DNA from: an uncultured Planktomarina sp.
GTDB lineage: Bacteria > Pseudomonadota > Alphaproteobacteria > Rhodobacterales > Rhodobacteraceae
Assembly: GCA_905182535.1 (NCBI GenBank)
Contig: CAJJBZ010000001.1
Coordinates: forward strand, 248,001-312,000
Length of the DNA stretch: 64,000 nt
Direction: 5' to 3'
Shown here: positions 1 to 64,000 of the stretch, piece by piece
Layout of the letters: each line of letters begins with the position of its first letter
How positions within the stretch are numbered: the stretch's first letter is position 1
The notes under the pieces: generated by a model
Database searches by the model: none
What the model was told of the DNA's origin: nothing
Seen by the model: the letters and a program-made list of their open reading frames with translations, nothing else
Position numbers and translations under genes: made by a program

Positions 1-208
1 TTTTTGGATTACGGCCCACTCGAGCGGTCTTATCACGCAGACCAAATGTACCAAATGATGAGATTTTTACAGTCTCGCCACTAACTAACGCATCGGACAT
101 ATGAGTAAGAACCGATTCAACTAAATCAGCCGATTCATTACGAGACAGACCAATTTCGCGAAACACAGCTTCGCTCAAATCCATTCGTGTAAGTGTTGTT
201 GATGTCAT
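1..208 (-). CDS. ihfA: Integration host factor subunit alpha (3' part cut by window edge)
   Basis: This encodes the alpha subunit of the nucleoid protein IHF, which bends DNA at specific sites and assists recombination, replication and sigma-54 promoters. The visible 69 residues start with [15 protein letters not shown] and run through [18 protein letters not shown] and the ARVGRNPK element, the HU/IHF beta-arm entry. The DNA-intercalating proline lies beyond the window edge. The ATG at 208 is the natural start for the family. It lies 76 bases downstream of fabH on the same strand, as in other Rhodobacterales, so it may be read from the fabH promoter or its own. The alpha-subunit assignment rests on the N-terminal pattern and the fabH neighbour. 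Confidence 0.9.
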
Positions 209-284
209 GTTTTTCCCCTACTAATTTTCTAAGAGTAAAAGAGGCTAGCCAACTTGGCAACAAAAACTAGAGATTTCTGGTGTT

Positions 285-1246
285 TTACCAGCAAATAACG
301 GCCGTTCCCCAAGCTAAACCGCCCCCAATGGCACCCGTGACCACAATGTCGCCCTGTTTTATGCGCTTATCTTGAACAGCAATGGCCATCGCAAGAGGAA
401 TTGATGCAGCTGAAGTATTGCCATGGTTGTTTACGGTCATAACTACTCTGTCCATCGGAATTCTTAATCGCTTTGACATGCCTTCGAGAATACGTTTGTT
501 TGCTTGATGAGGCACTATCCAATCCACATCGTCGGTCGTTAGGCCTGCTTGATCAATCGCTTCGAGTGCTGTGGCCGACAGCTTTTCTACAGCGTGGCGA
601 AAAACCTCTTTACCTTCCATTCGAAGATGCCCAGTTGTCTGCAACGATACACCTCCATCCACGTATAGAATGTCTTTGTAACGTCCATCAGAGCGCAAGG
701 TAGTAGCTAAAATACCTCGATTAGAAATATCATCCTCTTGAGCTGATATCAACATAGCGCCTGCGCCATCGCCAAACAATACGCAGGTACCGCGATCAGA
801 CCAATCCATCAAATTTTAGACATTGTTTCACTTCCAACGACTAGTATATTTTTAAAACTACCATTTTCAATATACTGCTGTGCAGTTGAAAGGGCAAAAA
901 CAAAGCCTGCACAAACTGCTTGAAGATCAAATGCTGGACATGATGCACCAAGGCGGTCTTGAAGCATTGTTGCTGTTGCAGGAAAAATTTTATCAGGCGT
1001 GGATGTGGCCAAAATAATTGCATCAACATCATCTATTTTACAGTCAGCATTTTCCAAAGCAGCTAGTGCTGCTTTAATACCCATGTCGGAGGTTGTTTCG
1101 TTTTCTGCAGCAAAATGCCTGCGTTCGATCCCAGTGCGGCTCTGGATCCAGTAATCGTTGGTATCGAGCGTTGCTTCAAACTCACTATTTTCCACCACAC
1201 GTTTGGGCAGGTAATGGCCAACAGATTCTACAACTGCTCGTCTCAT
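285..1246 (-). CDS. fabH: 3-oxoacyl-ACP synthase III, frameshifted near 812-820
   Basis: FabH condenses acetyl-CoA with malonyl-ACP to start fatty acid synthesis in the cytoplasm. The N-terminal part (start MRRAVVESVGHYLP) carries the catalytic cysteine in LQAVCAGFVFAL. The C-terminal part carries the histidine in VPHQANKR and the asparagine in NNHGNTSAAS, completing the Cys-His-Asn triad. The two parts are in different frames: the first runs to SETMSKI and stops, the second resumes at MDWSDRGTCVLFGDGAGA. Together they give a normal length of about 320 residues. A missing or extra base near 815 explains this. The gene starts 2 bases after the plsX stop, so the pair is probably co-transcribed. 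As fabH is usually essential, a consensus error is likelier than a true pseudogene. Confidence 0.9.
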
Positions 1247-1248
1247 GG

Positions 1249-2331
1249 TTAGTTACCGCCTTTTTTGAGGTCTTCTGTTAGCCCATTCAATAAAGCCACT
1301 CGTGCTGCGAGCTGGGTACTAAATTTTGCCGAGCCCAAACGATAGGCCAGGCCAACTGCCGCTGCAACTCCTGTTGCATCAGCTGCACCATGAGACTTTA
1401 CAACTGTACCGTTGAGTCCCAAAAATACGCCGCCATTCACACGGCGGGGATCAGTGCGTCGCTTCAATCGGCTAAGAGGGCCATAGGCGACTATAGCAGA
1501 CAATTTAGAAAGCAGATTTTGTTTAAATGTCTCTCTCAATGCATTGCTAATAAAGCTTGCAGTGCCTTCGGCGGTTTTAAGTGCAATATTACCTGTAAAT
1601 CCGTCTGTCACTACTACATCAATTTTTGCCGAAGGAATATCTCCTCCTTCTACAAAGCCGACGAACTCAAAATTCCCGGTTGCTGCCGAATCGCGGATTA
1701 AGTCATACGCAGCTTTTAGCTCTGTGCGACCTTTGTGCTCTTCAGTGCCTACATTAAGCAAACCAACCCGGGGCACGACCACACCAAAACCGTTACTCGA
1801 GTAGGAGGCACCCATCAGTGCAAACTGTAAAAGATCATTCTCATCGGCGCGAATATCTGCCCCCACATCTAGCATCACGTTACACCCGTTTGGTCCAACA
1901 GATGGCCAAAGAATTGCAATTGCTGGGCGATTTATACCGGGAATTTTGCGCAGGCGAACCATTGATATTGCCATTAAAGCCCCTGTGTTGCCACAAGACA
2001 CGCAAGCATCGGCTTCAAGTTGTTTCACTGATGTCACTGCGGACCACATTGATGTGCCTTTACCATGGCGCATCACTTGACTGGGTTTATCATTCATCGA
2101 AACAGTGCGTTCTGCATGTACGATTGTGCAAAAATCAGAAATTCCATATTTTTTGATTAACGGTGCAAGTTTTACCTCGGGCCCATGAACCAAAAATCGT
2201 ATATTTGAATATTGCTTTGTGGAAAGCGAAAGCCCAGCTACGATTTCGCTGGGCCCCTTGTCTCCACCCATCGCATCGATTGACACGACAACGTTTGTGT
2301 CAATGGATGCGATAGAAGTGGTGTAATCCAT
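1249..2331 (-). CDS. plsX: Phosphate acyltransferase PlsX
   Basis: PlsX converts acyl-ACP to acyl-phosphate, the acyl donor for PlsY at the first step of phosphatidic acid synthesis; it is a peripheral membrane enzyme. The signature SIDAMGGDKGP is near residue 17, followed by conserved blocks SCGNTGALMA, MLDVGADIRADE and VVTDGFTGNIALKT. The protein is full length at 360 residues. The ATG at 2331 adds about 15 residues before VVVSIDAMGG, so a later start is possible. It lies between rpmF and fabH in the classic rpmF-plsX-fabH lipid cluster, with only 2 bases to fabH. Confidence 0.96.
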   Translation of the reverse strand: MDYTTSIASIDTNVVVSIDAMGGDKGPSEIVAGLSLSTKQYSNIRFLVHGPEVKLAPLIKKYGISDFCTIVHAERTVSMNDKPSQVMRHGKGTSMWSAVTSVKQLEADACVSCGNTGALMAISMVRLRKIPGINRPAIAILWPSVGPNGCNVMLDVGADIRADENDLLQFALMGASYSSNGFGVVVPRVGLLNVGTEEHKGRTELKAAYDLIRDSAATGNFEFVGFVEGGDIPSAKIDVVVTDGFTGNIALKTAEGTASFISNALRETFKQNLLSKLSAIVAYGPLSRLKRRTDPRRVNGGVFLGLNGTVVKSHGAADATGVAAAVGLAYRLGSAKFSTQLAARVALLNGLTEDLKKGGN

Positions 2332-2361
2332 CTGTAGGTGTGTTCCCTTCGAATACGGGGC

Positions 2362-2568
2362 TTACGCCGCGTCTTCGTCGAGATCTACTTCCTCTGTTGC
2401 TGCAATCACTTCACGATCATCATAATGTCCACAAGACGCACAAACGTGGTGCGGGCGTTTCAATTCGCCGCAGTTTGTGCATTCATTTGGGTTTGCCGCA
2501 ACCAATGCATCATGTGAACGTCGCATACCACGACGGCTCCGTGTAATCTTACTTTTTGGGACAGCCAT
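2362..2568 (-). CDS. rpmF: 50S ribosomal protein L32, zinc-ribbon form
   Basis: L32 is a small protein of the large ribosomal subunit. The 68-residue product begins [21 protein letters not shown], the standard L32 start, and has the four zinc-binding cysteines as CTNCGE and CASCGHYD. It is therefore the zinc-requiring (C+) form. The acidic tail [11 protein letters not shown] is slightly longer than in enterobacteria but usual in alphaproteobacteria. It lies 208 bases downstream of yceD and 30 bases upstream of plsX, so it belongs to the same transcription unit. Confidence 0.97.
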
Positions 2569-2776
2569 GTCACAACCTCGAGCTAGGGGCGCGCACGCCC
2601 TGTTAATACCTAATTTGGCGCGTGATAGCCAAACAAAAGCACTGAGTCCAGCTCAGCACTTATTTAACGGTTAAATACTTGCATTACGCAATATTTCAAG
2701 CCCCAAACGCTCATGAACAAGTATATTGCCGCTGTTTTATCTGAAAACGTCAGAAAATACTTTCTAATGCGCAAAA

Positions 2777-3319
2777 TTATTTTAACTTGCCCTTCAGATT
2801 AGCCAGCATTGCGAACGGTTTTATTGAGTCGTCGGTCAAGGCCGTGACGCCAGGAGGGCCGAATTCTGCACTGGCCACTTCAGCATTTTCTGCTCGAGGA
2901 TAGTCTGGCAACTCAAGTGACAGGGCCTCGCTGAAGACGCGTATGATATCGATGGTTTCTCCAAGTTGCTCTTCGCTGTCATCATCCGGAATTTCATTGT
3001 CAGGTCCCGTGGCCGATAGTTTGACTGGGGACCTTCGAAATTTTCGAAGCACTGCGGCGTCAATGCGCGTGCGCACAGGTTCTAGGGTCAGACTGCAAGG
3101 CTGCTCAACAGTCGCGCCTAAAGTGCCTAATAACTCCCAATCTCCCTTGCTTAGCGGTAAGACAGTGCCAGTGAATTTTGCTTTACGCAGAGTCAAAAGA
3201 TCGAGCTCTTTTATGAGCTCTAATATTACAGGTTCAGTAAAGGTTAAATCAAAAGTTATTCCCTGATTTTGTAAAAGTGCTTCAACTCGATGGTCACATT
3301 CAGCATGGTTTGGCCGCAT
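2777..3319 (-). CDS. yceD: YceD/DUF177 family protein (23S rRNA accumulation protein)
   Basis: The YceD family affects 23S rRNA maturation and is linked to rpmF in most bacteria. The family core is seen as LLTLRKAKFTG, TLGATVEQPCSLTLEPVRTRID and an acidic LPDYPRAENAE region near the C-terminus. The start at 3319 (MRPNHAECDH) is chosen because a strong GGAGAG ribosome site lies just before it and the length then matches the family (180 residues). An upstream in-frame ATG at 3484 would overlap the divergent bamE gene and adds residues with no family match. It is the first gene of the yceD-rpmF-plsX-fabH run. The family is certain; the biochemical role is less so. Confidence 0.9.
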   Translation of the reverse strand: MRPNHAECDHRVEALLQNQGITFDLTFTEPVILELIKELDLLTLRKAKFTGTVLPLSKGDWELLGTLGATVEQPCSLTLEPVRTRIDAAVLRKFRRSPVKLSATGPDNEIPDDDSEEQLGETIDIIRVFSEALSLELPDYPRAENAEVASAEFGPPGVTALTDDSIKPFAMLANLKGKLK

Positions 3320-3407
3320 CTTCTCTCCATTCTTGAATAAAATTTTAGGCTTCGCTACGGTAGCCATAATTCGCATAGGCGACTCTCGCAAGGCAGCAGG
3401 AACAGGC

Positions 3408-3797
3408 ATGTTAAATAAATTGAAGACCGCAGTGATGTGTTTGATCCTCAGTGTGACGGTGTCTTGTACAGCAACCTTCCGCAATCATGGCTATACGCCA
3501 GACGAAGAGGCCATGGCTAATGTGGTGGTTGGCGTTGATACCCGCGTCTCTGTTGAAGAATCCTTGGGTGGGCCAATCACTGGCGGTAATAGTACAGTCG
3601 ACAGTTTCTATTACATTTCTAGCCGGTGGTTGCATTACGGTTTAGCTCAGCCAAAACCCACCTTTCGCCAAATTGTTGCAATAAATTTTGATAAGTCGGA
3701 CGTAGTAAATAATATAAGTCGCTATGAGCTTGCGGATAGCGTCTTGCCTCCTTCGCAAGACTTAAAAGAACTTGCGCAAAAGAAATTTCATTTATAA
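3408..3797 (+). CDS. bamE: Outer membrane assembly lipoprotein BamE (SmpA/OmlA)
   Basis: BamE is a lipoprotein of the BAM complex, which inserts beta-barrels in the outer membrane. The start at 3408 gives a short signal peptide (MLNKLKTAVMCLILS) ending in VTVSC, a weak lipobox because position -3 is threonine. The mature part starts CTATFRNHGYTPDEE, and RNHGY with GVDTR is typical of alphaproteobacterial BamE. A tryptophan/tyrosine-rich strand (YYISSRWLHYG) and a RQIVAINFD strand complete the fold; 129 residues is near the family size. A start further upstream at 3333 is possible in frame but would destroy the signal peptide. It is divergent from yceD, which is its normal partner in this group. 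Confidence 0.88.
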   Translation: MLNKLKTAVMCLILSVTVSCTATFRNHGYTPDEEAMANVVVGVDTRVSVEESLGGPITGGNSTVDSFYYISSRWLHYGLAQPKPTFRQIVAINFDKSDVVNNISRYELADSVLPPSQDLKELAQKKFHL

Positions 3798-3852
3798 AAC
3801 AACTCATGGGTAACATCGGCCGAATTGATGCCGAACAAATTTTACAGCAACC

Positions 3853-4338
3853 CTAACAACCTTTTTCTGCTTTAAAGAGTAATGCCTCACCATTGATACA
3901 GTGTCTTTTTCCTGTTGTTTCTCTGGGTCCGTCATTAAATACATGCCCTAGATGACCTCCGCAAGTAGCGCAATGCTCTTCGCTTCTGGCATACCCTAGG
4001 TTGTAGTCTACATCAAAACTTACATTGCCTTTTATTTCACGATCAAAACTTGGCCAACCCGTACCGCTGTCAAACTTATGATCACTCTTAAACAATGGGG
4101 TTTGGCACGCAGCGCAGTGGTAGGTTCCTTTGGTGTAGTTTTTGTTTAAATCACTGCTAAAAGCTCTCTCTGTACCTGCCTCTCGAAGCACATAATACTG
4201 CATTTGGGTGAGTTCTAACTTCCATTGGGCTTCAGTTTTTACCACCGGAAAAACCTCCTGTTTTTTTGGTGTTTTTTGCGCATTTGCATTACAACTTACT
4301 ATCATTATGGTAAGTAGAAGTAAAAGTGCTTTTTTCAT
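3853..4338 (-). CDS. msrB: Peptide-methionine (R)-S-oxide reductase MsrB, exported lipoprotein form
   Basis: MsrB reduces methionine-R-sulfoxide in damaged proteins. Two zinc cysteine pairs are seen (CAAC and CATCGGHLGHVF) with the GTGWPSFD motif and the catalytic cysteine in GKRHCINGEAL. The N-terminus MKKALLLLLTIMIVSCNANAQ is a lipoprotein signal with cysteine after IVS, followed by the NAQ style common in Flavobacteriia. The tail AEKGC ends in an extra cysteine. The gene and the gene-free stretch after it are AT-rich and unlike yceD or the ABC-F gene, and rhodobacterial MsrB is usually cytoplasmic. Transfer from Bacteroidetes, or a foreign piece joined into this contig, is possible. Confidence 0.93.
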   Translation of the reverse strand: MKKALLLLLTIMIVSCNANAQKTPKKQEVFPVVKTEAQWKLELTQMQYYVLREAGTERAFSSDLNKNYTKGTYHCAACQTPLFKSDHKFDSGTGWPSFDREIKGNVSFDVDYNLGYARSEEHCATCGGHLGHVFNDGPRETTGKRHCINGEALLFKAEKGC

Positions 4339-4828
4339 CTTTTTTTTAGTTTAATATTATAAATTCAAGATTTGTTGCATGCTAGGGTTTGTTTTTGCAA
4401 ATTCTGCCCCAATTATTGCAATTCTGAAGGTTTGGTTAAAGGTTAGACCACCACTAATGCTATCTAGATTTATTTTTGTAATCTGATATAAATTTTATGC
4501 TAGTTTTAAATTACACAATTGCCTAAATGTAACTTAACGTTTTCAAATAAAATTTTCTTTGGTTCTGGAATGCCGGTGAAAATTATATGGCATAATGATA
4601 AAAATTTGAGATACGACGCAAGTAATGTACCAATAGACTGGAGACGTTGGTTGCTGTTTTATTGGTTCAGATGGAGAAGTAATTGTTCCCATTATGACGG
4701 TGCTTATTTAGATGCTGTAACTGCCCAAAACGCTTGAAGGTGTTTTTTTGCAAAAAAAGTGCCTCAGGGATAGCCTACACTTCTCACAGCGCATTGACGC
4801 CACCACCGCAACCGCCTAGCTGCTTCGG
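4339..4828. other. Gene-poor AT-rich stretch
   Basis: About 490 bases lie between msrB and the ABC-F gene. The first 400 bases are AT-rich, like msrB. A 72-codon open frame at 4519-4737 (product starting MPKCNLTFSNK) has no family I recognise, no ribosome site and no neighbour support, so I do not call it a gene. The last 80 bases turn GC-richer and look like the surrounding genome, which marks a composition boundary near 4740, next to an A/T run. I see no RNA gene or clear terminator. Confidence 0.5.
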
Positions 4829-6639
4829 ATGGCACGTGCACCCTTGATCCAACTCTCCGATATATCGCTCACTTTTGGCGGAAATCCTATATTCTCAGAT
4901 TTAGGCTTTGTCGTACAGACGGGCGATCGTCTCTCATTGGTGGGACGAAACGGATCGGGTAAATCTACCTTGATGAAAATTATGGCTGGCTTAGTTGAAG
5001 CTGATAAGGGCAAGCGAGTCATCCCTCCAGGAGTAAGCGTTGGCTACATGGAGCAAGATCCTGATCTATCTTCTTTTGAAACCTTGGGCGATTTTGCGCT
5101 ATCTGGCCTTGATATGGCTGAGCATTATAAGGTTCAGATTGCTGCTGAAGGGTTAAAATTTGATCCTGATCGTCCCGTGAAAACAGCATCTGGTGGAGAA
5201 CGTCGCAGAGCCGCTTTGGCCAAGTTAATGGCCGAAAGCCCTGAACTGATGTTGCTGGACGAACCAACTAATCACCTTGATATAGAAGCAATACAATGGT
5301 TGAAAAAACCTTGCGTGAAAACCGCAATAGCTTTGTTGTAATCTCCCATGACAGAGCATTTCTTACAGCTTTGACCCGAGCCACTCTATGGATTGACCGG
5401 GGTGCAGTAAGGCGTTTGGAGCAAGGCTTTGGGGGCTTTGAGGCGTGGCGCGATAAAACTTGGGAAGAAGAAGACGACCAACGTCATAAGCTTAATCGCA
5501 AGATTAAGGCGGAAGCGCGTTGGGCGGTTGAAGGCATTTCAGCTCGCCGCAAACGGAATCAGGGACGGGTGAGAGCGCTTGGTGAGTTGCGTGCTGAACG
5601 GGCTTCGCAAATTAACCGACAATCCACGGCGGCTATGGCTTTCGATTCGGGGCAAAAATCTGGTGCAAAAGTTATAGAGGCAAAAAATCTAGATTTAGCT
5701 TTTGGCTCCCTAGAAATTTTAAAAGATTTTTCTCTCACAGTACAGCGTAAAGACCGCGTGGCAATTGTGGGACCTAATGGGGTTGGTAAAACTACATTGA
5801 TTAAAACTCTGTTGGGTGAACAAGCTCCCGACAGTGGCTCAGTGAAGCTTGGAACCAACCTTCAAATAGCGGTGTTTGACCAAAGCCGCTCCAAACTAGA
5901 TCTGAATCTTAGCCTTTGGGAAGCTCTTACTAGTGACCCTACCATGGCTGTTTCTGGTAGCTCCGACCAAATCATGGTCCGCGGTACACCTAAACATGTG
6001 GTTGGTTATCTTAAAGAGTTCTTGTTTGCGGATGAGCAAATGCGCGCGCCGGTTAGATCCTTATCTGGCGGTGAGAAAGCGAGGCTATTGCTTGCGCGTC
6101 TTATGGCTCAAGAGAGTAACTTATTGATTTTGGACGAGCCGACTAATGATCTAGACATCGAAACCTTGGATTTGTTGCAAGACGTATTGGGCGACTATGA
6201 TGGTACTGTACTGCTCGTAAGCCACGATCGGGATTTTTTAGACCGAGTTGCTACAACGACCATTGCGCTGGAAGAAGGCGGTAAAGCAACCGTATATGCG
6301 GGGGGGTGGAGTGACTACCAAACGCAAAAGCCAAATATAGAGCAGGCCATAACTGCAAAGCAAGCAGCAAAGCAAAAAACGAATAAATCTAAAGCTGATG
6401 CGGTAGTCCAGCCTGCTATTTCATTTACTGAAAAGTACCGTTTGGAGGCCTTGCCTGCAGAAATTGAACAGATTGAATCCGAGATTTCTCAGTTGGAAGA
6501 TTTTTTGGGCCAGCCCAATATGTTCACAGATCATCTGATAAAATTTCAAAAAGCGACTGACGTTTTATTGGAACGCCATACTGCTCTGGCGTCTGCAGAA
6601 GCTGAATGGATTAAGTTGGAAGAAAAAGCAGGCGGTTAG
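4829..6639 (+). CDS. uup: ABC-F family ATPase (Uup-like), frameshifted near 5300
   Basis: ABC-F proteins are soluble tandem ATPases that act on ribosomes or DNA branch structures and are not transporters. Two complete ATPase domains are present. Domain 1 has LVGRNGSGKST (Walker A), ASGGERRRAALA (signature) and LLDEPTNHLD (Walker B). Domain 2 has IVGPNGVGKTT, LSGGEKARLLLA and ILDEPTNDLD. The C-terminus is charged and coiled-coil-like (AEIEQIESEISQLEDFL), which points to Uup rather than EttA. The reading frame breaks after IEAIQWL and resumes at EKTLRENRNSFVVISHD, at a TTGAAAAAA run, consistent with one lost base. Rejoined length is about 603 residues, normal for the family. Confidence 0.88.
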
Positions 6640-6706
6640 GGCGCCTCTGCCTACCCTTGCGCCAGCAATATGATGTCTCGCATTGATAAACTAAGTGTCA
6701 AACACA

Positions 6707-7903
6707 TCATTTAATTGAAGAAGTAGCTGCTGCGAAGTTTAATAAGATTTCTAATGCATGTGTGAATTGGGCATCACCCACGGTCATCGCCACACGAATA
6801 TGACCTGCTGCTGCTCTGCCAAAACTTTCTCCGGGCATGACAGCAATTTGTTTGGCGTTTAATAAGCCGTGTGCGAATGCCTCACCACTGAGGCCTGTAG
6901 CCCGAATATCAAGCATCATATACATCGCTCCTGAACAGGGCACAGCGCGTACTACGTTTTGGCCACCTATTAAATCCATTGCTATTTTGCGACGACGGCG
7001 AAAGGGTGCCGCCACCTCTAGTTCGGCAGCTAGACCTAGATTTAAAGCAAAATCTGCTGCATCTTGTATATAGCCTGGGACCCCATATGTAGTGTGCGTT
7101 GCGAGGTTTATCAGATGTTCTACAACGCTCTCTGGTCCACAAATCCAACCAATCCGGCTTCCCGTCATAGCATGGCTCTTTGACATAGATCCGATCACCA
7201 AAGTGCGTTTGATCATGTCATTAAGGCTGCGTGGACTGATATGCTTGCCTTGCCAAACTTGAGTGTCGTAGACCTCATCGGATATAAGCCAAAGATCGTG
7301 GTCTTGGCAGGTCTTGGCAATGGCCTCCCATGTGAGCTTATCATAGACCACACCGGTGGGATTGTTGGGGGAGTTAACTAACAAAGAATGCGCGCCTGTA
7401 GCAGCAGCATTAAGGTCTTTATGGGTGGGTTGGAAATCAAGTTCTGGTTTGCAAATTATCGACCTGTCCACACCGCCGACAGCGCGAATTGTGCCTGGAT
7501 AAGTTGCGTAATAAGGATCACAATATAGCGCAACATCGCCAGGGTTTAGCACAGCCATATGTGCAAAAAATAGAGCAGATTGGCCTCCGGGGGTAATTAT
7601 AATATTGGCGGCAGTGGTAGCTATGCCACTCTGTGCCTGAATGCGTTGGGCTACAGTTTCACGCAAGTTGTCGGTTCCTGGCACTGGCGCATAGCCGGTG
7701 TGGCCACCTCGTGCCGACTGGCCCATAGCAGCTAGAATATCGCGATGGGTGGTAACATCATGTTCGCCTATAGTCAGTTCGATGATTGGTTGACCAGATT
7801 TTTTTAGCGCACGTGCTTTATAAAATACGTCCCATCCATCAGATCCACCTTCGGTGATAGCGGTTATTCGTTTTGCCAAGTCCATGTGTCGACTTGGACT
7901 CAT
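6707..7903 (-). CDS. Class I/II PLP-dependent aminotransferase
   Basis: This is a fold-type I aminotransferase of the AspC/AlaC group, transferring amino groups between amino and keto acids in the cytoplasm. The PLP lysine is in IGSMSKSHAMTGSRIGWI, the NSPNNPTG block binds substrate and cofactor, and the arginine in AGHIRVAMT fits the substrate-carboxylate position. The protein is 398 residues, a standard length. The start could be 7903 or the ATG six codons later (MDLAKRITAI); neither has a strong ribosome site. It is convergent with the ABC-F gene and divergent from cysS, so it stands alone. Substrate is not deducible from the sequence alone. Confidence 0.85.
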   Translation of the reverse strand: MSPSRHMDLAKRITAITEGGSDGWDVFYKARALKKSGQPIIELTIGEHDVTTHRDILAAMGQSARGGHTGYAPVPGTDNLRETVAQRIQAQSGIATTAANIIITPGGQSALFFAHMAVLNPGDVALYCDPYYATYPGTIRAVGGVDRSIICKPELDFQPTHKDLNAAATGAHSLLVNSPNNPTGVVYDKLTWEAIAKTCQDHDLWLISDEVYDTQVWQGKHISPRSLNDMIKRTLVIGSMSKSHAMTGSRIGWICGPESVVEHLINLATHTTYGVPGYIQDAADFALNLGLAAELEVAAPFRRRRKIAMDLIGGQNVVRAVPCSGAMYMMLDIRATGLSGEAFAHGLLNAKQIAVMPGESFGRAAAGHIRVAMTVGDAQFTHALEILLNFAAATSSIK

Positions 7904-8086
7904 TCAGATAGATTCGTCAATTTGGTTTTGTGCAATTGAAACGAATGGTTGAGCCAGATATGTATGAATAATGAATTGTTTTTTTGATAATAAGGATGGG
8001 GCTAGTTCTCTAAACTTGGTGCCAATGTTATTCTTAAAGAAAATAGCTTTTCACTCTTTGCGTTCAAAAACTTCAGGATATGGCCT

Positions 8087-9451
8087 ATGACTAAAATTAT
8101 GCTTTATAACACCAAATCTCGTCGCAAGGAAAATTTTATTCCGTTGGACCTCGGCAATGTGCGCATGTATGTCTGTGGCCCAACCGTTTACGATCGCGCC
8201 CATTTAGGAAATGCGCGTGCCGTGGTGGTATTTGATAGCTTATTTCGATTGCTGCGGGAGGTCTATGGGGCAGATCACGTCACTTATGCGCGCAATTTTA
8301 CTGATATTGATGATAAAATTAATGCCCGTGCTGCTGCCACTGGACGCAATATTTCAAAGATAACTGAAGAGACAATCTCTTGGTATCTGGATGATATGGC
8401 ATCTTTGGCAGCGTTAGAGCCAAACATTATGCCGCGCGCTACTGACTACATTTCCCAGATGATCACGATGACTGAGTGTCTCATTGCCAAAGGACATGCT
8501 TATAATGCTGAGGGGCACGTCTTATTTAACGTGAAAAGCTGCCCAGATTATGGCTCACTATCAGGCCGCTCGATTGATGATATGATGGCAGGTGCACGTG
8601 TCGAAGTGGCTCCTTATAAGCGTGATCCGATGGATTTTGTTTTATGGAAGCCTTCAGATTTGGACAGCCCAGGTTGGGATAGCCCATGGGGTCGAGGCCG
8701 TCCCGGGTGGCATATTGAGTGTTCCGCCATGGTGCATGAGCACTTTGGTGACAGCTTTGACATTCATGGTGGTGGCAACGACCTAATGTTCCCGCATCAT
8801 GAAAATGAGATTGCACAAAGCAATTGTGCCCACCCAGATGGTGCTTTTGCTCAGGTTTGGATGCACAATGAGATGCTTCAGGTTGAGGGCAAAAAGATGT
8901 CCAAATCCCTTGGCAATTTTTTCACTGTGCGGGATCTTTTGCAGCAGAAAATTCCTGGCGAAGTGATCCGTTTTGTTTTGCTCTCTACCCATTACGGCAA
9001 GCCGATGGATTGGACTGCAAAGAAGGCGGATGATGCCATGGCCACCCTGCGCAAATGGCATAAATTGGTTAAGAACGCGCGCCCTGCAGCTTTGGATGGG
9101 GCGGTACTGAGCCATCTGGCCAATGATCTGAACACCCCTGGGGCTTTGTCGCGGATGCATGAATTAGCCAAGGCCGGGGATGCGGATGCCGTTTTGGCGG
9201 CAGGGCAGTTTTTGGGGCTTTTTGCGGCTGATTGCGATTGGTGGCAGCCTAAACAAGCGAGTGATGACGTCATGGTGCGGGTTGAGGCTTTGCTGACGGC
9301 CCGCAGCCAAGCCAAGTTTAAACGTGATTTTGCCAAAGCCGATCGGGTGCGCGCGCAATTAGAGGCTGCTGGCATTGAGGTGGTTGATCAGCCTGGTGGT
9401 CTGTCAGAGGCGGTGATCACTGAGGCATTTGATCCGGATTTACTTGGATGA
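8087..9451 (+). CDS. cysS: Cysteinyl-tRNA synthetase
   Basis: CysRS charges tRNA-Cys with cysteine. The class I HIGH-type motif is in [11 protein letters not shown] and the KMSKS motif in [14 protein letters not shown]. The zinc ligands are visible: cysteine in [10 protein letters not shown], cysteine in WHIECSAM, and the histidine in [14 protein letters not shown]. At 454 residues it is full length. The start at 8087 matches the family N-terminus ([12 protein letters not shown]). Its stop overlaps the start of the next gene by 4 bases, so the two are translationally coupled. Confidence 0.97.
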
Positions 9452-10184
9452 GCCTGCAAGCCTGTGCAAATTTGGTGGCTCGTGCAGATCCAGATCGTTT
9501 CGCTGCTGCTATGTCAGCAGCACTTGAAGCGCGTATGGTCTTGCTACCGATCTATGCGGCCACCGCTGAGGTGGCCCGCGCTCCTTGGATGACCCAAGAG
9601 CCTGTTATTGCTGAGATGCGCCTGCAATGGTGGCGTGATGTTTTTGAGGAGATTGAGCACGGCCACGCACGGAAGCATCAAGTTGTGGATGCCTTGGCGG
9701 AGGTTCTTACCCCAAAAGGGGCTGAGGCCCTTGATAAGATGGTTTTGGCGCGCCGCTGGGATATTTACAAAGAAGGGTTTGATGGACCTGAGCCCCTTTT
9801 GAACCATGTACGCGATATCACTATGGGCCCAATGCTTGCAGCTCTTGATGGTTTAGGGCACCTGCCTGACGATCTAACTGGGCTTGAGGTGCATGCAACC
9901 CGGCTTGGTCTTGTGCGTTTCTTACGAGGTATTCCAGCTTTGATTGCGCTGAAGGTGCCTGTTTTATAGATAAAAATATACATATTTACAGTGATTTATG
10001 TAAAATAGCTTATGCAAAAAAAGCCAGAGACATTCAATCACCAGCACTAATTGAGACCGCAGGTTGCATGCGTGTTTTACGCTTTGTGATGCACAGCCCT
10101 GGGGCGGTGGAAATGGGCGCTATACCTGACTTCCCAATATCCACAGCCATGGCACGAGCCTGGCGGGCGTGGCGCTGCTGCTAG
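9448..10184 (+). CDS. Squalene/phytoene synthase family protein, frameshifted near 9963
   Basis: The first 173 residues match the compact squalene/phytoene-synthase-like proteins encoded beside cysS in Rhodobacterales, with [25 protein letters not shown] and [17 protein letters not shown]. The DxxxD prenyl-phosphate motifs of true phytoene synthases are not seen, so enzymatic activity is doubtful. The frame stops at 9967 but an adjacent frame stays open from there to 10184 and ends with family-like sequence ([15 protein letters not shown]). One lost T in the run near 9963 restores it. About 80 bases after the break are strikingly AT-rich compared with both sides. The stop overlaps the end of the convergent MFS gene at a CTAG. 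Confidence 0.72.
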
Positions 10185-11404
10185 GCTGCTCGTTTGTTGA
10201 TCATCACCAACCACAGCAAGGCCGCGCCTGCCAACAGCAAGAAGGGTACCATCGCATAGTTGACCGCAGCCCAGCCTTGGACCACCGAACCGCCTGCGCA
10301 ATTCATTAAGCCACCTGAAGCGATAGAGGCAATTGTCACACAGCCGAAGACAATCGCGTCATTCATGCCCTGTACCCGGCCACGTTCATGCGGGGCATGG
10401 GCACTGGTTAAAAGTGTGGTGGCTCCGATAAAGCCAAAGTTCCAACCCAATCCCAGCAACATAAGAGCAACGAAGAAGTTTGGAAGTTCCATGCCGCTGA
10501 GCGCCACAACGCCAGCACCTCCCAAAATGATCAGGCCAAGACCCATGATCCGCTCAACACCAAAGCGGATGATCAGATGTCCTGTGAAAAACGAGGGTAA
10601 AAACATCGCAATCACATGGGCTGATACGATGTCATTGGCATTATTCTTGGTCAAACCACAGCCCACTACTGCAAGCGGTGTGGATGTCATGATCAAGTTC
10701 ATCAGCGAATAGGCTACCATGCCACATGAAATAGCCACTAAAACTTTTGGATCGTGCAACAGCTCTTTGCGGCTGCGCGGGGGGGTAGGGGCTATGATCT
10801 TGGCTTCACTGGCGGTGCCTTTTGGCAGCCGTAGTAATAGAAATAGAAACATGCCAACCAAATTGAGCGCAATAATCGCTATATAGCTGCCTAAAAAGGG
10901 AATAACCGAGGCGTCCTGCACTAATTTATTTAGCTGAGGCCCAAGGACAGCAGAGATCAATCCCCCGGCCATGACATATGAAATTGCTTTAGGTCGGAAG
11001 TGATCTGATGCAGTGTCTGTGGCAGCAAAGCGGTAAAATCCTTGCGCCGACATGTATATTCCCGAAAGATAAGCCCCCATCAAGAAGATAGTAAAGGAGG
11101 CGATGTAAAGACCATATGCAGAAACCGCAGCGCCAAGAGCACCGGCAATGGCCCCTACGAAAAATCCAGTTTTACGGCCATATTTCTGCATCAAAGGTGA
11201 CAACCAAGGCGCTGTTGTCATGGAGCCGAAGACGATCAGCGAAATAGGTAGGGTGGCAAAGCAAGGATTACCTGACAACATGCTGCCCGCTAGGCCAGCA
11301 ACGATGAACATCATCGGCATTTGCCCGCCTAAAATAGCTTGGGCGGCAACCAAAACCGCAACATTCCGTCTGGCCTGACTATCGTCGGTTAACTTTGCTG
11401 ACAT
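10181..11404 (-). CDS. Major facilitator superfamily transporter
   Basis: This is an inner-membrane secondary transporter with about 12 hydrophobic segments over 407 residues. The loop between helices 2 and 3 reads MQKYGRKTGFFVGA, a recognisable MFS motif A variant, and a charged central loop (PKGTASEAKII...RSRKELLHD) separates the two six-helix halves. A second motif-A-like loop lies in the C-terminal half (RFGVERIMG), and HERGRVQGMNDA precedes the last helices. The substrate cannot be inferred; multidrug or metabolite efflux is typical. It ends on the convergent phytoene-synthase-like gene and lies 18 bases upstream of the cobB stop, so it may be read with cobB-cobA or precede them on the same strand. 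Confidence 0.85.
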   Translation of the reverse strand: MSAKLTDDSQARRNVAVLVAAQAILGGQMPMMFIVAGLAGSMLSGNPCFATLPISLIVFGSMTTAPWLSPLMQKYGRKTGFFVGAIAGALGAAVSAYGLYIASFTIFLMGAYLSGIYMSAQGFYRFAATDTASDHFRPKAISYVMAGGLISAVLGPQLNKLVQDASVIPFLGSYIAIIALNLVGMFLFLLLRLPKGTASEAKIIAPTPPRSRKELLHDPKVLVAISCGMVAYSLMNLIMTSTPLAVVGCGLTKNNANDIVSAHVIAMFLPSFFTGHLIIRFGVERIMGLGLIILGGAGVVALSGMELPNFFVALMLLGLGWNFGFIGATTLLTSAHAPHERGRVQGMNDAIVFGCVTIASIASGGLMNCAGGSVVQGWAAVNYAMVPFLLLAGAALLWLVMINKRAA

Positions 11405-11422
11405 GGGGCACTTTCAAGGGCG

Positions 11423-12688
11423 TTATGGCCCAGTAATAACATGCGCGAAAGAACCGTAGGTTTGCCCGATGTGCAACCCCATATTGTTCAAAAAAACGCC
11501 ATCTGCATCTTCTGCAGTAAACAGAGGTGGGCCATTTGCAGTCAGCGTTGTAGCATAATGAAATTCATGTGCGCTGAGCGTGCCTGTGAAATGATCGCTC
11601 AAAGGAGTGAGTTGGCGATAGCCCAGATGCAGTTTTCGTGTTTCAAAACTGGTTTCCAATGGCAAAAGGCCCAGCATTTCATGGCGTCCGCCCTTCGCGT
11701 CGACCAACCCGCGCCCTAGCATCATATAACCGCCACATTCACCGTAGATGGCGGTTCCAGCTGCGGCATGGCATGCCATTGAGGCCTTGAAGGTAGCCGC
11801 TGAGGCCAGCTGCGGGGCGTGCAGTTCTGGATAGCCGCCAGGCAGAAAAATATAGCCTGCATCCTTTGGGGCAGGCTCATTAGCTAGGGGGGAGAAAAAC
11901 GACAGCGAAGCTCCAGCCTCCTGCCAACCGCGCAATTGATGCGGGTAGGAAAACTCAAAGGCCAAATCCCGTGCCACGGCAATGTGCTGCGCCGGTGGTG
12001 GGGTGGGGGTAAACTCGGCTTTAATAGCTTCGCCAGTGAGCGCGCAGAGAGCTGGTAAATCAAGGCTCATAGCCAATGCATCAGCCACCCGGTCAATCCA
12101 GGAGTCCAGATCTGGGTTTTCACTTGCCTGAACCAACCCCAGATGCCGCTCAGGCAGGGCATAGTTTTCAGAGCGAAGCAGATGGCCAAACACCCGGATA
12201 CCTGAGTCCATCAGAGCTGCTTGCAGCATTTGAAGGTGTCGTGGGCTGCCGACACGGTTGAGAATCACTCCTGCGACCGTGGCCCTTGGATCAAATCGTG
12301 CGAATCCCTGTACCATTGCCGCAACAGAATGCGCGGTTTTGGCCGCATCGATCACCAAGATCACTGGCACCGATAGCATTTTCGCCAAATCTGCCGTGGA
12401 CCCCCGCCCGGCCAAACCAGCGCCGTCAAATAGGCCCATAGCCCCTTCAACGATCAGGTTGCTCGGTCCAGACAGTGTTTTGATTTGCGATAAGGGCATC
12501 GCCCAAGCGTCTAAATTAACCGACATGCAGCCTGCGGCCACCTCATGAAACCGCGGATCTATATAGTCGGGACCAGATTTTGCTGGCTGAAATTGGATGC
12601 CTTCACGGCGCAATATCCGCATCAATGCCAAAGTCACGGTTGTTTTGCCTGCGCCTGAGCTGGGGGCGGCGATCATGACACGTGTCAT
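11423..12688 (-). CDS. cobB: Cobyrinate a,c-diamide synthase
   Basis: CobB amidates cobyrinic (or hydrogenobyrinic) acid side chains a and c using glutamine and ATP. The N-terminal P-loop domain begins MTRVMIAAPSSGAGKTTVT and has GPDYIDPRFH. The C-terminal class I glutamine amidotransferase domain has the nucleophile cysteine in YGECGGYMMLG and the histidine in LSAHEFHY. The ATG at 12688 is chosen because it gives the family N-terminus and a 4-base overlap with cobA; the longer frame upstream is cobA sequence in another frame. Length is 421 residues. It is co-transcribed with cobA. Confidence 0.94.
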   Translation of the reverse strand: MTRVMIAAPSSGAGKTTVTLALMRILRREGIQFQPAKSGPDYIDPRFHEVAAGCMSVNLDAWAMPLSQIKTLSGPSNLIVEGAMGLFDGAGLAGRGSTADLAKMLSVPVILVIDAAKTAHSVAAMVQGFARFDPRATVAGVILNRVGSPRHLQMLQAALMDSGIRVFGHLLRSENYALPERHLGLVQASENPDLDSWIDRVADALAMSLDLPALCALTGEAIKAEFTPTPPPAQHIAVARDLAFEFSYPHQLRGWQEAGASLSFFSPLANEPAPKDAGYIFLPGGYPELHAPQLASAATFKASMACHAAAGTAIYGECGGYMMLGRGLVDAKGGRHEMLGLLPLETSFETRKLHLGYRQLTPLSDHFTGTLSAHEFHYATTLTANGPPLFTAEDADGVFLNNMGLHIGQTYGSFAHVITGP

Positions 12689-13536
12689 GCGCTCTCTGCG
12701 GGACGGCCTCGTCCAAGCGGGTCGAGATTGCGCGCGGGGATGCCGGCTTCCATTGACTGCCAGTCGAGAACTTGGCGCATTAGCACCGAGCGTCCCACGC
12801 AAATTATAGCAGGCGGCTCAATGCCTGCGGCTTTAGCATCGGCCACTGCAGTGCCCAAGGTGCTTTCCACAACCTGTTGATGCTCAAGTGTGGCAGAGGT
12901 GACAAAGGCCAACGGCTCGGAGGGACTGCGCCCCGCTGCCATCAAGCTTTGCGTGATGTGATCAATATGCTTCATACCCATATAAATAACGATTACTTGA
13001 CTGCCCCGCGCGATACCATCCCAATTGAGAGAGCTTGGTGTGGCGCCGGATTGGTCATGTCCAGCGACAAAGGTGACCGATTGGTTCACATCCCGGTGGG
13101 TGACGGGAATGCCCGCGTAAGCCAAACCGCCGATGCCCGCAGATATTCCGGGAATGATGCGCACTGGGATGCCATGTTGCACCAAGGTCTGCGCTTCTTC
13201 ACCGCCACGACCAAAGACAAAGGGATCACCACCCTTAAGCCGCAATACACGTTTTCCCGCGCGGGCCAATTCCACCAAATGAAGCGAAATATCGCGCTGT
13301 TTGGCGGAGGGTTTGCCGCCACGCTTGCCCGCATATATCAACTCAGCATCGCCGGCCCATTCTAAAATCTCAGCGCCAACTAAGGCGTCATAGACCACCA
13401 CATCAGCTTGGCGCAATGCGTTCAAAGCATGCAGGGTCAGCAGGCCGGGATCGCCGGGACCTGCGCCGCACAGCCATACCCAGCCCGGTCGCAACTCAGG
13501 CCAGCTTTTAGTGGGAAGGGTAGGTGAATCGTTCAT
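12685..13536 (-). CDS. cobA: Uroporphyrinogen-III C-methyltransferase
   Basis: CobA adds methyl groups from SAM at C2 and C7 of uroporphyrinogen III, giving precorrin-2 for the cobalamin and sirohaem branches. Seen are the SAM-site motif LCGAGPGDPGLLT, the VVYDALV segment, the RLKGGDPFVFGRGGEE motif and VIYMGMKH, all diagnostic. The start at 13536 (MNDSPTLPTK) has AAGGAT about 6 bases upstream and gives 283 residues; the longer open frame upstream reaches into the divergent cbiD start region and has no family match. It overlaps cobB by 4 bases. Confidence 0.95.
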   Translation of the reverse strand: MNDSPTLPTKSWPELRPGWVWLCGAGPGDPGLLTLHALNALRQADVVVYDALVGAEILEWAGDAELIYAGKRGGKPSAKQRDISLHLVELARAGKRVLRLKGGDPFVFGRGGEEAQTLVQHGIPVRIIPGISAGIGGLAYAGIPVTHRDVNQSVTFVAGHDQSGATPSSLNWDGIARGSQVIVIYMGMKHIDHITQSLMAAGRSPSEPLAFVTSATLEHQQVVESTLGTAVADAKAAGIEPPAIICVGRSVLMRQVLDWQSMEAGIPARNLDPLGRGRPAESA

Positions 13537-13633
13537 ATGTATCCTTATGACGAATAACGCTGCGGTTAAATAGAGTGCAAGCGACCTACGCTTTGTGATT
13601 GGCGGCATGAAATGCATTGATATAGTGGGAAGC

Positions 13634-14678
13634 ATGAAACATAGCGAAACTCCCCCTCTGCGTCGTGGTTGGACAACCGGCGCTTGCGCCACTGCCGCCG
13701 TGCGCGCCGGGCTGTACGAGCTTTGGGGAGGCACGCGGCTTGGAAGAGGTGCAAATCACCCTGCCAAAGGGCGAACAGCCAATCTTCCAGATTGCCCATC
13801 ATGAAGCCAAAAATGGCTGGATTGAGATTGGTATCACCAAGGATGCGGGTGATGATCCCGATGTCACCCATGGCTCGCTGATCATTGCGAGGATAGCGAC
13901 ATCTACAGGTGGCGTACGCTTTCATGCTGGTGCGGGCGTCGGAACCATCACCAAAGCTGGCTTGCCGATTGGCGTGGGTGAGCCTGCAATAAATCCCGTT
14001 CCACGTAAGATGATGCAGGCGCAGGTGGATGAATTGTCAACATTTTATGGTCAAAGCCCGGATGTCGATATCACCATAATAATTCCCGGCGGGGCCCAAT
14101 TGGCTTTGAAAACTTGGAACCCAAGGCTTGGTATCGTCGGGGGTCTATCTGTATTAGGCACGACGGGCATTGTAAGACCCTTCTCCTGTGCCGCATGGAT
14201 TGCCTCAATTCACCGTGGCATTGATGTGGCGCGGGCGGAAGGAACCCCGCATGTTGCGGGATGCACCGGGGCCACATCCGAGCGCACGGTGCAAGCACTC
14301 CACGCTTTGCCAGAAACAGCGATGCTGGATATGGGTGATTTTGCGGGTGGCTTGATGAAATATCTTGGGCGCCATCCCGTGCCGCGCCTCACGGTTGGAG
14401 GCGGTATAGGTAAGATGACCAAATTGGCGCAGGGTGCGCGCGATTTGCACTCCGACCGCTCGCAGGTGGATTTTCAACAGCTAGCGGATGTGATGGGACA
14501 ACCCAATTTGGCGGCTGCCAACACAGCTCTGCAAGCCTATAGTCTCTCTGGGACAGATATGGCGAATTGGGTGGTTGAGGCAGCTTTGCGCAATTGCCAA
14601 TCAATATTAAAAACTAATGAAATCGCGGTTGACTGTGTTGTGATTGACCGGGCTGGGCTAATTTTGGCGCAGATATGA
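13634..14678 (+). CDS. cbiD: Cobalt-precorrin-5B C1-methyltransferase, frameshifted near 13740
   Basis: CbiD methylates C1 of the corrin ring. The N-terminal fragment starts MKHSETPPLRRGWTTGACATAA, the family signature. The remainder in the next frame carries AGAGVGTITKAGLPIGVGEPAINPVP, SVLGTTGIVRPFS and GDFAGGLMKYLG. The frame change occurs between YELWGG and LEEVQITLPKG, within about ten bases of 13740. Rejoined length is about 347 residues, full size. It is divergent from cobA (97 bases apart) and overlaps cobK by 4 bases. I looked for a cobalamin riboswitch in the 97-base gap and it is too short and lacks the B12 box. CbiD belongs to the anaerobic route but is used by many Rhodobacterales. 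Confidence 0.9.
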
Positions 14679-15410
14679 CAGTTTTAATTTTGGCCGGCAC
14701 TGGCGAGGCACGCCAAATCGCGCAGTATTGCGCAACGCGGGGCATCCGGGCCATTGGCAGCTTTGCTGGTGCGACACGGCAACCGGCCAAGCTTTCCATC
14801 TGTACGCGTCACGGTGGGTTTGGCGGCGCAGACGGCTTTCGGGAATATCTTAAGGCGCATCAGATAACAGCGATTGTTGATGCCACCCATCCCTTTGCCA
14901 GCAACATCACCCGCCGCAGTTTTGAGGTTGCGCAAGAAATGGGCCTGCCGTTACTACGGTTCGAGCGGCCTGAGTGGGTGCCAATGGCGGGCGATCACTG
15001 GCTCACACTGACAGATGAAACTGAGGCCGCTGACCATATAAAGGCGGGCGCTGTGGTGTTTTTGGCCACGGGCCGTCAAAGCCTGTCCAAATTTGCCAAC
15101 CTATCGCATGCTCGTCTGATTTGCCGTCAGATTGATCAGCCGGATGGTGAATTTCCATGGTCCAATGGGCAGTATCTTATTGGTCGGCCACCATTTTCTA
15201 TTACCGACGAAGAGGACCTGTTTAGGCGACTGGGGGTGGATGTATTGGTGGTTAAAAATGCAGGCGGTACTGCTAGTCGTACCAAGCTCGATGCGGCTAC
15301 GAATGCTGGGAATTTCTGTGTTAATGATTGCCAGACCGTCACCCAGTGGGGCGCTAAGTGTTCAAACCCTGCCAGAGGTTGAAAAGTGGCTGGATAAATG
15401 GAAATCCTGA
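14675..15410 (+). CDS. cobK: Precorrin-6A reductase, frameshifted near 15308
   Basis: CobK reduces precorrin-6A (or its cobalt form) with NADPH. It begins MTVLILAGTGEARQIA, contains VDATHPFASNITRR and the LIGRPPFSITDEEDLF and VLVVKNAGG blocks typical of CobK/CbiJ. The frame fails after LDAATNAG; the adjacent frame continues with ISVLMIARPSPSG to a stop at 15410, which matches the normal C-terminal MIARP sequence. Rejoined length is about 245 residues. It overlaps cbiD by 4 bases at its start and alkA by 13 bases at its end. Confidence 0.9.
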
Positions 15411-16017
15411 CTATAGAAAGTATGGAGGACATAGAAATTGCTGTTCATCTGTTAAACGTCCCTGAGTTTTCTAAAATATTTTTACTATGTGGCCCAATCC
15501 CTTTACGACGTGAACCGCCAGGCTTTGCAACGCTGTTTAAGATTGTGATTGGCCAACAGGTGTCTGTGGGCTCTGCGGCGGCTATTTGGAACAGATTGGA
15601 ACACGCAGGCCTGTCACGGCAAACAAAGGTGGCTCGTGCCAGTGTTGAAGAATTGGCATTGATTGGCCTGTCCCGTCCCAAAATTCGTTATGCGCATGCT
15701 CTATCGAGAACCCTAATTGATTATGACAACTTAACTCTTTTGCCCGATGCTGCGGTACTAGATATACTTACTCAGATAACGGGAATTGGCCGCTGGACAG
15801 CGGAAGTCTATGCTTTGACAGCTTTAGGTCGAACGGATGTGTTTCCATATGGCGATCTAGCACTGCAGGAAGCCACCCGTTTGGTCTTCAATCAACCTAG
15901 CCCAATTAGAAAATGATGCGCGCTATCGCGCAGGATTGGGCGCCATGGAGAGCCGTTGCAGCGCGGCTATTATGGGCCTATTACAAACGTCACAAATTGC
16001 GAGAGGTAATAGCATGA
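15398..16017 (+). CDS. alkA: DNA-3-methyladenine glycosylase II, frameshifted near 15911
   Basis: This is a HhH-GPD base excision repair glycosylase removing alkylated bases. The helix-hairpin-helix is ILTQITGIGRWTAEVYAL and the catalytic aspartate is in FPYGDLALQEA; FKIVIGQQVSVGSA is the conserved N-terminal block. The frame stops at 15912 within AGAAAATG, but the adjacent frame continues with WAPWRAVAARLLWAYYK to a stop at 16017, exactly the family C-terminus. One lost A in the run explains this. Rejoined length is about 206 residues. Its end overlaps the start of the next gene (ATGA). Confidence 0.88.
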
Positions 16018-16683
16018 CACGGGTTTTAAAATCAGTGAGCCAGGATGCCAGAAAGTGGTGATGTGACTTCAGCGGTTATCTTTTTGCATGGTTATGGCGC
16101 TAATGGCGCTGATCTTATGGGCTTAGCTGATGTTTTGACAGATCATATGCCGGATACAATGTTCTTGGCACCAGACGCACCAGAAAATACAGCCATGTCA
16201 CCTATGGCGCTGCAATGGTTCCCCATTCCGTGGATAGATGGCTCTTCGGAGGAAGATTCTGCCAACGGGTTGCGCTCAGCAGCTCAGGATTTGGAGTCCT
16301 ATCTTGATGGTGTTATGATTGATTATGACCTGCTACCGGAACAAGTAATTATATTTGGGTTTTCCCAAGGCACGATGATGGCGCTGCATGTTGCCCCAAG
16401 GCGTGAGGATTCAGTCGCAGGGGTTGTTGCTTTCTCAGGGCGACTGCTGGAGCATGAGTTGTTGGTGGATGAAGTCACTTCCTTTATGCCAGTGTTGCTG
16501 GTTCACGGCGATGAGGATGATGTAGTTCCCATAGCCGCTTTGCCTCATGCGGCCGAAGGATTGGAGGCTGCTGGGTTTAAAGAAGTTTATGCGCATGTAA
16601 TGCCGGGAACTGCCCATGGTATTGGACCCGATGGGTTGGAGGTGGCTTTGGCCTTCATGCGACAACAGCTCGGAATGGAATAA
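16014..16683 (+). CDS. Carboxylesterase/phospholipase family alpha/beta hydrolase, frameshifted near 16043
   Basis: This is a small serine hydrolase of the phospholipase/carboxylesterase (acyl-protein-thioesterase-like) family. The oxyanion strand FLHGYGANGADLMGL, nucleophile elbow GFSQGTMMAL, aspartate in LVHGDEDDVVP and histidine in PGTAHGIGPDG are all present. The family N-terminus (MTRVLKSVS) starts at 16014, overlapping the alkA stop as ATGA, and changes frame near 16043 to join PESGDVTSAVIFLHG. If the break is ignored, an ATG at 16045 gives a 212-residue protein still holding all catalytic residues. Substrate is unknown. Confidence 0.85.
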
Positions 16684-16757
16684 CTCTCTACTGATTTTCT
16701 ACATATAGGGCTTGCCTGATTTAGTTCCCTATATATAGTCATCCCAAGCATCCAGAC

Positions 16758-16776
16758 GGGCGCCTTCTTGGCGCCT
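16758..16776. terminator. GC-rich hairpin after the esterase gene
   Basis: A perfect GGCGCC stem with a TTCTT loop lies 75 bases after the esterase stop and 45 bases before the HNH gene. No T run follows at once, so it is a weak terminator candidate or a structure in the HNH leader. Confidence 0.35.
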
Positions 16777-16820
16777 CCAATGGCTTACTTTTTGTTTGAC
16801 TTGCTGCGGGGGCGACGGGC

Positions 16821-17406
16821 ATGGCTGAGAATTTTAGAATAGACCCAGTAAGAGACCCGGCGGTATTGAAACAAAAACCGGCTTTGGTTCTGAACGCTGA
16901 TTATCGTCCCTTGTCATATTATCCACTATCTCTCTGGACTTGGCAGGACGCTGTGAAAGCGGCGTGGCTAGATAGAGTGCAGGTTTTAGCAGAATATGAT
17001 AATATCGTCCGTTCACCTACAACAGAGATACGAATTCCCTCGGTAGTTGTGTTGCGAGACTATGTGAAGCCGCAAAATACCGTGGCCTTTCACGCGGTTC
17101 AATTTATTCTTGCGAGATGAGTTCTCCTGCCAATATTGTGGTAATCTGGGAAATTTAACCTTTGATCATGTGGTGCCGCGCGTGCGGGGAGGAATCACCA
17201 GCTGGGAGAACGTAGTTGCCGCCTGCTCGAAGTGTAATCTCAAAAAAGGCTCACGCAGCCTGAAATTATCTGGCTTGCAGTTGCGCAAACCCATTAGACA
17301 GCCACAATCAGAAGAACTCCGTAATATTGGACGAAAATTTCCACCCAATTACTTACACAGAAGTTGGGTTGATTTTCTTTACTGGGATGCGGAGTTGCTA
17401 GCCTAA
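16821..17406 (+). CDS. HNH endonuclease family protein, frameshifted near 17090
   Basis: The N-terminal part has LVLNADYRPLSYYPLSLW and IRIPSVVVLRDYV, found in a widespread family of stand-alone HNH proteins. The C-terminal part has the treble-clef HNH centre: CQYCG, LTFDHVVPRVRGG, SWENVVAACSKCN, with two CxxC zinc pairs and the catalytic DH. The join should read VAFTRFNLFLRDEF; one extra base in TTTCACG near 17090 breaks it. Rejoined length is about 194 residues. The biological role of this conserved family is not established; a DNA nicking or repair role is an inference. It ends on the convergent radical SAM gene, overlapping by 4 bases. Confidence 0.85.
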
Positions 17407-18353
17407 GTTGAACAGCTCGCGCCACCTAAAACGCAAAATTTTGCACAATGTGGGTGGTTAAGAGCTACATCTGACGCAGCCTCTTTCAGAGTATTTCCCA
17501 ATTCAAATTCTGTGGCATACGGTAGCAGTGTACAGGCTAAAACCGCAGGTTTATCTGCACCCTTGCGTTTTACAACCATTCGTGACGACGCACACATCAA
17601 ATCATCTGGATTTTTGTTAAGAATATCCCAACACGCTGTTGTAATTTCAGGAACTTCAATCTTTTCATCTAACTCAGGGAACAGAACTGTTTCAACAGAA
17701 CTTAACGCATCAATGTTATAATTATTTCTGGCAAACAATAATTGGTAACCTGCTCGGCTTGCGGTGTCTGTGTCCCCCGCAAATGTACGACCTGCCACTG
17801 CCATGCGTATTCCTGCATCTCGGAGCCAGTTCATACCAACCAAGGTCTTTTTAAAAGCGCCCTTGCCACGTTCTGTATCATGCTGAACTTCAGTGAAGTG
17901 ATCCAAGGAAACCCGGAGGGTCAACTTTTTTGGGTAGGTGGCGTGTAACTCTTTGATACCCTGTTGCATATGCTTGCGCATCATAGGTCGCATAGCGTTT
18001 GTAAGGATAAGCACTTGATACCCTGCGGCCAAACTACGGCGCGCTATTTCTATCATTTCTGGATTCATGAATGGTTCACCACCAGTAAAGGCAATTTCTT
18101 GAACTGGCTCATTTAGAGTAGTCAGTTGAGTGAGAAAGTCGCTTACCTCATTGGCAGTGATATAAACTAGAGCGTCATTTTTTGGGCTACTGTTTATATA
18201 GCAATTAACACATTCTATGTTACAAAGGGTGCCCGTGTTGAACCAAAGCGTTCGTAGATTTTTTAAAGCGACCCGAGCCCTTGCATCACCCTTGGCTGTT
18301 GTAAGGGGGTTAGAAAACTTATTGTGGTTGGCCATAATATTCTGCTCGCCCAT
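17403..18353 (-). CDS. Radical SAM protein with C-terminal cysteine motif
   Basis: A radical SAM enzyme that cleaves SAM at a [4Fe-4S] cluster to generate a radical. The cluster site is CNIECVNCYI, that is C-x3-C-x2-C. GGEPFMNPEMIEIARR is the GGE SAM-binding motif, and VSLDHFTEVQHD follows. The last 20 residues hold HPHCAKFCVLGGASCST, three or four cysteines that could bind an auxiliary cluster, shorter than a full SPASM domain. The start may be 18353 or the ATG six codons later (MANHNKF). The family is seen in Roseobacters but has no assigned reaction that I know. No precursor peptide gene is visible nearby. Confidence 0.8.
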   Translation of the reverse strand: MGEQNIMANHNKFSNPLTTAKGDARARVALKNLRTLWFNTGTLCNIECVNCYINSSPKNDALVYITANEVSDFLTQLTTLNEPVQEIAFTGGEPFMNPEMIEIARRSLAAGYQVLILTNAMRPMMRKHMQQGIKELHATYPKKLTLRVSLDHFTEVQHDTERGKGAFKKTLVGMNWLRDAGIRMAVAGRTFAGDTDTASRAGYQLLFARNNYNIDALSSVETVLFPELDEKIEVPEITTACWDILNKNPDDLMCASSRMVVKRKGADKPAVLACTLLPYATEFELGNTLKEAASDVALNHPHCAKFCVLGGASCST

Positions 18354-18523
18354 AAATAACTTGTTTCAAACTACGCATATAGTTTACGCATACATCAGTA
18401 AAAGATTAAGAAAACCCTTTATGTAGACATGCTGACACAGAAGTGATTGGCTCCGATAAGGTGGACAGAGGCTTTGAGCCGTTGTAAGGCACCGTTAGCG
18501 CAAACATTCTAAAGGATTGTCAG

Positions 18524-19955
18524 ATGGTCTCCCGAGTAATACCCGTTGATCCCTTTGATCTAATCATTTTTGGTGGTACCGGTGATTTGGCTCGTCGTAA
18601 GATCCTACCCGGCCTTTTCCGTCGGTTTTGTTCGGGTCAGATGCCGCCTAACGCCCGCATTATTGGCGCTGCACGCGCTGATTTAGGCAAAGTAGGCTAC
18701 CAAGACATGATCCGTGATGCTATCCGCGAATTTGATACAACTAGAAATGTTGAAAACTCTCAATTGGACATGTTTTTGGCGCAGTTGGATTATGTGGTAG
18801 TTGATGTCCGCGGAGATGATGGTTGGTCTGAGCTGGTCACTTTAGTACGTAAAGATTGTATAAATGCTTATTACTTTTCTGTTGGCCCAAATCTGTTTGG
18901 AGATATTGCATGAACTTAATGTGGAGATAGATGGAACACTTGTTAATTCAATTGTTGTTGAAAAACCATTTTTTGATCCAAAAAAACAAATCACTACTTC
19001 CAATTAAGTAAATAAACAAATTTACCGCATTGACCACTACCTTGGCAAAGAAACTGTACAAAACCTGATGGCTGTGCGCTTTGGTAACTTGTTGTTTGAG
19101 CCACTTTGGAACGCACAGTATATCGATCACATCCAAATTACTGTGGCCGAGACGGTCGGTGTTGGTGGGCGTGGCGGTTATTACGATACCTCTGGGGCGA
19201 TGCGCGATATGGTGCAAAACCACTTGATGCAGCTGTTGTGTTTGATTGCGATGGAACCACCGTCGCATTTTGACCCCGATGCTGTGCGCGATGAAAAGCT
19301 AAAAGTGATCCGCAGCTTGGCAAAGGTTGAGCCGCATCACGTGGTGCGCGGGCAATATGATGCCTCCCTTGCAAAAAATAGCTACCGTGATGACGCTGAA
19401 AATCCACGAAGCTTTACCGAAAGCTATGTGGCGATCAAAACGCATATAGAAAACTGGCGTTGGTCGGGTGTACCTTTTTACCTACGAACAGGAAAAAAAT
19501 TAAAAGCTCGTTCGTCTGAAATTGCAATAGTTTTCAAGAAACTACCCCATTCTATTTTCGAAAAATCAAGCGATGAAAAACAAAATGTTCTGGCCATTCA
19601 GTTGCAACCTAATGAGGGTATGACTTTGGACGTAACTATAAAGGAACCTGGCCCGGGTGGGATGCGATTGATCCACGTGCCTTTGGATATGACCTTTGCA
19701 GATGCACTTGGAGAGCATTCGGAAGAGTCACCTGATGCCTATGAGCGCTTGATCATGGATGTGATCAGGGGAGACCAAACTCTGTTTATGCGTGGTGATG
19801 AGGTTGAAGCAGCTTGGAAATGGACAGATCCAATCATTAAAGCTTGGGAAACCCGCAATGATGTGCCGAAGCTTTATGACGTAGGTAGTGCTGGTCCCGA
19901 GGATGCGATGGCGTTAATACATCGCGATGGCCGGCGTTGGCGCGAGATTAAGTGA
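18524..19955 (+). CDS. zwf: Glucose-6-phosphate 1-dehydrogenase, frame broken between 18913 and 19030
   Basis: Zwf oxidises glucose-6-phosphate to 6-phosphogluconolactone, the entry to the Entner-Doudoroff and oxidative pentose phosphate routes. The N-terminus has the Rossmann motif IIFGGTGDLARRK. After the damaged section the catalytic RIDHYLGKE motif, NLMAVRFGN and YLRTGKKL follow, and the C-terminus is intact. Between 18913 and 19030 the sequence turns AT-rich, carries stops and reads as HELNVEIDG...SIVVEKPF and then a shortened stretch before IYRIDHY; in the next frame NHYFQLSK appears, which is also zwf-like. Several indels or a patch from a related AT-rich zwf would explain this. It overlaps pgl by 4 bases. 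Confidence 0.88.
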
Positions 19956-20632
19956 TGCAGTTGTCGAGCTACCAAAACGCGACTGAGATGATGCAGGCTT
20001 TGGCGGAGAGATTGGCCAGTGAATTATCTTCAGTATTGGTTCAAAATGGTCAGGCAACACTTGCGGTTCCCGGTGGAAGCACACCAGGGCCTTTGTTTGA
20101 TATTCTAAGTAAGATCAATCTTGATTGGGCCAACATTACTGTTATGTTGACCGACGAACGCTGGGTGCCCACCGACAGTATAAGATCTAATACTGCATTA
20201 ATCAAAAACCGTCTTTTGGTGAATTCAGCAAGTGCCGCAAATTATGTAGCTTTGTATGAGCTGGGATGTAACCCAAAAGTTGGTGCTGAAACTTTGTCGC
20301 AGCGTGTCGCACCATATTTGCCTATTGATGTTTTAGTTTTGGGCATGGGCGCTGATTTGCATACCGCTTCATTGTTTCCCGGGGCTGTAGAATTAGCTTG
20401 GGCGCAGAGCTCAGAGGCGGCCGCCGTTGTGTCGATAGTGCCAGCTGGTGGAGACCTTGAGCCTCGCGTGACCCTGAGCGCCAATGTGCTTGCCACAGCC
20501 ATTTTTACCCATGTTTTGATCTTGGGTCATGAAAAGAAAGCGGCCTTAGCACGGGCTCAGATTTATTCACCCGCCGAGGCTCCGATTGCCCAGTTTCTGC
20601 CAAATGCCACTGTGCATTGGTGCCCAAGTTAG
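19952..20632 (+). CDS. pgl: 6-phosphogluconolactonase
   Basis: Pgl hydrolyses 6-phosphogluconolactone made by Zwf. LAVPGGSTPGPLFDIL, the VMLTDERWVP motif and VLVLGMGADLHTASLFPG are diagnostic for the DevB/SOL family. The usual histidine of GMGxDGHxAS is at the same place (DLHTAS), with leucine replacing the glycine before it. The protein is intact at 226 residues. Overlap with zwf and a 9-base gap to pgi indicate one operon. Confidence 0.93.
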   Translation: MMQLSSYQNATEMMQALAERLASELSSVLVQNGQATLAVPGGSTPGPLFDILSKINLDWANITVMLTDERWVPTDSIRSNTALIKNRLLVNSASAANYVALYELGCNPKVGAETLSQRVAPYLPIDVLVLGMGADLHTASLFPGAVELAWAQSSEAAAVVSIVPAGGDLEPRVTLSANVLATAIFTHVLILGHEKKAALARAQIYSPAEAPIAQFLPNATVHWCPS

Positions 20633-20641
20633 GAATAGTTT

Positions 20642-22235
20642 ATGTTTGCGGCCTTGAAAGCAAAATACGCGGCGGTCAGAGATCGCAAAATCACAACGTT
20701 GTTTGATGCAAGTCGGGCACATCAGTTTGCAGTACAAACTGATGGATTATTTTTTGATTATTCAAAAACTAATATCGACAGTGAAACCCTTGCGCTGCTG
20801 CTTGAGCTGACTAAATTAACAGGGCTTTCGAACATGCGGGCGGCGATGTTCTCTGGTAAAAAAATCAATATCACCGAAGACCGTGCGGTTTTACATACCG
20901 CCCTGCGCCGGTCTTCTGGAGCTGTTACAGTTGATGGTCAAGATGTGATGCCCAACGTGCTGGCCACCCGTGCGCGGATGATGAAATTTTCCGAAGGGGT
21001 GTGCAGCGGCACTATCCAAGGGCAGGGTGGAGCCTATACCGATATTGTGAACATCGGCATTGGTGGTTCAGATCTCGGACCCGCAATGGCCTATCTTGCG
21101 TTGAAACCCTACTCACAAGGACCAAAAGTACATTATGTCAGCAATGTGGACGGCGCGCATGTGACGGATGTTTTAGCAGGACTTGATGCACAGACTACAT
21201 TGGTGGTTGTAGCCTCCAAAACCTTCACGACCATTGAGACCCTCACTAATGCCGAAACAGCATTGCGCTGGATGGGACAGAGCGTGGCTAACCCCGCGGA
21301 TCAATTTGTAGCCCTCAGCACCGCTGATGATAAAACTGCAGCCTTTGGCATCAGTCCTGATCGGGTCTTTGGCTTTGAGGATTGGGTTGGGGGGCGTTAT
21401 TCACTCTGGGGGCCGATTGGTCTGAGTCTTGCACTCGCGATCGGCTCCGATAATTTCACCGCTCTTTTGAACGGTGCGGCGGCGATGGATGATCATTTCC
21501 AGTCTGCTGATGGCACTAAAAACCTCCCGATAATGCTGGCTTTGGTTGGGATTTGGCACGCACAGGTCGCAGGCTATACCACCCGGGCAGTGCTGCCATA
21601 TGAGCAACGCTTGTCACGGTTTCCAGCCTATTTGCAGCAGCTTGAGATGGAATCCAACGGCAAGAGCGTGGGCATTGATGGTCAAGATTTAACTGTCCCC
21701 TCAGGCCCAATTGTATGGGGTGAGCCGGGGACCAATGGGCAGCATGCCTTTTACCAGCTGATCCATCAAGGCACCCATATCATCCCTTGCGAATTTATGA
21801 TTGCAAAGGTTGGACATGAGCCAAATCTGTCCCATCAGCATCAGCTTTTACAAGCCAATTGCTTGGCCCAGTCGCAGGCATTGATGCTTGGGCGTGACTT
21901 GGATGCAGCTCGTCGCTATTGCAGCCTCCAAAGGCTTTGAAGGGTCAGAGCTGGAGCGCCAAGCCCGCCACCGTGTATTCACGGGCAACCGGCCCTCCAC
22001 CACGTTGATCTATCCCAAATTGACGCCCTATTGTTTGGGACAGTTAATCGCACTCTATGAACATCGCGTCTTCGTTGAAGGTGTGATTTTGGGGATCAAT
22101 TCCTTTGATCAATGGGGGGTTGAGTTGGGCAAGGAATTGGCCACCGCTCTTGGTCCTGTGATTGCAGGCGCAGACCCCGGCCCTGAGAATGACCCCTCGA
22201 CCTTAAATTTAGTGTCAAAACTGACGCAAAGCTGA
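20642..22235 (+). CDS. pgi: Glucose-6-phosphate isomerase, frameshifted near 21915
   Basis: Pgi interconverts glucose-6-phosphate and fructose-6-phosphate. Seen are [16 protein letters not shown], the [13 protein letters not shown] block, [13 protein letters not shown], the catalytic glutamate in [11 protein letters not shown], and the histidine in [16 protein letters not shown]. The frame fails in GRDLDAAR and resumes in the next frame with [32 protein letters not shown] and [13 protein letters not shown], the normal C-terminal domain with its catalytic lysine. One extra C near 21915 explains it. Rejoined length is about 530 residues. Confidence 0.93.
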
Positions 22236-22237
22236 GG

Positions 22238-23327
22238 TTATAGCTCGATTACCTTTTTTTCTAGGGCTGATTTCTGGGCGGCTTGTCCTATGCGCACAGC
22301 CCAAATCCCGTCTTGGAGGCTCACTTCCGGAGAAAGCCTGCCCAATACCGCAGCTTGAAACCTTTGGTGTTGATAAAAGGTGGAGCCGTTGTGATCACCG
22401 GCAGCCAGCAACGCTGTTGGCACGGGCGTATTTATGCGTGTTGGGTTCATCGGACTGCGGGGGCTGACGATCAATTGCGGGATTGGGGCATCGCCCAGAT
22501 GCGCAGGCCAGAAACGGCCCGGCCCTGGCACAAGCGCCTCGATCTTGCCCTTTGGGGCCAACCACGCTCACCTCTTCTTGATAACGCGATCCTTCGGCAA
22601 ACATGCACAGTTCCAGCATCGCGCGCATGCGCCAGTTTCAAAATCCACAATGACATAACCGTTGTCGATAATATCTGATGTTTGACCGTCATAAACCTCG
22701 TCCAAATGGTTCACGTTCTGGCCCGCACTGGCCATGATCCGCACGGGTTCTGATTTGGTCAGCAAACGCATCAGATCAAAGAAGTGACAACATTTCTCAA
22801 CGAATGTGCCACCCGATTTGCTTGTTAAAGCGATTCCAATCACCAATTTTGGGCAGGAACGGAAACCGATGCTCACGGATGGTCAGCATTTTGATACCAC
22901 CAGTGATTTCTTGGGCCTGTGCGATGAGTGCGGCAACCGGGGGCATATAACGATATTCCATCGCCACCCAAACTTGACTTGGGTAGGACTGCGCAAATGA
23001 CTGAGCCAGCGCAAGATCTGCCGGATCGGTGAACAAGGGTTTTTCACATAGAATGGGCAGGGCACGTTGGGCGGCAATCTCGATAAGCTGAGGCATGTGG
23101 CAATGGTTTGGACTGACAATTACTAAGCAATCTAATGGGTCATGCGCCAAAAGCGTTTCAAGACTGTCGACCATCACAGCTTGGGGCAGGGTTTGTGCCG
23201 CAAGCGCCCGCATCTCTAAATCTGGTTCAAAAACCACTGAAATTTCGGCATCTTCTAGCAGAGCAATATTACGAATATGCTCACGGCCCATCATCCCACA
23301 GCCGATCAATCCATAGTTCAGTGTCAT
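22238..23327 (-). CDS. Gfo/Idh/MocA family oxidoreductase, two or more frameshifts
   Basis: An NAD(P)-dependent sugar or cyclitol dehydrogenase. The N-terminal Rossmann motif [13 protein letters not shown] and the CEKPLF motif with the conserved lysine are intact up to about 22825. The frame then changes: [18 protein letters not shown] follows (the catalytic histidine region of the family), then [20 protein letters not shown], then a further change near 22560-22620 to [13 protein letters not shown] and the C-terminus. Combined length is about 363 residues, normal. It lies 9 bases downstream of the GntR gene on the same strand and is likely in its regulon. The substrate may be a sugar handled with the divergent monooxygenase operon. 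Confidence 0.82.
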
Positions 23328-23336
23328 ATCATATCC

Positions 23337-24050
23337 TTATTTGATGCGGGCTACATAGCGTGCCACGTTTGGATCGTACCAATTGCGGGAAAACTCAAGA
23401 GGCTTGCCGGTATTTGCCCAAGCGATTCTTTCGACATATCCAGCTGTGTCGCCGGGACGCAGGCCAAATTGATCTACGCCCCAGTCCGGAACTGGCGCGA
23501 AAGTTACGTGATCCTCAGCGCGCACAATCCAAAAGCCAAACCGAGTTTGGTAGGTGTGATAAAGCGACTCTGACACCTCATGACGCGCAACAGAAGTGGC
23601 AACAGATCCGTCCAACCAAATCTCCTCCAAAGCTGCGGGACGATGGTCTAAAAATCGTAATCTGCGGAAGCGAAATCCTTGCGTATCGGGACCAAAATGG
23701 GGGGATTTTGGTGGCTTGGACAACCGGTCTACGGTGAGTAATTCTGCTGTTGGTAACCCAGCACCAGTGAGCGATTCTAATCTAAAAAAAGAATATAAAT
23801 TAGAGGCTTGTGGAGAAGAATTTACGTAATTACCTGAGCCATGCTTGGGTTGGATGAGGTCTTGTTTTTGCAACATTTGCAAGGCTTTGCGCAATGTACC
23901 AACCGCAACCCCAAACTCTGCCGCCATCTTCCGCTCTGTCGGCAGGCGTTCTCCACCCAAAAGCTGGCCAGCATGGATGCGCCGAGCAATGGCTTCGCTG
24001 ATCTGCACATAGGCTGGTAACGAGCCAGAATGTGGTGGGGTTTGCGTCAT
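23337..24050 (-). CDS. GntR family transcriptional regulator (HutC type)
   Basis: The N-terminal winged helix reads VQISEAIARRIHAGQLLGGERLPTERK in pieces, then FGVAVGTLRKALQMLQ and the wing KHGSGNYV. The rest is a UTRA ligand-binding domain (RLRFLDHRPAALEEIWLD, FAPVPDWGVDQFGL, EFSRNWYDPNVARYV). HutC-type proteins usually repress a linked catabolic operon and release DNA on binding a pathway intermediate. I start it at the ATG at 24050 (MTQTPPHSG); a start at 24071 adds seven residues. It is divergent from the monooxygenase operon, and an inverted repeat lies in between. Confidence 0.9.
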   Translation of the reverse strand: MTQTPPHSGSLPAYVQISEAIARRIHAGQLLGGERLPTERKMAAEFGVAVGTLRKALQMLQKQDLIQPKHGSGNYVNSSPQASNLYSFFRLESLTGAGLPTAELLTVDRLSKPPKSPHFGPDTQGFRFRRLRFLDHRPAALEEIWLDGSVATSVARHEVSESLYHTYQTRFGFWIVRAEDHVTFAPVPDWGVDQFGLRPGDTAGYVERIAWANTGKPLEFSRNWYDPNVARYVARIK

Positions 24051-24082
24051 AGATTTCCAGAATTGATACACTATTGATTTAT

Positions 24083-24102
24083 ATTTAAATGCGGGTTTAA
24101 AT
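24083..24102. promoter_or_regulatory. Candidate GntR operator
   Basis: ATTTAAA-TGCGGG-TTTAAAT is a perfect 7-base inverted repeat with a 6-base spacer. It lies in the 84-base gap between the divergent GntR and monooxygenase genes, where a local regulator would control both directions. Assignment to this regulator is an inference from position and symmetry. Confidence 0.45.
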
Positions 24103-24134
24103 GGATTAATGCAAGTAAAGTTTTTTATCTTCTC

Positions 24135-25293
24135 ATGAACATCGTTCCCATTACCTCCGCAGGGCTAAATGCTGCTGAAGTATCGTGGTTTTCAGCACTC
24201 TGTTCTGACGACTACCAATATTTGGGCCTGCCAGATGGGGCGCTGCGCTCATCTTGGGAGCATTGTAGTCAGATTGTACAAAAATCTGAGTCCAATGGAT
24301 TTCGCAACATCCTCTGTCCATCCTCTTATCAGGTAGGACAAGACACCCTGTCTTTCGTGGCAGGCTGTGCGCCGATCACTGACAAGATCAATATGCTGGC
24401 AGCCATCCGTTGTGGTGAGATGCAACCCATCATGTTGGCGCGCTCGGTGGCGACGCTGGACCACATGCTCAAGGGTCGGTTGACACTCAATGTTATCTCC
24501 TCAGATTTCCCTGGTCAAAAAGAACCAAGCCCTTATCGCTATCAGCGATCTCGTGAAGTAGTCCAAATCTTGAAACAGGCTTGGACCCAAGACGAGATCA
24601 ACTTTAATGGTGAGATCTACAATTTTGAGGGGGTCAGCACAGAGCCTGCGCGACCTTATCAGAAAAATGGTGGGCCTTTGCTGTATTTTGGTGGTTATTC
24701 ACCCGATGCTATTGAGCTTTGTGCGGAGCATTGCGACGTGTATTTGATGTGGCCAGAGAGCAAAGAGCGATCTCGCCAATAGGATGCTTGCAGTTAATAC
24801 TCGCGCCAAGGCGCATGGCCGCACGCTCGATTACGGGTTGAGGGTGCATATGATCGTCCGTGACACGGAGGCTGAGGCACGAGAGTTTGCTCGCGAATTG
24901 GTTTCAAAGTTGGATGATGAGACCGGCAGTGCAATCCGTGACCGCGCCCTTGATAGCGGCTCTTTGGGCGTATCGCGACAAGCGCGCAACCGAGATTTGG
25001 CCGATATGGAAGGTTTCATTGAACCGCATCTCTGGACCGGAGTAGGACGCGCCCGTTCCGGCTGTGGGGCCGCATTAGTGGGATCTGCAGATCAAGTTTT
25101 GTCCGAAATAGAAGCCTATCAGAAAATGGGCATGCGCTCCTTTATATTTTCAGGATATCCACATCTTGACGAATGTGACTATGTGGGAAAATTGGTTTTA
25201 CCCGAATTGAAAACTTGTTCGCTGCCGCATGAATATGGCCGTGTGCCGACTGAAACGCCTGCAACACCCCTAGGAAATGGACCCCGCCGATAA
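24135..25293 (+). CDS. SsuD-like flavin-dependent monooxygenase (LLM family), frameshifted near 24775
   Basis: A two-component FMNH2-dependent monooxygenase of the bacterial luciferase fold. It aligns by eye with alkanesulfonate monooxygenase SsuD: VSWFSALCSDDYQYLG at the N-terminus, MLAAIRCGEMQPIMLARSVA, TLDHMLKGRLTLNVIS, LLYFGGYSPDAIELCAEHCD, and the C-terminal FSGYPHLDEC. SsuD relatives split the C-S bond of sulfonates to give sulfite and an aldehyde; the sulfoquinovose monooxygenase SmoC belongs to this family. The frame breaks after WPESKERS and resumes at MLAVNTRAKAHGRTLDYGLR; full length is about 386 residues. The stop overlaps the aldo-keto reductase start (TAATG). Sulfonate use is an inference supported by the neighbours. 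Confidence 0.85.
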
Positions 25294-26177
25294 TGGAACG
25301 TATTTCTCTTAATAATGACGTCACGCTGAGCCGGCTGATCTATGGTATGTGGCGTCTTTCGGATGACACCGATACCAGTCCATCACATGTTCAGGCTAAA
25401 ATCGAAGCTTGTTTGGCGCAGGGTATCACGACGATGGATCAAGCTGATATTTATGGCGGATACGAGGCGGAAGAGGTTCTGGGTAATGCTCTCCGCGCCG
25501 CGCCGCAGGTGCGTGACCAGATCGAAATTGTGACCAAATGCGATATTGTTGTGGGGGCAGGACGGTATGCCAATACGCAAGTCAAGCATTACGATACTTC
25601 GGCTGCTCATATTTCTGCGTCAGTTGATCACTCGCTGCGTTTAATGGACACGGATCACATTGATTTACTGCTGATACACCGTCCTGATCCGCTTATGAAC
25701 CACCACGAGACGGGTGCAGCACTAGATGCTGCAATAGCATCTGGCAAGGCGTTGAGTGTCGGAGTATCAAATTTTCGCCCTCATGATTGGAATTTGCTAC
25801 AATCTGCGATGGAAACACCACTTGTCACCAACCAGATTGAAATGAGTGTGCTGGAAAATAGTTCCTTTACCAATGGTGATTTGGCATTTCTGCAAGAGCG
25901 TGACATTCCACCCATGGCATGGTCACCCTTGGCGGGTGGTTTATTATTTTCAGATGAAAACCCAGCTTTGTTGTCTCTTTTAACTGAAATAGGAAACGGC
26001 GATGCTGCTTCATCCAGTGTCGCATGGCTGTTGGCCCACCCAGCCCGCATAATGCCAATTTTGGGAACAAATAGTTTGAGTCGGATTAAAGCGCTTTCGC
26101 GGAGTTGCTCGTTACCGATGGATCGCGAAACATGGTTTAAAATTTATACTACTGCCCTCGGTCATGAGGTAGCCTAA
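25293..26177 (+). CDS. Aldo-keto reductase
   Basis: An NADPH-dependent (beta/alpha)8 oxidoreductase of the YdhF-like group. The catalytic tetrad is visible: aspartate and tyrosine in MDQADIYGGYEAEEVLG, lysine in EIVTKCDI and histidine in LLLIHRPDPLM. SVGVSNFRPHDW and VTNQIEMSV form the substrate and nicotinamide sites, and PILGTNSLSRI near residue 260 contacts NADPH. It is 294 residues, intact. It sits between a sulfonate-type monooxygenase and a flavin reductase, the same trio as SmoC, SmoB and SmoA of the oxidative sulfoquinovose route, in which the reductase turns 6-oxo-glucose to glucose. The identity of this substrate is inferred only from context. Confidence 0.9.
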   Translation: MERISLNNDVTLSRLIYGMWRLSDDTDTSPSHVQAKIEACLAQGITTMDQADIYGGYEAEEVLGNALRAAPQVRDQIEIVTKCDIVVGAGRYANTQVKHYDTSAAHISASVDHSLRLMDTDHIDLLLIHRPDPLMNHHETGAALDAAIASGKALSVGVSNFRPHDWNLLQSAMETPLVTNQIEMSVLENSSFTNGDLAFLQERDIPPMAWSPLAGGLLFSDENPALLSLLTEIGNGDAASSSVAWLLAHPARIMPILGTNSLSRIKALSRSCSLPMDRETWFKIYTTALGHEVA

Positions 26178-26179
26178 AA

Positions 26180-26734
26180 TTGCAGATTAAATTGGACAAA
26201 TTGGTTCCTAGACCTGAAGAAAGCTTGCGGGAGTTCAGGGTCGCTCTGGGACAGTTTGCAACAGGGATTACAATTATAACCTGTTGTTATAAGGGGATTC
26301 CCATGGGTATTGTAGCCAATAGCTTCGCTAGTGTGTCAATGGATCCGCCGCTAGTTTTGTGGTCACCAGCCAAAGTGTCACGACGGTATAACGCTTTTAT
26401 AACAGCGCAAAATTATTCCATACATATACTTAGCAACAAGCAAAAGCATATTTGTGACGCGTTTTCTAAGGCCGCTAGAGCCTTCGATGGCTTGGACTGG
26501 AAAACTAACAAAGATGGTGTGCCAATTCTATCTAATTGTCTCGCTAGAATTGATTGTCATCAATATGCTCAGTATCCGGGTGGTGACCATACAATTATAG
26601 TTGGGCATGTTGATTGTTTTGATTATACGGCTGGTGAACCGCTTATTTTTCAACAAGGGAATTTCAGTAATATAAAGGTTTCAAAAGCTTCAATTGACCA
26701 ATTAGTTGCAACAAAAGAGAGTGCAGCTATATGA
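26180..26734 (+). CDS. Flavin reductase (FMN-binding, RutF/HpaC-like)
   Basis: This family reduces FMN with NAD(P)H to feed a two-component monooxygenase. The core reads LREFRVALGQFATGITIIT, GIVANSFASVSMDPPLVLW and YSIHILSNKQKHICDAFS, then a GGDHTIIVGHVD strand, typical of split-barrel flavin reductases. At 184 residues it is a full-length member. Start is a TTG at 26180, only 2 bases after the aldo-keto reductase stop; a GAGGT lies about 10 bases before it, and no ATG lies nearby in frame. The likely partner is the SsuD-like enzyme two genes upstream. The gene is AT-richer than the two before it. Confidence 0.88.
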   Translation: MQIKLDKLVPRPEESLREFRVALGQFATGITIITCCYKGIPMGIVANSFASVSMDPPLVLWSPAKVSRRYNAFITAQNYSIHILSNKQKHICDAFSKAARAFDGLDWKTNKDGVPILSNCLARIDCHQYAQYPGGDHTIIVGHVDCFDYTAGEPLIFQQGNFSNIKVSKASIDQLVATKESAAI

Positions 26735-27318
26735 TTTTTATGATCGAAATACTAAAACCTCTTCAGTTTTTTAACGATATTGCAGGCAAAGTTGGTCGAT
26801 CTATTTCGGTAATTGCTTTAGCGTTAATGGTATTTATAATTTTATTGCAGGTATTTTGTCGCTATATTTTAAACAATGCACTCCCGTGGCCTGACGAAGC
26901 TGCACGTTTTTTAATGCTATGGTTAACTGGCTTAATGGCTCCAATAGCGTTAAGGCAAAGTGGATTTGTGGCAATTGATACTTTGCACCGGTTTCTACCT
27001 CGCCGTGGTGTATCTCTTCTCGCACTTATTTTAGCCTTAACTTCACTAATAGTGCTTTCGGTAGCTGTTCAATTAGGTTGGAAACATGTCAACTCTGGCT
27101 GGCTTTTTTCCAGTGCGTCGTTAAAAGTCCCATTGCAATTAATTGGTTTCAAAATGATTAAGATGAAACTTGCTTGGATGTATCTCTCTATGTTTGTGGG
27201 AGTGGCGCTCATGATTGCCGTAAACATTGAGATGATACTTCGGCAACTTATAGTTTTGGGTGACAAAAATACAAAACTTAGACCTATTCCTAACCTTGAA
27301 ATTGAAAAGGTAGAATGA
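26731..27318 (+). CDS. dctQ: TRAP transporter small membrane subunit DctQ
   Basis: DctQ is the four-helix small membrane subunit of a tripartite ATP-independent periplasmic transporter. Four hydrophobic segments are visible in 195 residues, with the family motifs LLQVFCRYILNNALPWPDEAAR in two parts and SGFVAIDTL. It overlaps the flavin reductase by 4 bases and dctM by 4 bases, which ties transport to the monooxygenase enzymes in one transcript. The charged C-terminal tail is cytoplasmic. Confidence 0.92.
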   Translation: MIFMIEILKPLQFFNDIAGKVGRSISVIALALMVFIILLQVFCRYILNNALPWPDEAARFLMLWLTGLMAPIALRQSGFVAIDTLHRFLPRRGVSLLALILALTSLIVLSVAVQLGWKHVNSGWLFSSASLKVPLQLIGFKMIKMKLAWMYLSMFVGVALMIAVNIEMILRQLIVLGDKNTKLRPIPNLEIEKVE

Positions 27319-28607
27319 TGTTACTTTGGTTTCTACCGTTATTTTTGTTATTTCTTCTCATTGGTTTACCAGTTTTTTTTGGTTTATTAGCTGCGCCCGG
27401 CCTTTTATTATGGTTGAGTGGTCAAGAACGAGACATTGGCCTTCTTTATAGAAACGTCTACAACGGGATAGACAGCTTCCCATTAATGGCTATCCCGTTT
27501 TTTATGCTTGCAGGGGAGCTGATGAACCGTGGCGGTATTACAAGTAGGCTTGTGGAATTTGCGCAAGCGATGATGGGTCACTTGCGAGGCGGATTAGCTC
27601 ACGTAAATATTTTATCGTCAATGTTATTTGCAGGTTTATCAGGCTCAGCGGTTGCAGACACATCAGCTTTGGGGTCCATGTTGATCCCGGCTATGGAAAA
27701 ACAAGGCTATACACGGCGGTTTGCAGCAGCAATTACCGCAGCCAGCTCAGTTATTGGGCCAATTATACCGCCTTCAGGCATTATGATAATCTATGCATAT
27801 GTAATGGGTGAAAGCGTTGCTGCCTTGTTCTTAGCAGGGATAGTTCCAGGAATAATGGTTGGCCTCGGATTAATGATGACTGTAAAAGTTATGGCTGACC
27901 GGTACAATTTTCCAGTTGCTAGTGCGAAGTACACATGGAATGAACGTGGGCAAGCAAGTCTAAAAGCTTTTTTTCCACTTTTAACACCTATTATTATTCT
28001 GGGTGGGATACTTGGTGGTATTTTTACTCCAACTGAGGCTGCAGCGGTTGCGGTAGGATATGCCACATTTATAGGTTTATTTGTGCTGAAATCTCTTCGC
28101 TTTAGCGATCTTCCAAATGTACTTACAAAAGCGGCAATGACATCATCAGTTGTTTTGCTTTTAGTTGGTGGTGCAATGGCATTTAAAACCGTGGTTAGCC
28201 TTAGTCATGCCCCAGAAATTCTTGCTGCTTACATTGTCTCACTCTCAAACAATCCTCTGGTTCTATTATTTTTAATTAATATTCTGCTATTTATAGTAGG
28301 GATGTTTTTAGATGCTGGCCCCGCAATTATTATATTGGGACCTATTTTGGGCCCAATATTTATTAGCCTAGGCGTAGACCCTATTCATTTCGCAATAATT
28401 ATGAGTGTCAATTTAACAGTTGGCCTTGCAACACCGCCTATGGGCCTGGTTCTTTTCGTAGCTTCATCTGTTTCAGGTGAACGTGTAGAAGCAATCGCTA
28501 GAGCCATTATGCCATTCCTTTTGGTTGAAATTATTGTGATTTTTTTAATCACCTATATTCCAGCCATTTCGATGACGATCCCACGCTTAACGGGGTTCGT
28601 GAATTAA
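27315..28607 (+). CDS. dctM: TRAP transporter large membrane subunit DctM
   Basis: DctM is the large sodium-coupled transport subunit, with about 12 helices in 430 residues. Family motifs include PLMAIPFFMLAGELMNRGGI, LSSMLFAGLSGSAVADTSALG, SSVIGPIIPPSGIMIIYA and TPTEAAAVAVGYA. All are intact. It lies between dctQ (4-base overlap) and dctP (30-base gap with a GGGAGG ribosome site). Substrate is set by the DctP protein. Confidence 0.95.
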   Translation: MMLLWFLPLFLLFLLIGLPVFFGLLAAPGLLLWLSGQERDIGLLYRNVYNGIDSFPLMAIPFFMLAGELMNRGGITSRLVEFAQAMMGHLRGGLAHVNILSSMLFAGLSGSAVADTSALGSMLIPAMEKQGYTRRFAAAITAASSVIGPIIPPSGIMIIYAYVMGESVAALFLAGIVPGIMVGLGLMMTVKVMADRYNFPVASAKYTWNERGQASLKAFFPLLTPIIILGGILGGIFTPTEAAAVAVGYATFIGLFVLKSLRFSDLPNVLTKAAMTSSVVLLLVGGAMAFKTVVSLSHAPEILAAYIVSLSNNPLVLLFLINILLFIVGMFLDAGPAIIILGPILGPIFISLGVDPIHFAIIMSVNLTVGLATPPMGLVLFVASSVSGERVEAIARAIMPFLLVEIIVIFLITYIPAISMTIPRLTGFVN

Positions 28608-28637
28608 CCTAAACAGCAAAAATCTAGGGAGGATAAT

Positions 28638-29694
28638 ATGCTAAAAGGTACAATAAAGTCGCTAATATCGGCGGCAATTCTGGTAACTGGTGCTGTCTCA
28701 GTACAGGCAGCCGATTTCACAATTCGCGCTACAGCGAATTCGAATGAAAACGATGAAGACTATGATGGTCTAGTTGTATTCAAAAACTTCGTTGAAAGTG
28801 CTTCGAACGGAGCTATCGAGGTAGAACTGTTTATCGGTACTCAGCTTTGCTCAAAAGGTGCAGAGTGTTTGCAGGGTGTAGCCGATGGTTCAATTGATGT
28901 GTATATTTCAACATCTGGTGGTGCCGCAGGCATCTTCCCATATGTACAAGTGTTAGATTTACCTTATTTAATGGCAGATGATCGGGTTGCAGAGCATGTA
29001 TTATCAGGCGACTTTACCCGTACGTAGAAAAATGGCTCTGGATAATTCCGGTGGAAAAATTCGCCTAATGACAATTGGTAATACCGGTGGATGGCGTAAT
29101 TTTGCTAACACAAAGCGTCGCGTTCAAAGCCCTGATGACATGGCTGGTTTGAAGATCCGCACAGTAGTAGCAGATCTTCCACAAGAATTAGTCAAAGCCC
29201 TTGGTGCCTCTCCTACACCCATTCCGTGGCCTGAGCTGTTTACTTCCTTTCAAACAGGCGTTGTCGAAGGTTCTAAAAACGGCATAACTGACATTATGGG
29301 TATGAAATTTCCCGATGCTGGATTGCAATACGTAACGCTAGACGGTCATGCATATATGGGTGCTCTTTGGTGGATGTCGAATGATAAGTTTATGTCAATG
29401 CCAGCTGAAATGCGCACAATCATAGTTGACGGTTTTGCTCAATTGCAGCAGGCAACCTTTGCGTCTCCTAAACGAAAATCAATTCAGGCATACGCTGACT
29501 TTGTTTTGGGTGGTGGTGATCTGTATGTTCCAACACCAGCTGAAAAAGGAGCGTTTAAAGACGCCGCAGCTCCGGTCTATGATTGGTTTAAGTCAAACGT
29601 CGAGGGTGGCGAGGCAATATTTGATGCTTTAACTTCTGCTGTTGCAAAAGCAGAATCTGAGCTCAATGCAGGTCGTGCAGCTGATATTCAATAA
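28638..29694 (+). CDS. dctP: TRAP transporter substrate-binding protein DctP, frameshifted near 29022
   Basis: A periplasmic solute receptor with a signal peptide (MLKGTIKSLISAAILVTGAV, cut after VQA). The conserved arginine that pairs with an acidic ligand group is in AGLKIRTVVADLPQ, and VVEGSKNGITDI and ALWWMSNDKF line the cleft. An LCSKGAEC element near residue 75 has two cysteines that may form a disulfide. The frame stops at 29025 after SGDFTR and continues in the next frame with MALDNSGGKIRLMTIGNTGG. Rejoined length is about 350 residues. TRAP receptors bind acids and, in known cases, sulfonates such as isethionate and DHPS, which fits the sulfonate idea but does not prove it. Confidence 0.88.
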
Positions 29695-29704
29695 AATTGA
29701 AAAA

Positions 29705-29735
29705 CATGTCGCGCAGGCAACACTTGCGCGGCATG
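29705..29735. terminator. Hairpin downstream of dctP
   Basis: An 11-base-pair stem (CATGTCGCGCA with TGCGCGGCATG, one G-T pair) and a 9-base loop lie ten bases after the dctP stop. It lacks a following T run, so it may end the TRAP operon weakly or protect the transcript 3' end. It sits between convergent genes. Confidence 0.5.
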
Positions 29736-29806
29736 GCATGGCATTAGACTGATTTGAATACATCCGTTGATAAAGGAATATTTGCTTTAGTATTTTGAAA
29801 ACTAGC

Positions 29807-30316
29807 CTATCTGAATGGGTAGAGCCAAACACGGTAATCATCGATCAAAACATGAGCTTTATTAATTTGTTCCTTTGTCATTTTCTTAACTACTTCTTCC
29901 TGACTGATCATTGCGTCAGGATCGTTGCCAATGGCAGAAAGCACATACCAGAGATAGGCTCGTACAAGGTCAATTGCAGGCATTCCGAGTCCAACTTCAT
30001 AATACCAACCGACACCAGACTGGGCTCCGGGATGACCCTTCATAGCACTCCGCAAATACCACTCAAACGCGCGCTCATAGTCTTGCTCCACCCCCAAACC
30101 CATTGCATACATTACGCCTATGAGTTCCTCTGCTTCTGCATTTCCGGAGCGAGCAGCAGGCCACAGAGCAGTACGGGCCTCAACAAACCTTCCCTCTTCC
30201 ATAAGATCTCGCGCCTCCTCAAGCTCTGCGTCAGCCTGTGTGCTGCTAATAATAAGCACCACTCCCATCAGCAGCGCACCGAAGTGACCTATAATCCTTG
30301 GTCGAAAATACCGCAT
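29807..30316 (-). CDS. Secreted Sel1-repeat protein
   Basis: The 169-residue product has a signal peptide (ALLMGVVLIISSTQADA) and TPR-like Sel1 repeats: EEARDLMEEGRFVEART, AEELIGVMYAMGLGVEQDYERAFEWYLRSA and AQSGVGWYYEVG with ALWPAARSGNA before. Such proteins act as protein-binding scaffolds in the periplasm. The start may be the ATG at 30316 or the one at 30268, which gives a shorter signal. It is divergent from the peroxidase gene with almost no room between the two starts if 30316 is used. The function is unknown. Confidence 0.8.
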   Translation of the reverse strand: MRYFRPRIIGHFGALLMGVVLIISSTQADAELEEARDLMEEGRFVEARTALWPAARSGNAEAEELIGVMYAMGLGVEQDYERAFEWYLRSAMKGHPGAQSGVGWYYEVGLGMPAIDLVRAYLWYVLSAIGNDPDAMISQEEVVKKMTKEQINKAHVLIDDYRVWLYPFR

Positions 30317-30337
30317 CTTTTAGTTTCCCTGTTACTT

Positions 30338-31613
30338 ATGGCCTCGCCAAGTACTGCTGAACAATATCCCTTATCCGAAAATCAATTTCACCCAATTGAT
30401 CCACAAAAAGCAAGTATTGGACAACTTTTATTTTATGATAAAGTTCTATCTGGCAACCAAAATATAAGTTGTAGCACATGCCATCATCCGAAACACGGTG
30501 GGGGAGATGGTCTGAGCCTTGGTATAGGTGAGGGTGGATTAGGGCTTGGCCCAGAGCGCACTCCTGGCAAAGGTGCTCAGAAAATTCGGAAGCGTATTCC
30601 AAGAAATGCAAGTGCTTTATGGAACTTGGGACACAAATCGATAAATGTGATGTTTCACGATGGTCGCCTTGAAATTAGTGATATTTACCAAAATGGTTTC
30701 AACTCACCGGCTCAAGAATGGCTGCCAAATGGCTTAGACACGCTAATATCTGCTCAAGCAATTTTCCCGCTTGTTGCACAATTTGAAATGGCCGGAAATC
30801 CGAAAGAAAATGAAATCGCCGGAGCCATACATGATCGTATTGATGCTGCTTGGCCCATATTGGCCAAAAGGGTGCGCCTAATTCCTCAGTATGGCGACCT
30901 TTTCGTAGAAGCCTTTGATAATATAGATGTTCCTCAGAATATTACCATCGTTGAAATAGCAAAGGCATTAGTCTGCCTTTATTAACCTTGAATGGCGAAG
31001 CTATGACAGCCCATACGATGATTTTATTAGTAACGGAACCGATCTGCCTAAAGCAGCTGAGAGAGGGCGAAAAGTCTTTTTTGAAAGTGGACGATGTTCA
31101 GTTTGCCATAGTGGGCCTCTTTTGAGTGATCAGAAATTCTATGCGCTTTCACTACCAGCTTTTGGACCTGGTAGAACTCGACGATTTGATCCTGCAGCTC
31201 GCGATATTGGACGTATGGGGGAAAGCGATTTGGTGGAGGATGCCTATCGGTTCAAAACTCCGCGCCTTCGGAATGTTGCCTTGACTGCCCCATATGGCCA
31301 TAATGGTGCTTATCCTACTTTGGAGGGGATTGTGCGTCACCACTTAGACCCAGCAGGTATGCGTATTAAATGGCAACGTAATATGGCTGAACTACCTTTG
31401 GTTCCTTGGCTCCAAGATATAGATTTTGTGGTTCAATCAGATCGATTTGAAATGGAGCGACAAAGTAAAAAAATTGATATAACGGCAAAAGCTCTAAGTG
31501 ATCAGGAAGTTTTCGATATAGTAAGCTTTCTCGAAAGCTTAACAGGAAAATCTGCTAAGTTAGGGACGCTTGGTATACCAGAAAGTGTTCCAAGTGGACT
31601 AAGTATCGATTGA
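30338..31613 (+). CDS. Di-haem cytochrome c peroxidase/MauG family protein, frameshifted near 30970
   Basis: A periplasmic di-haem protein. The first haem site is SCSTCHHPKHGG and the second is SGRCSVCHSGPLL. The second half has TPRLRNVALTAPYGHNGAYPTLEG, where the histidine and following residues resemble the MauG/CcpA ligand region. The frame stops after AKALV at 30984 and resumes as AFINLEWRSYDS; one extra T explains this. Rejoined length is about 425 residues. In frame just before the ATG at 30338 there is a hydrophobic export-like stretch (PHLLVSLLL then MASPSTA) but no ATG or GTG to start it, so the true N-terminus is probably damaged too. The substrate is unknown. Confidence 0.82.
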
Positions 31614-31937
31614 AGTTGTGGCAAATACTTCTTTAAATCTGTTCAGAATACCTGCACTATCAGATATTAGGGATTATAGACTTTGAGTGGGTTAGCCTAA
31701 AGAATACTTTTCTAAATTGTACTTTACCTATCAGATAATATTGTAATTTTTTTATTAAAAACAAAAAATCTATATTCGATTGTTAAACAATAGTTTTATA
31801 GATTTTTATTGAGTTCGAACAAATAAAATGATTTTTTGCAACCGGTTGCAAAAATAATAATCATATGCTTATCTAATAATTGTCGGCAAAATATTTGTTT
31901 GACAATTATAAATTATAAATTCGTCTGGGAGGACCTC
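31614..31937. other. AT-rich leader of the sugar ABC operon
   Basis: This 324-base gap has no gene. Its last 110 bases hold the palindrome at 31834-31853, a TTGACA at 31899-31904 inside a TTGTC/GACAA inverted repeat, and the GGGAGG ribosome site for the binding-protein gene. The first 180 bases are AT-rich without a clear structure. Confidence 0.6.
31834..31853. promoter_or_regulatory. LacI-type operator upstream of the sugar ABC operon
   Basis: A perfect 20-base palindrome, TTTTGCAACCGGTTGCAAAA, with the central CG step and half-site GCAACC typical of LacI-family operators. It lies 85 bases before the binding-protein start. The same 16-base core recurs at 39467-39482 before the divergent dehydrogenase operon. 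The likely binder is the LacI-family protein at 35275-36276. Confidence 0.8.
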
Positions 31938-32888
31938 ATGAAAACTGTAATAAAGTCGCTCGCAATTGGCGCTGCTTTGTTTGCATCACCTATTACAGCC
32001 CTGGCTGGCAGCCACGGTGATAACCTAAAATACGTTCTTGTAAGCCACGCACCTGATAGTGATAGCTGGTGGAACACAATCAAAAATGGCATTGCCCTTG
32101 CGGGAGAGCAAATGGGCGTTGATGTTGAGTATCGCAATCCACCAACAGGTGATTTAGGAGATATGGCTCGTATAATCGATCAAGCTGCAGCTTCCGCACC
32201 AAACGGGATTATAACAACCCTTGCAGATTATAGTGTACTAAAAGGTCCTATAATGAACGCAGTAGCTAGTGGTGTTGATGTTATAATTATGAATTCAGGC
32301 ACACCAGAACAGGCGCGTGAAGTAGGCGCGCTTATGTATGTAGGTCAGCCTGAGTATGATGCAGGATATGCTGCGGGTTTACGTGCAAAAGGCGACGGCG
32401 TTGCTAGCTTCTTGTGTGTTAACCATTATATCTCATCACCATCATCCACAGATCGTTGCCAAGGGTTTGCAGATGGCCTTGGTATTAAACTTGGAAACCA
32501 GATGATTGACTCAGGTCAAGATCCATCCGAAATTAAAAACCGGGTTTTAGCGTATTTGTCTGCCAACCCTGATACTGACGCTGTCCTAACACTTGGCCCA
32601 ACATCTGCAGATCCTACTCTATTAGCTTTGGACGAGAACGGTATGGCAGGTGATATCTACTTTGGAACATTTGATCTCGGTACAGAGATTGTAAAGGGTA
32701 TCAAGGCTGGCGTAATTAGCTGGGGCATCGACCAACAGCCATTCTTGCAAGCTTACTTACCAGTTGTTGTAATGGCCAACTACCATCGTTATGGTGTTCT
32801 TCCTGGAAACAACATCAATTCTGGCCCAGGGTTTGTAACTGCTTCTGGCCTTGAGATGGTTGAAAAGTTTGCTGGCGAATTCCGCTAA
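31938..32888 (+). CDS. Sugar ABC transporter substrate-binding protein (ribose/fructose type)
   Basis: A periplasmic-binding protein of the type 1 sugar family. The start at 31938 has a strong GGGAGGACC site and gives a signal peptide ending ITALAG. The mature protein has KYVLVSHAPDSDSWWNTIKNG, PNGIITTLADYSVL, VDVIIMNSGTPEQ, VGQPEYDAGYAAGLRA and FGTFDLGTEIVKGIKAG, matching FrcB-like and related pentose/hexose/cyclitol receptors. Length is 316 residues. The permease follows after a terminator-like hairpin, a common arrangement that keeps more receptor than membrane protein. The sugar is not deducible; a cyclitol or rare hexose fits the downstream dehydrogenases. Confidence 0.9.
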   Translation: MKTVIKSLAIGAALFASPITALAGSHGDNLKYVLVSHAPDSDSWWNTIKNGIALAGEQMGVDVEYRNPPTGDLGDMARIIDQAAASAPNGIITTLADYSVLKGPIMNAVASGVDVIIMNSGTPEQAREVGALMYVGQPEYDAGYAAGLRAKGDGVASFLCVNHYISSPSSTDRCQGFADGLGIKLGNQMIDSGQDPSEIKNRVLAYLSANPDTDAVLTLGPTSADPTLLALDENGMAGDIYFGTFDLGTEIVKGIKAGVISWGIDQQPFLQAYLPVVVMANYHRYGVLPGNNINSGPGFVTASGLEMVEKFAGEFR

Positions 32889-32896
32889 AACTAAGA

Positions 32897-32934
32897 AGGG
32901 CGGAGCTTTTTGAACAAAAGCTCCGCCCCTTTTT
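32897..32934 (+). terminator. Intrinsic terminator between receptor and permease genes
   Basis: A 13-base-pair perfect stem (GGGCGGAGCTTTT with AAAAGCTCCGCCC), a 5-base loop and a T run follow the receptor stop by 8 bases. It should stop most transcripts, leaving partial read-through to the permease and ATPase genes, so receptor mRNA would be more abundant. Confidence 0.88.
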
Positions 32935-32960
32935 TATGTAAAGACTATAGGGTGAATTTG

Positions 32961-34076
32961 ATGAATAATAAATTATCTATTCCAGATGAACGTGTTAAAG
33001 AGATGTCTACTTTTAGAAACTCTCTTATCCGTCCTGAACTTGGTGGGATTATTGGAACCATAGTAGTCTTTATTATATTTATAATTCTTGCGTCTGATAG
33101 TGGGATGTTCAGCTCGCAGGGCGTTCTAAACTGGTCCATTGTCTCTGCGCAATTCATGATTATTGCCGTGGGTGCTTGCCTGCTAATGATTGCTGGTGAG
33201 TTTGATCTTAGTGTTGGTTCTATGATCGGATTTGCCGGAATGCTAATTGCCATTTTTGGTGTTACATTTGGATGGCCCATGTGGATGGCAATATTACTGA
33301 CCTTTGCCATTTGCATTGCAATTGGAGCACTGAATGGTTTCATCTGCATACGAACTGGATTACCAAGTTTTATTGTTACTCTGGCCTTTCTCTTCATTTT
33401 GCGCGGTTTCACAATTTTTTTACCACAAACTATAGAACGTAAAACTATTATTGGGGGAATTAGAGAAGCAGCTGAAGGAGATTGGCTGGGTGCGGTATTT
33501 GGCGAAAAACTATTTATGGGATTTTTTCAGTATCTGGGTGATCTTGGCATTATTAGCGTATTCTCTCGCGGTACACGCGCCGGCGAACCAGTAGTAAACG
33601 GAATACCAATGCTCATAGTGTGGGCACTAATACTCGTGGCGTTTGGTCATATACTGTTAACTAAGACACGGTTTGGTAATTGGATTTTTGCATCAGGTGG
33701 TGATGCTGAAGCTGCAAGAAATTCAGGCGTTCCAGTGAATAAAGTTAAGATATTGATGTTTATGTTCACAGCTTTTTGCGCAACAGTTTTCGCTACCTGT
33801 CAAGTTATGGAGTTTGGTTCTGCTGGGGCGGACCGAGGTCTTTTGAAAGAATTTGAAGCTATTATTGCTGTTGTGATTGGTGGCGCACTGCTTACTGGCG
33901 GCTATGGCTCTGTAATTGGTGCAGCTTTAGGCGCTTTGATTTTTGGAGTTGTTCAACAAGGCTTATTTTTCGCTGGGGTAGAGAGTTCTCTTTTTCGAGT
34001 TTTTCTTGGTTTGATACTGTTAGGTGCCGTTATACTGAACACATACATCCGTCGCTTAATTACAGGGGAGCGTTAA
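32961..34076 (+). CDS. Sugar ABC transporter permease
   Basis: An inner-membrane permease of the RbsC/FrcC/XylH type with about nine to ten helices in 371 residues. Conserved blocks are LLMIAGEFDLSVGSMIGFAG, ALNGFICIRTGLPSFIVTLA, NWIFASGGDAEAARNSGVPV and GGALLTGGYGSVIGAALG. The start at 32961 (MNNKLSIPDE) is chosen because an earlier in-frame start would lie inside the terminator. It overlaps nothing and is 1 base from the ATPase gene. Confidence 0.92.
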   Translation: MNNKLSIPDERVKEMSTFRNSLIRPELGGIIGTIVVFIIFIILASDSGMFSSQGVLNWSIVSAQFMIIAVGACLLMIAGEFDLSVGSMIGFAGMLIAIFGVTFGWPMWMAILLTFAICIAIGALNGFICIRTGLPSFIVTLAFLFILRGFTIFLPQTIERKTIIGGIREAAEGDWLGAVFGEKLFMGFFQYLGDLGIISVFSRGTRAGEPVVNGIPMLIVWALILVAFGHILLTKTRFGNWIFASGGDAEAARNSGVPVNKVKILMFMFTAFCATVFATCQVMEFGSAGADRGLLKEFEAIIAVVIGGALLTGGYGSVIGAALGALIFGVVQQGLFFAGVESSLFRVFLGLILLGAVILNTYIRRLITGER

Positions 34077-34077
34077 G

Positions 34078-34872
34078 ATGAATTCTCAAGCTACAATAAC
34101 CCCGATTATAGAGATGAGGAACATCCGAAAACATTATGGGCCCGTTATAGCTCTAGCCGGAGTTTCGATAAAGATTTATCCGGGGGAGTGTCATTGTCTG
34201 TTAGGTGATAATGGCGCAGGAAAATCTACATTTATTAAAGCTATGTCAGGAGTGGTGAAGCCAACGCAAGGTGAGATTATTGTTAATGGAGAACAAAAGT
34301 TTTTTAATAATCCACGCGATGCGATGCAAGCGGGTATTGCAACTGTGCACCAACACCTAGCAATGATCCCACTGATGTCGGTCAGTCGGAATTTTTTCTT
34401 AGGTAACGAACCAACAAAGAAAATCGCTGGTATCCAATTCTATGATCGGAAACATGCTGATAGTAAAACAATGGAAGCTATGAGCAAGATGGGTATTAAC
34501 TTACGCGGTCCTGACCAAGCAGTCGGTACTCTCTCTGGAGGTGAGAGGCAAACAGTTGCAATTTCCCGAGCGGTCCATTTTGGTGCACGAGTACTAATTC
34601 TGGATGAACCCACATCCGCATTAGGGGTCCGTCAGACATCAAACGTACTCGCTACAATAGATAAGGTACGTAATGAGGGAGTGGCGGTGGTATTTATTAC
34701 CCACAACGTCCGCCACGCCCTTGCAGTTGGAGATCGCTTTACTGTGTTAAACCGTGGCCAAACTCATGGTACGGCGATGCGTGGCGACATAACTCCAGAG
34801 GATCTTCAAAACCTCATGGCTGGTGGTCAAGAATTGGCCACACTCGAGGGTTCTCTAGGTGGAACAGTCTAA
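34078..34872 (+). CDS. Sugar ABC transporter ATP-binding protein (single-domain FrcA type)
   Basis: A single-domain ATPase of the carbohydrate uptake type. Walker A is LLGDNGAGKST, the signature is TLSGGERQTVAIS and Walker B is VLILDEPTSALG. The Q-loop lies in VHQHLAMIPLMSVSRN, and VVFITHNVRHALAVGD is the H-loop. At 264 residues it has one domain only, unlike the tandem RbsA/XylG type, so two copies must form the working pair, as in FrcA. It follows the permease by one base. Confidence 0.93.
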   Translation: MNSQATITPIIEMRNIRKHYGPVIALAGVSIKIYPGECHCLLGDNGAGKSTFIKAMSGVVKPTQGEIIVNGEQKFFNNPRDAMQAGIATVHQHLAMIPLMSVSRNFFLGNEPTKKIAGIQFYDRKHADSKTMEAMSKMGINLRGPDQAVGTLSGGERQTVAISRAVHFGARVLILDEPTSALGVRQTSNVLATIDKVRNEGVAVVFITHNVRHALAVGDRFTVLNRGQTHGTAMRGDITPEDLQNLMAGGQELATLEGSLGGTV

Positions 34873-34887
34873 TATGGGGGTGTTTAA

Positions 34888-35118
34888 ATGAATAAAGTAC
34901 GTCTGAAATCACTGGAATTAAGGCATCCGTTTTTTATACCACTTTGGCGTCGAGTTTTACTCGTGATATTGCTTGTTTTTTGGTCGGTTATAGAAGGCTT
35001 AATGGGCAACCAAGTTTGGGCTTTATTGGTAGGTAGCATAGGTATTTATTCAATTTACGTTTTCTTCTTTGACTTCATTTTACCTAAAGAGATGGCGACA
35101 GAAAAAAAAGATTTGTGA
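34888..35118 (+). CDS. Small membrane protein in the ABC operon
   Basis: A 76-residue protein with two predicted membrane helices (LLVILLVFWSVIEGLM and VWALLVGSIGIYSIYVFFF) and a basic N-terminus (NKVRLKSLELRHPF), so both termini are probably cytoplasmic. It starts 15 bases after the ATPase stop with a GGGGG-rich ribosome site (TATGGGGGTG). I know no function. A small accessory or stability factor for the permease is possible because it is in the same transcript. Confidence 0.65.
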   Translation: MNKVRLKSLELRHPFFIPLWRRVLLVILLVFWSVIEGLMGNQVWALLVGSIGIYSIYVFFFDFILPKEMATEKKDL

Positions 35119-35274
35119 TCAAATACTGCTCACATACATAAATATGTTGATAATAATTAATATAGAGCTTTGATCCGTTGCTTATAGCTTTTTATAATTA
35201 AAATATAATATTAGCACTAGCTAGTTATATTTAAATATACGAACCAAAACACGGAATGAAGGATATCAAAAGGA

Positions 35275-36276
35275 ATGGCAGTCACTTTAAAAGATGTAGC
35301 TGAAATGGCGGGCGTTTCTCGCTCGGCTGTATCTCGGACGTTTACCGAGGGGGCTTCAGTTTCTGACAAAGTGCGGCTCAAGGTTATGGAAGCATCTGCC
35401 ATATTAGGATTTCATCCCAATGCTCTTGCCTCTTCCCTCACAACCGGTCGCACCAAGCTGATTGGCGTGGTGTCTGATAACTTCCACAACCCTATCTTTC
35501 TAGAAGTTTTCGATTTAATCACCAAAGGCCTGCAAGAGCGTGGCCTACGAACTTTGTTGGTCAATCTCTCCGATGAGGTGGATCCCGCAAATTCTGTGCG
35601 CATGCTGCGGCAATATTCAGTGGATGGGGTGATCGTTGCCTCTTCAACTCTGCCAGTGAGCTTTGCAGAGGCCTTCCAAACTGCTGGCGTGCCAGTTGTA
35701 CATCTTTTTGGCCGCCACTCCGTGCAACCCAAAGTACATACAGTCGGCATCGACAATTTTGCAGCAGGTCAAATGGCGGCGCAAACTTTGATTGCTCGTG
35801 GCTATGACACGATTGGCTTCATGGGTGGCCCAGAAACCGCCACCTCAACCCAAGATCGGTATGCGGGTTTTTTGTCGGAGTTGCGTGCGCATACCAATGT
35901 TGCCCATAGTGTGACCTATGCCAAAGCCTATTCATTTGCAGCGGGACGTGCGGAAATGTTGCGGTTGATAGCGGCGGGTCCTGCGCAGGCCTATTTCTGC
36001 GGGGATGATGTCTTGTCTATTGGCGCGCTGTCAGCGGCTGAAACCGCAGGCCTATCAGTCCCAGATCAGATCGGATTTATTGGGCTCAATGATATGGAAA
36101 TGGCGCATTGGGCAAACATCAATCTGACAACCATTCATAACCCCATCAAGCAAGTGGTAGCCAGTTCGGTCGAATTGGTGGTAGCGATGCTTTTGGATCC
36201 AACTCAACGCCCGAAAGCGGTGCTGTTTCCCAGTAGCGTTGTAGAGCGGGGCACATTGCGCCCGCTCCACAGTTAG
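35275..36276 (+). CDS. LacI family transcriptional regulator
   Basis: The N-terminal helix-turn-helix (VTLKDVAEMAGVSRSAVSRT) and hinge helix (HPNALASSLTTGRTKLIG) are typical. The periplasmic-binding-like effector domain has VVSDNFHNPIFLEVF, YSVDGVIVASSTLP, VGIDNFAAGQMAAQTL and FIGLNDMEMAHW. Length is 333 residues. AAAAGGA lies just before the ATG. It lies between the ABC operon and the convergent dehydrogenase operon and is the obvious binder of the two palindromes at 31834 and 39467. The gene is GC-richer than the ABC genes. Confidence 0.93.
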   Translation: MAVTLKDVAEMAGVSRSAVSRTFTEGASVSDKVRLKVMEASAILGFHPNALASSLTTGRTKLIGVVSDNFHNPIFLEVFDLITKGLQERGLRTLLVNLSDEVDPANSVRMLRQYSVDGVIVASSTLPVSFAEAFQTAGVPVVHLFGRHSVQPKVHTVGIDNFAAGQMAAQTLIARGYDTIGFMGGPETATSTQDRYAGFLSELRAHTNVAHSVTYAKAYSFAAGRAEMLRLIAAGPAQAYFCGDDVLSIGALSAAETAGLSVPDQIGFIGLNDMEMAHWANINLTTIHNPIKQVVASSVELVVAMLLDPTQRPKAVLFPSSVVERGTLRPLHS

Positions 36277-36280
36277 ATTT

Positions 36281-37435
36281 TTATTTAAACATCGGAGGGC
36301 GGGCATCGAGCCACGCCCCGTCTTGTTTGCCCGATTGCGCAACGGCAAAGACGGCCGCCATTGAGCGCAAACCATCTTCAGACCGTGGGTAAAGATCTGC
36401 AGCCGGATCAATGGCGCGGCCTTCGTTGCGGGCATGAATAGCTTCTGCCAAATCAGTGTAGATATTAGCAAAGGCCAAAGGCATCCCTTCGGCATGACCA
36501 ACGGTTACTCTTGTAGTGCGGTCTGCTTCTGGTGAAAGGCTTCCCTCACCACGCTCAATAATCTGTAGCCTTTCACCCAGCGGCATATAGAAAAGTTGAT
36601 TTGGGTGTTCCTGCGACCAACGCAAACCACCCTTTTCACCAAAAACTTGTATTCCCAAACCATGTTGGCGGCCAATGGCAATGGATGAAGTCCACAAACG
36701 GCCCACTGCACCGCCATCCATGCGGAAATTAACCATTGCATCATCTTCGAGCTCTCGTACATCTATACAAGAAACCGTATCCGCGCTCAACTTAGTGATT
36801 TCTTGGCCTGTAACAAAAGATGCCATATGAAGTGCATGTATACCACAATCGGCAAACTGGGCAGATACACCGGCTTGCGCGGGGTCATAGCGCCAACGTA
36901 CCCGTGGATTATCGGCATCAGCTGCATCCGCATGGTGACCATGAGCAAACTCAGCATTAACCAACCGCACCTTACCAATATCACCGCGGGCCACCATGGC
37001 TTTCATATGCCGCACCAATGAATAACCGGAATAGCCATAGTTTACTGCGCAAATTTTGCCTGTGGTGTGAGAGATTTTCACAATCTCTTCACCTTCCTCT
37101 ATCGTCATAGTCATAGGCTTTTCACAAAGCACGTGAAAGCCACCTTCCAAAAACGCCTTAGTGATCTCAAAATGTGTAGAATTGGGTGTGGCTACTGTAA
37201 CTAAATCAACAGGATGCGCCTGTGCCTGCTCGCCAGCAAGCATGTCTTGCCAGCAGCCATATGCTCTATTTCCTAATCCTAAGGTTTTACCATAGCGAAT
37301 GCCTTCTTCAGGCCGGTGATCCAAAGCACCGGCTGTAAAGTCAAACAACGCATCAAGACCTGCGCCCAAGCGGTGTGCGGGTCCTATTTGGCTGCCATCA
37401 CCGCCACCAATCATACCCCATTTTAACTTTGTCAT
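36281..37435 (-). CDS. Gfo/Idh/MocA family oxidoreductase (384 residues)
   Basis: An NAD(P)-dependent dehydrogenase. The Rossmann motif is WGMIGGGDGSQIGPAHRLGA and the catalytic lysine is in FHVLCEKPMTMTIEE. The second domain has QFADCGIHALHMASFVTG, where the histidine fits the catalytic position, and HAEGMPLAFANIYTDLAEAI. The N-terminal GGGDGSQIG variant belongs to a subfamily often paired with TIM-barrel isomerases in sugar or cyclitol loci. It is intact and the last gene of the minus-strand operon, 4 bases from the end of lacI. Confidence 0.92.
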   Translation of the reverse strand: MTKLKWGMIGGGDGSQIGPAHRLGAGLDALFDFTAGALDHRPEEGIRYGKTLGLGNRAYGCWQDMLAGEQAQAHPVDLVTVATPNSTHFEITKAFLEGGFHVLCEKPMTMTIEEGEEIVKISHTTGKICAVNYGYSGYSLVRHMKAMVARGDIGKVRLVNAEFAHGHHADAADADNPRVRWRYDPAQAGVSAQFADCGIHALHMASFVTGQEITKLSADTVSCIDVRELEDDAMVNFRMDGGAVGRLWTSSIAIGRQHGLGIQVFGEKGGLRWSQEHPNQLFYMPLGERLQIIERGEGSLSPEADRTTRVTVGHAEGMPLAFANIYTDLAEAIHARNEGRAIDPAADLYPRSEDGLRSMAAVFAVAQSGKQDGAWLDARPPMFK

Positions 37436-37446
37436 TCAGTTGTTCC

Positions 37447-38333
37447 TTAAAAGCCGATGGATTGAAGATAGGCGCGGTTGAGTTTTGCATCATCCACAGG
37501 GGAGGTGTCACCAGATGGATCACAGTCCTGCTCTACTGTGCACCAGCCGTTAAAACCAGTATCCAACAAAAGTTGACGTACTGCTGGAAAGTCCACATTA
37601 CCATCTCCAAGATTACAGAAGATACCCTCGCCACAGGCATCATAGAAACCTGTACGATTAGCCAAAACGCTCGCTTTAATTTTTGGATCTATATCCTTGA
37701 AATGCATGTAGTTAATTCTAGAAATATGTTTCTTCATAAATGTAACTGGGTCAAAACCTGCGTAAGAATGATGGCCTGTATCAAAGCAAATGCCAAGTAT
37801 TTTTGACCACCTCATCCAATAACCGCTCCAACTCAGGTTCAAAGTCGATGAAACCAGCAGCATGGGCGTGAATGCCAACGGAAAGACCATATTCTTCAGT
37901 GCCTATTTTAGCGATTGTGGCGATACGGTTGCGAAAAACTTCCCATTCTGCAGTGTCCATCTGTTCGGCTTCTGCGGCGCGACCCGCGGTAGGCGCGCGA
38001 CGTGGGGAGATGCTGTCGATGATCACAAGCCGTGTTGCCCCATGGGCTGCAAGGGCTTTGCAGGTACGGATTGAACCATCTAGCACATCATCCCAAGCAT
38101 CCGGATCATGAAACGCGCGGAAAATGACGCCGCCAATCAGCTCTTGGTCGAACTCAGAGAGGGCCTCTGCCAATATGGCTGGCTCTTCTGGCATATAGCC
38201 TACTGGGCCCAGCTCAATGCCTGTGAAAGCCTGCCTTTGCATTTTCCTTCAACACCTGGCGCCAATCAGGATTACGGGCATCATCTGGGAACTCCACACC
38301 CCAAGAGCAGGGCGCATTACCAATTTTAATCAT
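37447..38333 (-). CDS. TIM-barrel sugar isomerase/epimerase or inosose-dehydratase-like protein, frameshifted near 38238 and 37800
   Basis: The N-terminus MIKIGNAPCSWGVEFPDD and then FTGIELGPVGYMPE, SISPRRAPTAGR, SVGIHAHAAGFIDFEPELERL, ILGICFDTGHHSYAGFDPV and GEGIFCNLGDGNVDFP match the IolE/IolH-like xylose-isomerase-fold family, with metal ligands in DTGHH and the HAH segment. Members act as inosose dehydratase, keto-sugar epimerases or isomerases. Two frame changes are needed, one at TTTCACAGG near 38238 and one near 37800. Rejoined length is about 295 residues. It lies 12 bases upstream of the Gfo/Idh gene. The substrate cannot be fixed. Confidence 0.85.
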
Positions 38334-38350
38334 CTTATAGCCTCATAAAT

Positions 38351-39446
38351 TTAATAATTTGCAACAGTAACCCATGCCTGCTTGATGCTGGAATCTAGGG
38401 CTGCAGTCACAATACGATTTACTTCCATACCCTCTTCAAACGTGGGCCATATTATGCGGTTTTCAGCAATTGCCGTCAGAAAATCTTTCGCCTCGATTGT
38501 AATCTGGTCTTGGTAACCGGTCCCATGCCCTGGCCCTTGGCAAAACGGTAGATAATCTGGATGGGCAGGGCCTGTGAGTATTTTTTGAACCCTTTTTCTT
38601 CCTCTGGGCCATCCATAGTATATAGATGCAACGCATTTTGATCTTCTTGGTCAAACCTTATCGATCCTTTAGTACCATGTATTTCGTAAGCATATCCCAT
38701 TTTTCGGCCTGTTGCGACGCGCTAAAATACATCTGTCCCATAGCGCCATTTGAAAAGCGACACATCATTTGCGCATGATCGTCATTGGTGACATCACCGC
38801 CAGGGCGGGTGCCGTTTGTCCGTCATAACGACCATCATCTGCTTCATCACGCATAAAAGCATGTGCTGCATTAAACTCATGCCAAGTAAAAGTATCCCAT
38901 CGTGCCATTGGCTGATCCCTGTGCTCGCCATCCACCGATTTCAGGGTCTGCAAAAAAATCTTCTGTCATCTCACCACGAAACCACGTGACCTCACCTATA
39001 CGACCCTCGGAAAGAAACTTGCGGACCTGTTGCGAGGCTGGGGTGCGAATGTAGTTGAACCCCACCATGTTGGTAATACCGGCAGTCTTGGCCGCAGCTA
39101 CCATGGACCTGCTTTGTTCAAGTGATATCCCAAGGGGTTTTTCACATAATACCGGCTTACCAGCAGCAAGGGCTGCCAAGGCTATGTCGTGGTGGGTGGC
39201 TTGCGGAGAGGCTATTACAATCGCTTGAATGTCTGTGTCGGCAATCATTTCGTGCCAATTAGATGTTGCTTTTTCAAAGCCGTAGGCTTTTCGGTAGATT
39301 TCAGCACTTTCGGGAGTACTGGCACAAATTGTAACTAATCGTGGCCGCAGCTCCGTGTTAAACACACTGGCTACTGATGCAAAGGCAACGGAATGCGCCT
39401 TTCCCATGTAACCACCACCAATAATTCCAATGCCTATGTCACTCAT
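38351..39446 (-). CDS. Gfo/Idh/MocA family oxidoreductase, several frameshifts
   Basis: The N-terminal 190 residues are intact: IGIIGGGYMGKAHSVAF, VIASPQATHHDIALAALAAGKPVLCEKPLG and TNMVGFNYIRTPASQQV, which is the standard dehydrogenase Rossmann domain. From about 38880 downwards the frame changes at least four times; the pieces NAAHAFM, CRFSNGAMGQMYF, MGYAYEIHGTKGSIRFDQED and the last residues WVTVANY are recognisable as family sequence. This is the most damaged gene in the window. Start is the ATG at 39446, 20 bases after the operator palindrome. It is the first gene of the three-gene minus-strand operon. Confidence 0.8.
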
Positions 39447-39466
39447 GTCACGACTTTCCACGCTGT

Positions 39467-39482
39467 TTGCAACCGGTTGCAA
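39467..39482. promoter_or_regulatory. LacI-type operator upstream of the dehydrogenase operon
   Basis: A perfect 16-base palindrome, TTGCAACCGGTTGCAA, starts 20 bases before the first gene of the minus-strand operon. Its core is identical to the 31834 palindrome. The position suggests repression by blocking the promoter or the transcription start. Confidence 0.8.
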
Positions 39483-39600
39483 GAAATTGGTATAGTGGCG
39501 CTACGGTCATCGTCAATACCATATATTAATGGAAGGCTGCATCACTCAGCTTGTGGTTTTGATCAAACCTAAAATGATGGAAATGTAGCTTTAGAGTTTT

Positions 39601-39642
39601 TCTACAATGTGGCTTCAGATTAAGCTGAAGCCACATTGTAGA
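39601..39642. terminator. Perfect 18-base-pair hairpin
   Basis: TCTACAATGTGGCTTCAG pairs fully with CTGAAGCCACATTGTAGA across a 6-base loop. It lies 5 bases after the stop of the hydrolase gene on the minus strand, where a terminator is expected. On the + strand TTTTT precedes it, which reads as AAAAA after the hairpin on the minus strand, so it lacks the usual U tract. Confidence 0.5.
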
Positions 39643-39646
39643 CCTT

Positions 39647-40300
39647 CTAACGCGTGTTTTCAGTTAAGCGTCGCCGCACATAGGTTTGCACGGAAGCAAT
39701 CATCGGATCCATATGGGGTTCCTCAAAAAAGTGGCCAGCGCCTTCAACTTCTTGGTGAGTAACTGTAATGCCTTTTTGCTCATGCAGTTTGTTTACCAAA
39801 GTAACCGTATCCGCAGGAGGGGCTACGCGGTCAGCTAAGCCATTAATAATTAAGCCAGAAGCGGGGCAGGGTGCCAAAAAACTAAAATCATACATATTGG
39901 CTGGAGGGCTTACACTTATAAATCCAGTGATTTCGGGACGACGCATCAGCAATTGCATGCCAATCCAAGCGCCAAACGAGAAACCAGCAACCCAGCAATG
40001 CTTGGAGTTGTTGTTCATCGATTGAAGGTAATCCAAGGCCGAGGCTGCATCACTCAGTTCACCGATTCCCAAATCATATTCACCTTGTGAGCGGCCCACA
40101 CCTCGAAAATTGAATCGTAATACAGTGAACCCCATATTATAAAAAGCGTAGTGCAAATTATACACAACTTTATTATTCATCGTACCGCCAAACTGTGGAT
40201 GCGGATGTAATACAATTGCGATCGGCGCGTCTTTAGTTTTTTGAGGGTGGTAGCGGCCTTCTAGGCGGCCTTCAGGGCCAGGAAATATCACTTCGGGCAT
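39647..40300 (-). CDS. Alpha/beta hydrolase
   Basis: A small alpha/beta hydrolase linked to suf operons in Rhodobacterales. LRFNFRGVGRSQGEYD is the characteristic block, the nucleophile serine is in VAGFSFGAWIGMQ, the aspartate is probably in GLADRVAPPAD, and the histidine is in VEGAGHFFEE. Length is 217 residues. It is divergent from iscR and shares the intergenic region with the iron-control element. Its substrate is unknown. Confidence 0.88.
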   Translation of the reverse strand: MPEVIFPGPEGRLEGRYHPQKTKDAPIAIVLHPHPQFGGTMNNKVVYNLHYAFYNMGFTVLRFNFRGVGRSQGEYDLGIGELSDAASALDYLQSMNNNSKHCWVAGFSFGAWIGMQLLMRRPEITGFISVSPPANMYDFSFLAPCPASGLIINGLADRVAPPADTVTLVNKLHEQKGITVTHQEVEGAGHFFEEPHMDPMIASVQTYVRRRLTENTR

Positions 40301-40358
40301 ATTGTTCCTTTGGTGTGTTTTGGGCGCATGCTTTACTTGACCTTGGACAAGTGTCAGC

Positions 40359-40373
40359 TTAGAACCATTCTAA
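40359..40373. promoter_or_regulatory. Irr-type iron control element (ICE)
   Basis: TTAGAA-CCA-TTCTAA is a perfect inverted repeat matching the alphaproteobacterial ICE consensus (TTAGAAnnnTTCTAA). It lies 110 bases before iscR in the region between the divergent hydrolase and iscR genes. Irr binds such sites under iron limitation; for suf operons it represses or modulates Fe-S cluster assembly. Confidence 0.78.
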
Positions 40374-40482
40374 ATCTATTTGCGGAGCGCCGCTCTAAGA
40401 AGTGAGTTACGCAACTGACGCGAGTAGGTCAATAAATTTGAACAAAATAGGCCTGTGTTGCCGCATGAAAGTGTAATTTAAC

Positions 40483-40942
40483 ATGAAACTTTCCACAAAA
40501 GGCCGATATGGAATGGTTGCTTTGGCTGATTTGGCATTTTTGGCGCCTACGGAATTGGCCTCACTAACAGATATTGCCCGGCGTCAGAACATATCTTTGC
40601 CCTATTTGGAACAGCTTTTTGTGAAATTGCGGCGCAGCGAAATTGGTAGAATCCATGCGTGGACCAAATGGTGGGTATAGATTGGCGCGGCCAGCCCATG
40701 ATATCCGAGTGGTTGATATTCTTGCAGCCGTGGATGAAACCGTGGATGCTATGCAAAAAGGAGCAGGGGCCTCTGGTGGGGTGTCAGGCAGCAGGGCACA
40801 AAGTGTGACCAATCGCTTATGGGAAGGGCTCAGCGCGCAGGTTTATGTTTATCTGCATCAGACACGGTTGTCCGATGTGGTCTCGAACACTCTGTCGCCC
40901 TGTCCGGCAGTGCCAAACCTTTTTGAAGTGGTCGACGAATGA
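40483..40942 (+). CDS. iscR: Rrf2 family regulator IscR, frameshifted near 40640
   Basis: IscR controls Fe-S cluster biogenesis genes. The winged helix begins MKLSTKGRYGMVALADLA with ISLPYLEQLFVKLR; after the break VESMRGPNGGYRLARPAHDIRV and VNRLWEGL-like sequence follow. One extra A near 40640 explains the frame change; rejoined length is about 153 residues. Unlike enterobacterial IscR with three clustered cysteines, only one cysteine is seen, in [16 protein letters not shown], which is the form described for Rhodobacter. It is the first gene of the suf operon and overlaps nifS by 4 bases. Confidence 0.9.
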
Positions 40943-41988
40943 CCCGCCGAGTTTACCTCGATTACAATGCTACGAGCCCCTTACGCTCCGAAGCCCGTGA
41001 AGCAATGCTTGCGGCGATGGACGTGGTGGGTAATCCATCTTCTGTGCACTCTGAGGGGCGTAGCGCTAAATCTATTGTGGAGCGCGCCCGCAATCAAATC
41101 TCTGAAGCTTTCGGCTGTGGAGCGCATGATATAGTTTTTACTGGCAGTGCTACGGAAGCAGCTGCCTTAGCGCTTAAGGATCGTGGATTTAGCGCTGGTG
41201 ATGTTGAACATGACGCGGTTGCAGCGTGGGCGCAGCCTAATTTAAGTGTTACCTCTGGACAAGTTATGGTGGCAAATCCAGCTAAAACAGCTTTGCAATT
41301 AGCTAATTCTGAGACGGGAGTTGTGCAAGTTGTGCCGCATGGCGTGGGCTTTTGTGATATGACGCAAGGCTTTGGTAAGCTGGCTACTTCTTTCGCCTGG
41401 AGCGGTGCTGATATGGCCTGTGCTTCCGCCCACAAGCTCGGTGGACCCAAGGGGGTTGGCTGCCTTTTGTTAAAGCCCGGACAAGAAGTTATGGCGCAAA
41501 TCCACGGTGGTGGTCAGGAAATGGGCAGACGCGCAGGCACTGAGAACGTGATAGGCATAGCAGGATTTGGCGCCGCAGCAGAAGCTGCAGCGCGCGATTT
41601 AACCGATGGTAAATGGGTCAGAATTGAGAAACTTAGAAATATTTTAGAAAAAATACTGGAAGACAGTGGAAAACCTCTTATTTCAGTAGGAGCAGGTCTG
41701 GCTCGGCTTCCTAATACAAGCTGCTTCGCTGCCCCGGGCTGGAAAGGTGAGACCCAAGTAATGCAAATGGACTTGGCGGGATTTGCGGTATCTGCTGGTT
41801 CTGCTTGCTCGTCTGGCAAGGTAAAAGCCAGCCGGGTGTTACGTGCGATGGGATATGATGACGATGTGGCCAGCTGCGCGATACGCGTTTCGCTGGGTTT
41901 AGATACAACGGAAGATGAAGTAAAACAGTTTGCCGCAGTTTGGCTGGCTGCTTATGAAAGATTTTTGGCACGCAAAGCGGCCAGATAG
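40939..41988 (+). CDS. nifS: Cysteine desulfurase, NifS/IscS class
   Basis: A PLP enzyme that removes sulfur from cysteine for Fe-S assembly. [13 protein letters not shown] is the class I start, the PLP lysine is in [15 protein letters not shown], and the catalytic cysteine is in [17 protein letters not shown]. Length is 349 residues, a little short because the loop around residue 80-90 is reduced. It overlaps iscR by 4 bases and lies 5 bases before sufB. Many Rhodobacterales have both this enzyme and SufS in the suf operon. Confidence 0.92.
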
Positions 41989-41993
41989 GGAAT

Positions 41994-43505
41994 ATGATGG
42001 CGATGGATGACGTTCAGGTCAAAGATGGTGTAGATGCGGAAACCGTTGAAGCGGTGAAGGCTTTGTCCGGTGCATATAAATACGGATGGAATACTGAAAT
42101 TGAAATGGAATATGCGCCGAAAGGTCTATCGGAAGATATCGTTCGATTAATATCATCTAAGAACGATGAACCGGAATGGATGTTGGATTGGCGTTTGGCG
42201 GCATACCGCCGTTGGCTTGAACTGATAGAGCCAGATTGGGCCATGGTTGATTACCCAAAAATCGATTTTCAAGATCAATATTACTACGCTCGTCCAAAAA
42301 GCATGGAGGAGAAACCAAAGTCTTTGGATGATGTGGACCCCAAGCTATTGGAAACTTATAAAAAGCTCGGAATACCATTAAAAGAGCAGGCCCTTTTGGC
42401 CGGGGTCGAAGCGCCAGAGGGCGAACGTCGAGTTGCGGTAGATGCAGTATTTGATTCAGTCTCCGTTGGCACCACCTTCCAAGCTGAGCTGATGAAAGCT
42501 GGCGTTATTTTCTGTTCAATTTCTGAGGCTATCCGAGAGCACCCCGAGTTGGTGCGTAAATATCTTGGCACAGTGGTGCCGGTCTCAGACAATTACTATG
42601 CAACACTGAACTGTGCGGTATTTTCTGATGGCTCTTTTGTATACATTCCACCGGGCGTGCGTTGTCCGATGGAACTTAGCACTTATTTTCGGATAAATGC
42701 GGAAAATACTGGGCAGTTTGAACGTACTTTAATCATTGCAGATAAAGAGTCCTATGTAAGCTATCTGGAAGGCTGCACCGCTCCTCAGCGCGACATAGCA
42801 CAGTTGCATGCAGCTGTTGTAGAATTAATTGCACTAGATGATGCGGAAATAAAATATTCAACAGTACAAAACTGGTATCCCGGTGATGAGAATGGCAAAG
42901 GTGGGATTTATAATTTTGTGACCAAACGCGCTGACTGCCGCGGCGACCGCTCAAAAGTGATGTGGACCCAGGTCGAAACGGGTTCTGCGGTGACTTGGAA
43001 ATACCCATCCTGCGTACTACGCGGCAATGATAGCCAAGGTGAATTTTACTCGATCGCAATTGCAAACAATATGCAACAGGCTGACACGGGCACAAAGATG
43101 GTGCATTTAGGAAAGAATACTAAATCTCGTATAGTATCCAAAGGGATTAGTGCCGGAAAAGCGCAAAATACCTATCGTGGACTTGTTTCAATGCATCCAA
43201 AAGCAAAAAATAGCCGTAATTTTACTCAATGCGATAGCTTGCTAATTGGTGATAAATGTGGCGCCCACACAGTGCCTTATATTGAAGTAAAAAATAACTC
43301 CTCACGGGTTGAGCATGAGGCCACAACGTCAAAAGTGGATGATGATCAGCTATTTTATTGCCGCTCGCGCGGTATGGGCGAGGAGGACGCCGTGGCTTTG
43401 GTGGTGAATGGGTTTTGTAAGGAAGTGCTACAAGCGCTGCCGATGGAATTCGCCATGGAGGCGCAGGCGCTGGTAGCAATATCTCTCGAGGGGTCTGTTG
43501 GGTAA
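41994..43505 (+). CDS. sufB: Fe-S cluster assembly scaffold protein SufB
   Basis: SufB is the scaffold of the SufBC2D complex, where Fe-S clusters form. Family blocks include [68 protein letters not shown] and the cysteine in [18 protein letters not shown], with ARSRGM-like SRGMGEEDA near the C-terminus. Full length, 503 residues. The 88-base gap to sufC is the largest in the operon but no terminator is seen there. Confidence 0.96.
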
Positions 43506-43593
43506 TCTAGACTGACCGTTAAGTGATTTTCAACTAGATGTCCAAAATGGCGTAAATAAGTGCTGAAACAAATTAAGGCTGCAGGAAGTTAAA

Positions 43594-44349
43594 ATGTTAG
43601 AAATCAAAAATCTATGCGTCCAGCTTGAAGAAGAAGATAAAAAAATTCTTAGGGGTGTTAACTTATCTTTAGAGGCAGGCAAGGTCCATGCCATTATGGG
43701 ACCTAATGGCTCTGGTAAATCTACCCTCTCTTATGTGTTGTCTGGCAAGGGGGGCTATGAGGTTACTGAAGGCTCGGCACATCTTGAAGGCAATGATATC
43801 CTAGAGATGGAACCTGAGGAACGTGCAGCGGCTGGATTGTTTTTGGCGTTTCAATACCCTGTAGAAATTCCCGGTGTGGGCAATATGACCTTTTTGCGTA
43901 CAGCGGTGAACTCTCAACGCAAATTGCGTGGCGAGCCTGAAATGAGTGCAGGTGAGTTTTTAAAAGTTGTGCGCGCTAAGGCCAAAGACCTAAAAATAGA
44001 CGCAGACATGCTAAAGCGCCCGGTGAACGTTGGGTTTTCCGGTGGTGAAAAAAAGCGTAACGAAATTCTTCAAATGGCGATGCTTGAGCCCAAAATGTGT
44101 ATTCTTGATGAAACAGACAGCGGTTTAGATGTGGATGCAATGAAGCTTGTTGCCCAAGGGGTTAATGCCCTGCGTGATGGCAAACGGACTTTTCTTGTGA
44201 TCACTCACTACCAGCGCCTGTTGGACCATATTAAGCCTGATGTTGTGCATATTATGGCAGCCGGGCGCATCATTAAATCTGGTGGCCCTGAATTGGCACT
44301 GGAAGTTGAAAATAATGGCTATGCCGACTTGTTGGAGGAGACAGCCTAA
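43594..44349 (+). CDS. sufC: Fe-S cluster assembly ATPase SufC
   Basis: SufC is the ABC-type ATPase that drives SufB-SufD rearrangement. Walker A is IMGPNGSGKST, the signature region is VNVGFSGGEKKRNEILQMA and Walker B is CILDETDSGLDVD, with TDSGLD diagnostic for SufC. FLAFQYPVEIPGVGN is the Q-loop block. 251 residues, intact. It overlaps sufD by one base (TAATG). Confidence 0.97.
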   Translation: MLEIKNLCVQLEEEDKKILRGVNLSLEAGKVHAIMGPNGSGKSTLSYVLSGKGGYEVTEGSAHLEGNDILEMEPEERAAAGLFLAFQYPVEIPGVGNMTFLRTAVNSQRKLRGEPEMSAGEFLKVVRAKAKDLKIDADMLKRPVNVGFSGGEKKRNEILQMAMLEPKMCILDETDSGLDVDAMKLVAQGVNALRDGKRTFLVITHYQRLLDHIKPDVVHIMAAGRIIKSGGPELALEVENNGYADLLEETA

Positions 44350-45614
44350 TGGTTGCGTCCTCTCCAAAGTTAATATCTGACCGCGCGCTGCATGATGCAG
44401 AACTAATCTCTAATTCTGGTGCATGGGCGAAAAATGCTCGCCAATCAGCGTCGGCACGGGCACAAGAACAGGGCCTGCCGCAGCGGCGTGACGAATATTG
44501 GAAATATACGCGCCCTGACTTGTTTGTGCAAAAGAATGTAGCACTCATACCGCAAGCACGCCCAGAAATTAGTATATTTGCCGATCAGATGAAGACTGAA
44601 ATCGAATTTAAAAATGCTAAGTTGGCTGCCGATGATCTTCCTGAAATCGATAATTGCAAAATTGAAAGTCTTTCAAATGCCTGCGCTTTAGATTTGCATT
44701 GGGTGCAAGATATTTATGGAAAGCTGGAATTGGCGGGCCAAAACCCAGTTAAGCGGTCTTTAGCGGCCTTGAATACTGCGATGGCCACTGAGGGACTTCT
44801 AGTACATGCCAAAGGCCAAGTGAGTAGCCCTATTCGTATCCATTCAGTGTCCATTGGGAGTATTGATGCAGTGATCCATCACGTTGTGAAGGTGGAGGCC
44901 GGTGCAAGCGTTACTCTGATCGAAACCGGCCAATATGGTGCTCGGAGCAACGTGGTGATTGAAGTTGAGGTTGCCGATACCGGCAGTTTTCACCATATCC
45001 GTATACAAGATGGCCAAGAGTCCCACATGCTAACGCATATTTTTGCTAGTATTGGAGCAGATGCAAAGTTTAAATCCTTCACCCTGACAGCGGATTGTAA
45101 GATGACCCGTAATGAGTGTATTTTGGAGCTTGTGGGTGATAATTCTTCTGTAACTGTAGCAGGCGCTTGTTTGGGCGATAGCAATTTTCATCACGATGAT
45201 ACAGTTTTCATCACACATGATGCTGTAAATTGTGAAAGCCGGCAGGTTTTTAAAAAAGTATTGCGCAACGGTGCTGTTGGCGTATTTCAGGGGAAGATAC
45301 TTGTAAAGGCCGGCGCTCAAAAGACAGATGGGTATCAAATTAGCCAATCACTACTTTTGGATGAAGATAGTCAGTTTCTGGCTAAACCGGAGCTGGAAAT
45401 CTATGCTGATGATGTTGCCTGTTCACATGGTTCAACTTCGGGGGCTATTGATGAGGAGGCACTATTCTACCTACGTTCACGCGGTGTGCCGGAGCCAAAA
45501 GCGGTTGATCTTTTGACTCTATCCTTTATCGCACAAGCTATTGGGGAAATAGAGGACCCAGACTTGGCGCAAGCAATTTTGAGCTATCTCACTGATATTT
45601 TGGAAGCGCGGTAA
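44349..45614 (+). CDS. sufD: Fe-S cluster assembly protein SufD
   Basis: SufD partners SufB in the scaffold. RRDEYWKYTRPDLF is the N-terminal helical signature, and the beta-helix core ends in CSHGSTSGAIDEEALFYLRSRGVPEPKAVDLL, shown here only in shorter form as SHGSTSGAID and FYLRSRGVPE. The conserved histidine is in that CSHGST motif. Length is 421 residues, intact. The gene is followed 5 bases later by a membrane-protein gene in the same operon. Confidence 0.95.
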   Translation: MVASSPKLISDRALHDAELISNSGAWAKNARQSASARAQEQGLPQRRDEYWKYTRPDLFVQKNVALIPQARPEISIFADQMKTEIEFKNAKLAADDLPEIDNCKIESLSNACALDLHWVQDIYGKLELAGQNPVKRSLAALNTAMATEGLLVHAKGQVSSPIRIHSVSIGSIDAVIHHVVKVEAGASVTLIETGQYGARSNVVIEVEVADTGSFHHIRIQDGQESHMLTHIFASIGADAKFKSFTLTADCKMTRNECILELVGDNSSVTVAGACLGDSNFHHDDTVFITHDAVNCESRQVFKKVLRNGAVGVFQGKILVKAGAQKTDGYQISQSLLLDEDSQFLAKPELEIYADDVACSHGSTSGAIDEEALFYLRSRGVPEPKAVDLLTLSFIAQAIGEIEDPDLAQAILSYLTDILEAR

Positions 45615-45619
45615 CTGCG

Positions 45620-46085
45620 ATGGCTGTCACACGTGATCTTGTGGAGGCGCATCTACGTCCAAGGCGGGTTATGGCTCGATTGCTCGGTATGGGCCAGCGC
45701 GAAGACAGGGCCTTTGCAATGTTGATGGGGGGCTGCGTGATACTATTCATGGCGCAGTGGCCCTATCGTGCGCGGCAAGCGCATCTTACAGGCGAAACCT
45801 TAACGGACTACATTCAACACGATGCTTTAGGCCTAATTTTTTTGCTGCCCCTTATAGCTTATGGCTTTGCAGCCTTGTTGCGCCTAACCACACGGTGTTC
45901 CAATCTTTATGGGTGGCGATCACGCCCTATCGCTTGGCACTATTTTGGGCGTCGCACGTCACGCAGCACAAGTCGATCACCCACTGTTTATCCTGTGGCT
46001 TGATGCCCATACAGATTTTGGCGCGCTTTGGTTACTTGTATTTCTATGGGTTCTCGGGAACTCACTTATTGAGGCAGAACAATGA
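45620..46085 (+). pseudogene. YIP1-like membrane protein gene with an inserted arginase piece
   Basis: The N-terminal 90 residues (RPRRVMARLLGMGQREDRAF and two helices) match the small membrane protein that follows sufD in Roseobacters. Near 45888 the reading shifts frame into an arginase segment (see next feature). After about 46010 the text becomes a membrane helix again (LWLLVFLWVLGNSLIEAEQ) and stops at 46085, overlapping the next gene by 4 bases. The middle of the membrane protein, about 60 residues, is therefore missing. Function unknown. As written, the product cannot be a normal member, so the gene is damaged or the contig is chimeric here. Confidence 0.7.
45888..46010 (+). other. Arginase gene fragment embedded in the membrane-protein gene
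   Basis: Translated in the frame starting at 45894 this reads GVPIFMGGDHALSLGTI, then GVARHAAQVDHPLFILW and LDAHTDF. GGDH and DAHTD are the first manganese-binding motifs of arginase/ureohydrolase, at the right distance from each other. Only about 40 codons are present, with no arginase sequence before or after, so it is a piece and not a gene. Confidence 0.82.
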
Positions 46086-46660
46086 ATTTCATGAGCAACC
46101 TGTTGCGGTTGAGCCTAACCAACCCAACGGAGGCTGGCGCGTATATTTTTGCCTTAAGGTTTAATTTGGGCGCGGCTTTGAGTGCATTTGCGGTAACGAT
46201 CATCATGGCAGTAGTTTTGATGTTTGTCTTAAGTGGTTTTAAGCCCACAGCAATGTTTCCTGGTTTAGCACCAATGTCACCTGTTAATTTATTCGCGATA
46301 ATGGGCTTTGGTACACTTGGCCTCGTAGGCTGCATATGGCTGTCAGCAAGAGCTTTCGGTGGGGCCGGTAAATTCTCTGATGGAATTCTTGTATTTTCTT
46401 GGATTCAAATTCTGCAGGTTTTACTGCAAATTTTTCAGACTGCTTTAATGATGATCTCGAACACATTGGCGGGGGTAATTAGTCTTTTTGCCACAGGTCT
46501 GTTGTTTTGGATCCTGTTTGGCTTACTTAATTCATGGTTGAACTTGGGCTCGATGTGGAAAGCAGCCCTGTGTTTTGTGCTTGGCGTAATTGGCCTATCG
46601 ATGGGCGGTGCGTTTATTTTGGTTTCCCTTGGGTTTGGCCCGCAGGAGGTGGCGTTATGA
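46082..46660 (+). CDS. YIP1 family membrane protein
   Basis: A 192-residue protein with about five membrane helices, starting MNFMSNLLRLSLTNPTEAG, the opening of many alphaproteobacterial YIP1-family proteins. A glycine/proline-rich loop (GFKPTAMFPGLAPMSPVN) separates helix 1 from the rest. It overlaps the damaged gene before it and sufS after it by 4 bases each, so it is translated as part of the suf operon. Its role there is unknown. Confidence 0.8.
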   Translation: MNFMSNLLRLSLTNPTEAGAYIFALRFNLGAALSAFAVTIIMAVVLMFVLSGFKPTAMFPGLAPMSPVNLFAIMGFGTLGLVGCIWLSARAFGGAGKFSDGILVFSWIQILQVLLQIFQTALMMISNTLAGVISLFATGLLFWILFGLLNSWLNLGSMWKAALCFVLGVIGLSMGGAFILVSLGFGPQEVAL

Positions 46661-47854
46661 GTTTCGATGTAGCAAAAATTCGCGAAAGCCCCATCATGAT
46701 CGGAAGATTCAGTCGCTGGAGTTTCTTAAGGTTCTTTAAAAGCCTCAGGTTGTGATCGAGGCTCTTTCCAAATCCGATACCGGGATCAATGACATAGAGG
46801 TTTGCATTATCTGTCCAATCTAGCAACTGATAAATATGAGGCAGTGCGCGGTAAGGTTGCAAAATTTTTAAATGCTGCTTCGGAAGATAATATTGTGTTC
46901 AATTCCGGCACTACTGAGGGGATCAACCTTATTGCTTATGGTTGGGCTATGCCACGGTTGCAGGCAGGTGATGAGATTGTTCTATCGATCATGGAGCATC
47001 ATGCTAATATTATACCATGGCATTTTTTACGTGAGCGTATGGGTGTGAAATTGATTTGGGTTGATGTGGACGCTAACGGCGACCTAGATCCTGAGCGAAT
47101 GATTGCGGCAATGAGCCCAAGCACAAAACTGGTGGCAATCACACAAATGTCTAACGTGCTCGGCACAGTTGTTGATGTCAAAACCATAACCCAGGCAGCG
47201 CATGCCCTTGGCGCAGCTGTTTTGGTGGATGGATCACAGGCAGCAGTGCATATGCCGGTGGATGTACAAGATATTGGTTGTGACTTTTATGCGATTACTG
47301 GTCATAAACTTTACGGACCCAGTGGTTCTGGCGCGATATATATTCGGCCCGAGCGAATGGCTGAGATGCGACCTTTCATGGGTGGTGGAGATATGATCCG
47401 GGAAGTTGGCCGTGACGTGATTACCTACAACTCCCCACCGATGATGTTTGAAGCTGGGACGCCTGCTATTGTGCAGCAGATTGGCCTTGGCGTGGCGCTA
47501 GATTATATGATGGATATTGGCATGCACAATATTTCTGATCATGAAAAAAACCTATGCAGTTATGCTCGAAAAAGGTTAGATGGGTTGAACTGGCTCAATG
47601 TGCAGGGACAATCGGCGACTAAGGGTGCAATCTTCTCGTTTACGCTCAACGGACCGGCTCATGCACACGATATTTCGACAGTGCTGGATAAAAAAGGTAT
47701 TGCAGTAAGAGCAGGCCATCACTGTGCCCAGCCTTTGATGGAGTATCTGGGTGTCACTGCTACTTGTCGTGCCAGCTTTGCGATGTACAATAATGAAGCA
47801 GAAGTTGATGCACTGGTGGATGGTTTAGAATTTTGCCAGGAGTTGTTCGGTTAG
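46657..47854 (+). pseudogene. sufS: Cysteine desulfurase SufS, N-terminal region replaced
   Basis: SufS supplies sulfur to SufBCD. The start MSFDVAKIRES is normal, but the next 35 or so residues, with the usual LVYLDNAASAQKP block, are absent and replaced by a reversed folP piece (46680-46800). Family sequence resumes at LHYLSNLATDKYEAVRGK. The rest is intact: HANIIPWHFL, the PLP lysine in YAITGHKLYGPSGSG, and the catalytic cysteine in RAGHHCAQPLMEYLG. From about 46802 the frame is open to the stop. The consensus cannot encode a full enzyme. If this is an assembly chimera the real gene is likely intact. Confidence 0.85.
46680..46800 (-). other. Dihydropteroate synthase (folP) fragment, reversed inside sufS
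   Basis: On the minus strand this reads VIDPGIGFGKSLDHNLRLL, then KNLKKLQRLNLPIMMGLSR. DPGIGFGK-x2-HNL-x-LL and the LPxxxGLSR ending are the dihydropteroate synthase pattern. About 38 codons only. It replaces, rather than simply interrupts, the equivalent length of sufS. Confidence 0.82.
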
Positions 47855-47951
47855 GACAACATTAATGTTTGCGACAGCTAAAAGGCAAAATTCTAATTTT
47901 TTTAAAGGTTTTGAATATGCTCCGCTTGCAAACTTTTGAAAATATGTAAAT

Positions 47952-48242
47952 TTACTCAGCGCCTTCGATCAACATCAAATCAGTCTCGGAACATTCATCT
48001 CGGACTACTTTAGCTGCTTGGTAGTCATCGCTTAGGTAAAAAGTCTCTGCCGTTTTAAGGCTGTCAAACTCAATCATCATCACTGTACCTGTGGTATTGC
48101 CTTCATATCGCTTAGCGTTGGGGCCCCTAGCCAATACTTTGCCGCCATGAGCCTTAATGACTGGTCCAGCCATACCAGAAAATGCTAAAAACTTTTCTTT
48201 GTCATGAACACGTATGTTAGCAACCAAATATCCTTTAGGCAT
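47952..48242 (-). CDS. DUF1330 family protein
   Basis: A 96-residue ferredoxin-like (dimeric alpha/beta barrel) protein. PKGYLVANIRVHDKEKF, GKVLARGPNAKRYEG and VMMIEFDSLKTAETFYLSDDYQ are typical of DUF1330. Function unknown. A second member is at 58283-58579. It is followed on the same strand by no gene for 100 bases and preceded by the cupin gene, so the two may be co-transcribed. Confidence 0.9.
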   Translation of the reverse strand: MPKGYLVANIRVHDKEKFLAFSGMAGPVIKAHGGKVLARGPNAKRYEGNTTGTVMMIEFDSLKTAETFYLSDDYQAAKVVRDECSETDLMLIEGAE

Positions 48243-48311
48243 TTTATCGTCCTCACTTTAATTGATCCCTCCAGCACCAATATAAATATTAGTGCTGGAT
48301 ATATTACTTAA

Positions 48312-48686
48312 CTATTTAGGGCTACTCCATGCGCCAAAATCTTTTGCATCTATGGAAAATTCATAACCTACGAATTCTTCATCTCCGTTTACCCACCCAT
48401 CGTGTCCCGGTGCGAAAGTGTAAGCATCGCCTGCGTGTACTGTAATTTCTGAACCATCATCATGGGCGACAGTCATTGAGCCCGACGTTACGACGCCGAC
48501 GTGGGCAGCTTGGCAGCTATGACCGCCAACAAGCGGCTTAACGCAATCTGACCATTTCCAACCTGGCTGCAACACAATTTTTGTGGCAGTTGCTATTCCC
48601 AAATTTACTGATGCCGAATGAGTTTTAGCAGGCGCTTTTACAAGATCAGGATTGCTGAATGATTTACTGGATAATGAACTAGACAT
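48312..48686 (-). CDS. Small cupin-domain protein
   Basis: A single-domain cupin with a helical N-terminal strip. GGHSCQAAHVGVVTSGSMTVAHDDG and AGDAYTFAPGHDGWVNGDEE are the two cupin motifs, and histidines in the first motif (SCQAAHVG) and the second (GHDGW) could hold a metal. I start it at the ATG at 48686 (MSSSLSSKSF); an ATG at 48698 adds four residues. It has 124 residues and no assigned substrate. The 220 bases upstream are AT-rich with no gene. Confidence 0.82.
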   Translation of the reverse strand: MSSSLSSKSFSNPDLVKAPAKTHSASVNLGIATATKIVLQPGWKWSDCVKPLVGGHSCQAAHVGVVTSGSMTVAHDDGSEITVHAGDAYTFAPGHDGWVNGDEEFVGYEFSIDAKDFGAWSSPK

Positions 48687-48908
48687 AGATAACTCCATTA
48701 AGATGATTTTTATCCCATATTACTTTGATAGTATTGAGCTGAATTATATTAGTGCTTTTTGGGTAATGATTATTGATTAAATATAATCAAAGTAGATAAT
48801 AATAGTCAACTTACTGAATTTTTTCCAACTTTGTATTTAAGTGAAATCCACGGTAAAGATTTAGTTTGCGGATGGGTTTATTAGCTGGCTGTCTGATATT
48901 GATGATTT

Positions 48909-48982
48909 TGGAGCGGGTAGAGGGAATTGAACCCTCAACTTAAGCTTGGGAAGCTCGCGTGATACCTTTTCACCATACCCGC
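48909..48982 (-). tRNA. tRNA-Gly (anticodon TCC), CCA encoded
   Basis: The minus strand folds as a tRNA: acceptor GCGGGTA with TACCCGC, D-arm GTGA...TCAC, anticodon loop TTCCCAA holding TCC, T-arm GAGGG TTCAATT CCCTC, then discriminator T and an encoded CCA. Length is 74 bases. The first pair of the anticodon stem (C with A) is mismatched, the only irregularity. Confidence 0.93.
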
Positions 48983-49041
48983 ACTATTTTTTCTAAATAG
49001 TTGGTTCTCTGGGCGTCGTCAACGGCCAAAGGCTACCGCGA

Positions 49042-51100
49042 TTAGCGTCGCCTGCGCCGCCGTCCGCTGCCATTACCAACGCCACCACCGGTATTGAAAT
49101 TCACATCTGGCAACGTAACAGTATCTCTGAGCAGAGTGAAAGGATCGCCAGAGTTTGGAATTGCAGAGGCATTGACAAAATGTTCTTGGAACTTTGGCTC
49201 GATTGCTGTTTCTATTTTTTCGATCCTACCCACTGTCTGCTCGATTGCTGCACGTTGTGAAATATCGATTAAAGCAATTCGCGCGCCAGTGCCCGCGGCG
49301 TTGCCCGCAGAAGTTACTTTCTCAAACGGCACGTCCGGGATCATCCCTAAAACCATAGCATGTTTGGGTGAAATATGGGCACCAAAAGCACCTGCCAAAA
49401 CCACACGATCCACTTTGTCGACCCCAAACTTATCCATCAACAACCGAGCACCTGAATAAAGCGCAGCCTTGGCCATTTGAATCGCGCGGATATCTGGGTT
49501 GGTAACAGTAATTCTTGGTCCACCTGCTAAGCCTCCATCATACATCACATAGCTGTGTGTACGGCCATCCACGACACAGCGTTCTGTACCGGTTTGCTCA
49601 GATGAACCGATTAGGCCAGAGGAATCCAATAGGCCCGCCATGCGCATTTCGGCAATGGCCTCAATAATTCCCGACCCACAAATTCCAGTTATGCCTGTAT
49701 CGTTGGTTTCTTCCCAAAATCCCTTTTCATCTGACCAGAGATCACAGCCAATAACTCGGAACCGTGGTTCCTTGGTGGAAGGGTCAATCTCAACTTTTTC
49801 AATTGCACCAGGTGCTGCTCGTTGGCCGGAGCTAATTTGAGCACCCTCAAAGGCGGGACCTGTCGGAGAGGAACAAGCTAAAACTTTTTCTTTATTACCT
49901 AATAAAATTTCAGCATTAGTCCCAACGTCTACAACCAGAACTAAATCGTCAGATTTATTTGGAGCCTCTGAAAGAGCAACTGCAGCAGCATCGGCTCCGA
50001 CGTGGCCAGCAATACACGGCAAAAAATAGGCTCTGGCGCTTGGATGTATTTTGATATCCAGATGATCCGCAAAAAGTCTTAGTGCGTTCGATGTGGCTAA
50101 TGCAAAGGGAGCCTGGCCAAGCTCAAATGGATCAATGCCCAGAAATAAGTGATGCATCACCGGATTACAGACAAAGACTGCATCCATTATCAATTTTTTG
50201 TCAATTTCAGCATCGACAGAAATTTGTGTGAAAAGGGCATCCATTCCATCGCGCACAGCCTGAGTCATTTCCTTGTCGCCACCCTTATTCATCATGGCGT
50301 AGGGAGACACGGCTCATAAGATCTTCGCCAAAACGAATCTGCGGATTCATCGCGCTGGCGCTGCCGAGCACCTCACCACTGGTCAGATCACAGAGGTCGG
50401 CAGCGATGGTCGTGGAGCCGACATCCACGGCAACGCCGTAGATGGTACCCTCATAAAGACCAGACCAAAGGTGTATGATTTGTGGATTGGTTTCTCCATC
50501 GGCATGATGAACGGCACATGTGACCTTCCATTCCCCTTTGCGTAGTACTTGCTGCATTTGTAGTAAAATATTAAAATCGGCCTGCACTCCCTTAAGCTGC
50601 CACTGTTTCTCTAGCGCATCTACCAAGCGCTCAAGATCACCAGAAGGATTATGCATGTCCGGCTCTTCAACTTCTACATAGTAAAGCCTTATTGAAGGAT
50701 TTACAGTAATATCAATAACTTCAGCTCGCTTACGTACTACTTGCTTGTGTACCTGGCTTTCTGGTGGCACGTCTATTACAATATCTCCCTGAACTGTAGC
50801 CTGACAGCCCAAACGTCGGCCATCTACCAAGCCTCGTTTGTCTTTATAGCGCTGTTCGACTGAATTCCATTCCGACAGTGCCCCCTTCGCTACGGTTACT
50901 CCATGTTTGGAAAAATCTCCAAAACTAGGTGTGATTTGGCATTTTGAACAAATACCTCTGCCACCACAAACAGAATCTAGATCAACTCCCAATTTTCGTG
51001 CCGCGGTCAAAATTGGTGTTCCAGTTTCAAACCATCCACGTCTGCCTGAGGGGGTGAATAAGACTAAATGTTCCTGTGTCATATGCAAAACCTCTGCCAA
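49042..51100 (-). CDS. Ferredoxin-ASKHA corrinoid-protein reductive activator (RamA/RACo-like), frameshifted near 50300
   Basis: The N-terminus is a [2Fe-2S] ferredoxin: SVCGGRGICSKCQI with the last cysteine in RRLGCQATVQ. A linker and then a DUF4445 ASKHA domain follow: VAVDVGSTTIAADL, VVDVGTNAEILLG, SSGQRAAPGAIEKV and VLAGAFGAHISPKHAM. The family uses ATP to reduce inactive Co(II) in corrinoid methyltransferases or MetH. The frame breaks in RFGEDLMSRVS and resumes as YAMMNKGGDKEMTQA; one extra C explains it. Full length is about 685 residues. The C-terminus GSGRRRRRR is strongly basic. No methyltransferase gene is adjacent, so the partner is elsewhere. Confidence 0.88.
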
Positions 51101-51240
51101 AATATTTGAATAACCTACGCCTCATCTCATCAGGATAAAGGGCTTGAACGGCTGAAAATGGTCTATCAGCGGCACATCCAACAAAAAGAAGGACTTTAGC
51201 AGATTACCGCAAGCAAAAAGTCTAATTAATAAAGTTTTAA

Positions 51241-52779
<1,539 letters not shown>

Positions 52780-53940
52780 ATGACACCTGGGGCGCACGTT
52801 GCGGCAAAAATTGAGGTGCTTGACGCTATTCTGTTGGGGGTCGCCGCCGAAAAAGCGTTGACTAATTGGGGACGTAGTAATCGTTTTGCCGGCTCTAAAG
52901 ATAGGGCCAACATCCGTGATCTTGTTTTTCAAGCTATTAGGTGCAGGCGGTCAGCAGGTGCTTGGCCAGATGCGAGTTCTGCGCGAGCTTGGGCTATTGG
53001 TGCTTTACGTGCAAATGAGGTGGACCCCGTACAGCTCTTTACTGGGGTAGGGCATTCACCAACTAAGTTGAGAGCCAATGAACTAACGACCCAGCCAATT
53101 TTAGAGCTAGACGCATGGGATATTCAGGACTGGATGGCCCACGAACTTAAAATGTTCTATGGAGATACTAAGGCACGTGAGATGGCTCAGGTTCTGCGGC
53201 ATCGCGCACCTATTTCACTCAGGGCTAATTTACAGAAAACATCTTTAGCTGAGTTGCAATCAGCACTAGCTCGCGCCGATATCGTTACTAGCGTTAATCC
53301 TATTTGTAAAACAGCGCTCACCGTGCACAGTAACCAGCGCCGTGTAGTGTTGCAGGAGGCTTTTGCTAAAGGCTGGTTTGAGCTTCAGGACGCTGCATCG
53401 CAGGCGGTGGCTGCGGCGATACCTATTGAGGGTCGTGTCTTGGATTACTGTGCGGGTGGTGGTGGTAAGGCGCTGGCGCTTGCAGCGCTCGCTGACAGCG
53501 CGGTTGACGCTTGGGATTCCGATGCTGCCCGGATGAAAGATATTGAAAAACGGGCCGTACGCGGTGGGCATGATATTGAGGTGATATCACCCTCTGATTT
53601 AGATCCAATGGCGCAGTTTGATACGGTCGTTTGTGACCTTCCTTGCACGGGCAGCGGCGCATGGAGACGGTCCCCTGAGGGCAAGTGGAGATTAAAAGAA
53701 ACTGACCTTAAAAAATATTGTGAACTCCAACGCAACATTTTGGCTAAATGTTCACAGCATGTCGCCGCTGGCGGGACACTTGCTTTAATCACATGTTCGA
53801 TTTTCCAGGCCGAAAATCAATTACAACGTGATTTTCTTATAAAATCTTACCCAGACCTGGGTTTTGTTATGGATCAGCAATATCTCCCATCAGCTGAAAA
53901 TGATGGTCTGTATTTAGCAATTTTTAAAAAAAATAAATAA
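52780..53940 (+). CDS. RsmB/NOP family rRNA m5C methyltransferase
   Basis: A SAM-dependent cytosine-C5 RNA methyltransferase. The SAM-site motif is VLDYCAGGGGKALALA, motif IV is VVCDLPCTGSGAWRRSPE and motif VI has the nucleophile cysteine in LALITCSIFQAENQ. Length is 386 residues, intact. An N-terminal NusB-like region lies before residue 150. It starts directly after the guaB stop (TAGATG), so it is probably translated from the same transcript. Whether it is RsmB itself or the shorter alphaproteobacterial paralog is not decided. Confidence 0.87.
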   Translation: MTPGAHVAAKIEVLDAILLGVAAEKALTNWGRSNRFAGSKDRANIRDLVFQAIRCRRSAGAWPDASSARAWAIGALRANEVDPVQLFTGVGHSPTKLRANELTTQPILELDAWDIQDWMAHELKMFYGDTKAREMAQVLRHRAPISLRANLQKTSLAELQSALARADIVTSVNPICKTALTVHSNQRRVVLQEAFAKGWFELQDAASQAVAAAIPIEGRVLDYCAGGGGKALALAALADSAVDAWDSDAARMKDIEKRAVRGGHDIEVISPSDLDPMAQFDTVVCDLPCTGSGAWRRSPEGKWRLKETDLKKYCELQRNILAKCSQHVAAGGTLALITCSIFQAENQLQRDFLIKSYPDLGFVMDQQYLPSAENDGLYLAIFKKNK

Positions 53941-54280
53941 ATATTATATTTATTAGAAATAATAACCAAGATTATTATATTATGTCAGTTTTTAGAATAA
54001 TAACAGCATCAATTTTGTAATTGGTTCAGATGCCCAGCTGATATTATTTTTCATACCAAAGGCTATTTATAGGCTCTGTCTGTGACAGCAAAGACCACAG
54101 TTAGAAAATTAGCTTTTAAAAGATAGTGCACAAAGCATTTTATAATCAGATTAAAAGCAGGTTCTTGGTATCGATTCTGTCAGCAATGTCAGCTTCGGTC
54201 GGCCACATTCAGGCCTAGGCGCAGTAAAACTAACTGAGATGTCCCTAAAATTATAAATTACATCTTTTTTTAAAATATTC

Positions 54281-54309
54281 TTGATATGTTCTTGTTTTAG
54301 CCCCATAAG
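54281..54309 (+). promoter_or_regulatory. Candidate recA promoter
   Basis: TTGATA at 54281 and CATAAG at 54304 are separated by 17 bases, close to the housekeeping -35 and -10 elements. The SOS box lies directly after the -10, a position that would block transcription when LexA is bound. Confidence 0.55.
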
Positions 54310-54311
54310 AA

Positions 54312-54326
54312 GAACAAGAAGAGAAC
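54312..54326. promoter_or_regulatory. SOS (LexA) box
   Basis: GAAC-AAGAAGA-GAAC is the direct-repeat GAAC-N7-GAAC type LexA site of alphaproteobacteria, 51 bases before the recA start. This is the expected SOS control of recA. Confidence 0.85.
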
Positions 54327-54376
54327 ATTACATCATTGTCCCCCTGATCAGGGTGTGGAATAAGGAGTGTGAAACA

Positions 54377-55481
54377 ATGGCAACGGCAGATTTACTCAAA
54401 ATGGCACCAAAATCAGGCGACCGTCAAAAAGCGCTAGACAGCGCTTTGGCACAAATCGAACGTCAGTTCGGCAAAGGTTCAATAATGACACTAGGGGATG
54501 GCGCTGTCATTCCAGGGATTGAGGCTACTTCTACTGGATCAATTGGGTTAGATATTGCTCTGGGAATTGGCGGTTTGCCAAAAGGAAGGGTTATTGAAAT
54601 TTATGGCCCAGAATCCTCAGGTAAAACAACTTTAACACTTCACTGTATCGCCGAAGAGCAGAAAAAAGGTGGCGTCATGTGCTTTTGTGGATGCAGAGCA
54701 TGCACTAGACCCACTTTATGCTCAAAAACTTGGCGTGAATTTGGACGATTTACTCATTTCACAGCCAGACACTGGCGAGCAAGCTCTCGAAATTACAGAT
54801 ACATTGGTACGCTCTGGCGCAGTTTCGATGGTTGTAGTTGATTCAGTTGCAGCTCTGACACCTCGCGCAGAGCTGGAAGGTGATATGGGCGATCACCAAG
54901 TTGGAGCACAAGCTCGCCTGATGAGCCAGGCAATGCGTAAGCTCACTGGTAGCATCAGTAAGTCTAAATGCATGGTAATTTTTATCAATCAAATCAGAAT
55001 GAAAATTGGTGTGATGTTTGGTAGCCCTGAAACCACATCTGGTGGTAATGCCTTGAAATTTTATTCCTCTGTTCGTTTGGACATACGCCGCATAGGGGCA
55101 TTAAAAGACCGTGACGAAATTGTGGGTAATGCTACCCGTGTGAAAGTTGTTAAAAATAAAGTGGCTCCACCTTTTAAGCAAGTAGAGTTTGACATCATGT
55201 ACGGTGAAGGCATCTCTAAAATGGGTGAGTTGGTAGATCTCGGCGTTAAAGGTGGGATTGTTGAAAAATCTGGTAGCTGGTATAGCTACGGTGATGAAAG
55301 GATTGGCCAAGGTCGGGAAAACGCAAAAATATATTTGCGTGAAAACAGTGCTATGGCGTATGATATTGAAGCTAAAATCCGCGCGGCTCATGGTCTAGAT
55401 TTTGATCGTCCAAAAGACGAACCTAAAGCTAAAGATAAGGCTGCTGCAAATGATGATGATGACAATGTAGTCGATATATAA
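54377..55481 (+). CDS. recA: Recombinase RecA, frameshifted near 54676
   Basis: RecA forms filaments on single-stranded DNA, catalyses strand exchange and triggers LexA self-cleavage. Walker A is [16 protein letters not shown], Walker B is [14 protein letters not shown], and the [30 protein letters not shown] block carries the loop L2, quoted here in parts only ([12 protein letters not shown] and [10 protein letters not shown]). The frame breaks after QKKGGV and resumes as [16 protein letters not shown], with one extra A in GTCATGTGC. Rejoined length is about 367 residues with a normal acidic tail ([10 protein letters not shown]). The start at 54377 follows AAGGAG; the longer frame upstream enters the SOS region. 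Confidence 0.95.
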
Positions 55482-55508
55482 TTTAACAAAATTTGTTTTT
55501 TTAAATCA

Positions 55509-55543
55509 ACACCTCAGAGCGTAAGTTCTGGGGTGTCTTTCTT
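55509..55543 (+). terminator. Intrinsic terminator after recA
   Basis: ACACCTCAGA pairs with TCTGGGGTGT (one G-T pair) across an 8-base loop, followed by CTTTCTTT. It lies 28 bases after the recA stop and ends the recA unit before alaS. Confidence 0.8.
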
Positions 55544-55615
55544 TGGCGTGGACACTTTGAAAAAGGAGTTGTAAGTCTGCTGTCAATCAAAAAAATATAA
55601 GGTTTTTGAAGACAA

Positions 55616-58276
55616 ATGCCCACGTTGAATGATATCCGCTCGACTTTCCTCAATTATTTCAACCGGCAGGGACACCGTGTGTTACCGTCAAGCCCACTTG
55701 TGCCGCGTAACGACCCAACATTGATGTTCACCAACTCAGGGATGGTACAGTTTAAAAACCTATTCACAGGCGTAGAGACCCGCGACTATACTCGGGCGAC
55801 AACGGCTCAGAAATGTGTGCGCGCCGGCGGCAAACATAATGATCTTGATAACGTGGGCTATACACCAAGGCACCATACATTTTTTGAAATGATGGGTAAC
55901 TTTAGTTTTGGAGATTATTTTAAAGAAGAAGCTATATTTTATGCTTGGGAAATGATTACTAAAGAGCTCTGTATTCCAAAGGAAAAGTTAATAGTTACTG
56001 TATATCATGATGATAATGAAGCAGTTGCGTTGTGGAAAAAAATTGCTGGTTTAAGTGATGATAAAATCATCCGTATCGCAACTGATGATAATTTTTGGAT
56101 GATGGGGCCAACTGGTCCGTGCGGTCCAAGCTCTGAGATCTTTTACGACCATGGCGATCACATCTGGGGTGGACCTCCAGGCAGCCCAGAAGAAGACGGT
56201 GACCGTTATGTTGAAATATGGAACCTCGTCTTCATGCAGTATGAGCAGTTTGAAGATGGGACGCGCATACCTTTAGCATCACAATCCATTGATACAGGTA
56301 TGGGAATAGAACGGGTCGCAGCCTTATTACAAGGAACCAATGATAATTACTCCACAGATTTAGTGCGCAACTTAATTGAAGCCTCGGCACATGCTACGTC
56401 AACCGAGCCAGATGGTCCCAATAAATCTCATCACCGAGTAATCGCAGATCATCTGCGCTCTACATCTTTTCTTATCGCAGATGGAGTTTTGCCGTCAAAG
56501 GATGGACGAGGTTACGTGCTTCGCCGGATTATGCGCCGAGCTATGCGTCACGCGCATCTGATTGGTGCTGTTGATCCATTAATGCACCGTCTTGTGCCCG
56601 CTTTGGTACAGCAAATGGGGGCTGCCTATCCTGAGATAGTTCAGGCACAATCTATGATTGAAGAAACATTATACCAGGAAGAAACCCGTTTCAGAACTAC
56701 ATTAGACAGAGGCCTGAAACTGCTGGAAGATGAAGTGACGGATCTGAGAGCAGGTGGTGCCTTGCCTGGCGCCACGGCCTTTAAGCTTTATGACACATTC
56801 GGATTCCCGCTAGATCTCACCCAGGACGCCCTGCGCGAAAAAGGCATGTCGGTGGATACAGATGGGTTTGATACAGCAATGGCAGTTCAAAAAACCAAGG
56901 CACGTGCAGCTTGGTCTGGCTCTGGTGAGATGGCCGATGACACAATTTGGTTTGATGTTTTGGATGCCCACGGCGCTACAGATTTTCTTGGCTATGATAC
57001 CGAACGTGCTGAAGGTCAGATTGTTTCTGTGGTTTGCAATGGTACACAAGTGGAAACATTAGGCCATGGCACATCAGTACAGCTAGTGCTCAATCAAACA
57101 CCATTCTACGCGGAAAGTGGTGGTCAGATCGGAGACATTGGCCTTATTGTCACAGAAACAGGCACTGTCAATATTACAAATACCCGCAAGATAGCGGACC
57201 TGTTTATCCATATTGGCACAGTAACCGCGGGCAGCATCACGAATGGTCAGGCCGCTGAATTGCAGGTTGATGAAATTCGACGTACTCGCATCCGCGCCAA
57301 TCACTCTGCTACGCATTTGTTGCATGAGGCTCTACGCCGCGCGCTTGGTGATCATGTAGCACAACGCGGATCTTTAAACGCAGATGATCGTCTCCGCTTT
57401 GACTTTAGCCATGGTCAAGCATTAACTGCAGCACAGTTGCAGCAGGTGCAAACCGAAGTGAACAGCCTTATTCGGCAAAATAGTTATGTTGAAACTCGAA
57501 TTATGACTCCTGATGATGCTCGCACGCTGGGCGCTCAGGCTCTGTTTGGTGAAAAATATGGCGATGAAGTGCGTGTTGTGTCCATGGGCCACTTGTCTGA
57601 ATCTGGCAAGGGTGCTTCCAAGGATATCTATAGTCTTGAGCTCTGCGGCGGTACACACGTTCGCCAAACTGGTGATATAGGTGGGTTTGTTCTACTCAGT
57701 GATGGTGCGTCGTCCGCCGGTGTTCGGCGTATAGAAGCACTCACCGGCGCTGGTGCAGATACACATATTCAAAATCAGTTCAAATGTATGTCTGAAGTGG
57801 CTATAACACTGAAAGTTCAGCCTTTTGAAGTCGCACTACGGGCGCAGCAACTGTTGGATGAGCGCAAGACCTTACAAAATGAAGTAGCAAACCTGCGACG
57901 TGAAGTGGCCATGTCTGGCATTTCAGATATGGCTTTAAATGAGCCTGTAATAGCAGGCGGTAAGGGGTTTTTAGCGCAGGTTTTACAAGGCGTGACCGGT
58001 CGAGACCTTCCAGCTTTAGTAGATGCGCATAAAGTCAAGATCGGTTCTGGCGCTGTTTTATTGATCGCAAATTCAGATGGCAAAGCTGCAGTGGCTGCTG
58101 GTGTAACCGATGATCTGACAGTCAACCTATCTGCCGTTGATATAGTTAAGATTGCAGTGGCTGAACTGGGTGGCAAAGGTGGCGGTGGCCGTGCTGACAT
58201 GGCGCAGGGCGGTGCTAAATCTGTTGAATTGGCCGAGGCTGCAATTGCCGCGGTGAAGACACTTATGGAAGGTTAA
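55616..58276 (+). CDS. alaS: Alanyl-tRNA synthetase
   Basis: AlaRS charges tRNA-Ala and edits mischarged serine and glycine. The class II core has [22 protein letters not shown] in parts, [13 protein letters not shown] and GTDNDYSTDL-type sequence (here [11 protein letters not shown]). The editing domain has [12 protein letters not shown] and [13 protein letters not shown] with zinc-binding His/Cys residues, and the C-terminal domain ends [14 protein letters not shown]. Length is 886 residues, intact. It is separated from recA by a terminator, so has its own promoter region of about 70 bases. Confidence 0.97.
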
Positions 58277-58282
58277 GACGAG

Positions 58283-58579
58283 ATGCCAAAAGCCCTATGG
58301 ATTGCCCATGTGAATGTATTGGACGCTGAGAGGTTGGGGGCCTATGCCGCCGCCGCAACACCGGTCATCCTAGCCCATGGCGGTGTTTTTCTTGCCCGTG
58401 GTGGGACTTATGAACAATTGGAAGGGCAGGATCACGCGCGAAATGTTGTGGCCCAATTCCCAAGTCTGAAAGCCGCTCACGATTGCTACCATTCTGAAGG
58501 CTACCAAGCCGCTATGAAATTAGGTGCGGGTGGGTTTCAACGCAGTTTAATGATTGTCGAAACAATCGCCTCGGCATAA
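58283..58579 (+). CDS. DUF1330 family protein
   Basis: A 98-residue member of the same family as 47952-48242: PKALWIAHVNVLDAERLG, VILAHGGVFLARGGTYEQLEG and VVAQFPSLKAAHDCYHSEGYQAA shown in part. Six bases separate it from alaS, so it is co-transcribed. Function unknown. It is followed by a terminator shared with typA. Confidence 0.9.
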   Translation: MPKALWIAHVNVLDAERLGAYAAAATPVILAHGGVFLARGGTYEQLEGQDHARNVVAQFPSLKAAHDCYHSEGYQAAMKLGAGGFQRSLMIVETIASA

Positions 58580-58610
58580 AAGGATGCAGGCAAAACCTGC
58601 ATCCTTTTTG
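58578..58610. terminator. Bidirectional terminator between DUF1330 and typA
   Basis: AAAAGGATGCAGG pairs with CCTGCATCCTTTT across a CAAAA loop, giving a 13-base-pair stem with A and T runs on the two sides. It ends the alaS-DUF1330 unit and the convergent typA. Confidence 0.88.
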
Positions 58611-58611
58611 C

Positions 58612-60429
58612 CTAAGCCGACCGCGCTGCGCGTTTCCGCTCATGTGGGTCTAAATGTATCTTACGTAAGCGAATTGCTTTTGGTGTGACTTCTACCAATT
58701 CATCATTGTCAATGTAAGCAATAGCCTCCTCGAGCGACATTGTAATTGGCGTTGTCAGGCGCACAGCTTCGTCTGTACCACTGGCACGCACGTTGCTAAG
58801 TTTTTTACCCTTAAGGGGATTAACTTCCAAGTCGTTTTCACGATTATGCTCACCAATAATCATACCCTGATAAACATCCTCTTGGACACCAATGAAGAAC
58901 CTTCCACGATCTTCAAGGTTAAAGATAGCGTAGGGAACGGATGACCCATTCTCCATAGAAATTAATACACCGGCACGACGCCCAGGAATAGCACCTTTGT
59001 GCGGTGCCCAAGTGTGAAATACTCGGTTCAAAACACCTGTACCGCGAGTATCTGTCATAAATTCGCCTTGATAACCTATCAAGCCACGTGACGGCACATG
59101 CGCGATGATACGGGTTTTGCCAGCTCCTGCTGATTTCATTTCAGCTAGGTCACCCTTACGATAACCAGTCAGTTTTTCAATCACTACGCCTGAGTATTCC
59201 TCATCAACATCGATAGTAACTTCTTCGATCGGCTCGTGGCGGACGCCATCCTCTTCGCGGAACAAAACACGTGGGCGACTGATAGACAGTTCGAAACCTT
59301 CACGTCGCATATTTTCAATTAATACACCCATTTGTAATTCGCCACGGCCCGCTACTTCAAAAGCTTCGCCACTTGGCGTATCAGTCACGCGAATTGCAAC
59401 GTTTGTTTCAGCTTCATCCATAAGACGCTTACGGATAACCCTACTCTGGACCTTTTTGCCATCACGGCCAGCCAGCGGGCTGTCGTTGATACCAAAAGTT
59501 ACAGAGATTGTAGGTGGATCGATTGGTAGTGAAGGAAGTGCTTCAGTGATTTCCGCCGAACAAATTGTATCGGCTACAGTTGCCTTGGACATTCCAGCTA
59601 ATGATACGATATCACCAGCGACAGCTTCATCTATAGCAGCTTGAGAAAGGCCTCGAAATGCTAAGATTTTTGTGCAACGGAATTGCTCAATTTTTGTACC
59701 ATCACGCGAAAGAGCTTTCACAAATTCACCAGCCCTAAGGCGACCTGTTTCAACGCGACCAGTCAAAATACGGCCAATAAATGGGTCTGCACCTAACGTG
59801 GTAGCCAACATCGAAAAAGGTTCTGCTGAACGTTCAGCTTGCTTTGGAGGTTCAACGTGTCGCACAATTAATTCGAACAATGCGGTAAGGTCTTTTCGAG
59901 GACCATCCAAGTCTACGTCAGCCCAACCTGCTCTACCAGATGCGTACAATACAGGGAAATCAAGCTGTTGCTCATCCGCATCCAACGCGGCAAAAAGGTC
60001 AAAACACTCGTCTAAGGCACGATCCGGTTCACCGTCTGGCTTATCAACCTTGTTTACCACAACGATAGGTTTCAAACCCAATGCCAAAGCTTTAGAGGTC
60101 ACAAATTTTGTTTGTGGCATTGGGCCTTCGGCCGCATCTACTAATAAAACAACACCATCAACCATGGACAAAATACGTTCCACTTCACCACCAAAGTCGG
60201 CGTGGCCTGGCGTATCGACGATATTGATACGCATACCCTGCCAATCAACAGAGGTAGCCTTCGCCAAAATTGTGATGCCACGCTCTCGTTCCAGGTCATT
60301 GCTGTCCATGGCACGCTCTGTTGTGGCTTGGTTTTCCCGGTATGTTCCGGATTGTTTTAACAACTCATCCACCAAAGTAGTTTTGCCGTGGTCAACGTGT
60401 GCTATGATCGCGATGTTACGCAGGTCCAT
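58612..60429 (-). CDS. typA: GTP-binding protein TypA/BipA
   Basis: A ribosome-associated translational GTPase. The G-domain has AHVDHGKTTLVDELL, the RGITI switch I in ERERGITILAKAT, DTPGHADFGGEVER, and NKVDKPDGEPDR. The C-terminal BipA domains follow (GEFMTDTRGTGVLNRVFH, GVQEDVYQGMIIGEHNREND). Length is 605 residues, intact. It is monocistronic or lies downstream of the liv operon on the same strand, with a hairpin between. Confidence 0.96.
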   Translation of the reverse strand: MDLRNIAIIAHVDHGKTTLVDELLKQSGTYRENQATTERAMDSNDLERERGITILAKATSVDWQGMRINIVDTPGHADFGGEVERILSMVDGVVLLVDAAEGPMPQTKFVTSKALALGLKPIVVVNKVDKPDGEPDRALDECFDLFAALDADEQQLDFPVLYASGRAGWADVDLDGPRKDLTALFELIVRHVEPPKQAERSAEPFSMLATTLGADPFIGRILTGRVETGRLRAGEFVKALSRDGTKIEQFRCTKILAFRGLSQAAIDEAVAGDIVSLAGMSKATVADTICSAEITEALPSLPIDPPTISVTFGINDSPLAGRDGKKVQSRVIRKRLMDEAETNVAIRVTDTPSGEAFEVAGRGELQMGVLIENMRREGFELSISRPRVLFREEDGVRHEPIEEVTIDVDEEYSGVVIEKLTGYRKGDLAEMKSAGAGKTRIIAHVPSRGLIGYQGEFMTDTRGTGVLNRVFHTWAPHKGAIPGRRAGVLISMENGSSVPYAIFNLEDRGRFFIGVQEDVYQGMIIGEHNRENDLEVNPLKGKKLSNVRASGTDEAVRLTTPITMSLEEAIAYIDNDELVEVTPKAIRLRKIHLDPHERKRAARSA

Positions 60430-60448
60430 TGGATGCCTCTTCCTTGCT

Positions 60449-60477
60449 CTCCGCGGCGCCTATACTGCGCCGTGGAG
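60449..60477. terminator. GC-rich hairpin between livM and typA
   Basis: CTCC-G-CGGCGC pairs with GCGCCG-T-GGAG across a 7-base loop, 11 bases after the livM stop on the minus strand. It is positioned to end the liv operon or limit read-through to typA. No long U run follows. Confidence 0.55.
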
Positions 60478-60488
60478 AAAGGAAAGGA

Positions 60489-61823
60489 TTACTTTTCAGG
60501 TATCAACCCCTTTGGTGCAAATCGCAGCACCAAGATCAAAATCAGCCCCATAGTTAGTAGGCGCATATGTGCCACAGATTCAAGCAAATGAACGCGCAAA
60601 CCATTGTCCTCAGCCATGCCAGAAGTAATAGCTTGCATTAAAAAAGCGCCGATTGGCTCAACCTGAACCCAAAGAAAGAAAATCAAAAATCCACCAAGAA
60701 CAGAACCAAAATTATTACCAGAACCACCGACTATTACCATCACCCAAATCAAAAAAGTAAAACGCAATGGCTGGTACGAGGCAGGAGTAAGCTGACTATC
60801 GAGTGTCGTCATCATAGCCCCGGCCACACCACAAATTGCAGAGCCTAATATGAAAATCTGTAAATGTCTCGCGGTGACGTTTTTACCCATAGCTTCAGCC
60901 GCGACTTCATTATCCCTAATAGCGCGCATCATACGACCCCATGGGCTCGCTAAAGCTAACTGCGCCAGCAACAAGACTATGACCAGAACTACAGAAAATA
61001 ATCCAGCGTAACCGAGTTTAACTACTATTGAGGATGCAGTGATTGGGTCAACTCCGATACTTGCAGCACGTTCTACAAAGCTTGCACTTTCTTGGAGATC
61101 AATCTCGTAAGGTACAGGGCGTGGCAGGCCAATCACATTTTTTACACCCCTTGCTAACCAGTCCTCATTCTTCATAATAGCTATTATGATTTCAGAAATA
61201 CCAAGCGTCGCGATTGCGAGGTAATCGGAGCGTAGCCCTAGCGCCGTTTTCCCAATTAACCACGCTACACTCGCGGCGAGGACACCTCCAACTGGCCATG
61301 AAATCACAGTCATAAAGCCCCAGTCCTTGTAATTTTTGCCACCAAAATTAAGGCCGCCTAGATATCCTGTACTGGCCGGATCAACTGCTTCAATAGCGTT
61401 AACTCCACCATCAAATACATATCGAAACAAGAAAAACCCACCTATTAAAATCGCAATTGTAGATACGGTTTTGGTGCGACCAGATTTTAGGCGTGTTTGA
61501 GCTATGATGGCTGCCGTCACAGTTGCTGCTCCTAAAACTAGCCCTAACATTACATGTAAGCCACCGGCTGCCCAGGCGTCGCCTGTGGGTGGCATAGAGA
61601 TTAATACTGAAGCAAGGCCGCCGAGGGCCACAAACCCCATGATGCCGACGTTAAATAGCCCAGCAAAGCCCCACTGGAGGTTTACGCCCAAGGCCATAAT
61701 TGCTGAGATTAAACCCATATTTAAAATGAATAGCGCGGTGTTCCAGCTTTGGATGAAACCCGTACCAGCAATCAAGCATGCAACAATAAAAAACATACTT
61801 ACATTTTTAACAGCAGTGCTCAT
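60489..61823 (-). CDS. livM: Branched-chain amino acid ABC transporter permease LivM
   Basis: One of two inner-membrane permeases of a LivHMGF-type amide/amino acid importer. ALGVNLQWGFAGLFNVGIMGF is the family signature (in parts, GVNLQWGFAGL), and LRSDYLAIATLGISEIIIAIM, EVAAEAMGKNVTARHLQIFI and WVMVIVGGSGNNFGSVLGG follow. At 444 residues it is longer than E. coli LivM because of an extra helix and loop. The start at 61823 overlaps the livH stop by 4 bases. Confidence 0.93.
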   Translation of the reverse strand: MSTAVKNVSMFFIVACLIAGTGFIQSWNTALFILNMGLISAIMALGVNLQWGFAGLFNVGIMGFVALGGLASVLISMPPTGDAWAAGGLHVMLGLVLGAATVTAAIIAQTRLKSGRTKTVSTIAILIGGFFLFRYVFDGGVNAIEAVDPASTGYLGGLNFGGKNYKDWGFMTVISWPVGGVLAASVAWLIGKTALGLRSDYLAIATLGISEIIIAIMKNEDWLARGVKNVIGLPRPVPYEIDLQESASFVERAASIGVDPITASSIVVKLGYAGLFSVVLVIVLLLAQLALASPWGRMMRAIRDNEVAAEAMGKNVTARHLQIFILGSAICGVAGAMMTTLDSQLTPASYQPLRFTFLIWVMVIVGGSGNNFGSVLGGFLIFFLWVQVEPIGAFLMQAITSGMAEDNGLRVHLLESVAHMRLLTMGLILILVLRFAPKGLIPEK

Positions 61824-62833
61824 ACTGATTTCCCTCTAAACAAACCAGTCGGCCGGAATAATAGCACAATAATTAAAATCGAGAAGCTAACAGCAAATTT
61901 ATAATCTGTAGAGAGCAGTTGAACTAAAGTACTGGGCTCCAAATGTTCTGGTAAAAGATACTTAAGAACCTTTTTAAGTGGGTAGGTGATAAGAACTTCC
62001 GAAAATGCGATTACGAAGCCACCTGCGATTGCACCAACGGGATTGCCCAACCCACCAACTACGGCAGCAGCAAAAATGGGCAAAAGTAATTGTAGATAAA
62101 TAAAAGGCTTGAAAGACTTATCTAATCCGTAGAGCGCACCAGCCGTTGCGGCAAGGGCCGCCACAATGATCCATGTGACCATTACCACTCGGTCTGGGTT
62201 GATCCCAGATAATAGCGCTAAATCCTCGTTATCAGAAAACGCTCGCATTGATTTTCCAGTACGTGTTCGGTTTAAAAACCAAAATAGCACGATCACCACG
62301 ATTACAGCTGTTACTATCGTGATTCCCTGAGTAGTTTTAAATGCCAGTCCCTCTTTTAACCCTGTCATTATTTTGAAGTCTTTGGCGGATATGATGAACC
62401 GTTCTCCATCAGCGAAGCGCTGATCATTGGGGCCAATAATGAACCTAACCAACCCATTCATAACGAACATCACGCCCATAGATACAATAACCAAAATTAC
62501 TGGAGCTGCTTTTTGTTGTCGGTAAAATCGGTATACCAGTCTATCTGTTGCCAATAAGAGTAATGCCGTAGCCGCTATCCCAAAGGGAATAGCTAGTAAC
62601 GCAGTCGGCAGCGGACCAAGAGAAATACCCCAACTCTGGAATAACCATGTGACTAAGATAGTTACCATTGCACCAAAAGCCATGGTGTCACCATGTGCAA
62701 AATTCGAAAATCGTAAAATACCATATATTAAAGTAACCCCAAGTGCTCCAAGCGCTAGCTGGCTTCCATAGGCTATTGCTGGGATGAATACATAGTTGGC
62801 CAAAACAACGATCGCAGTCAAAATATCAGTCAT
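61820..62833 (-). CDS. livH: Branched-chain amino acid ABC transporter permease LivH
   Basis: The second permease, 337 residues. LALGALGVTLIYGILRFSNFAHGD is the signature (in parts, GVTLIYGILRFSNFAHGD) and ALSGINPDRVVMVTWIIVAALA and GGLGNPVGAIAGGFVIAF follow. It overlaps livM by 4 bases and lies 2 bases after the livF stop. The LivH-LivM-LivF-LivG order agrees with a polar amino acid or urea/amide uptake system; the solute-binding protein is not in this window. Confidence 0.93.
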   Translation of the reverse strand: MTDILTAIVVLANYVFIPAIAYGSQLALGALGVTLIYGILRFSNFAHGDTMAFGAMVTILVTWLFQSWGISLGPLPTALLAIPFGIAATALLLLATDRLVYRFYRQQKAAPVILVIVSMGVMFVMNGLVRFIIGPNDQRFADGERFIISAKDFKIMTGLKEGLAFKTTQGITIVTAVIVVIVLFWFLNRTRTGKSMRAFSDNEDLALLSGINPDRVVMVTWIIVAALAATAGALYGLDKSFKPFIYLQLLLPIFAAAVVGGLGNPVGAIAGGFVIAFSEVLITYPLKKVLKYLLPEHLEPSTLVQLLSTDYKFAVSFSILIIVLLFRPTGLFRGKSV

Positions 62834-62835
62834 GT

Positions 62836-63552
62836 CTAGCCCCCCAAGAATGATTTGCGCACATCAGGGTTAGACAAAAGTGCTGCCCCAGTGTCTGTGA
62901 AGCGATTGCTACCTTGAACCAAGACATAGCCTTTATCTGCTATAGCCAAAGCCTGCCTAGCATTTTGTTCCACCATTAATATTGAGATACCAGTGCGTGC
63001 TACTTCAATGATCCGGTCGAACAGCTCGTCCATGACAATGGGTGAGACACCCGCGGTAGGTTCATCCAACATCAAAACTTTGGGTTGGGTCATCAGAGCC
63101 CGCCCGACAGCGACCTGCTGCCGTTGACCACCAGATAGTTCACCTGCTGCTTGTTTTCGTTTGTCGCGCAGGATGGGGAAGAGATCAAAAATTTGGTCCA
63201 TGGTGACCTGTATATCGTCGCGCCGTAAAAAAGCGCCCATCTCGAGGTTTTCTTCAACTGTGAGAGAAGTAAAAATATTTGAAGTTTGAGGTACGAAGGC
63301 CATACCTTTTGCAACTCTATCTTGAGGCGACATACTCGTGATATCTTCCCCACCTAAACGAACAGCACCTTTATGGATGTTTAGCATCCCAAAGACCGCC
63401 TTCATTGCAGTAGACTTACCTGCGCCGTTGGGACCAACAATCACCGCAATCTCTCCCGGGTTCACTGCAATTGTGCAGTTATGCAAAATATCTGCACCAG
63501 TGCCATAACCCCCAGTCATGTTTTCACCGATTAAAAACGGCTCAACCATCAT
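62836..63552 (-). CDS. livF: Branched-chain amino acid ABC transporter ATPase LivF
   Basis: Walker A is IVGPNGAGKSTAMK, the signature is ELSGGQRQQVAVGRALM and Walker B is VLMLDEPTAGVSP. SILMVEQNARQALAIADKGYVL is the H-loop region in LivF (in parts). At 238 residues it is intact. It overlaps livG by 4 bases and livH follows. Confidence 0.94.
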   Translation of the reverse strand: MMVEPFLIGENMTGGYGTGADILHNCTIAVNPGEIAVIVGPNGAGKSTAMKAVFGMLNIHKGAVRLGGEDITSMSPQDRVAKGMAFVPQTSNIFTSLTVEENLEMGAFLRRDDIQVTMDQIFDLFPILRDKRKQAAGELSGGQRQQVAVGRALMTQPKVLMLDEPTAGVSPIVMDELFDRIIEVARTGISILMVEQNARQALAIADKGYVLVQGSNRFTDTGAALLSNPDVRKSFLGG

Positions 63553-64000
63553 GCCGCCCCTTTATTTTTTAATCCAGTACCTAGATAGGCTTCAATAACC
63601 TGATCATTAGCTTTGATTTCGTTAATTGTACCCTGCGCCAGCACTTTACCTTCAGCCATAACTATAACTGGATCACAAAGACGGCCTATAAATTCCATAT
63701 CATGTTCTATCATGCAAAATGTGTAACCGCGCTCGCGGTTTAGTCGTAGAATTGCATCGCCAATCGTGTTGAGTAGTGTCCTATTTACGCCAGCGCCAAC
63801 CTCATCCAGGAATACGATCCGCGCATCAACCATCATGGTGCGACCAAGTTCCAGAAGCTTTTTCTGCCCACCAGACAGGTTACCAGCTTTTTCATCGCGC
63901 AAATGGTCAATAGTTAAAAATTCTAGAACCTCATCAGCCTTAGCAAGTAGTGCCCTTTCTTCATTGGCAATACGCTTCCGTCCAAACCAAGTATTCCAAA
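63549..64000 (-). CDS. livG: Branched-chain amino acid ABC transporter ATPase LivG (5' part beyond window)
   Basis: The C-terminal 150 residues of LivG. It reads NTWFGRKRIANEERALLAKA up to the edge, then LSGGQKKLLELGRTMMV (signature), IVFLDEVGAGVN (Walker B, with glutamate-valine-glycine in place of the usual glutamate-proline-threonine) and TFCMIEHDMEFIGRLCDPVIVM. The frame is open to the end of the window, so the gene continues outside. It overlaps livF by 4 bases. Confidence 0.92.
   Translation of the reverse strand, partial: WNTWFGRKRIANEERALLAKADEVLEFLTIDHLRDEKAGNLSGGQKKLLELGRTMMVDARIVFLDEVGAGVNRTLLNTIGDAILRLNRERGYTFCMIEHDMEFIGRLCDPVIVMAEGKVLAQGTINEIKANDQVIEAYLGTGLKNKGAA

Follow-up and report, generated by a model that had tools for sequence, protein, structure and literature searches.

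The membranes of plants and algae contain sulfoquinovose, an abundant sulfur sugar. Its production amounts to some 10 billion tons a year (PMC10755693), and the marine bacteria that consume it include some of the Roseobacter type (PMC13372026). In the open-licence papers covered, the sulfoquinovose importers described are ABC systems. The sulfo-SMO (sulfo-ASMO) loci of Agrobacterium tumefaciens and Novosphingobium aromaticivorans encode SmoC/SquD, SmoB/SquF, and a flavin reductase (PMC9594981, PMC12890257), all of which have counterparts in the locus described here. In the Agrobacterium loci, the GntR regulator gene adjoins the gene for SmoC, as it does here. However, those loci carry ABC importer genes and GH31, whereas the present locus has a TRAP importer and GH188 instead; the presence of a TRAP importer where known loci have an ABC system had been pointed out in an earlier sequence-only reading of this DNA, and the Agrobacterium-type loci do carry ABC genes at that place.

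Gene order and integrity of the locus

The locus occupies positions 22238 to 29694 of the window, the 64,000-nucleotide stretch of DNA that was analyzed. The sequence-only reading had placed a monooxygenase, an aldo-keto reductase, a flavin reductase, and DctQ-DctM-DctP in one overlapping operon, and we found all of its gene classes in that order and with those overlaps, the spacings between the SmoC, SmoB, SmoA, DctQ, DctM, and DctP genes being -1, 2, -4, -4, and 30 bases, respectively. The predicted features are as follows.

22238..23327, minus strand: GH188 NAD+-dependent sulfoquinovosidase (SqgA type), in three frame pieces in the window
23337..24071, minus strand: GntR/UTRA regulator, transcribed divergently from the operon (Pfam GntR, 1.2e-16; UTRA, 3.5e-20)
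24135..25293, plus strand: SmoC, flavin-dependent sulfoquinovose monooxygenase (matches to 7olf and 7oh2; frame break near 24770-24784)
25293..26177, plus strand: SmoB, 6-oxo-glucose reductase, an aldo-keto reductase (7bby/7bbz, 1.7e-123)
26180..26734, plus strand: SmoA, flavin reductase (Pfam Flavin_Reduct, 1e-33; equal operon place in many relatives)
26731..27318, plus strand: DctQ, TRAP small permease (Pfam, 8.5e-23)
27315..28607, plus strand: DctM, TRAP large permease (Pfam, 1e-117; NCBIfam dctM above cut-off)
28638..29694, plus strand: DctP, TRAP substrate-binding protein (its pieces match Pfam at 2.1e-12 and 4.8e-34; frame break near 29020)
29807..30316, minus strand: Sel1-repeat protein, N-terminus signal-like (L053 orthologue: Pfam Sel1)
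30317..31613, plus strand: MauG-like di-haem protein with two CxxCH motifs, broken, start uncertain (L053 orthologue: Pfam CCP_MauG, 6.4e-33)
19068..22235, plus strand: zwf, pgl, and pgi (glucose-6-phosphate metabolism), context, named from translations alone with no family search

Genes resembling zwf, pgl, and pgi also adjoin the cluster in relatives of the genus (L035, L036, L038 to L040, and L042). The gene order including the TRAP genes is kept in eight loci of the genus, the window counted, and in two of the three other genera fetched; because the same block recurs in relatives both within and outside the genus, this order is not due to chance.

In the window, frame changes interrupt three genes of the locus: those for the monooxygenase (pieces 24135-24782 and 24784-25293), DctP (28638-29027 and 28978-29694), and the Gfo/Idh protein (22797-23327, 22568-22876, and 22238-22561, minus strand). 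These breaks, together with the loss of SmoC from one relative (L139), could indicate that the locus is a decaying remnant in the window organism. However, broken genes are about as frequent in the flanking stretches (4 of 12 and 5 of 13 long genes) as in the locus stretch (6 of 13), and the housekeeping gene pgi is broken as well. In the near relative L035, which is 91% identical to the window at the DNA level over 13.9 kb, the monooxygenase and DctP open reading frames are intact and the Gfo/Idh gene is open, but the start region of the latter enters masked or unknown bases. Decay is thus quite improbable, and since the breaks are about equally common in the flanks, they look like assembly error rather than a feature of the locus.

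Enzymes of the predicted sulfoquinovose pathway

Among solved structures, the halves of the monooxygenase matched 7olf (6.8e-118) and 7oh2 (2.3e-83), whereas the best values for SsuD-type entries were 8.1e-24 and 2.4e-29; summed over both halves, the scores were 673 bits to 7olf versus 184 bits to 1m41. Residues 1 to 90 of 7olf are identical to an Agrobacterium pusense protein (L109) whose gene adjoins SmoB, GH31, and SmoF-type ABC genes. Sequence comparison also revealed that the window monooxygenase keeps SsuD residues R226, H228, and R297, which we take to be sulfonate-pocket residues, and the sulfonate-pocket arginines on which the sequence-only reading had made its proposal depend are thus retained. 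SmoB matched 7bby/7bbz at 1.7e-123, with the next entry at 6.5e-62, and SmoA was assigned as the flavin reductase of the cluster by its Pfam domain; among the loci compared, some of the genus had no SmoA next to SmoB. Judged by sequence, the monooxygenase and the aldo-keto reductase are SmoC and SmoB of the sulfoquinovose pathway, SsuD and other reductases being far more distant from them, and the proposed likeness of the enzyme trio to SmoC-SmoB-SmoA is borne out by the structure matches and by the pocket residues shared with SsuD.

The best NCBIfam model would favor an enzyme of the SsuD or MsuD type that assimilates alkanesulfonates for sulfur supply, as it is SsuD-type both for the intact relative L035, although far below its cut-off (243.8 of 518.2 bits), and for the window halves. 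However, SmoB and GH188 genes adjoin the monooxygenase gene, and the gap between 7olf and 1m41 led us to reject this function, which is extremely improbable.

The pieces of the Gfo/Idh gene are 69 to 77% identical to an intact orthologue (L038:12194-13279), which matched the solved structures 8zn9 (1.2e-148), 8qc3 (5.3e-109), and 8qc2 (2.3e-106), with the next best match at 4.3e-17. The functional residues of ArSqgA were taken from PMC10755693, with Glu163 outside the comparison, and positions K107, Y136, R166, L170, K172, E189, H193, and H321 were kept in the L038 alignment and in motifs of the window pieces; the sulfonate triad (R166, K172, and L170) and the catalytic residues are present. 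By Pfam and the solved-structure search together, the protein belongs to the GH188 sequence family with an NAD+-binding domain, and the L038 orthologue begins directly at the nucleotide-binding motif, with no signal-like segment ahead of it. The gene is thus, by family and residues, predicted to be that of a GH188 NAD+-dependent sulfoquinovosidase. Of the divergent GntR regulator and Gfo/Idh dehydrogenase named in the sequence-only reading, the regulator stands (Pfam GntR and UTRA), but the second is more than a mere dehydrogenase, and the statement that no sulfoquinovosidase was visible was wrong. No GH31 gene was found in the genome of the window organism (74% complete).

For the Gfo/Idh gene, an inositol-type dehydrogenase is the nearest NCBIfam model, although below its cut-off, and Pfam's broad family assignment would permit it as well. 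This candidate was rejected because the solved GH188 enzymes matched far better.

Given the family memberships, kept residues, gene order, and association with the importer, the locus is very probably a sulfolytic sulfoquinovose cluster that combines TRAP import, GH188, SmoC-SmoA, SmoB, and GntR control. If active in the window organism, the pathway would run from the import by DctP-DctQ-DctM of sulfoquinovose or of glycosides such as sulfoquinovosyl glycerol to a cytoplasmic GH188 that frees sulfoquinovose with NAD+ as the catalytic cofactor. Using reduced flavin supplied by SmoA, SmoC would then cleave the C-S bond to yield sulfite and 6-oxo-glucose, and SmoB would reduce the latter to glucose, which may enter metabolism via glucokinase and the adjoining zwf-pgl genes. 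The GntR protein would control the divergent promoters. Both glucokinase and a SoxC-type sulfite dehydrogenase are present in the genome of the window organism.

The TRAP importer and its association with sulfoquinovose genes

The three TRAP subunits are encoded in one operon, and DctP keeps an anion triad (R154, R175, and N215) as well as W198 (L055 numbering). In IseP, two arginines and one asparagine hold the sulfonate (PMC11668362). By alignment, DctP keeps this triad, which also binds carboxylates in other proteins and therefore does not single out sulfonates. An AlphaFold model of DctP (30 rows; mean pLDDT, 77, and below 50 at residues 202 to 224) was too poor for reading the sugar pocket.

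Among the 67 named SmoC loci whose flanks are complete, 27 have the TRAP genes after SmoC; all 27 carry GH188 and none carries GH31. SmoC and this DctP type occur together in 30 of 110 genomes of the family, with 15.7 expected (Fisher, 6.6e-9, kinship ignored), and in 29 of these 30 they lie no more than 6 kb apart. This DctP is absent from 12 of the 42 SmoC genomes, including a 100% complete one of the same genus (G012), and the TRAP importer is therefore not needed for SmoC. Conversely, 11 of the 110 genomes have this DctP without SmoC, and at 8 of the 11 loci DctP is accompanied by GH188 and by a gene set of the sulfo-EMP type. The sulfoquinovose isomerase match of the EMP-type loci was below the model cut-off (279 of 700 bits), and the isomerase-like protein of L135 had no solved relative at 1e-5. 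Two of the 11 loci (L137 and L140) had no recognized sulfoquinovose enzyme set.

In the DctP tree, SMO and EMP-type contexts intermix with at least five label changes, four of them forced by well-supported branches; the EMP-type label is also clustered beyond chance (3 of 500 shuffles gave so low a count). The TRAP label on the SmoC tree requires 15 changes, 11 of them forced by well-supported branches, and is clustered beyond chance as well (a count so low came from 1 of 500 shuffles). On the basis of the 15 changes, which indicate that importers have been exchanged, we rejected the view that the TRAP-SmoC link was inherited from a single common ancestor. With one importer type beside two sulfoquinovose routes, the probable substrate is sulfoquinovose or its glycosides, to which the doubt of the sequence-only reading between sulfoquinovose and another sulfonate is narrowed.

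The importer could be a mere neighbor with a different substrate, for which DHPS, isethionate, a dicarboxylate, and a sulfated sugar are candidates. IseP, a sulfonate TRAP protein of solved structure, does bind a small sulfonate (PMC11668362), and the L137 DctP gene lies beside a sulfatase-like ORF in a 20-kb stretch with no GH188; however, the repeated joining of one DctP type to two different sulfoquinovose gene sets and the gene overlap inside the operon make this improbable. A closer competitor, possible but still rather unlikely, is that the enzymes degrade sulfoquinovose and the TRAP system takes up only the free sugar, or glycosides enter otherwise, with GH188 serving other needs. The high selectivity of IseP (PMC11668362) would fit such an importer, as would the proposal, made before GH188 was found, that Roseobacter bacteria use only free sulfoquinovose (PMC10755693). 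However, glycosides must reach the cytoplasm, since GH188 depends on NAD+ and nothing signal-like precedes the nucleotide-binding motif in the L038 orthologue, and GH188 accompanies every full-flank TRAP locus (27 of 27). The import of sulfoquinovose or its glycosides remains our preferred reading.

Two further genes accompany the importer. The Sel1-repeat gene was found in 13 of the 27 TRAP loci versus 0 of 40 other SmoC loci, and the MauG-like gene, whose product looks periplasmic, tracks DctP and not SmoC; a literature search on sulfoquinovose and cytochrome c peroxidase yielded nothing relevant by title or start of abstract. We tentatively suggest, as a possibility somewhat short of even, a transferable sulfoquinovoside-uptake module of TRAP and GH188, often with MauG-like and Sel1 proteins acting at uptake, that is plugged into SMO and EMP-type pathways across marine Alphaproteobacteria; its importer would be the first TRAP system known for a sulfosugar.

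Relation to known systems

An importer of sulfoquinovose or its glycosides would be the entry step into Roseobacter-type cells and, if this assignment is true, would let genome surveys spot sulfosugar uptake despite differing downstream pathways. In the open-licence literature covered, we found no link between sulfoquinovose and TRAP importers, and an earlier publication elsewhere is possible; the main texts of the sulfoquinovose reviews and surveys and of a DHPS paper do not mention TRAP, nor does that of PMC10755693 mention transport or TRAP.

The IseP-type isethionate systems (PMC11668362) resemble the present one in the TRAP import of a sulfonate and in the two arginines and one asparagine, but IseP and the window DctP are only distant relatives (1.8e-26), and the substrate expected here is a six-carbon sulfosugar. 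In the Roseobacter-clade sulfo-SMO clusters, GH188 lies beside the Smo enzymes, as in the window, and is near-universal (PMC10755693). Sulfo-SMO clusters with a GH188 glycosidase have thus been described before in Roseobacter bacteria, and it is the TRAP importer that is less known.

Gene content and integrity of the locus

The genes of the locus lie as follows, those on the plus strand being in the order listed.

within 22238-29694, plus strand: monooxygenase SmoC
within 22238-29694, plus strand: reductase SmoB
within 22238-29694, plus strand: flavin reductase
within 22238-29694, plus strand: TRAP importer DctQ
within 22238-29694, plus strand: TRAP importer DctM
within 22238-29694, plus strand: TRAP importer DctP
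within 22238-29694, minus strand: GntR/UTRA regulator
within 22238-29694, minus strand: Gfo/Idh gene

The plus-strand genes overlap or are separated by at most 30 bases. All gene classes named in the sequence-only reading are present in the order it gave, frame breaks in the window aside: SmoC and DctP are each broken once, and the Gfo/Idh gene falls into three frame pieces. In L035, a near relative of the window (91% DNA identity across 13.9 kb), the SmoC and DctP frames are open, and the Gfo/Idh gene is open as far as a run of N. When L035 genes of at least 200 aa with a match in the window were counted, 6 of 13 were broken in the stretch containing the locus and 4 of 12 and 5 of 13 in the flanking stretches. 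Since the flanks are about as often broken and pgi is broken too, we read the breaks as assembly error and not as decay of the sulfoquinovose (SQ) locus; the source genome is a draft of 2.39 Mb, 74% complete.

The monooxygenase halves matched the solved structures 7olf (6.8e-118) and 7oh2 (2.3e-83), whereas the best SsuD-type entries for the same halves reached 8.1e-24 and 2.4e-29. The database titles of 7olf and 7oh2 are methanesulfonate sulfonatase and alkanesulfonate monooxygenase, but we take both to be SmoC. Over its first 90 residues, 7olf is identical to an Agrobacterium pusense protein (locus L109) that adjoins SmoB, a GH31 gene, and SmoF-type ABC genes. Similarly, the reductase matched 7bby/7bbz (1.7e-123; next entry, 6.5e-62), titled aryl-alcohol dehydrogenase and presumably SmoB. 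With both matches far above the next-best entries, the proposed SmoC-SmoB-type reading appears sound. SsuD residues R226, H228, and R297, which we assume to be pocket residues, aligned with identical residues in the window monooxygenase at checked positions, suggesting that the sulfonate-pocket arginines (R226 and R297), whose loss would have spoken against a sulfonate substrate, are kept.

In four relatives (L037, L038, L039, and L055), a second, broken SmoB-like copy lies ~5 to 6 kb beyond the intact SmoB. The flavin reductase gene was not found beside SmoB in part of the genus (L037 to L043), and another flavin reductase may therefore serve SmoC there.

A GH188 sulfoquinovosidase and the rest of the route

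An intact relative of the Gfo/Idh gene (L038:12194-13279) matched the solved structures 8zn9 (1.2e-148), 8qc3 (5.3e-109), and 8qc2 (2.3e-106) and inositol dehydrogenase at only 4.3e-17. In Kaur et al. 2023 (PMC10755693), 8QC3 and 8QC2 are ArSqgA and FlSqgA, NAD+-dependent sulfoquinovosidases of family GH188 in which the sulfonate is held by Arg166, Lys172, and the Leu170 backbone and for which catalytic residues are also named. The stretches matching these sulfonate and catalytic residues, 26 residues and GDHNG, all occur in the Gfo/Idh pieces of the window (Glu163 is not among the placed residues). The earlier statement that no sulfoquinovosidase is visible was thus mistaken, as the structure matches and kept residues indicate that the Gfo/Idh gene encodes a GH188 enzyme. 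According to the same paper, almost all Roseobacter sulfo-SMO clusters carry GH188, which it also reports in clusters of a second SQ pathway, sulfo-EMP. The core of the window locus is therefore known biology. Because GH188 is an NAD+ enzyme and has no signal-like start in L038, intact SQ glycosides should be imported.

GH31, another sulfoquinovosidase family, had no match in the source genome at its 74% completeness. The genome encodes a glucokinase (5.8e-72), a protein whose best match is the model for SoxC-type sulfite dehydrogenase (1.1e-73 over a 157-aa stretch), and four TauE-type proteins above cut-off, none of them beside the cluster. In this genus, zwf, pgl, and pgi adjoin the cluster.

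The TRAP importer beside two gene sets

The window-type DctP (E ≤1e-90) and SmoC (E ≤1e-120) were sought in 110 genomes of the family, representing 109 genera. DctP was found in 41, SmoC in 42, and both in 30, against 15.7 expected; no more than 6 kb separates the two in 29 of these 30, and in the remaining one they are on separate contigs. Eleven of the 110 genomes have this DctP type without SmoC. In eight of their loci (L135, L136, L138, and L141 to L145), it accompanies a PfkB-type kinase, an isomerase-like protein, and GH188 (44 to 52% to the probe), and all of them except L142 (seven loci) further carry a LacD/YihT-like aldolase, a DeoR-type regulator, and a 2-hydroxyacid dehydrogenase-like gene; an aldehyde dehydrogenase occurs in three. 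At 1e-10, the L135 isomerase-like protein matched a single NCBIfam model, that of sulfoquinovose isomerase (5.2e-83), scoring 279 bits against a cut-off of 700. Family models were run on the L135 and L136 proteins, and the other loci were assigned by similarity to these. We read the eight loci as a putative sulfo-EMP-type set, a "hybrid" in the terms used in PMC12890257. Of the other loci, L139 has SmoB, SmoA, GntR, and GH188 and lacks SmoC, and L140 has, of these genes, SmoA only.

This joining of one importer type to two gene sets that both start from SQ is the main evidence on the DctP substrate and points to SQ or its glycosides. A tree was built of 51 DctP proteins (41 labeled SMO, including L139; 8 EMP-type; 2 other). 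On it, the EMP-type label required at least five changes, four of them forced, and formed a single clade in 0 of 200 bootstrap trees; it was nevertheless clustered beyond chance, with as few changes in 3 of 500 shuffles. No solved TRAP protein is close to DctP (nearest, 4p47 at 4.6e-32; IseP, 1.8e-26). Its R154, R175, and N215 align with 4P47 R152, R173, and N213, an anion-holding triad according to PMC11668362, and together with W198 are invariant in 30 DctP proteins. The triad alone does not separate sulfonate from carboxylate.

In L137 (genome G033), the same DctP type lies beside sulfatase-like, dioxygenase-like (PhyH-like), and deacetylase-like ORFs, named by eye, with no GH188, GntR, or Smo genes in the stretch. 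This exception may indicate a different sugar, sulfated or sulfonated.

A scan of named genomes kept the best 80 of at least 570 SmoC relatives, an uneven sample of those nearest to the query; 13 loci with short flanks, 6 of them with TRAP genes, were removed before counting. Among the 67 counted loci from these best 80 of at least 570, window-type TRAP genes adjoin SmoC in 27, all with GH188 and none with GH31, and GH31 occurs in 10, none with TRAP and 7 with SmoF-type ABC genes (of the other three, L127 extends just 3.2 kb upstream); other ABC permease matches lie within 7 kb downstream of SmoC in 8, none was recognized in 22, and neither GH188 nor GH31 is present in 3. The separation of TRAP from GH31 gave a Fisher p of 0.008 (66 loci from the best 80 of at least 570; uncorrected for relatedness). 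Of the genus loci compared, eight, including the window, carry the importer next to the Smo genes and seven do not; three end too early to tell. Mapped onto the SmoC tree, the TRAP label required 15 changes, of which well-supported branches force 11, yet was clustered beyond chance.

Companion proteins and relation to known clusters

Two companion genes come directly after DctP (window 29807-31613): one encodes a Sel1 protein, the other a MauG-like di-haem protein that has two CxxCH motifs. Judged by eye, each protein begins with a signal-like stretch. The NCBIfam models nearest to the two are MerG and a His-Xaa-Ser-associated MauG-like protein, each under its cut-off. Among the 67 named loci (from the best 80 of at least 570), the MauG-like gene occurs in 13 of the 27 with TRAP and 1 of the 40 without, and Sel1 in 13 of 27 and 0 of 40. 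The clade of this MauG-like protein, cut at ≥52% identity to L053 after the next matches were seen at ≤48%, is present in 28 of the 110 family genomes, 26 of which have the DctP type (Fisher 1.4e-12, uncorrected for relatedness). As its frequency among DctP genomes is about equal without SmoC (8 of 11) and with it (18 of 30), the MauG clade tracks the importer and not the pathway. The Sel1 and MauG-like pair accompanies the SQ-type TRAP importer across genera and in two gene contexts (L035, L038, L053, L135 to L138, L142, L143, and L145). Past the locus (window 31836-34076) are genes for a sugar-type ABC binding protein, whose nearest model (below cut-off) is rhizopine-type, and for a permease.

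In the open-licence literature, part of it covered by title and abstract, we found no link of TRAP genes with SQ, although one may be published elsewhere. The TRAP importer merits a binding test, and the locus as a whole is a sulfo-SMO cluster with GH188, a type already known, here carrying a variant importer.
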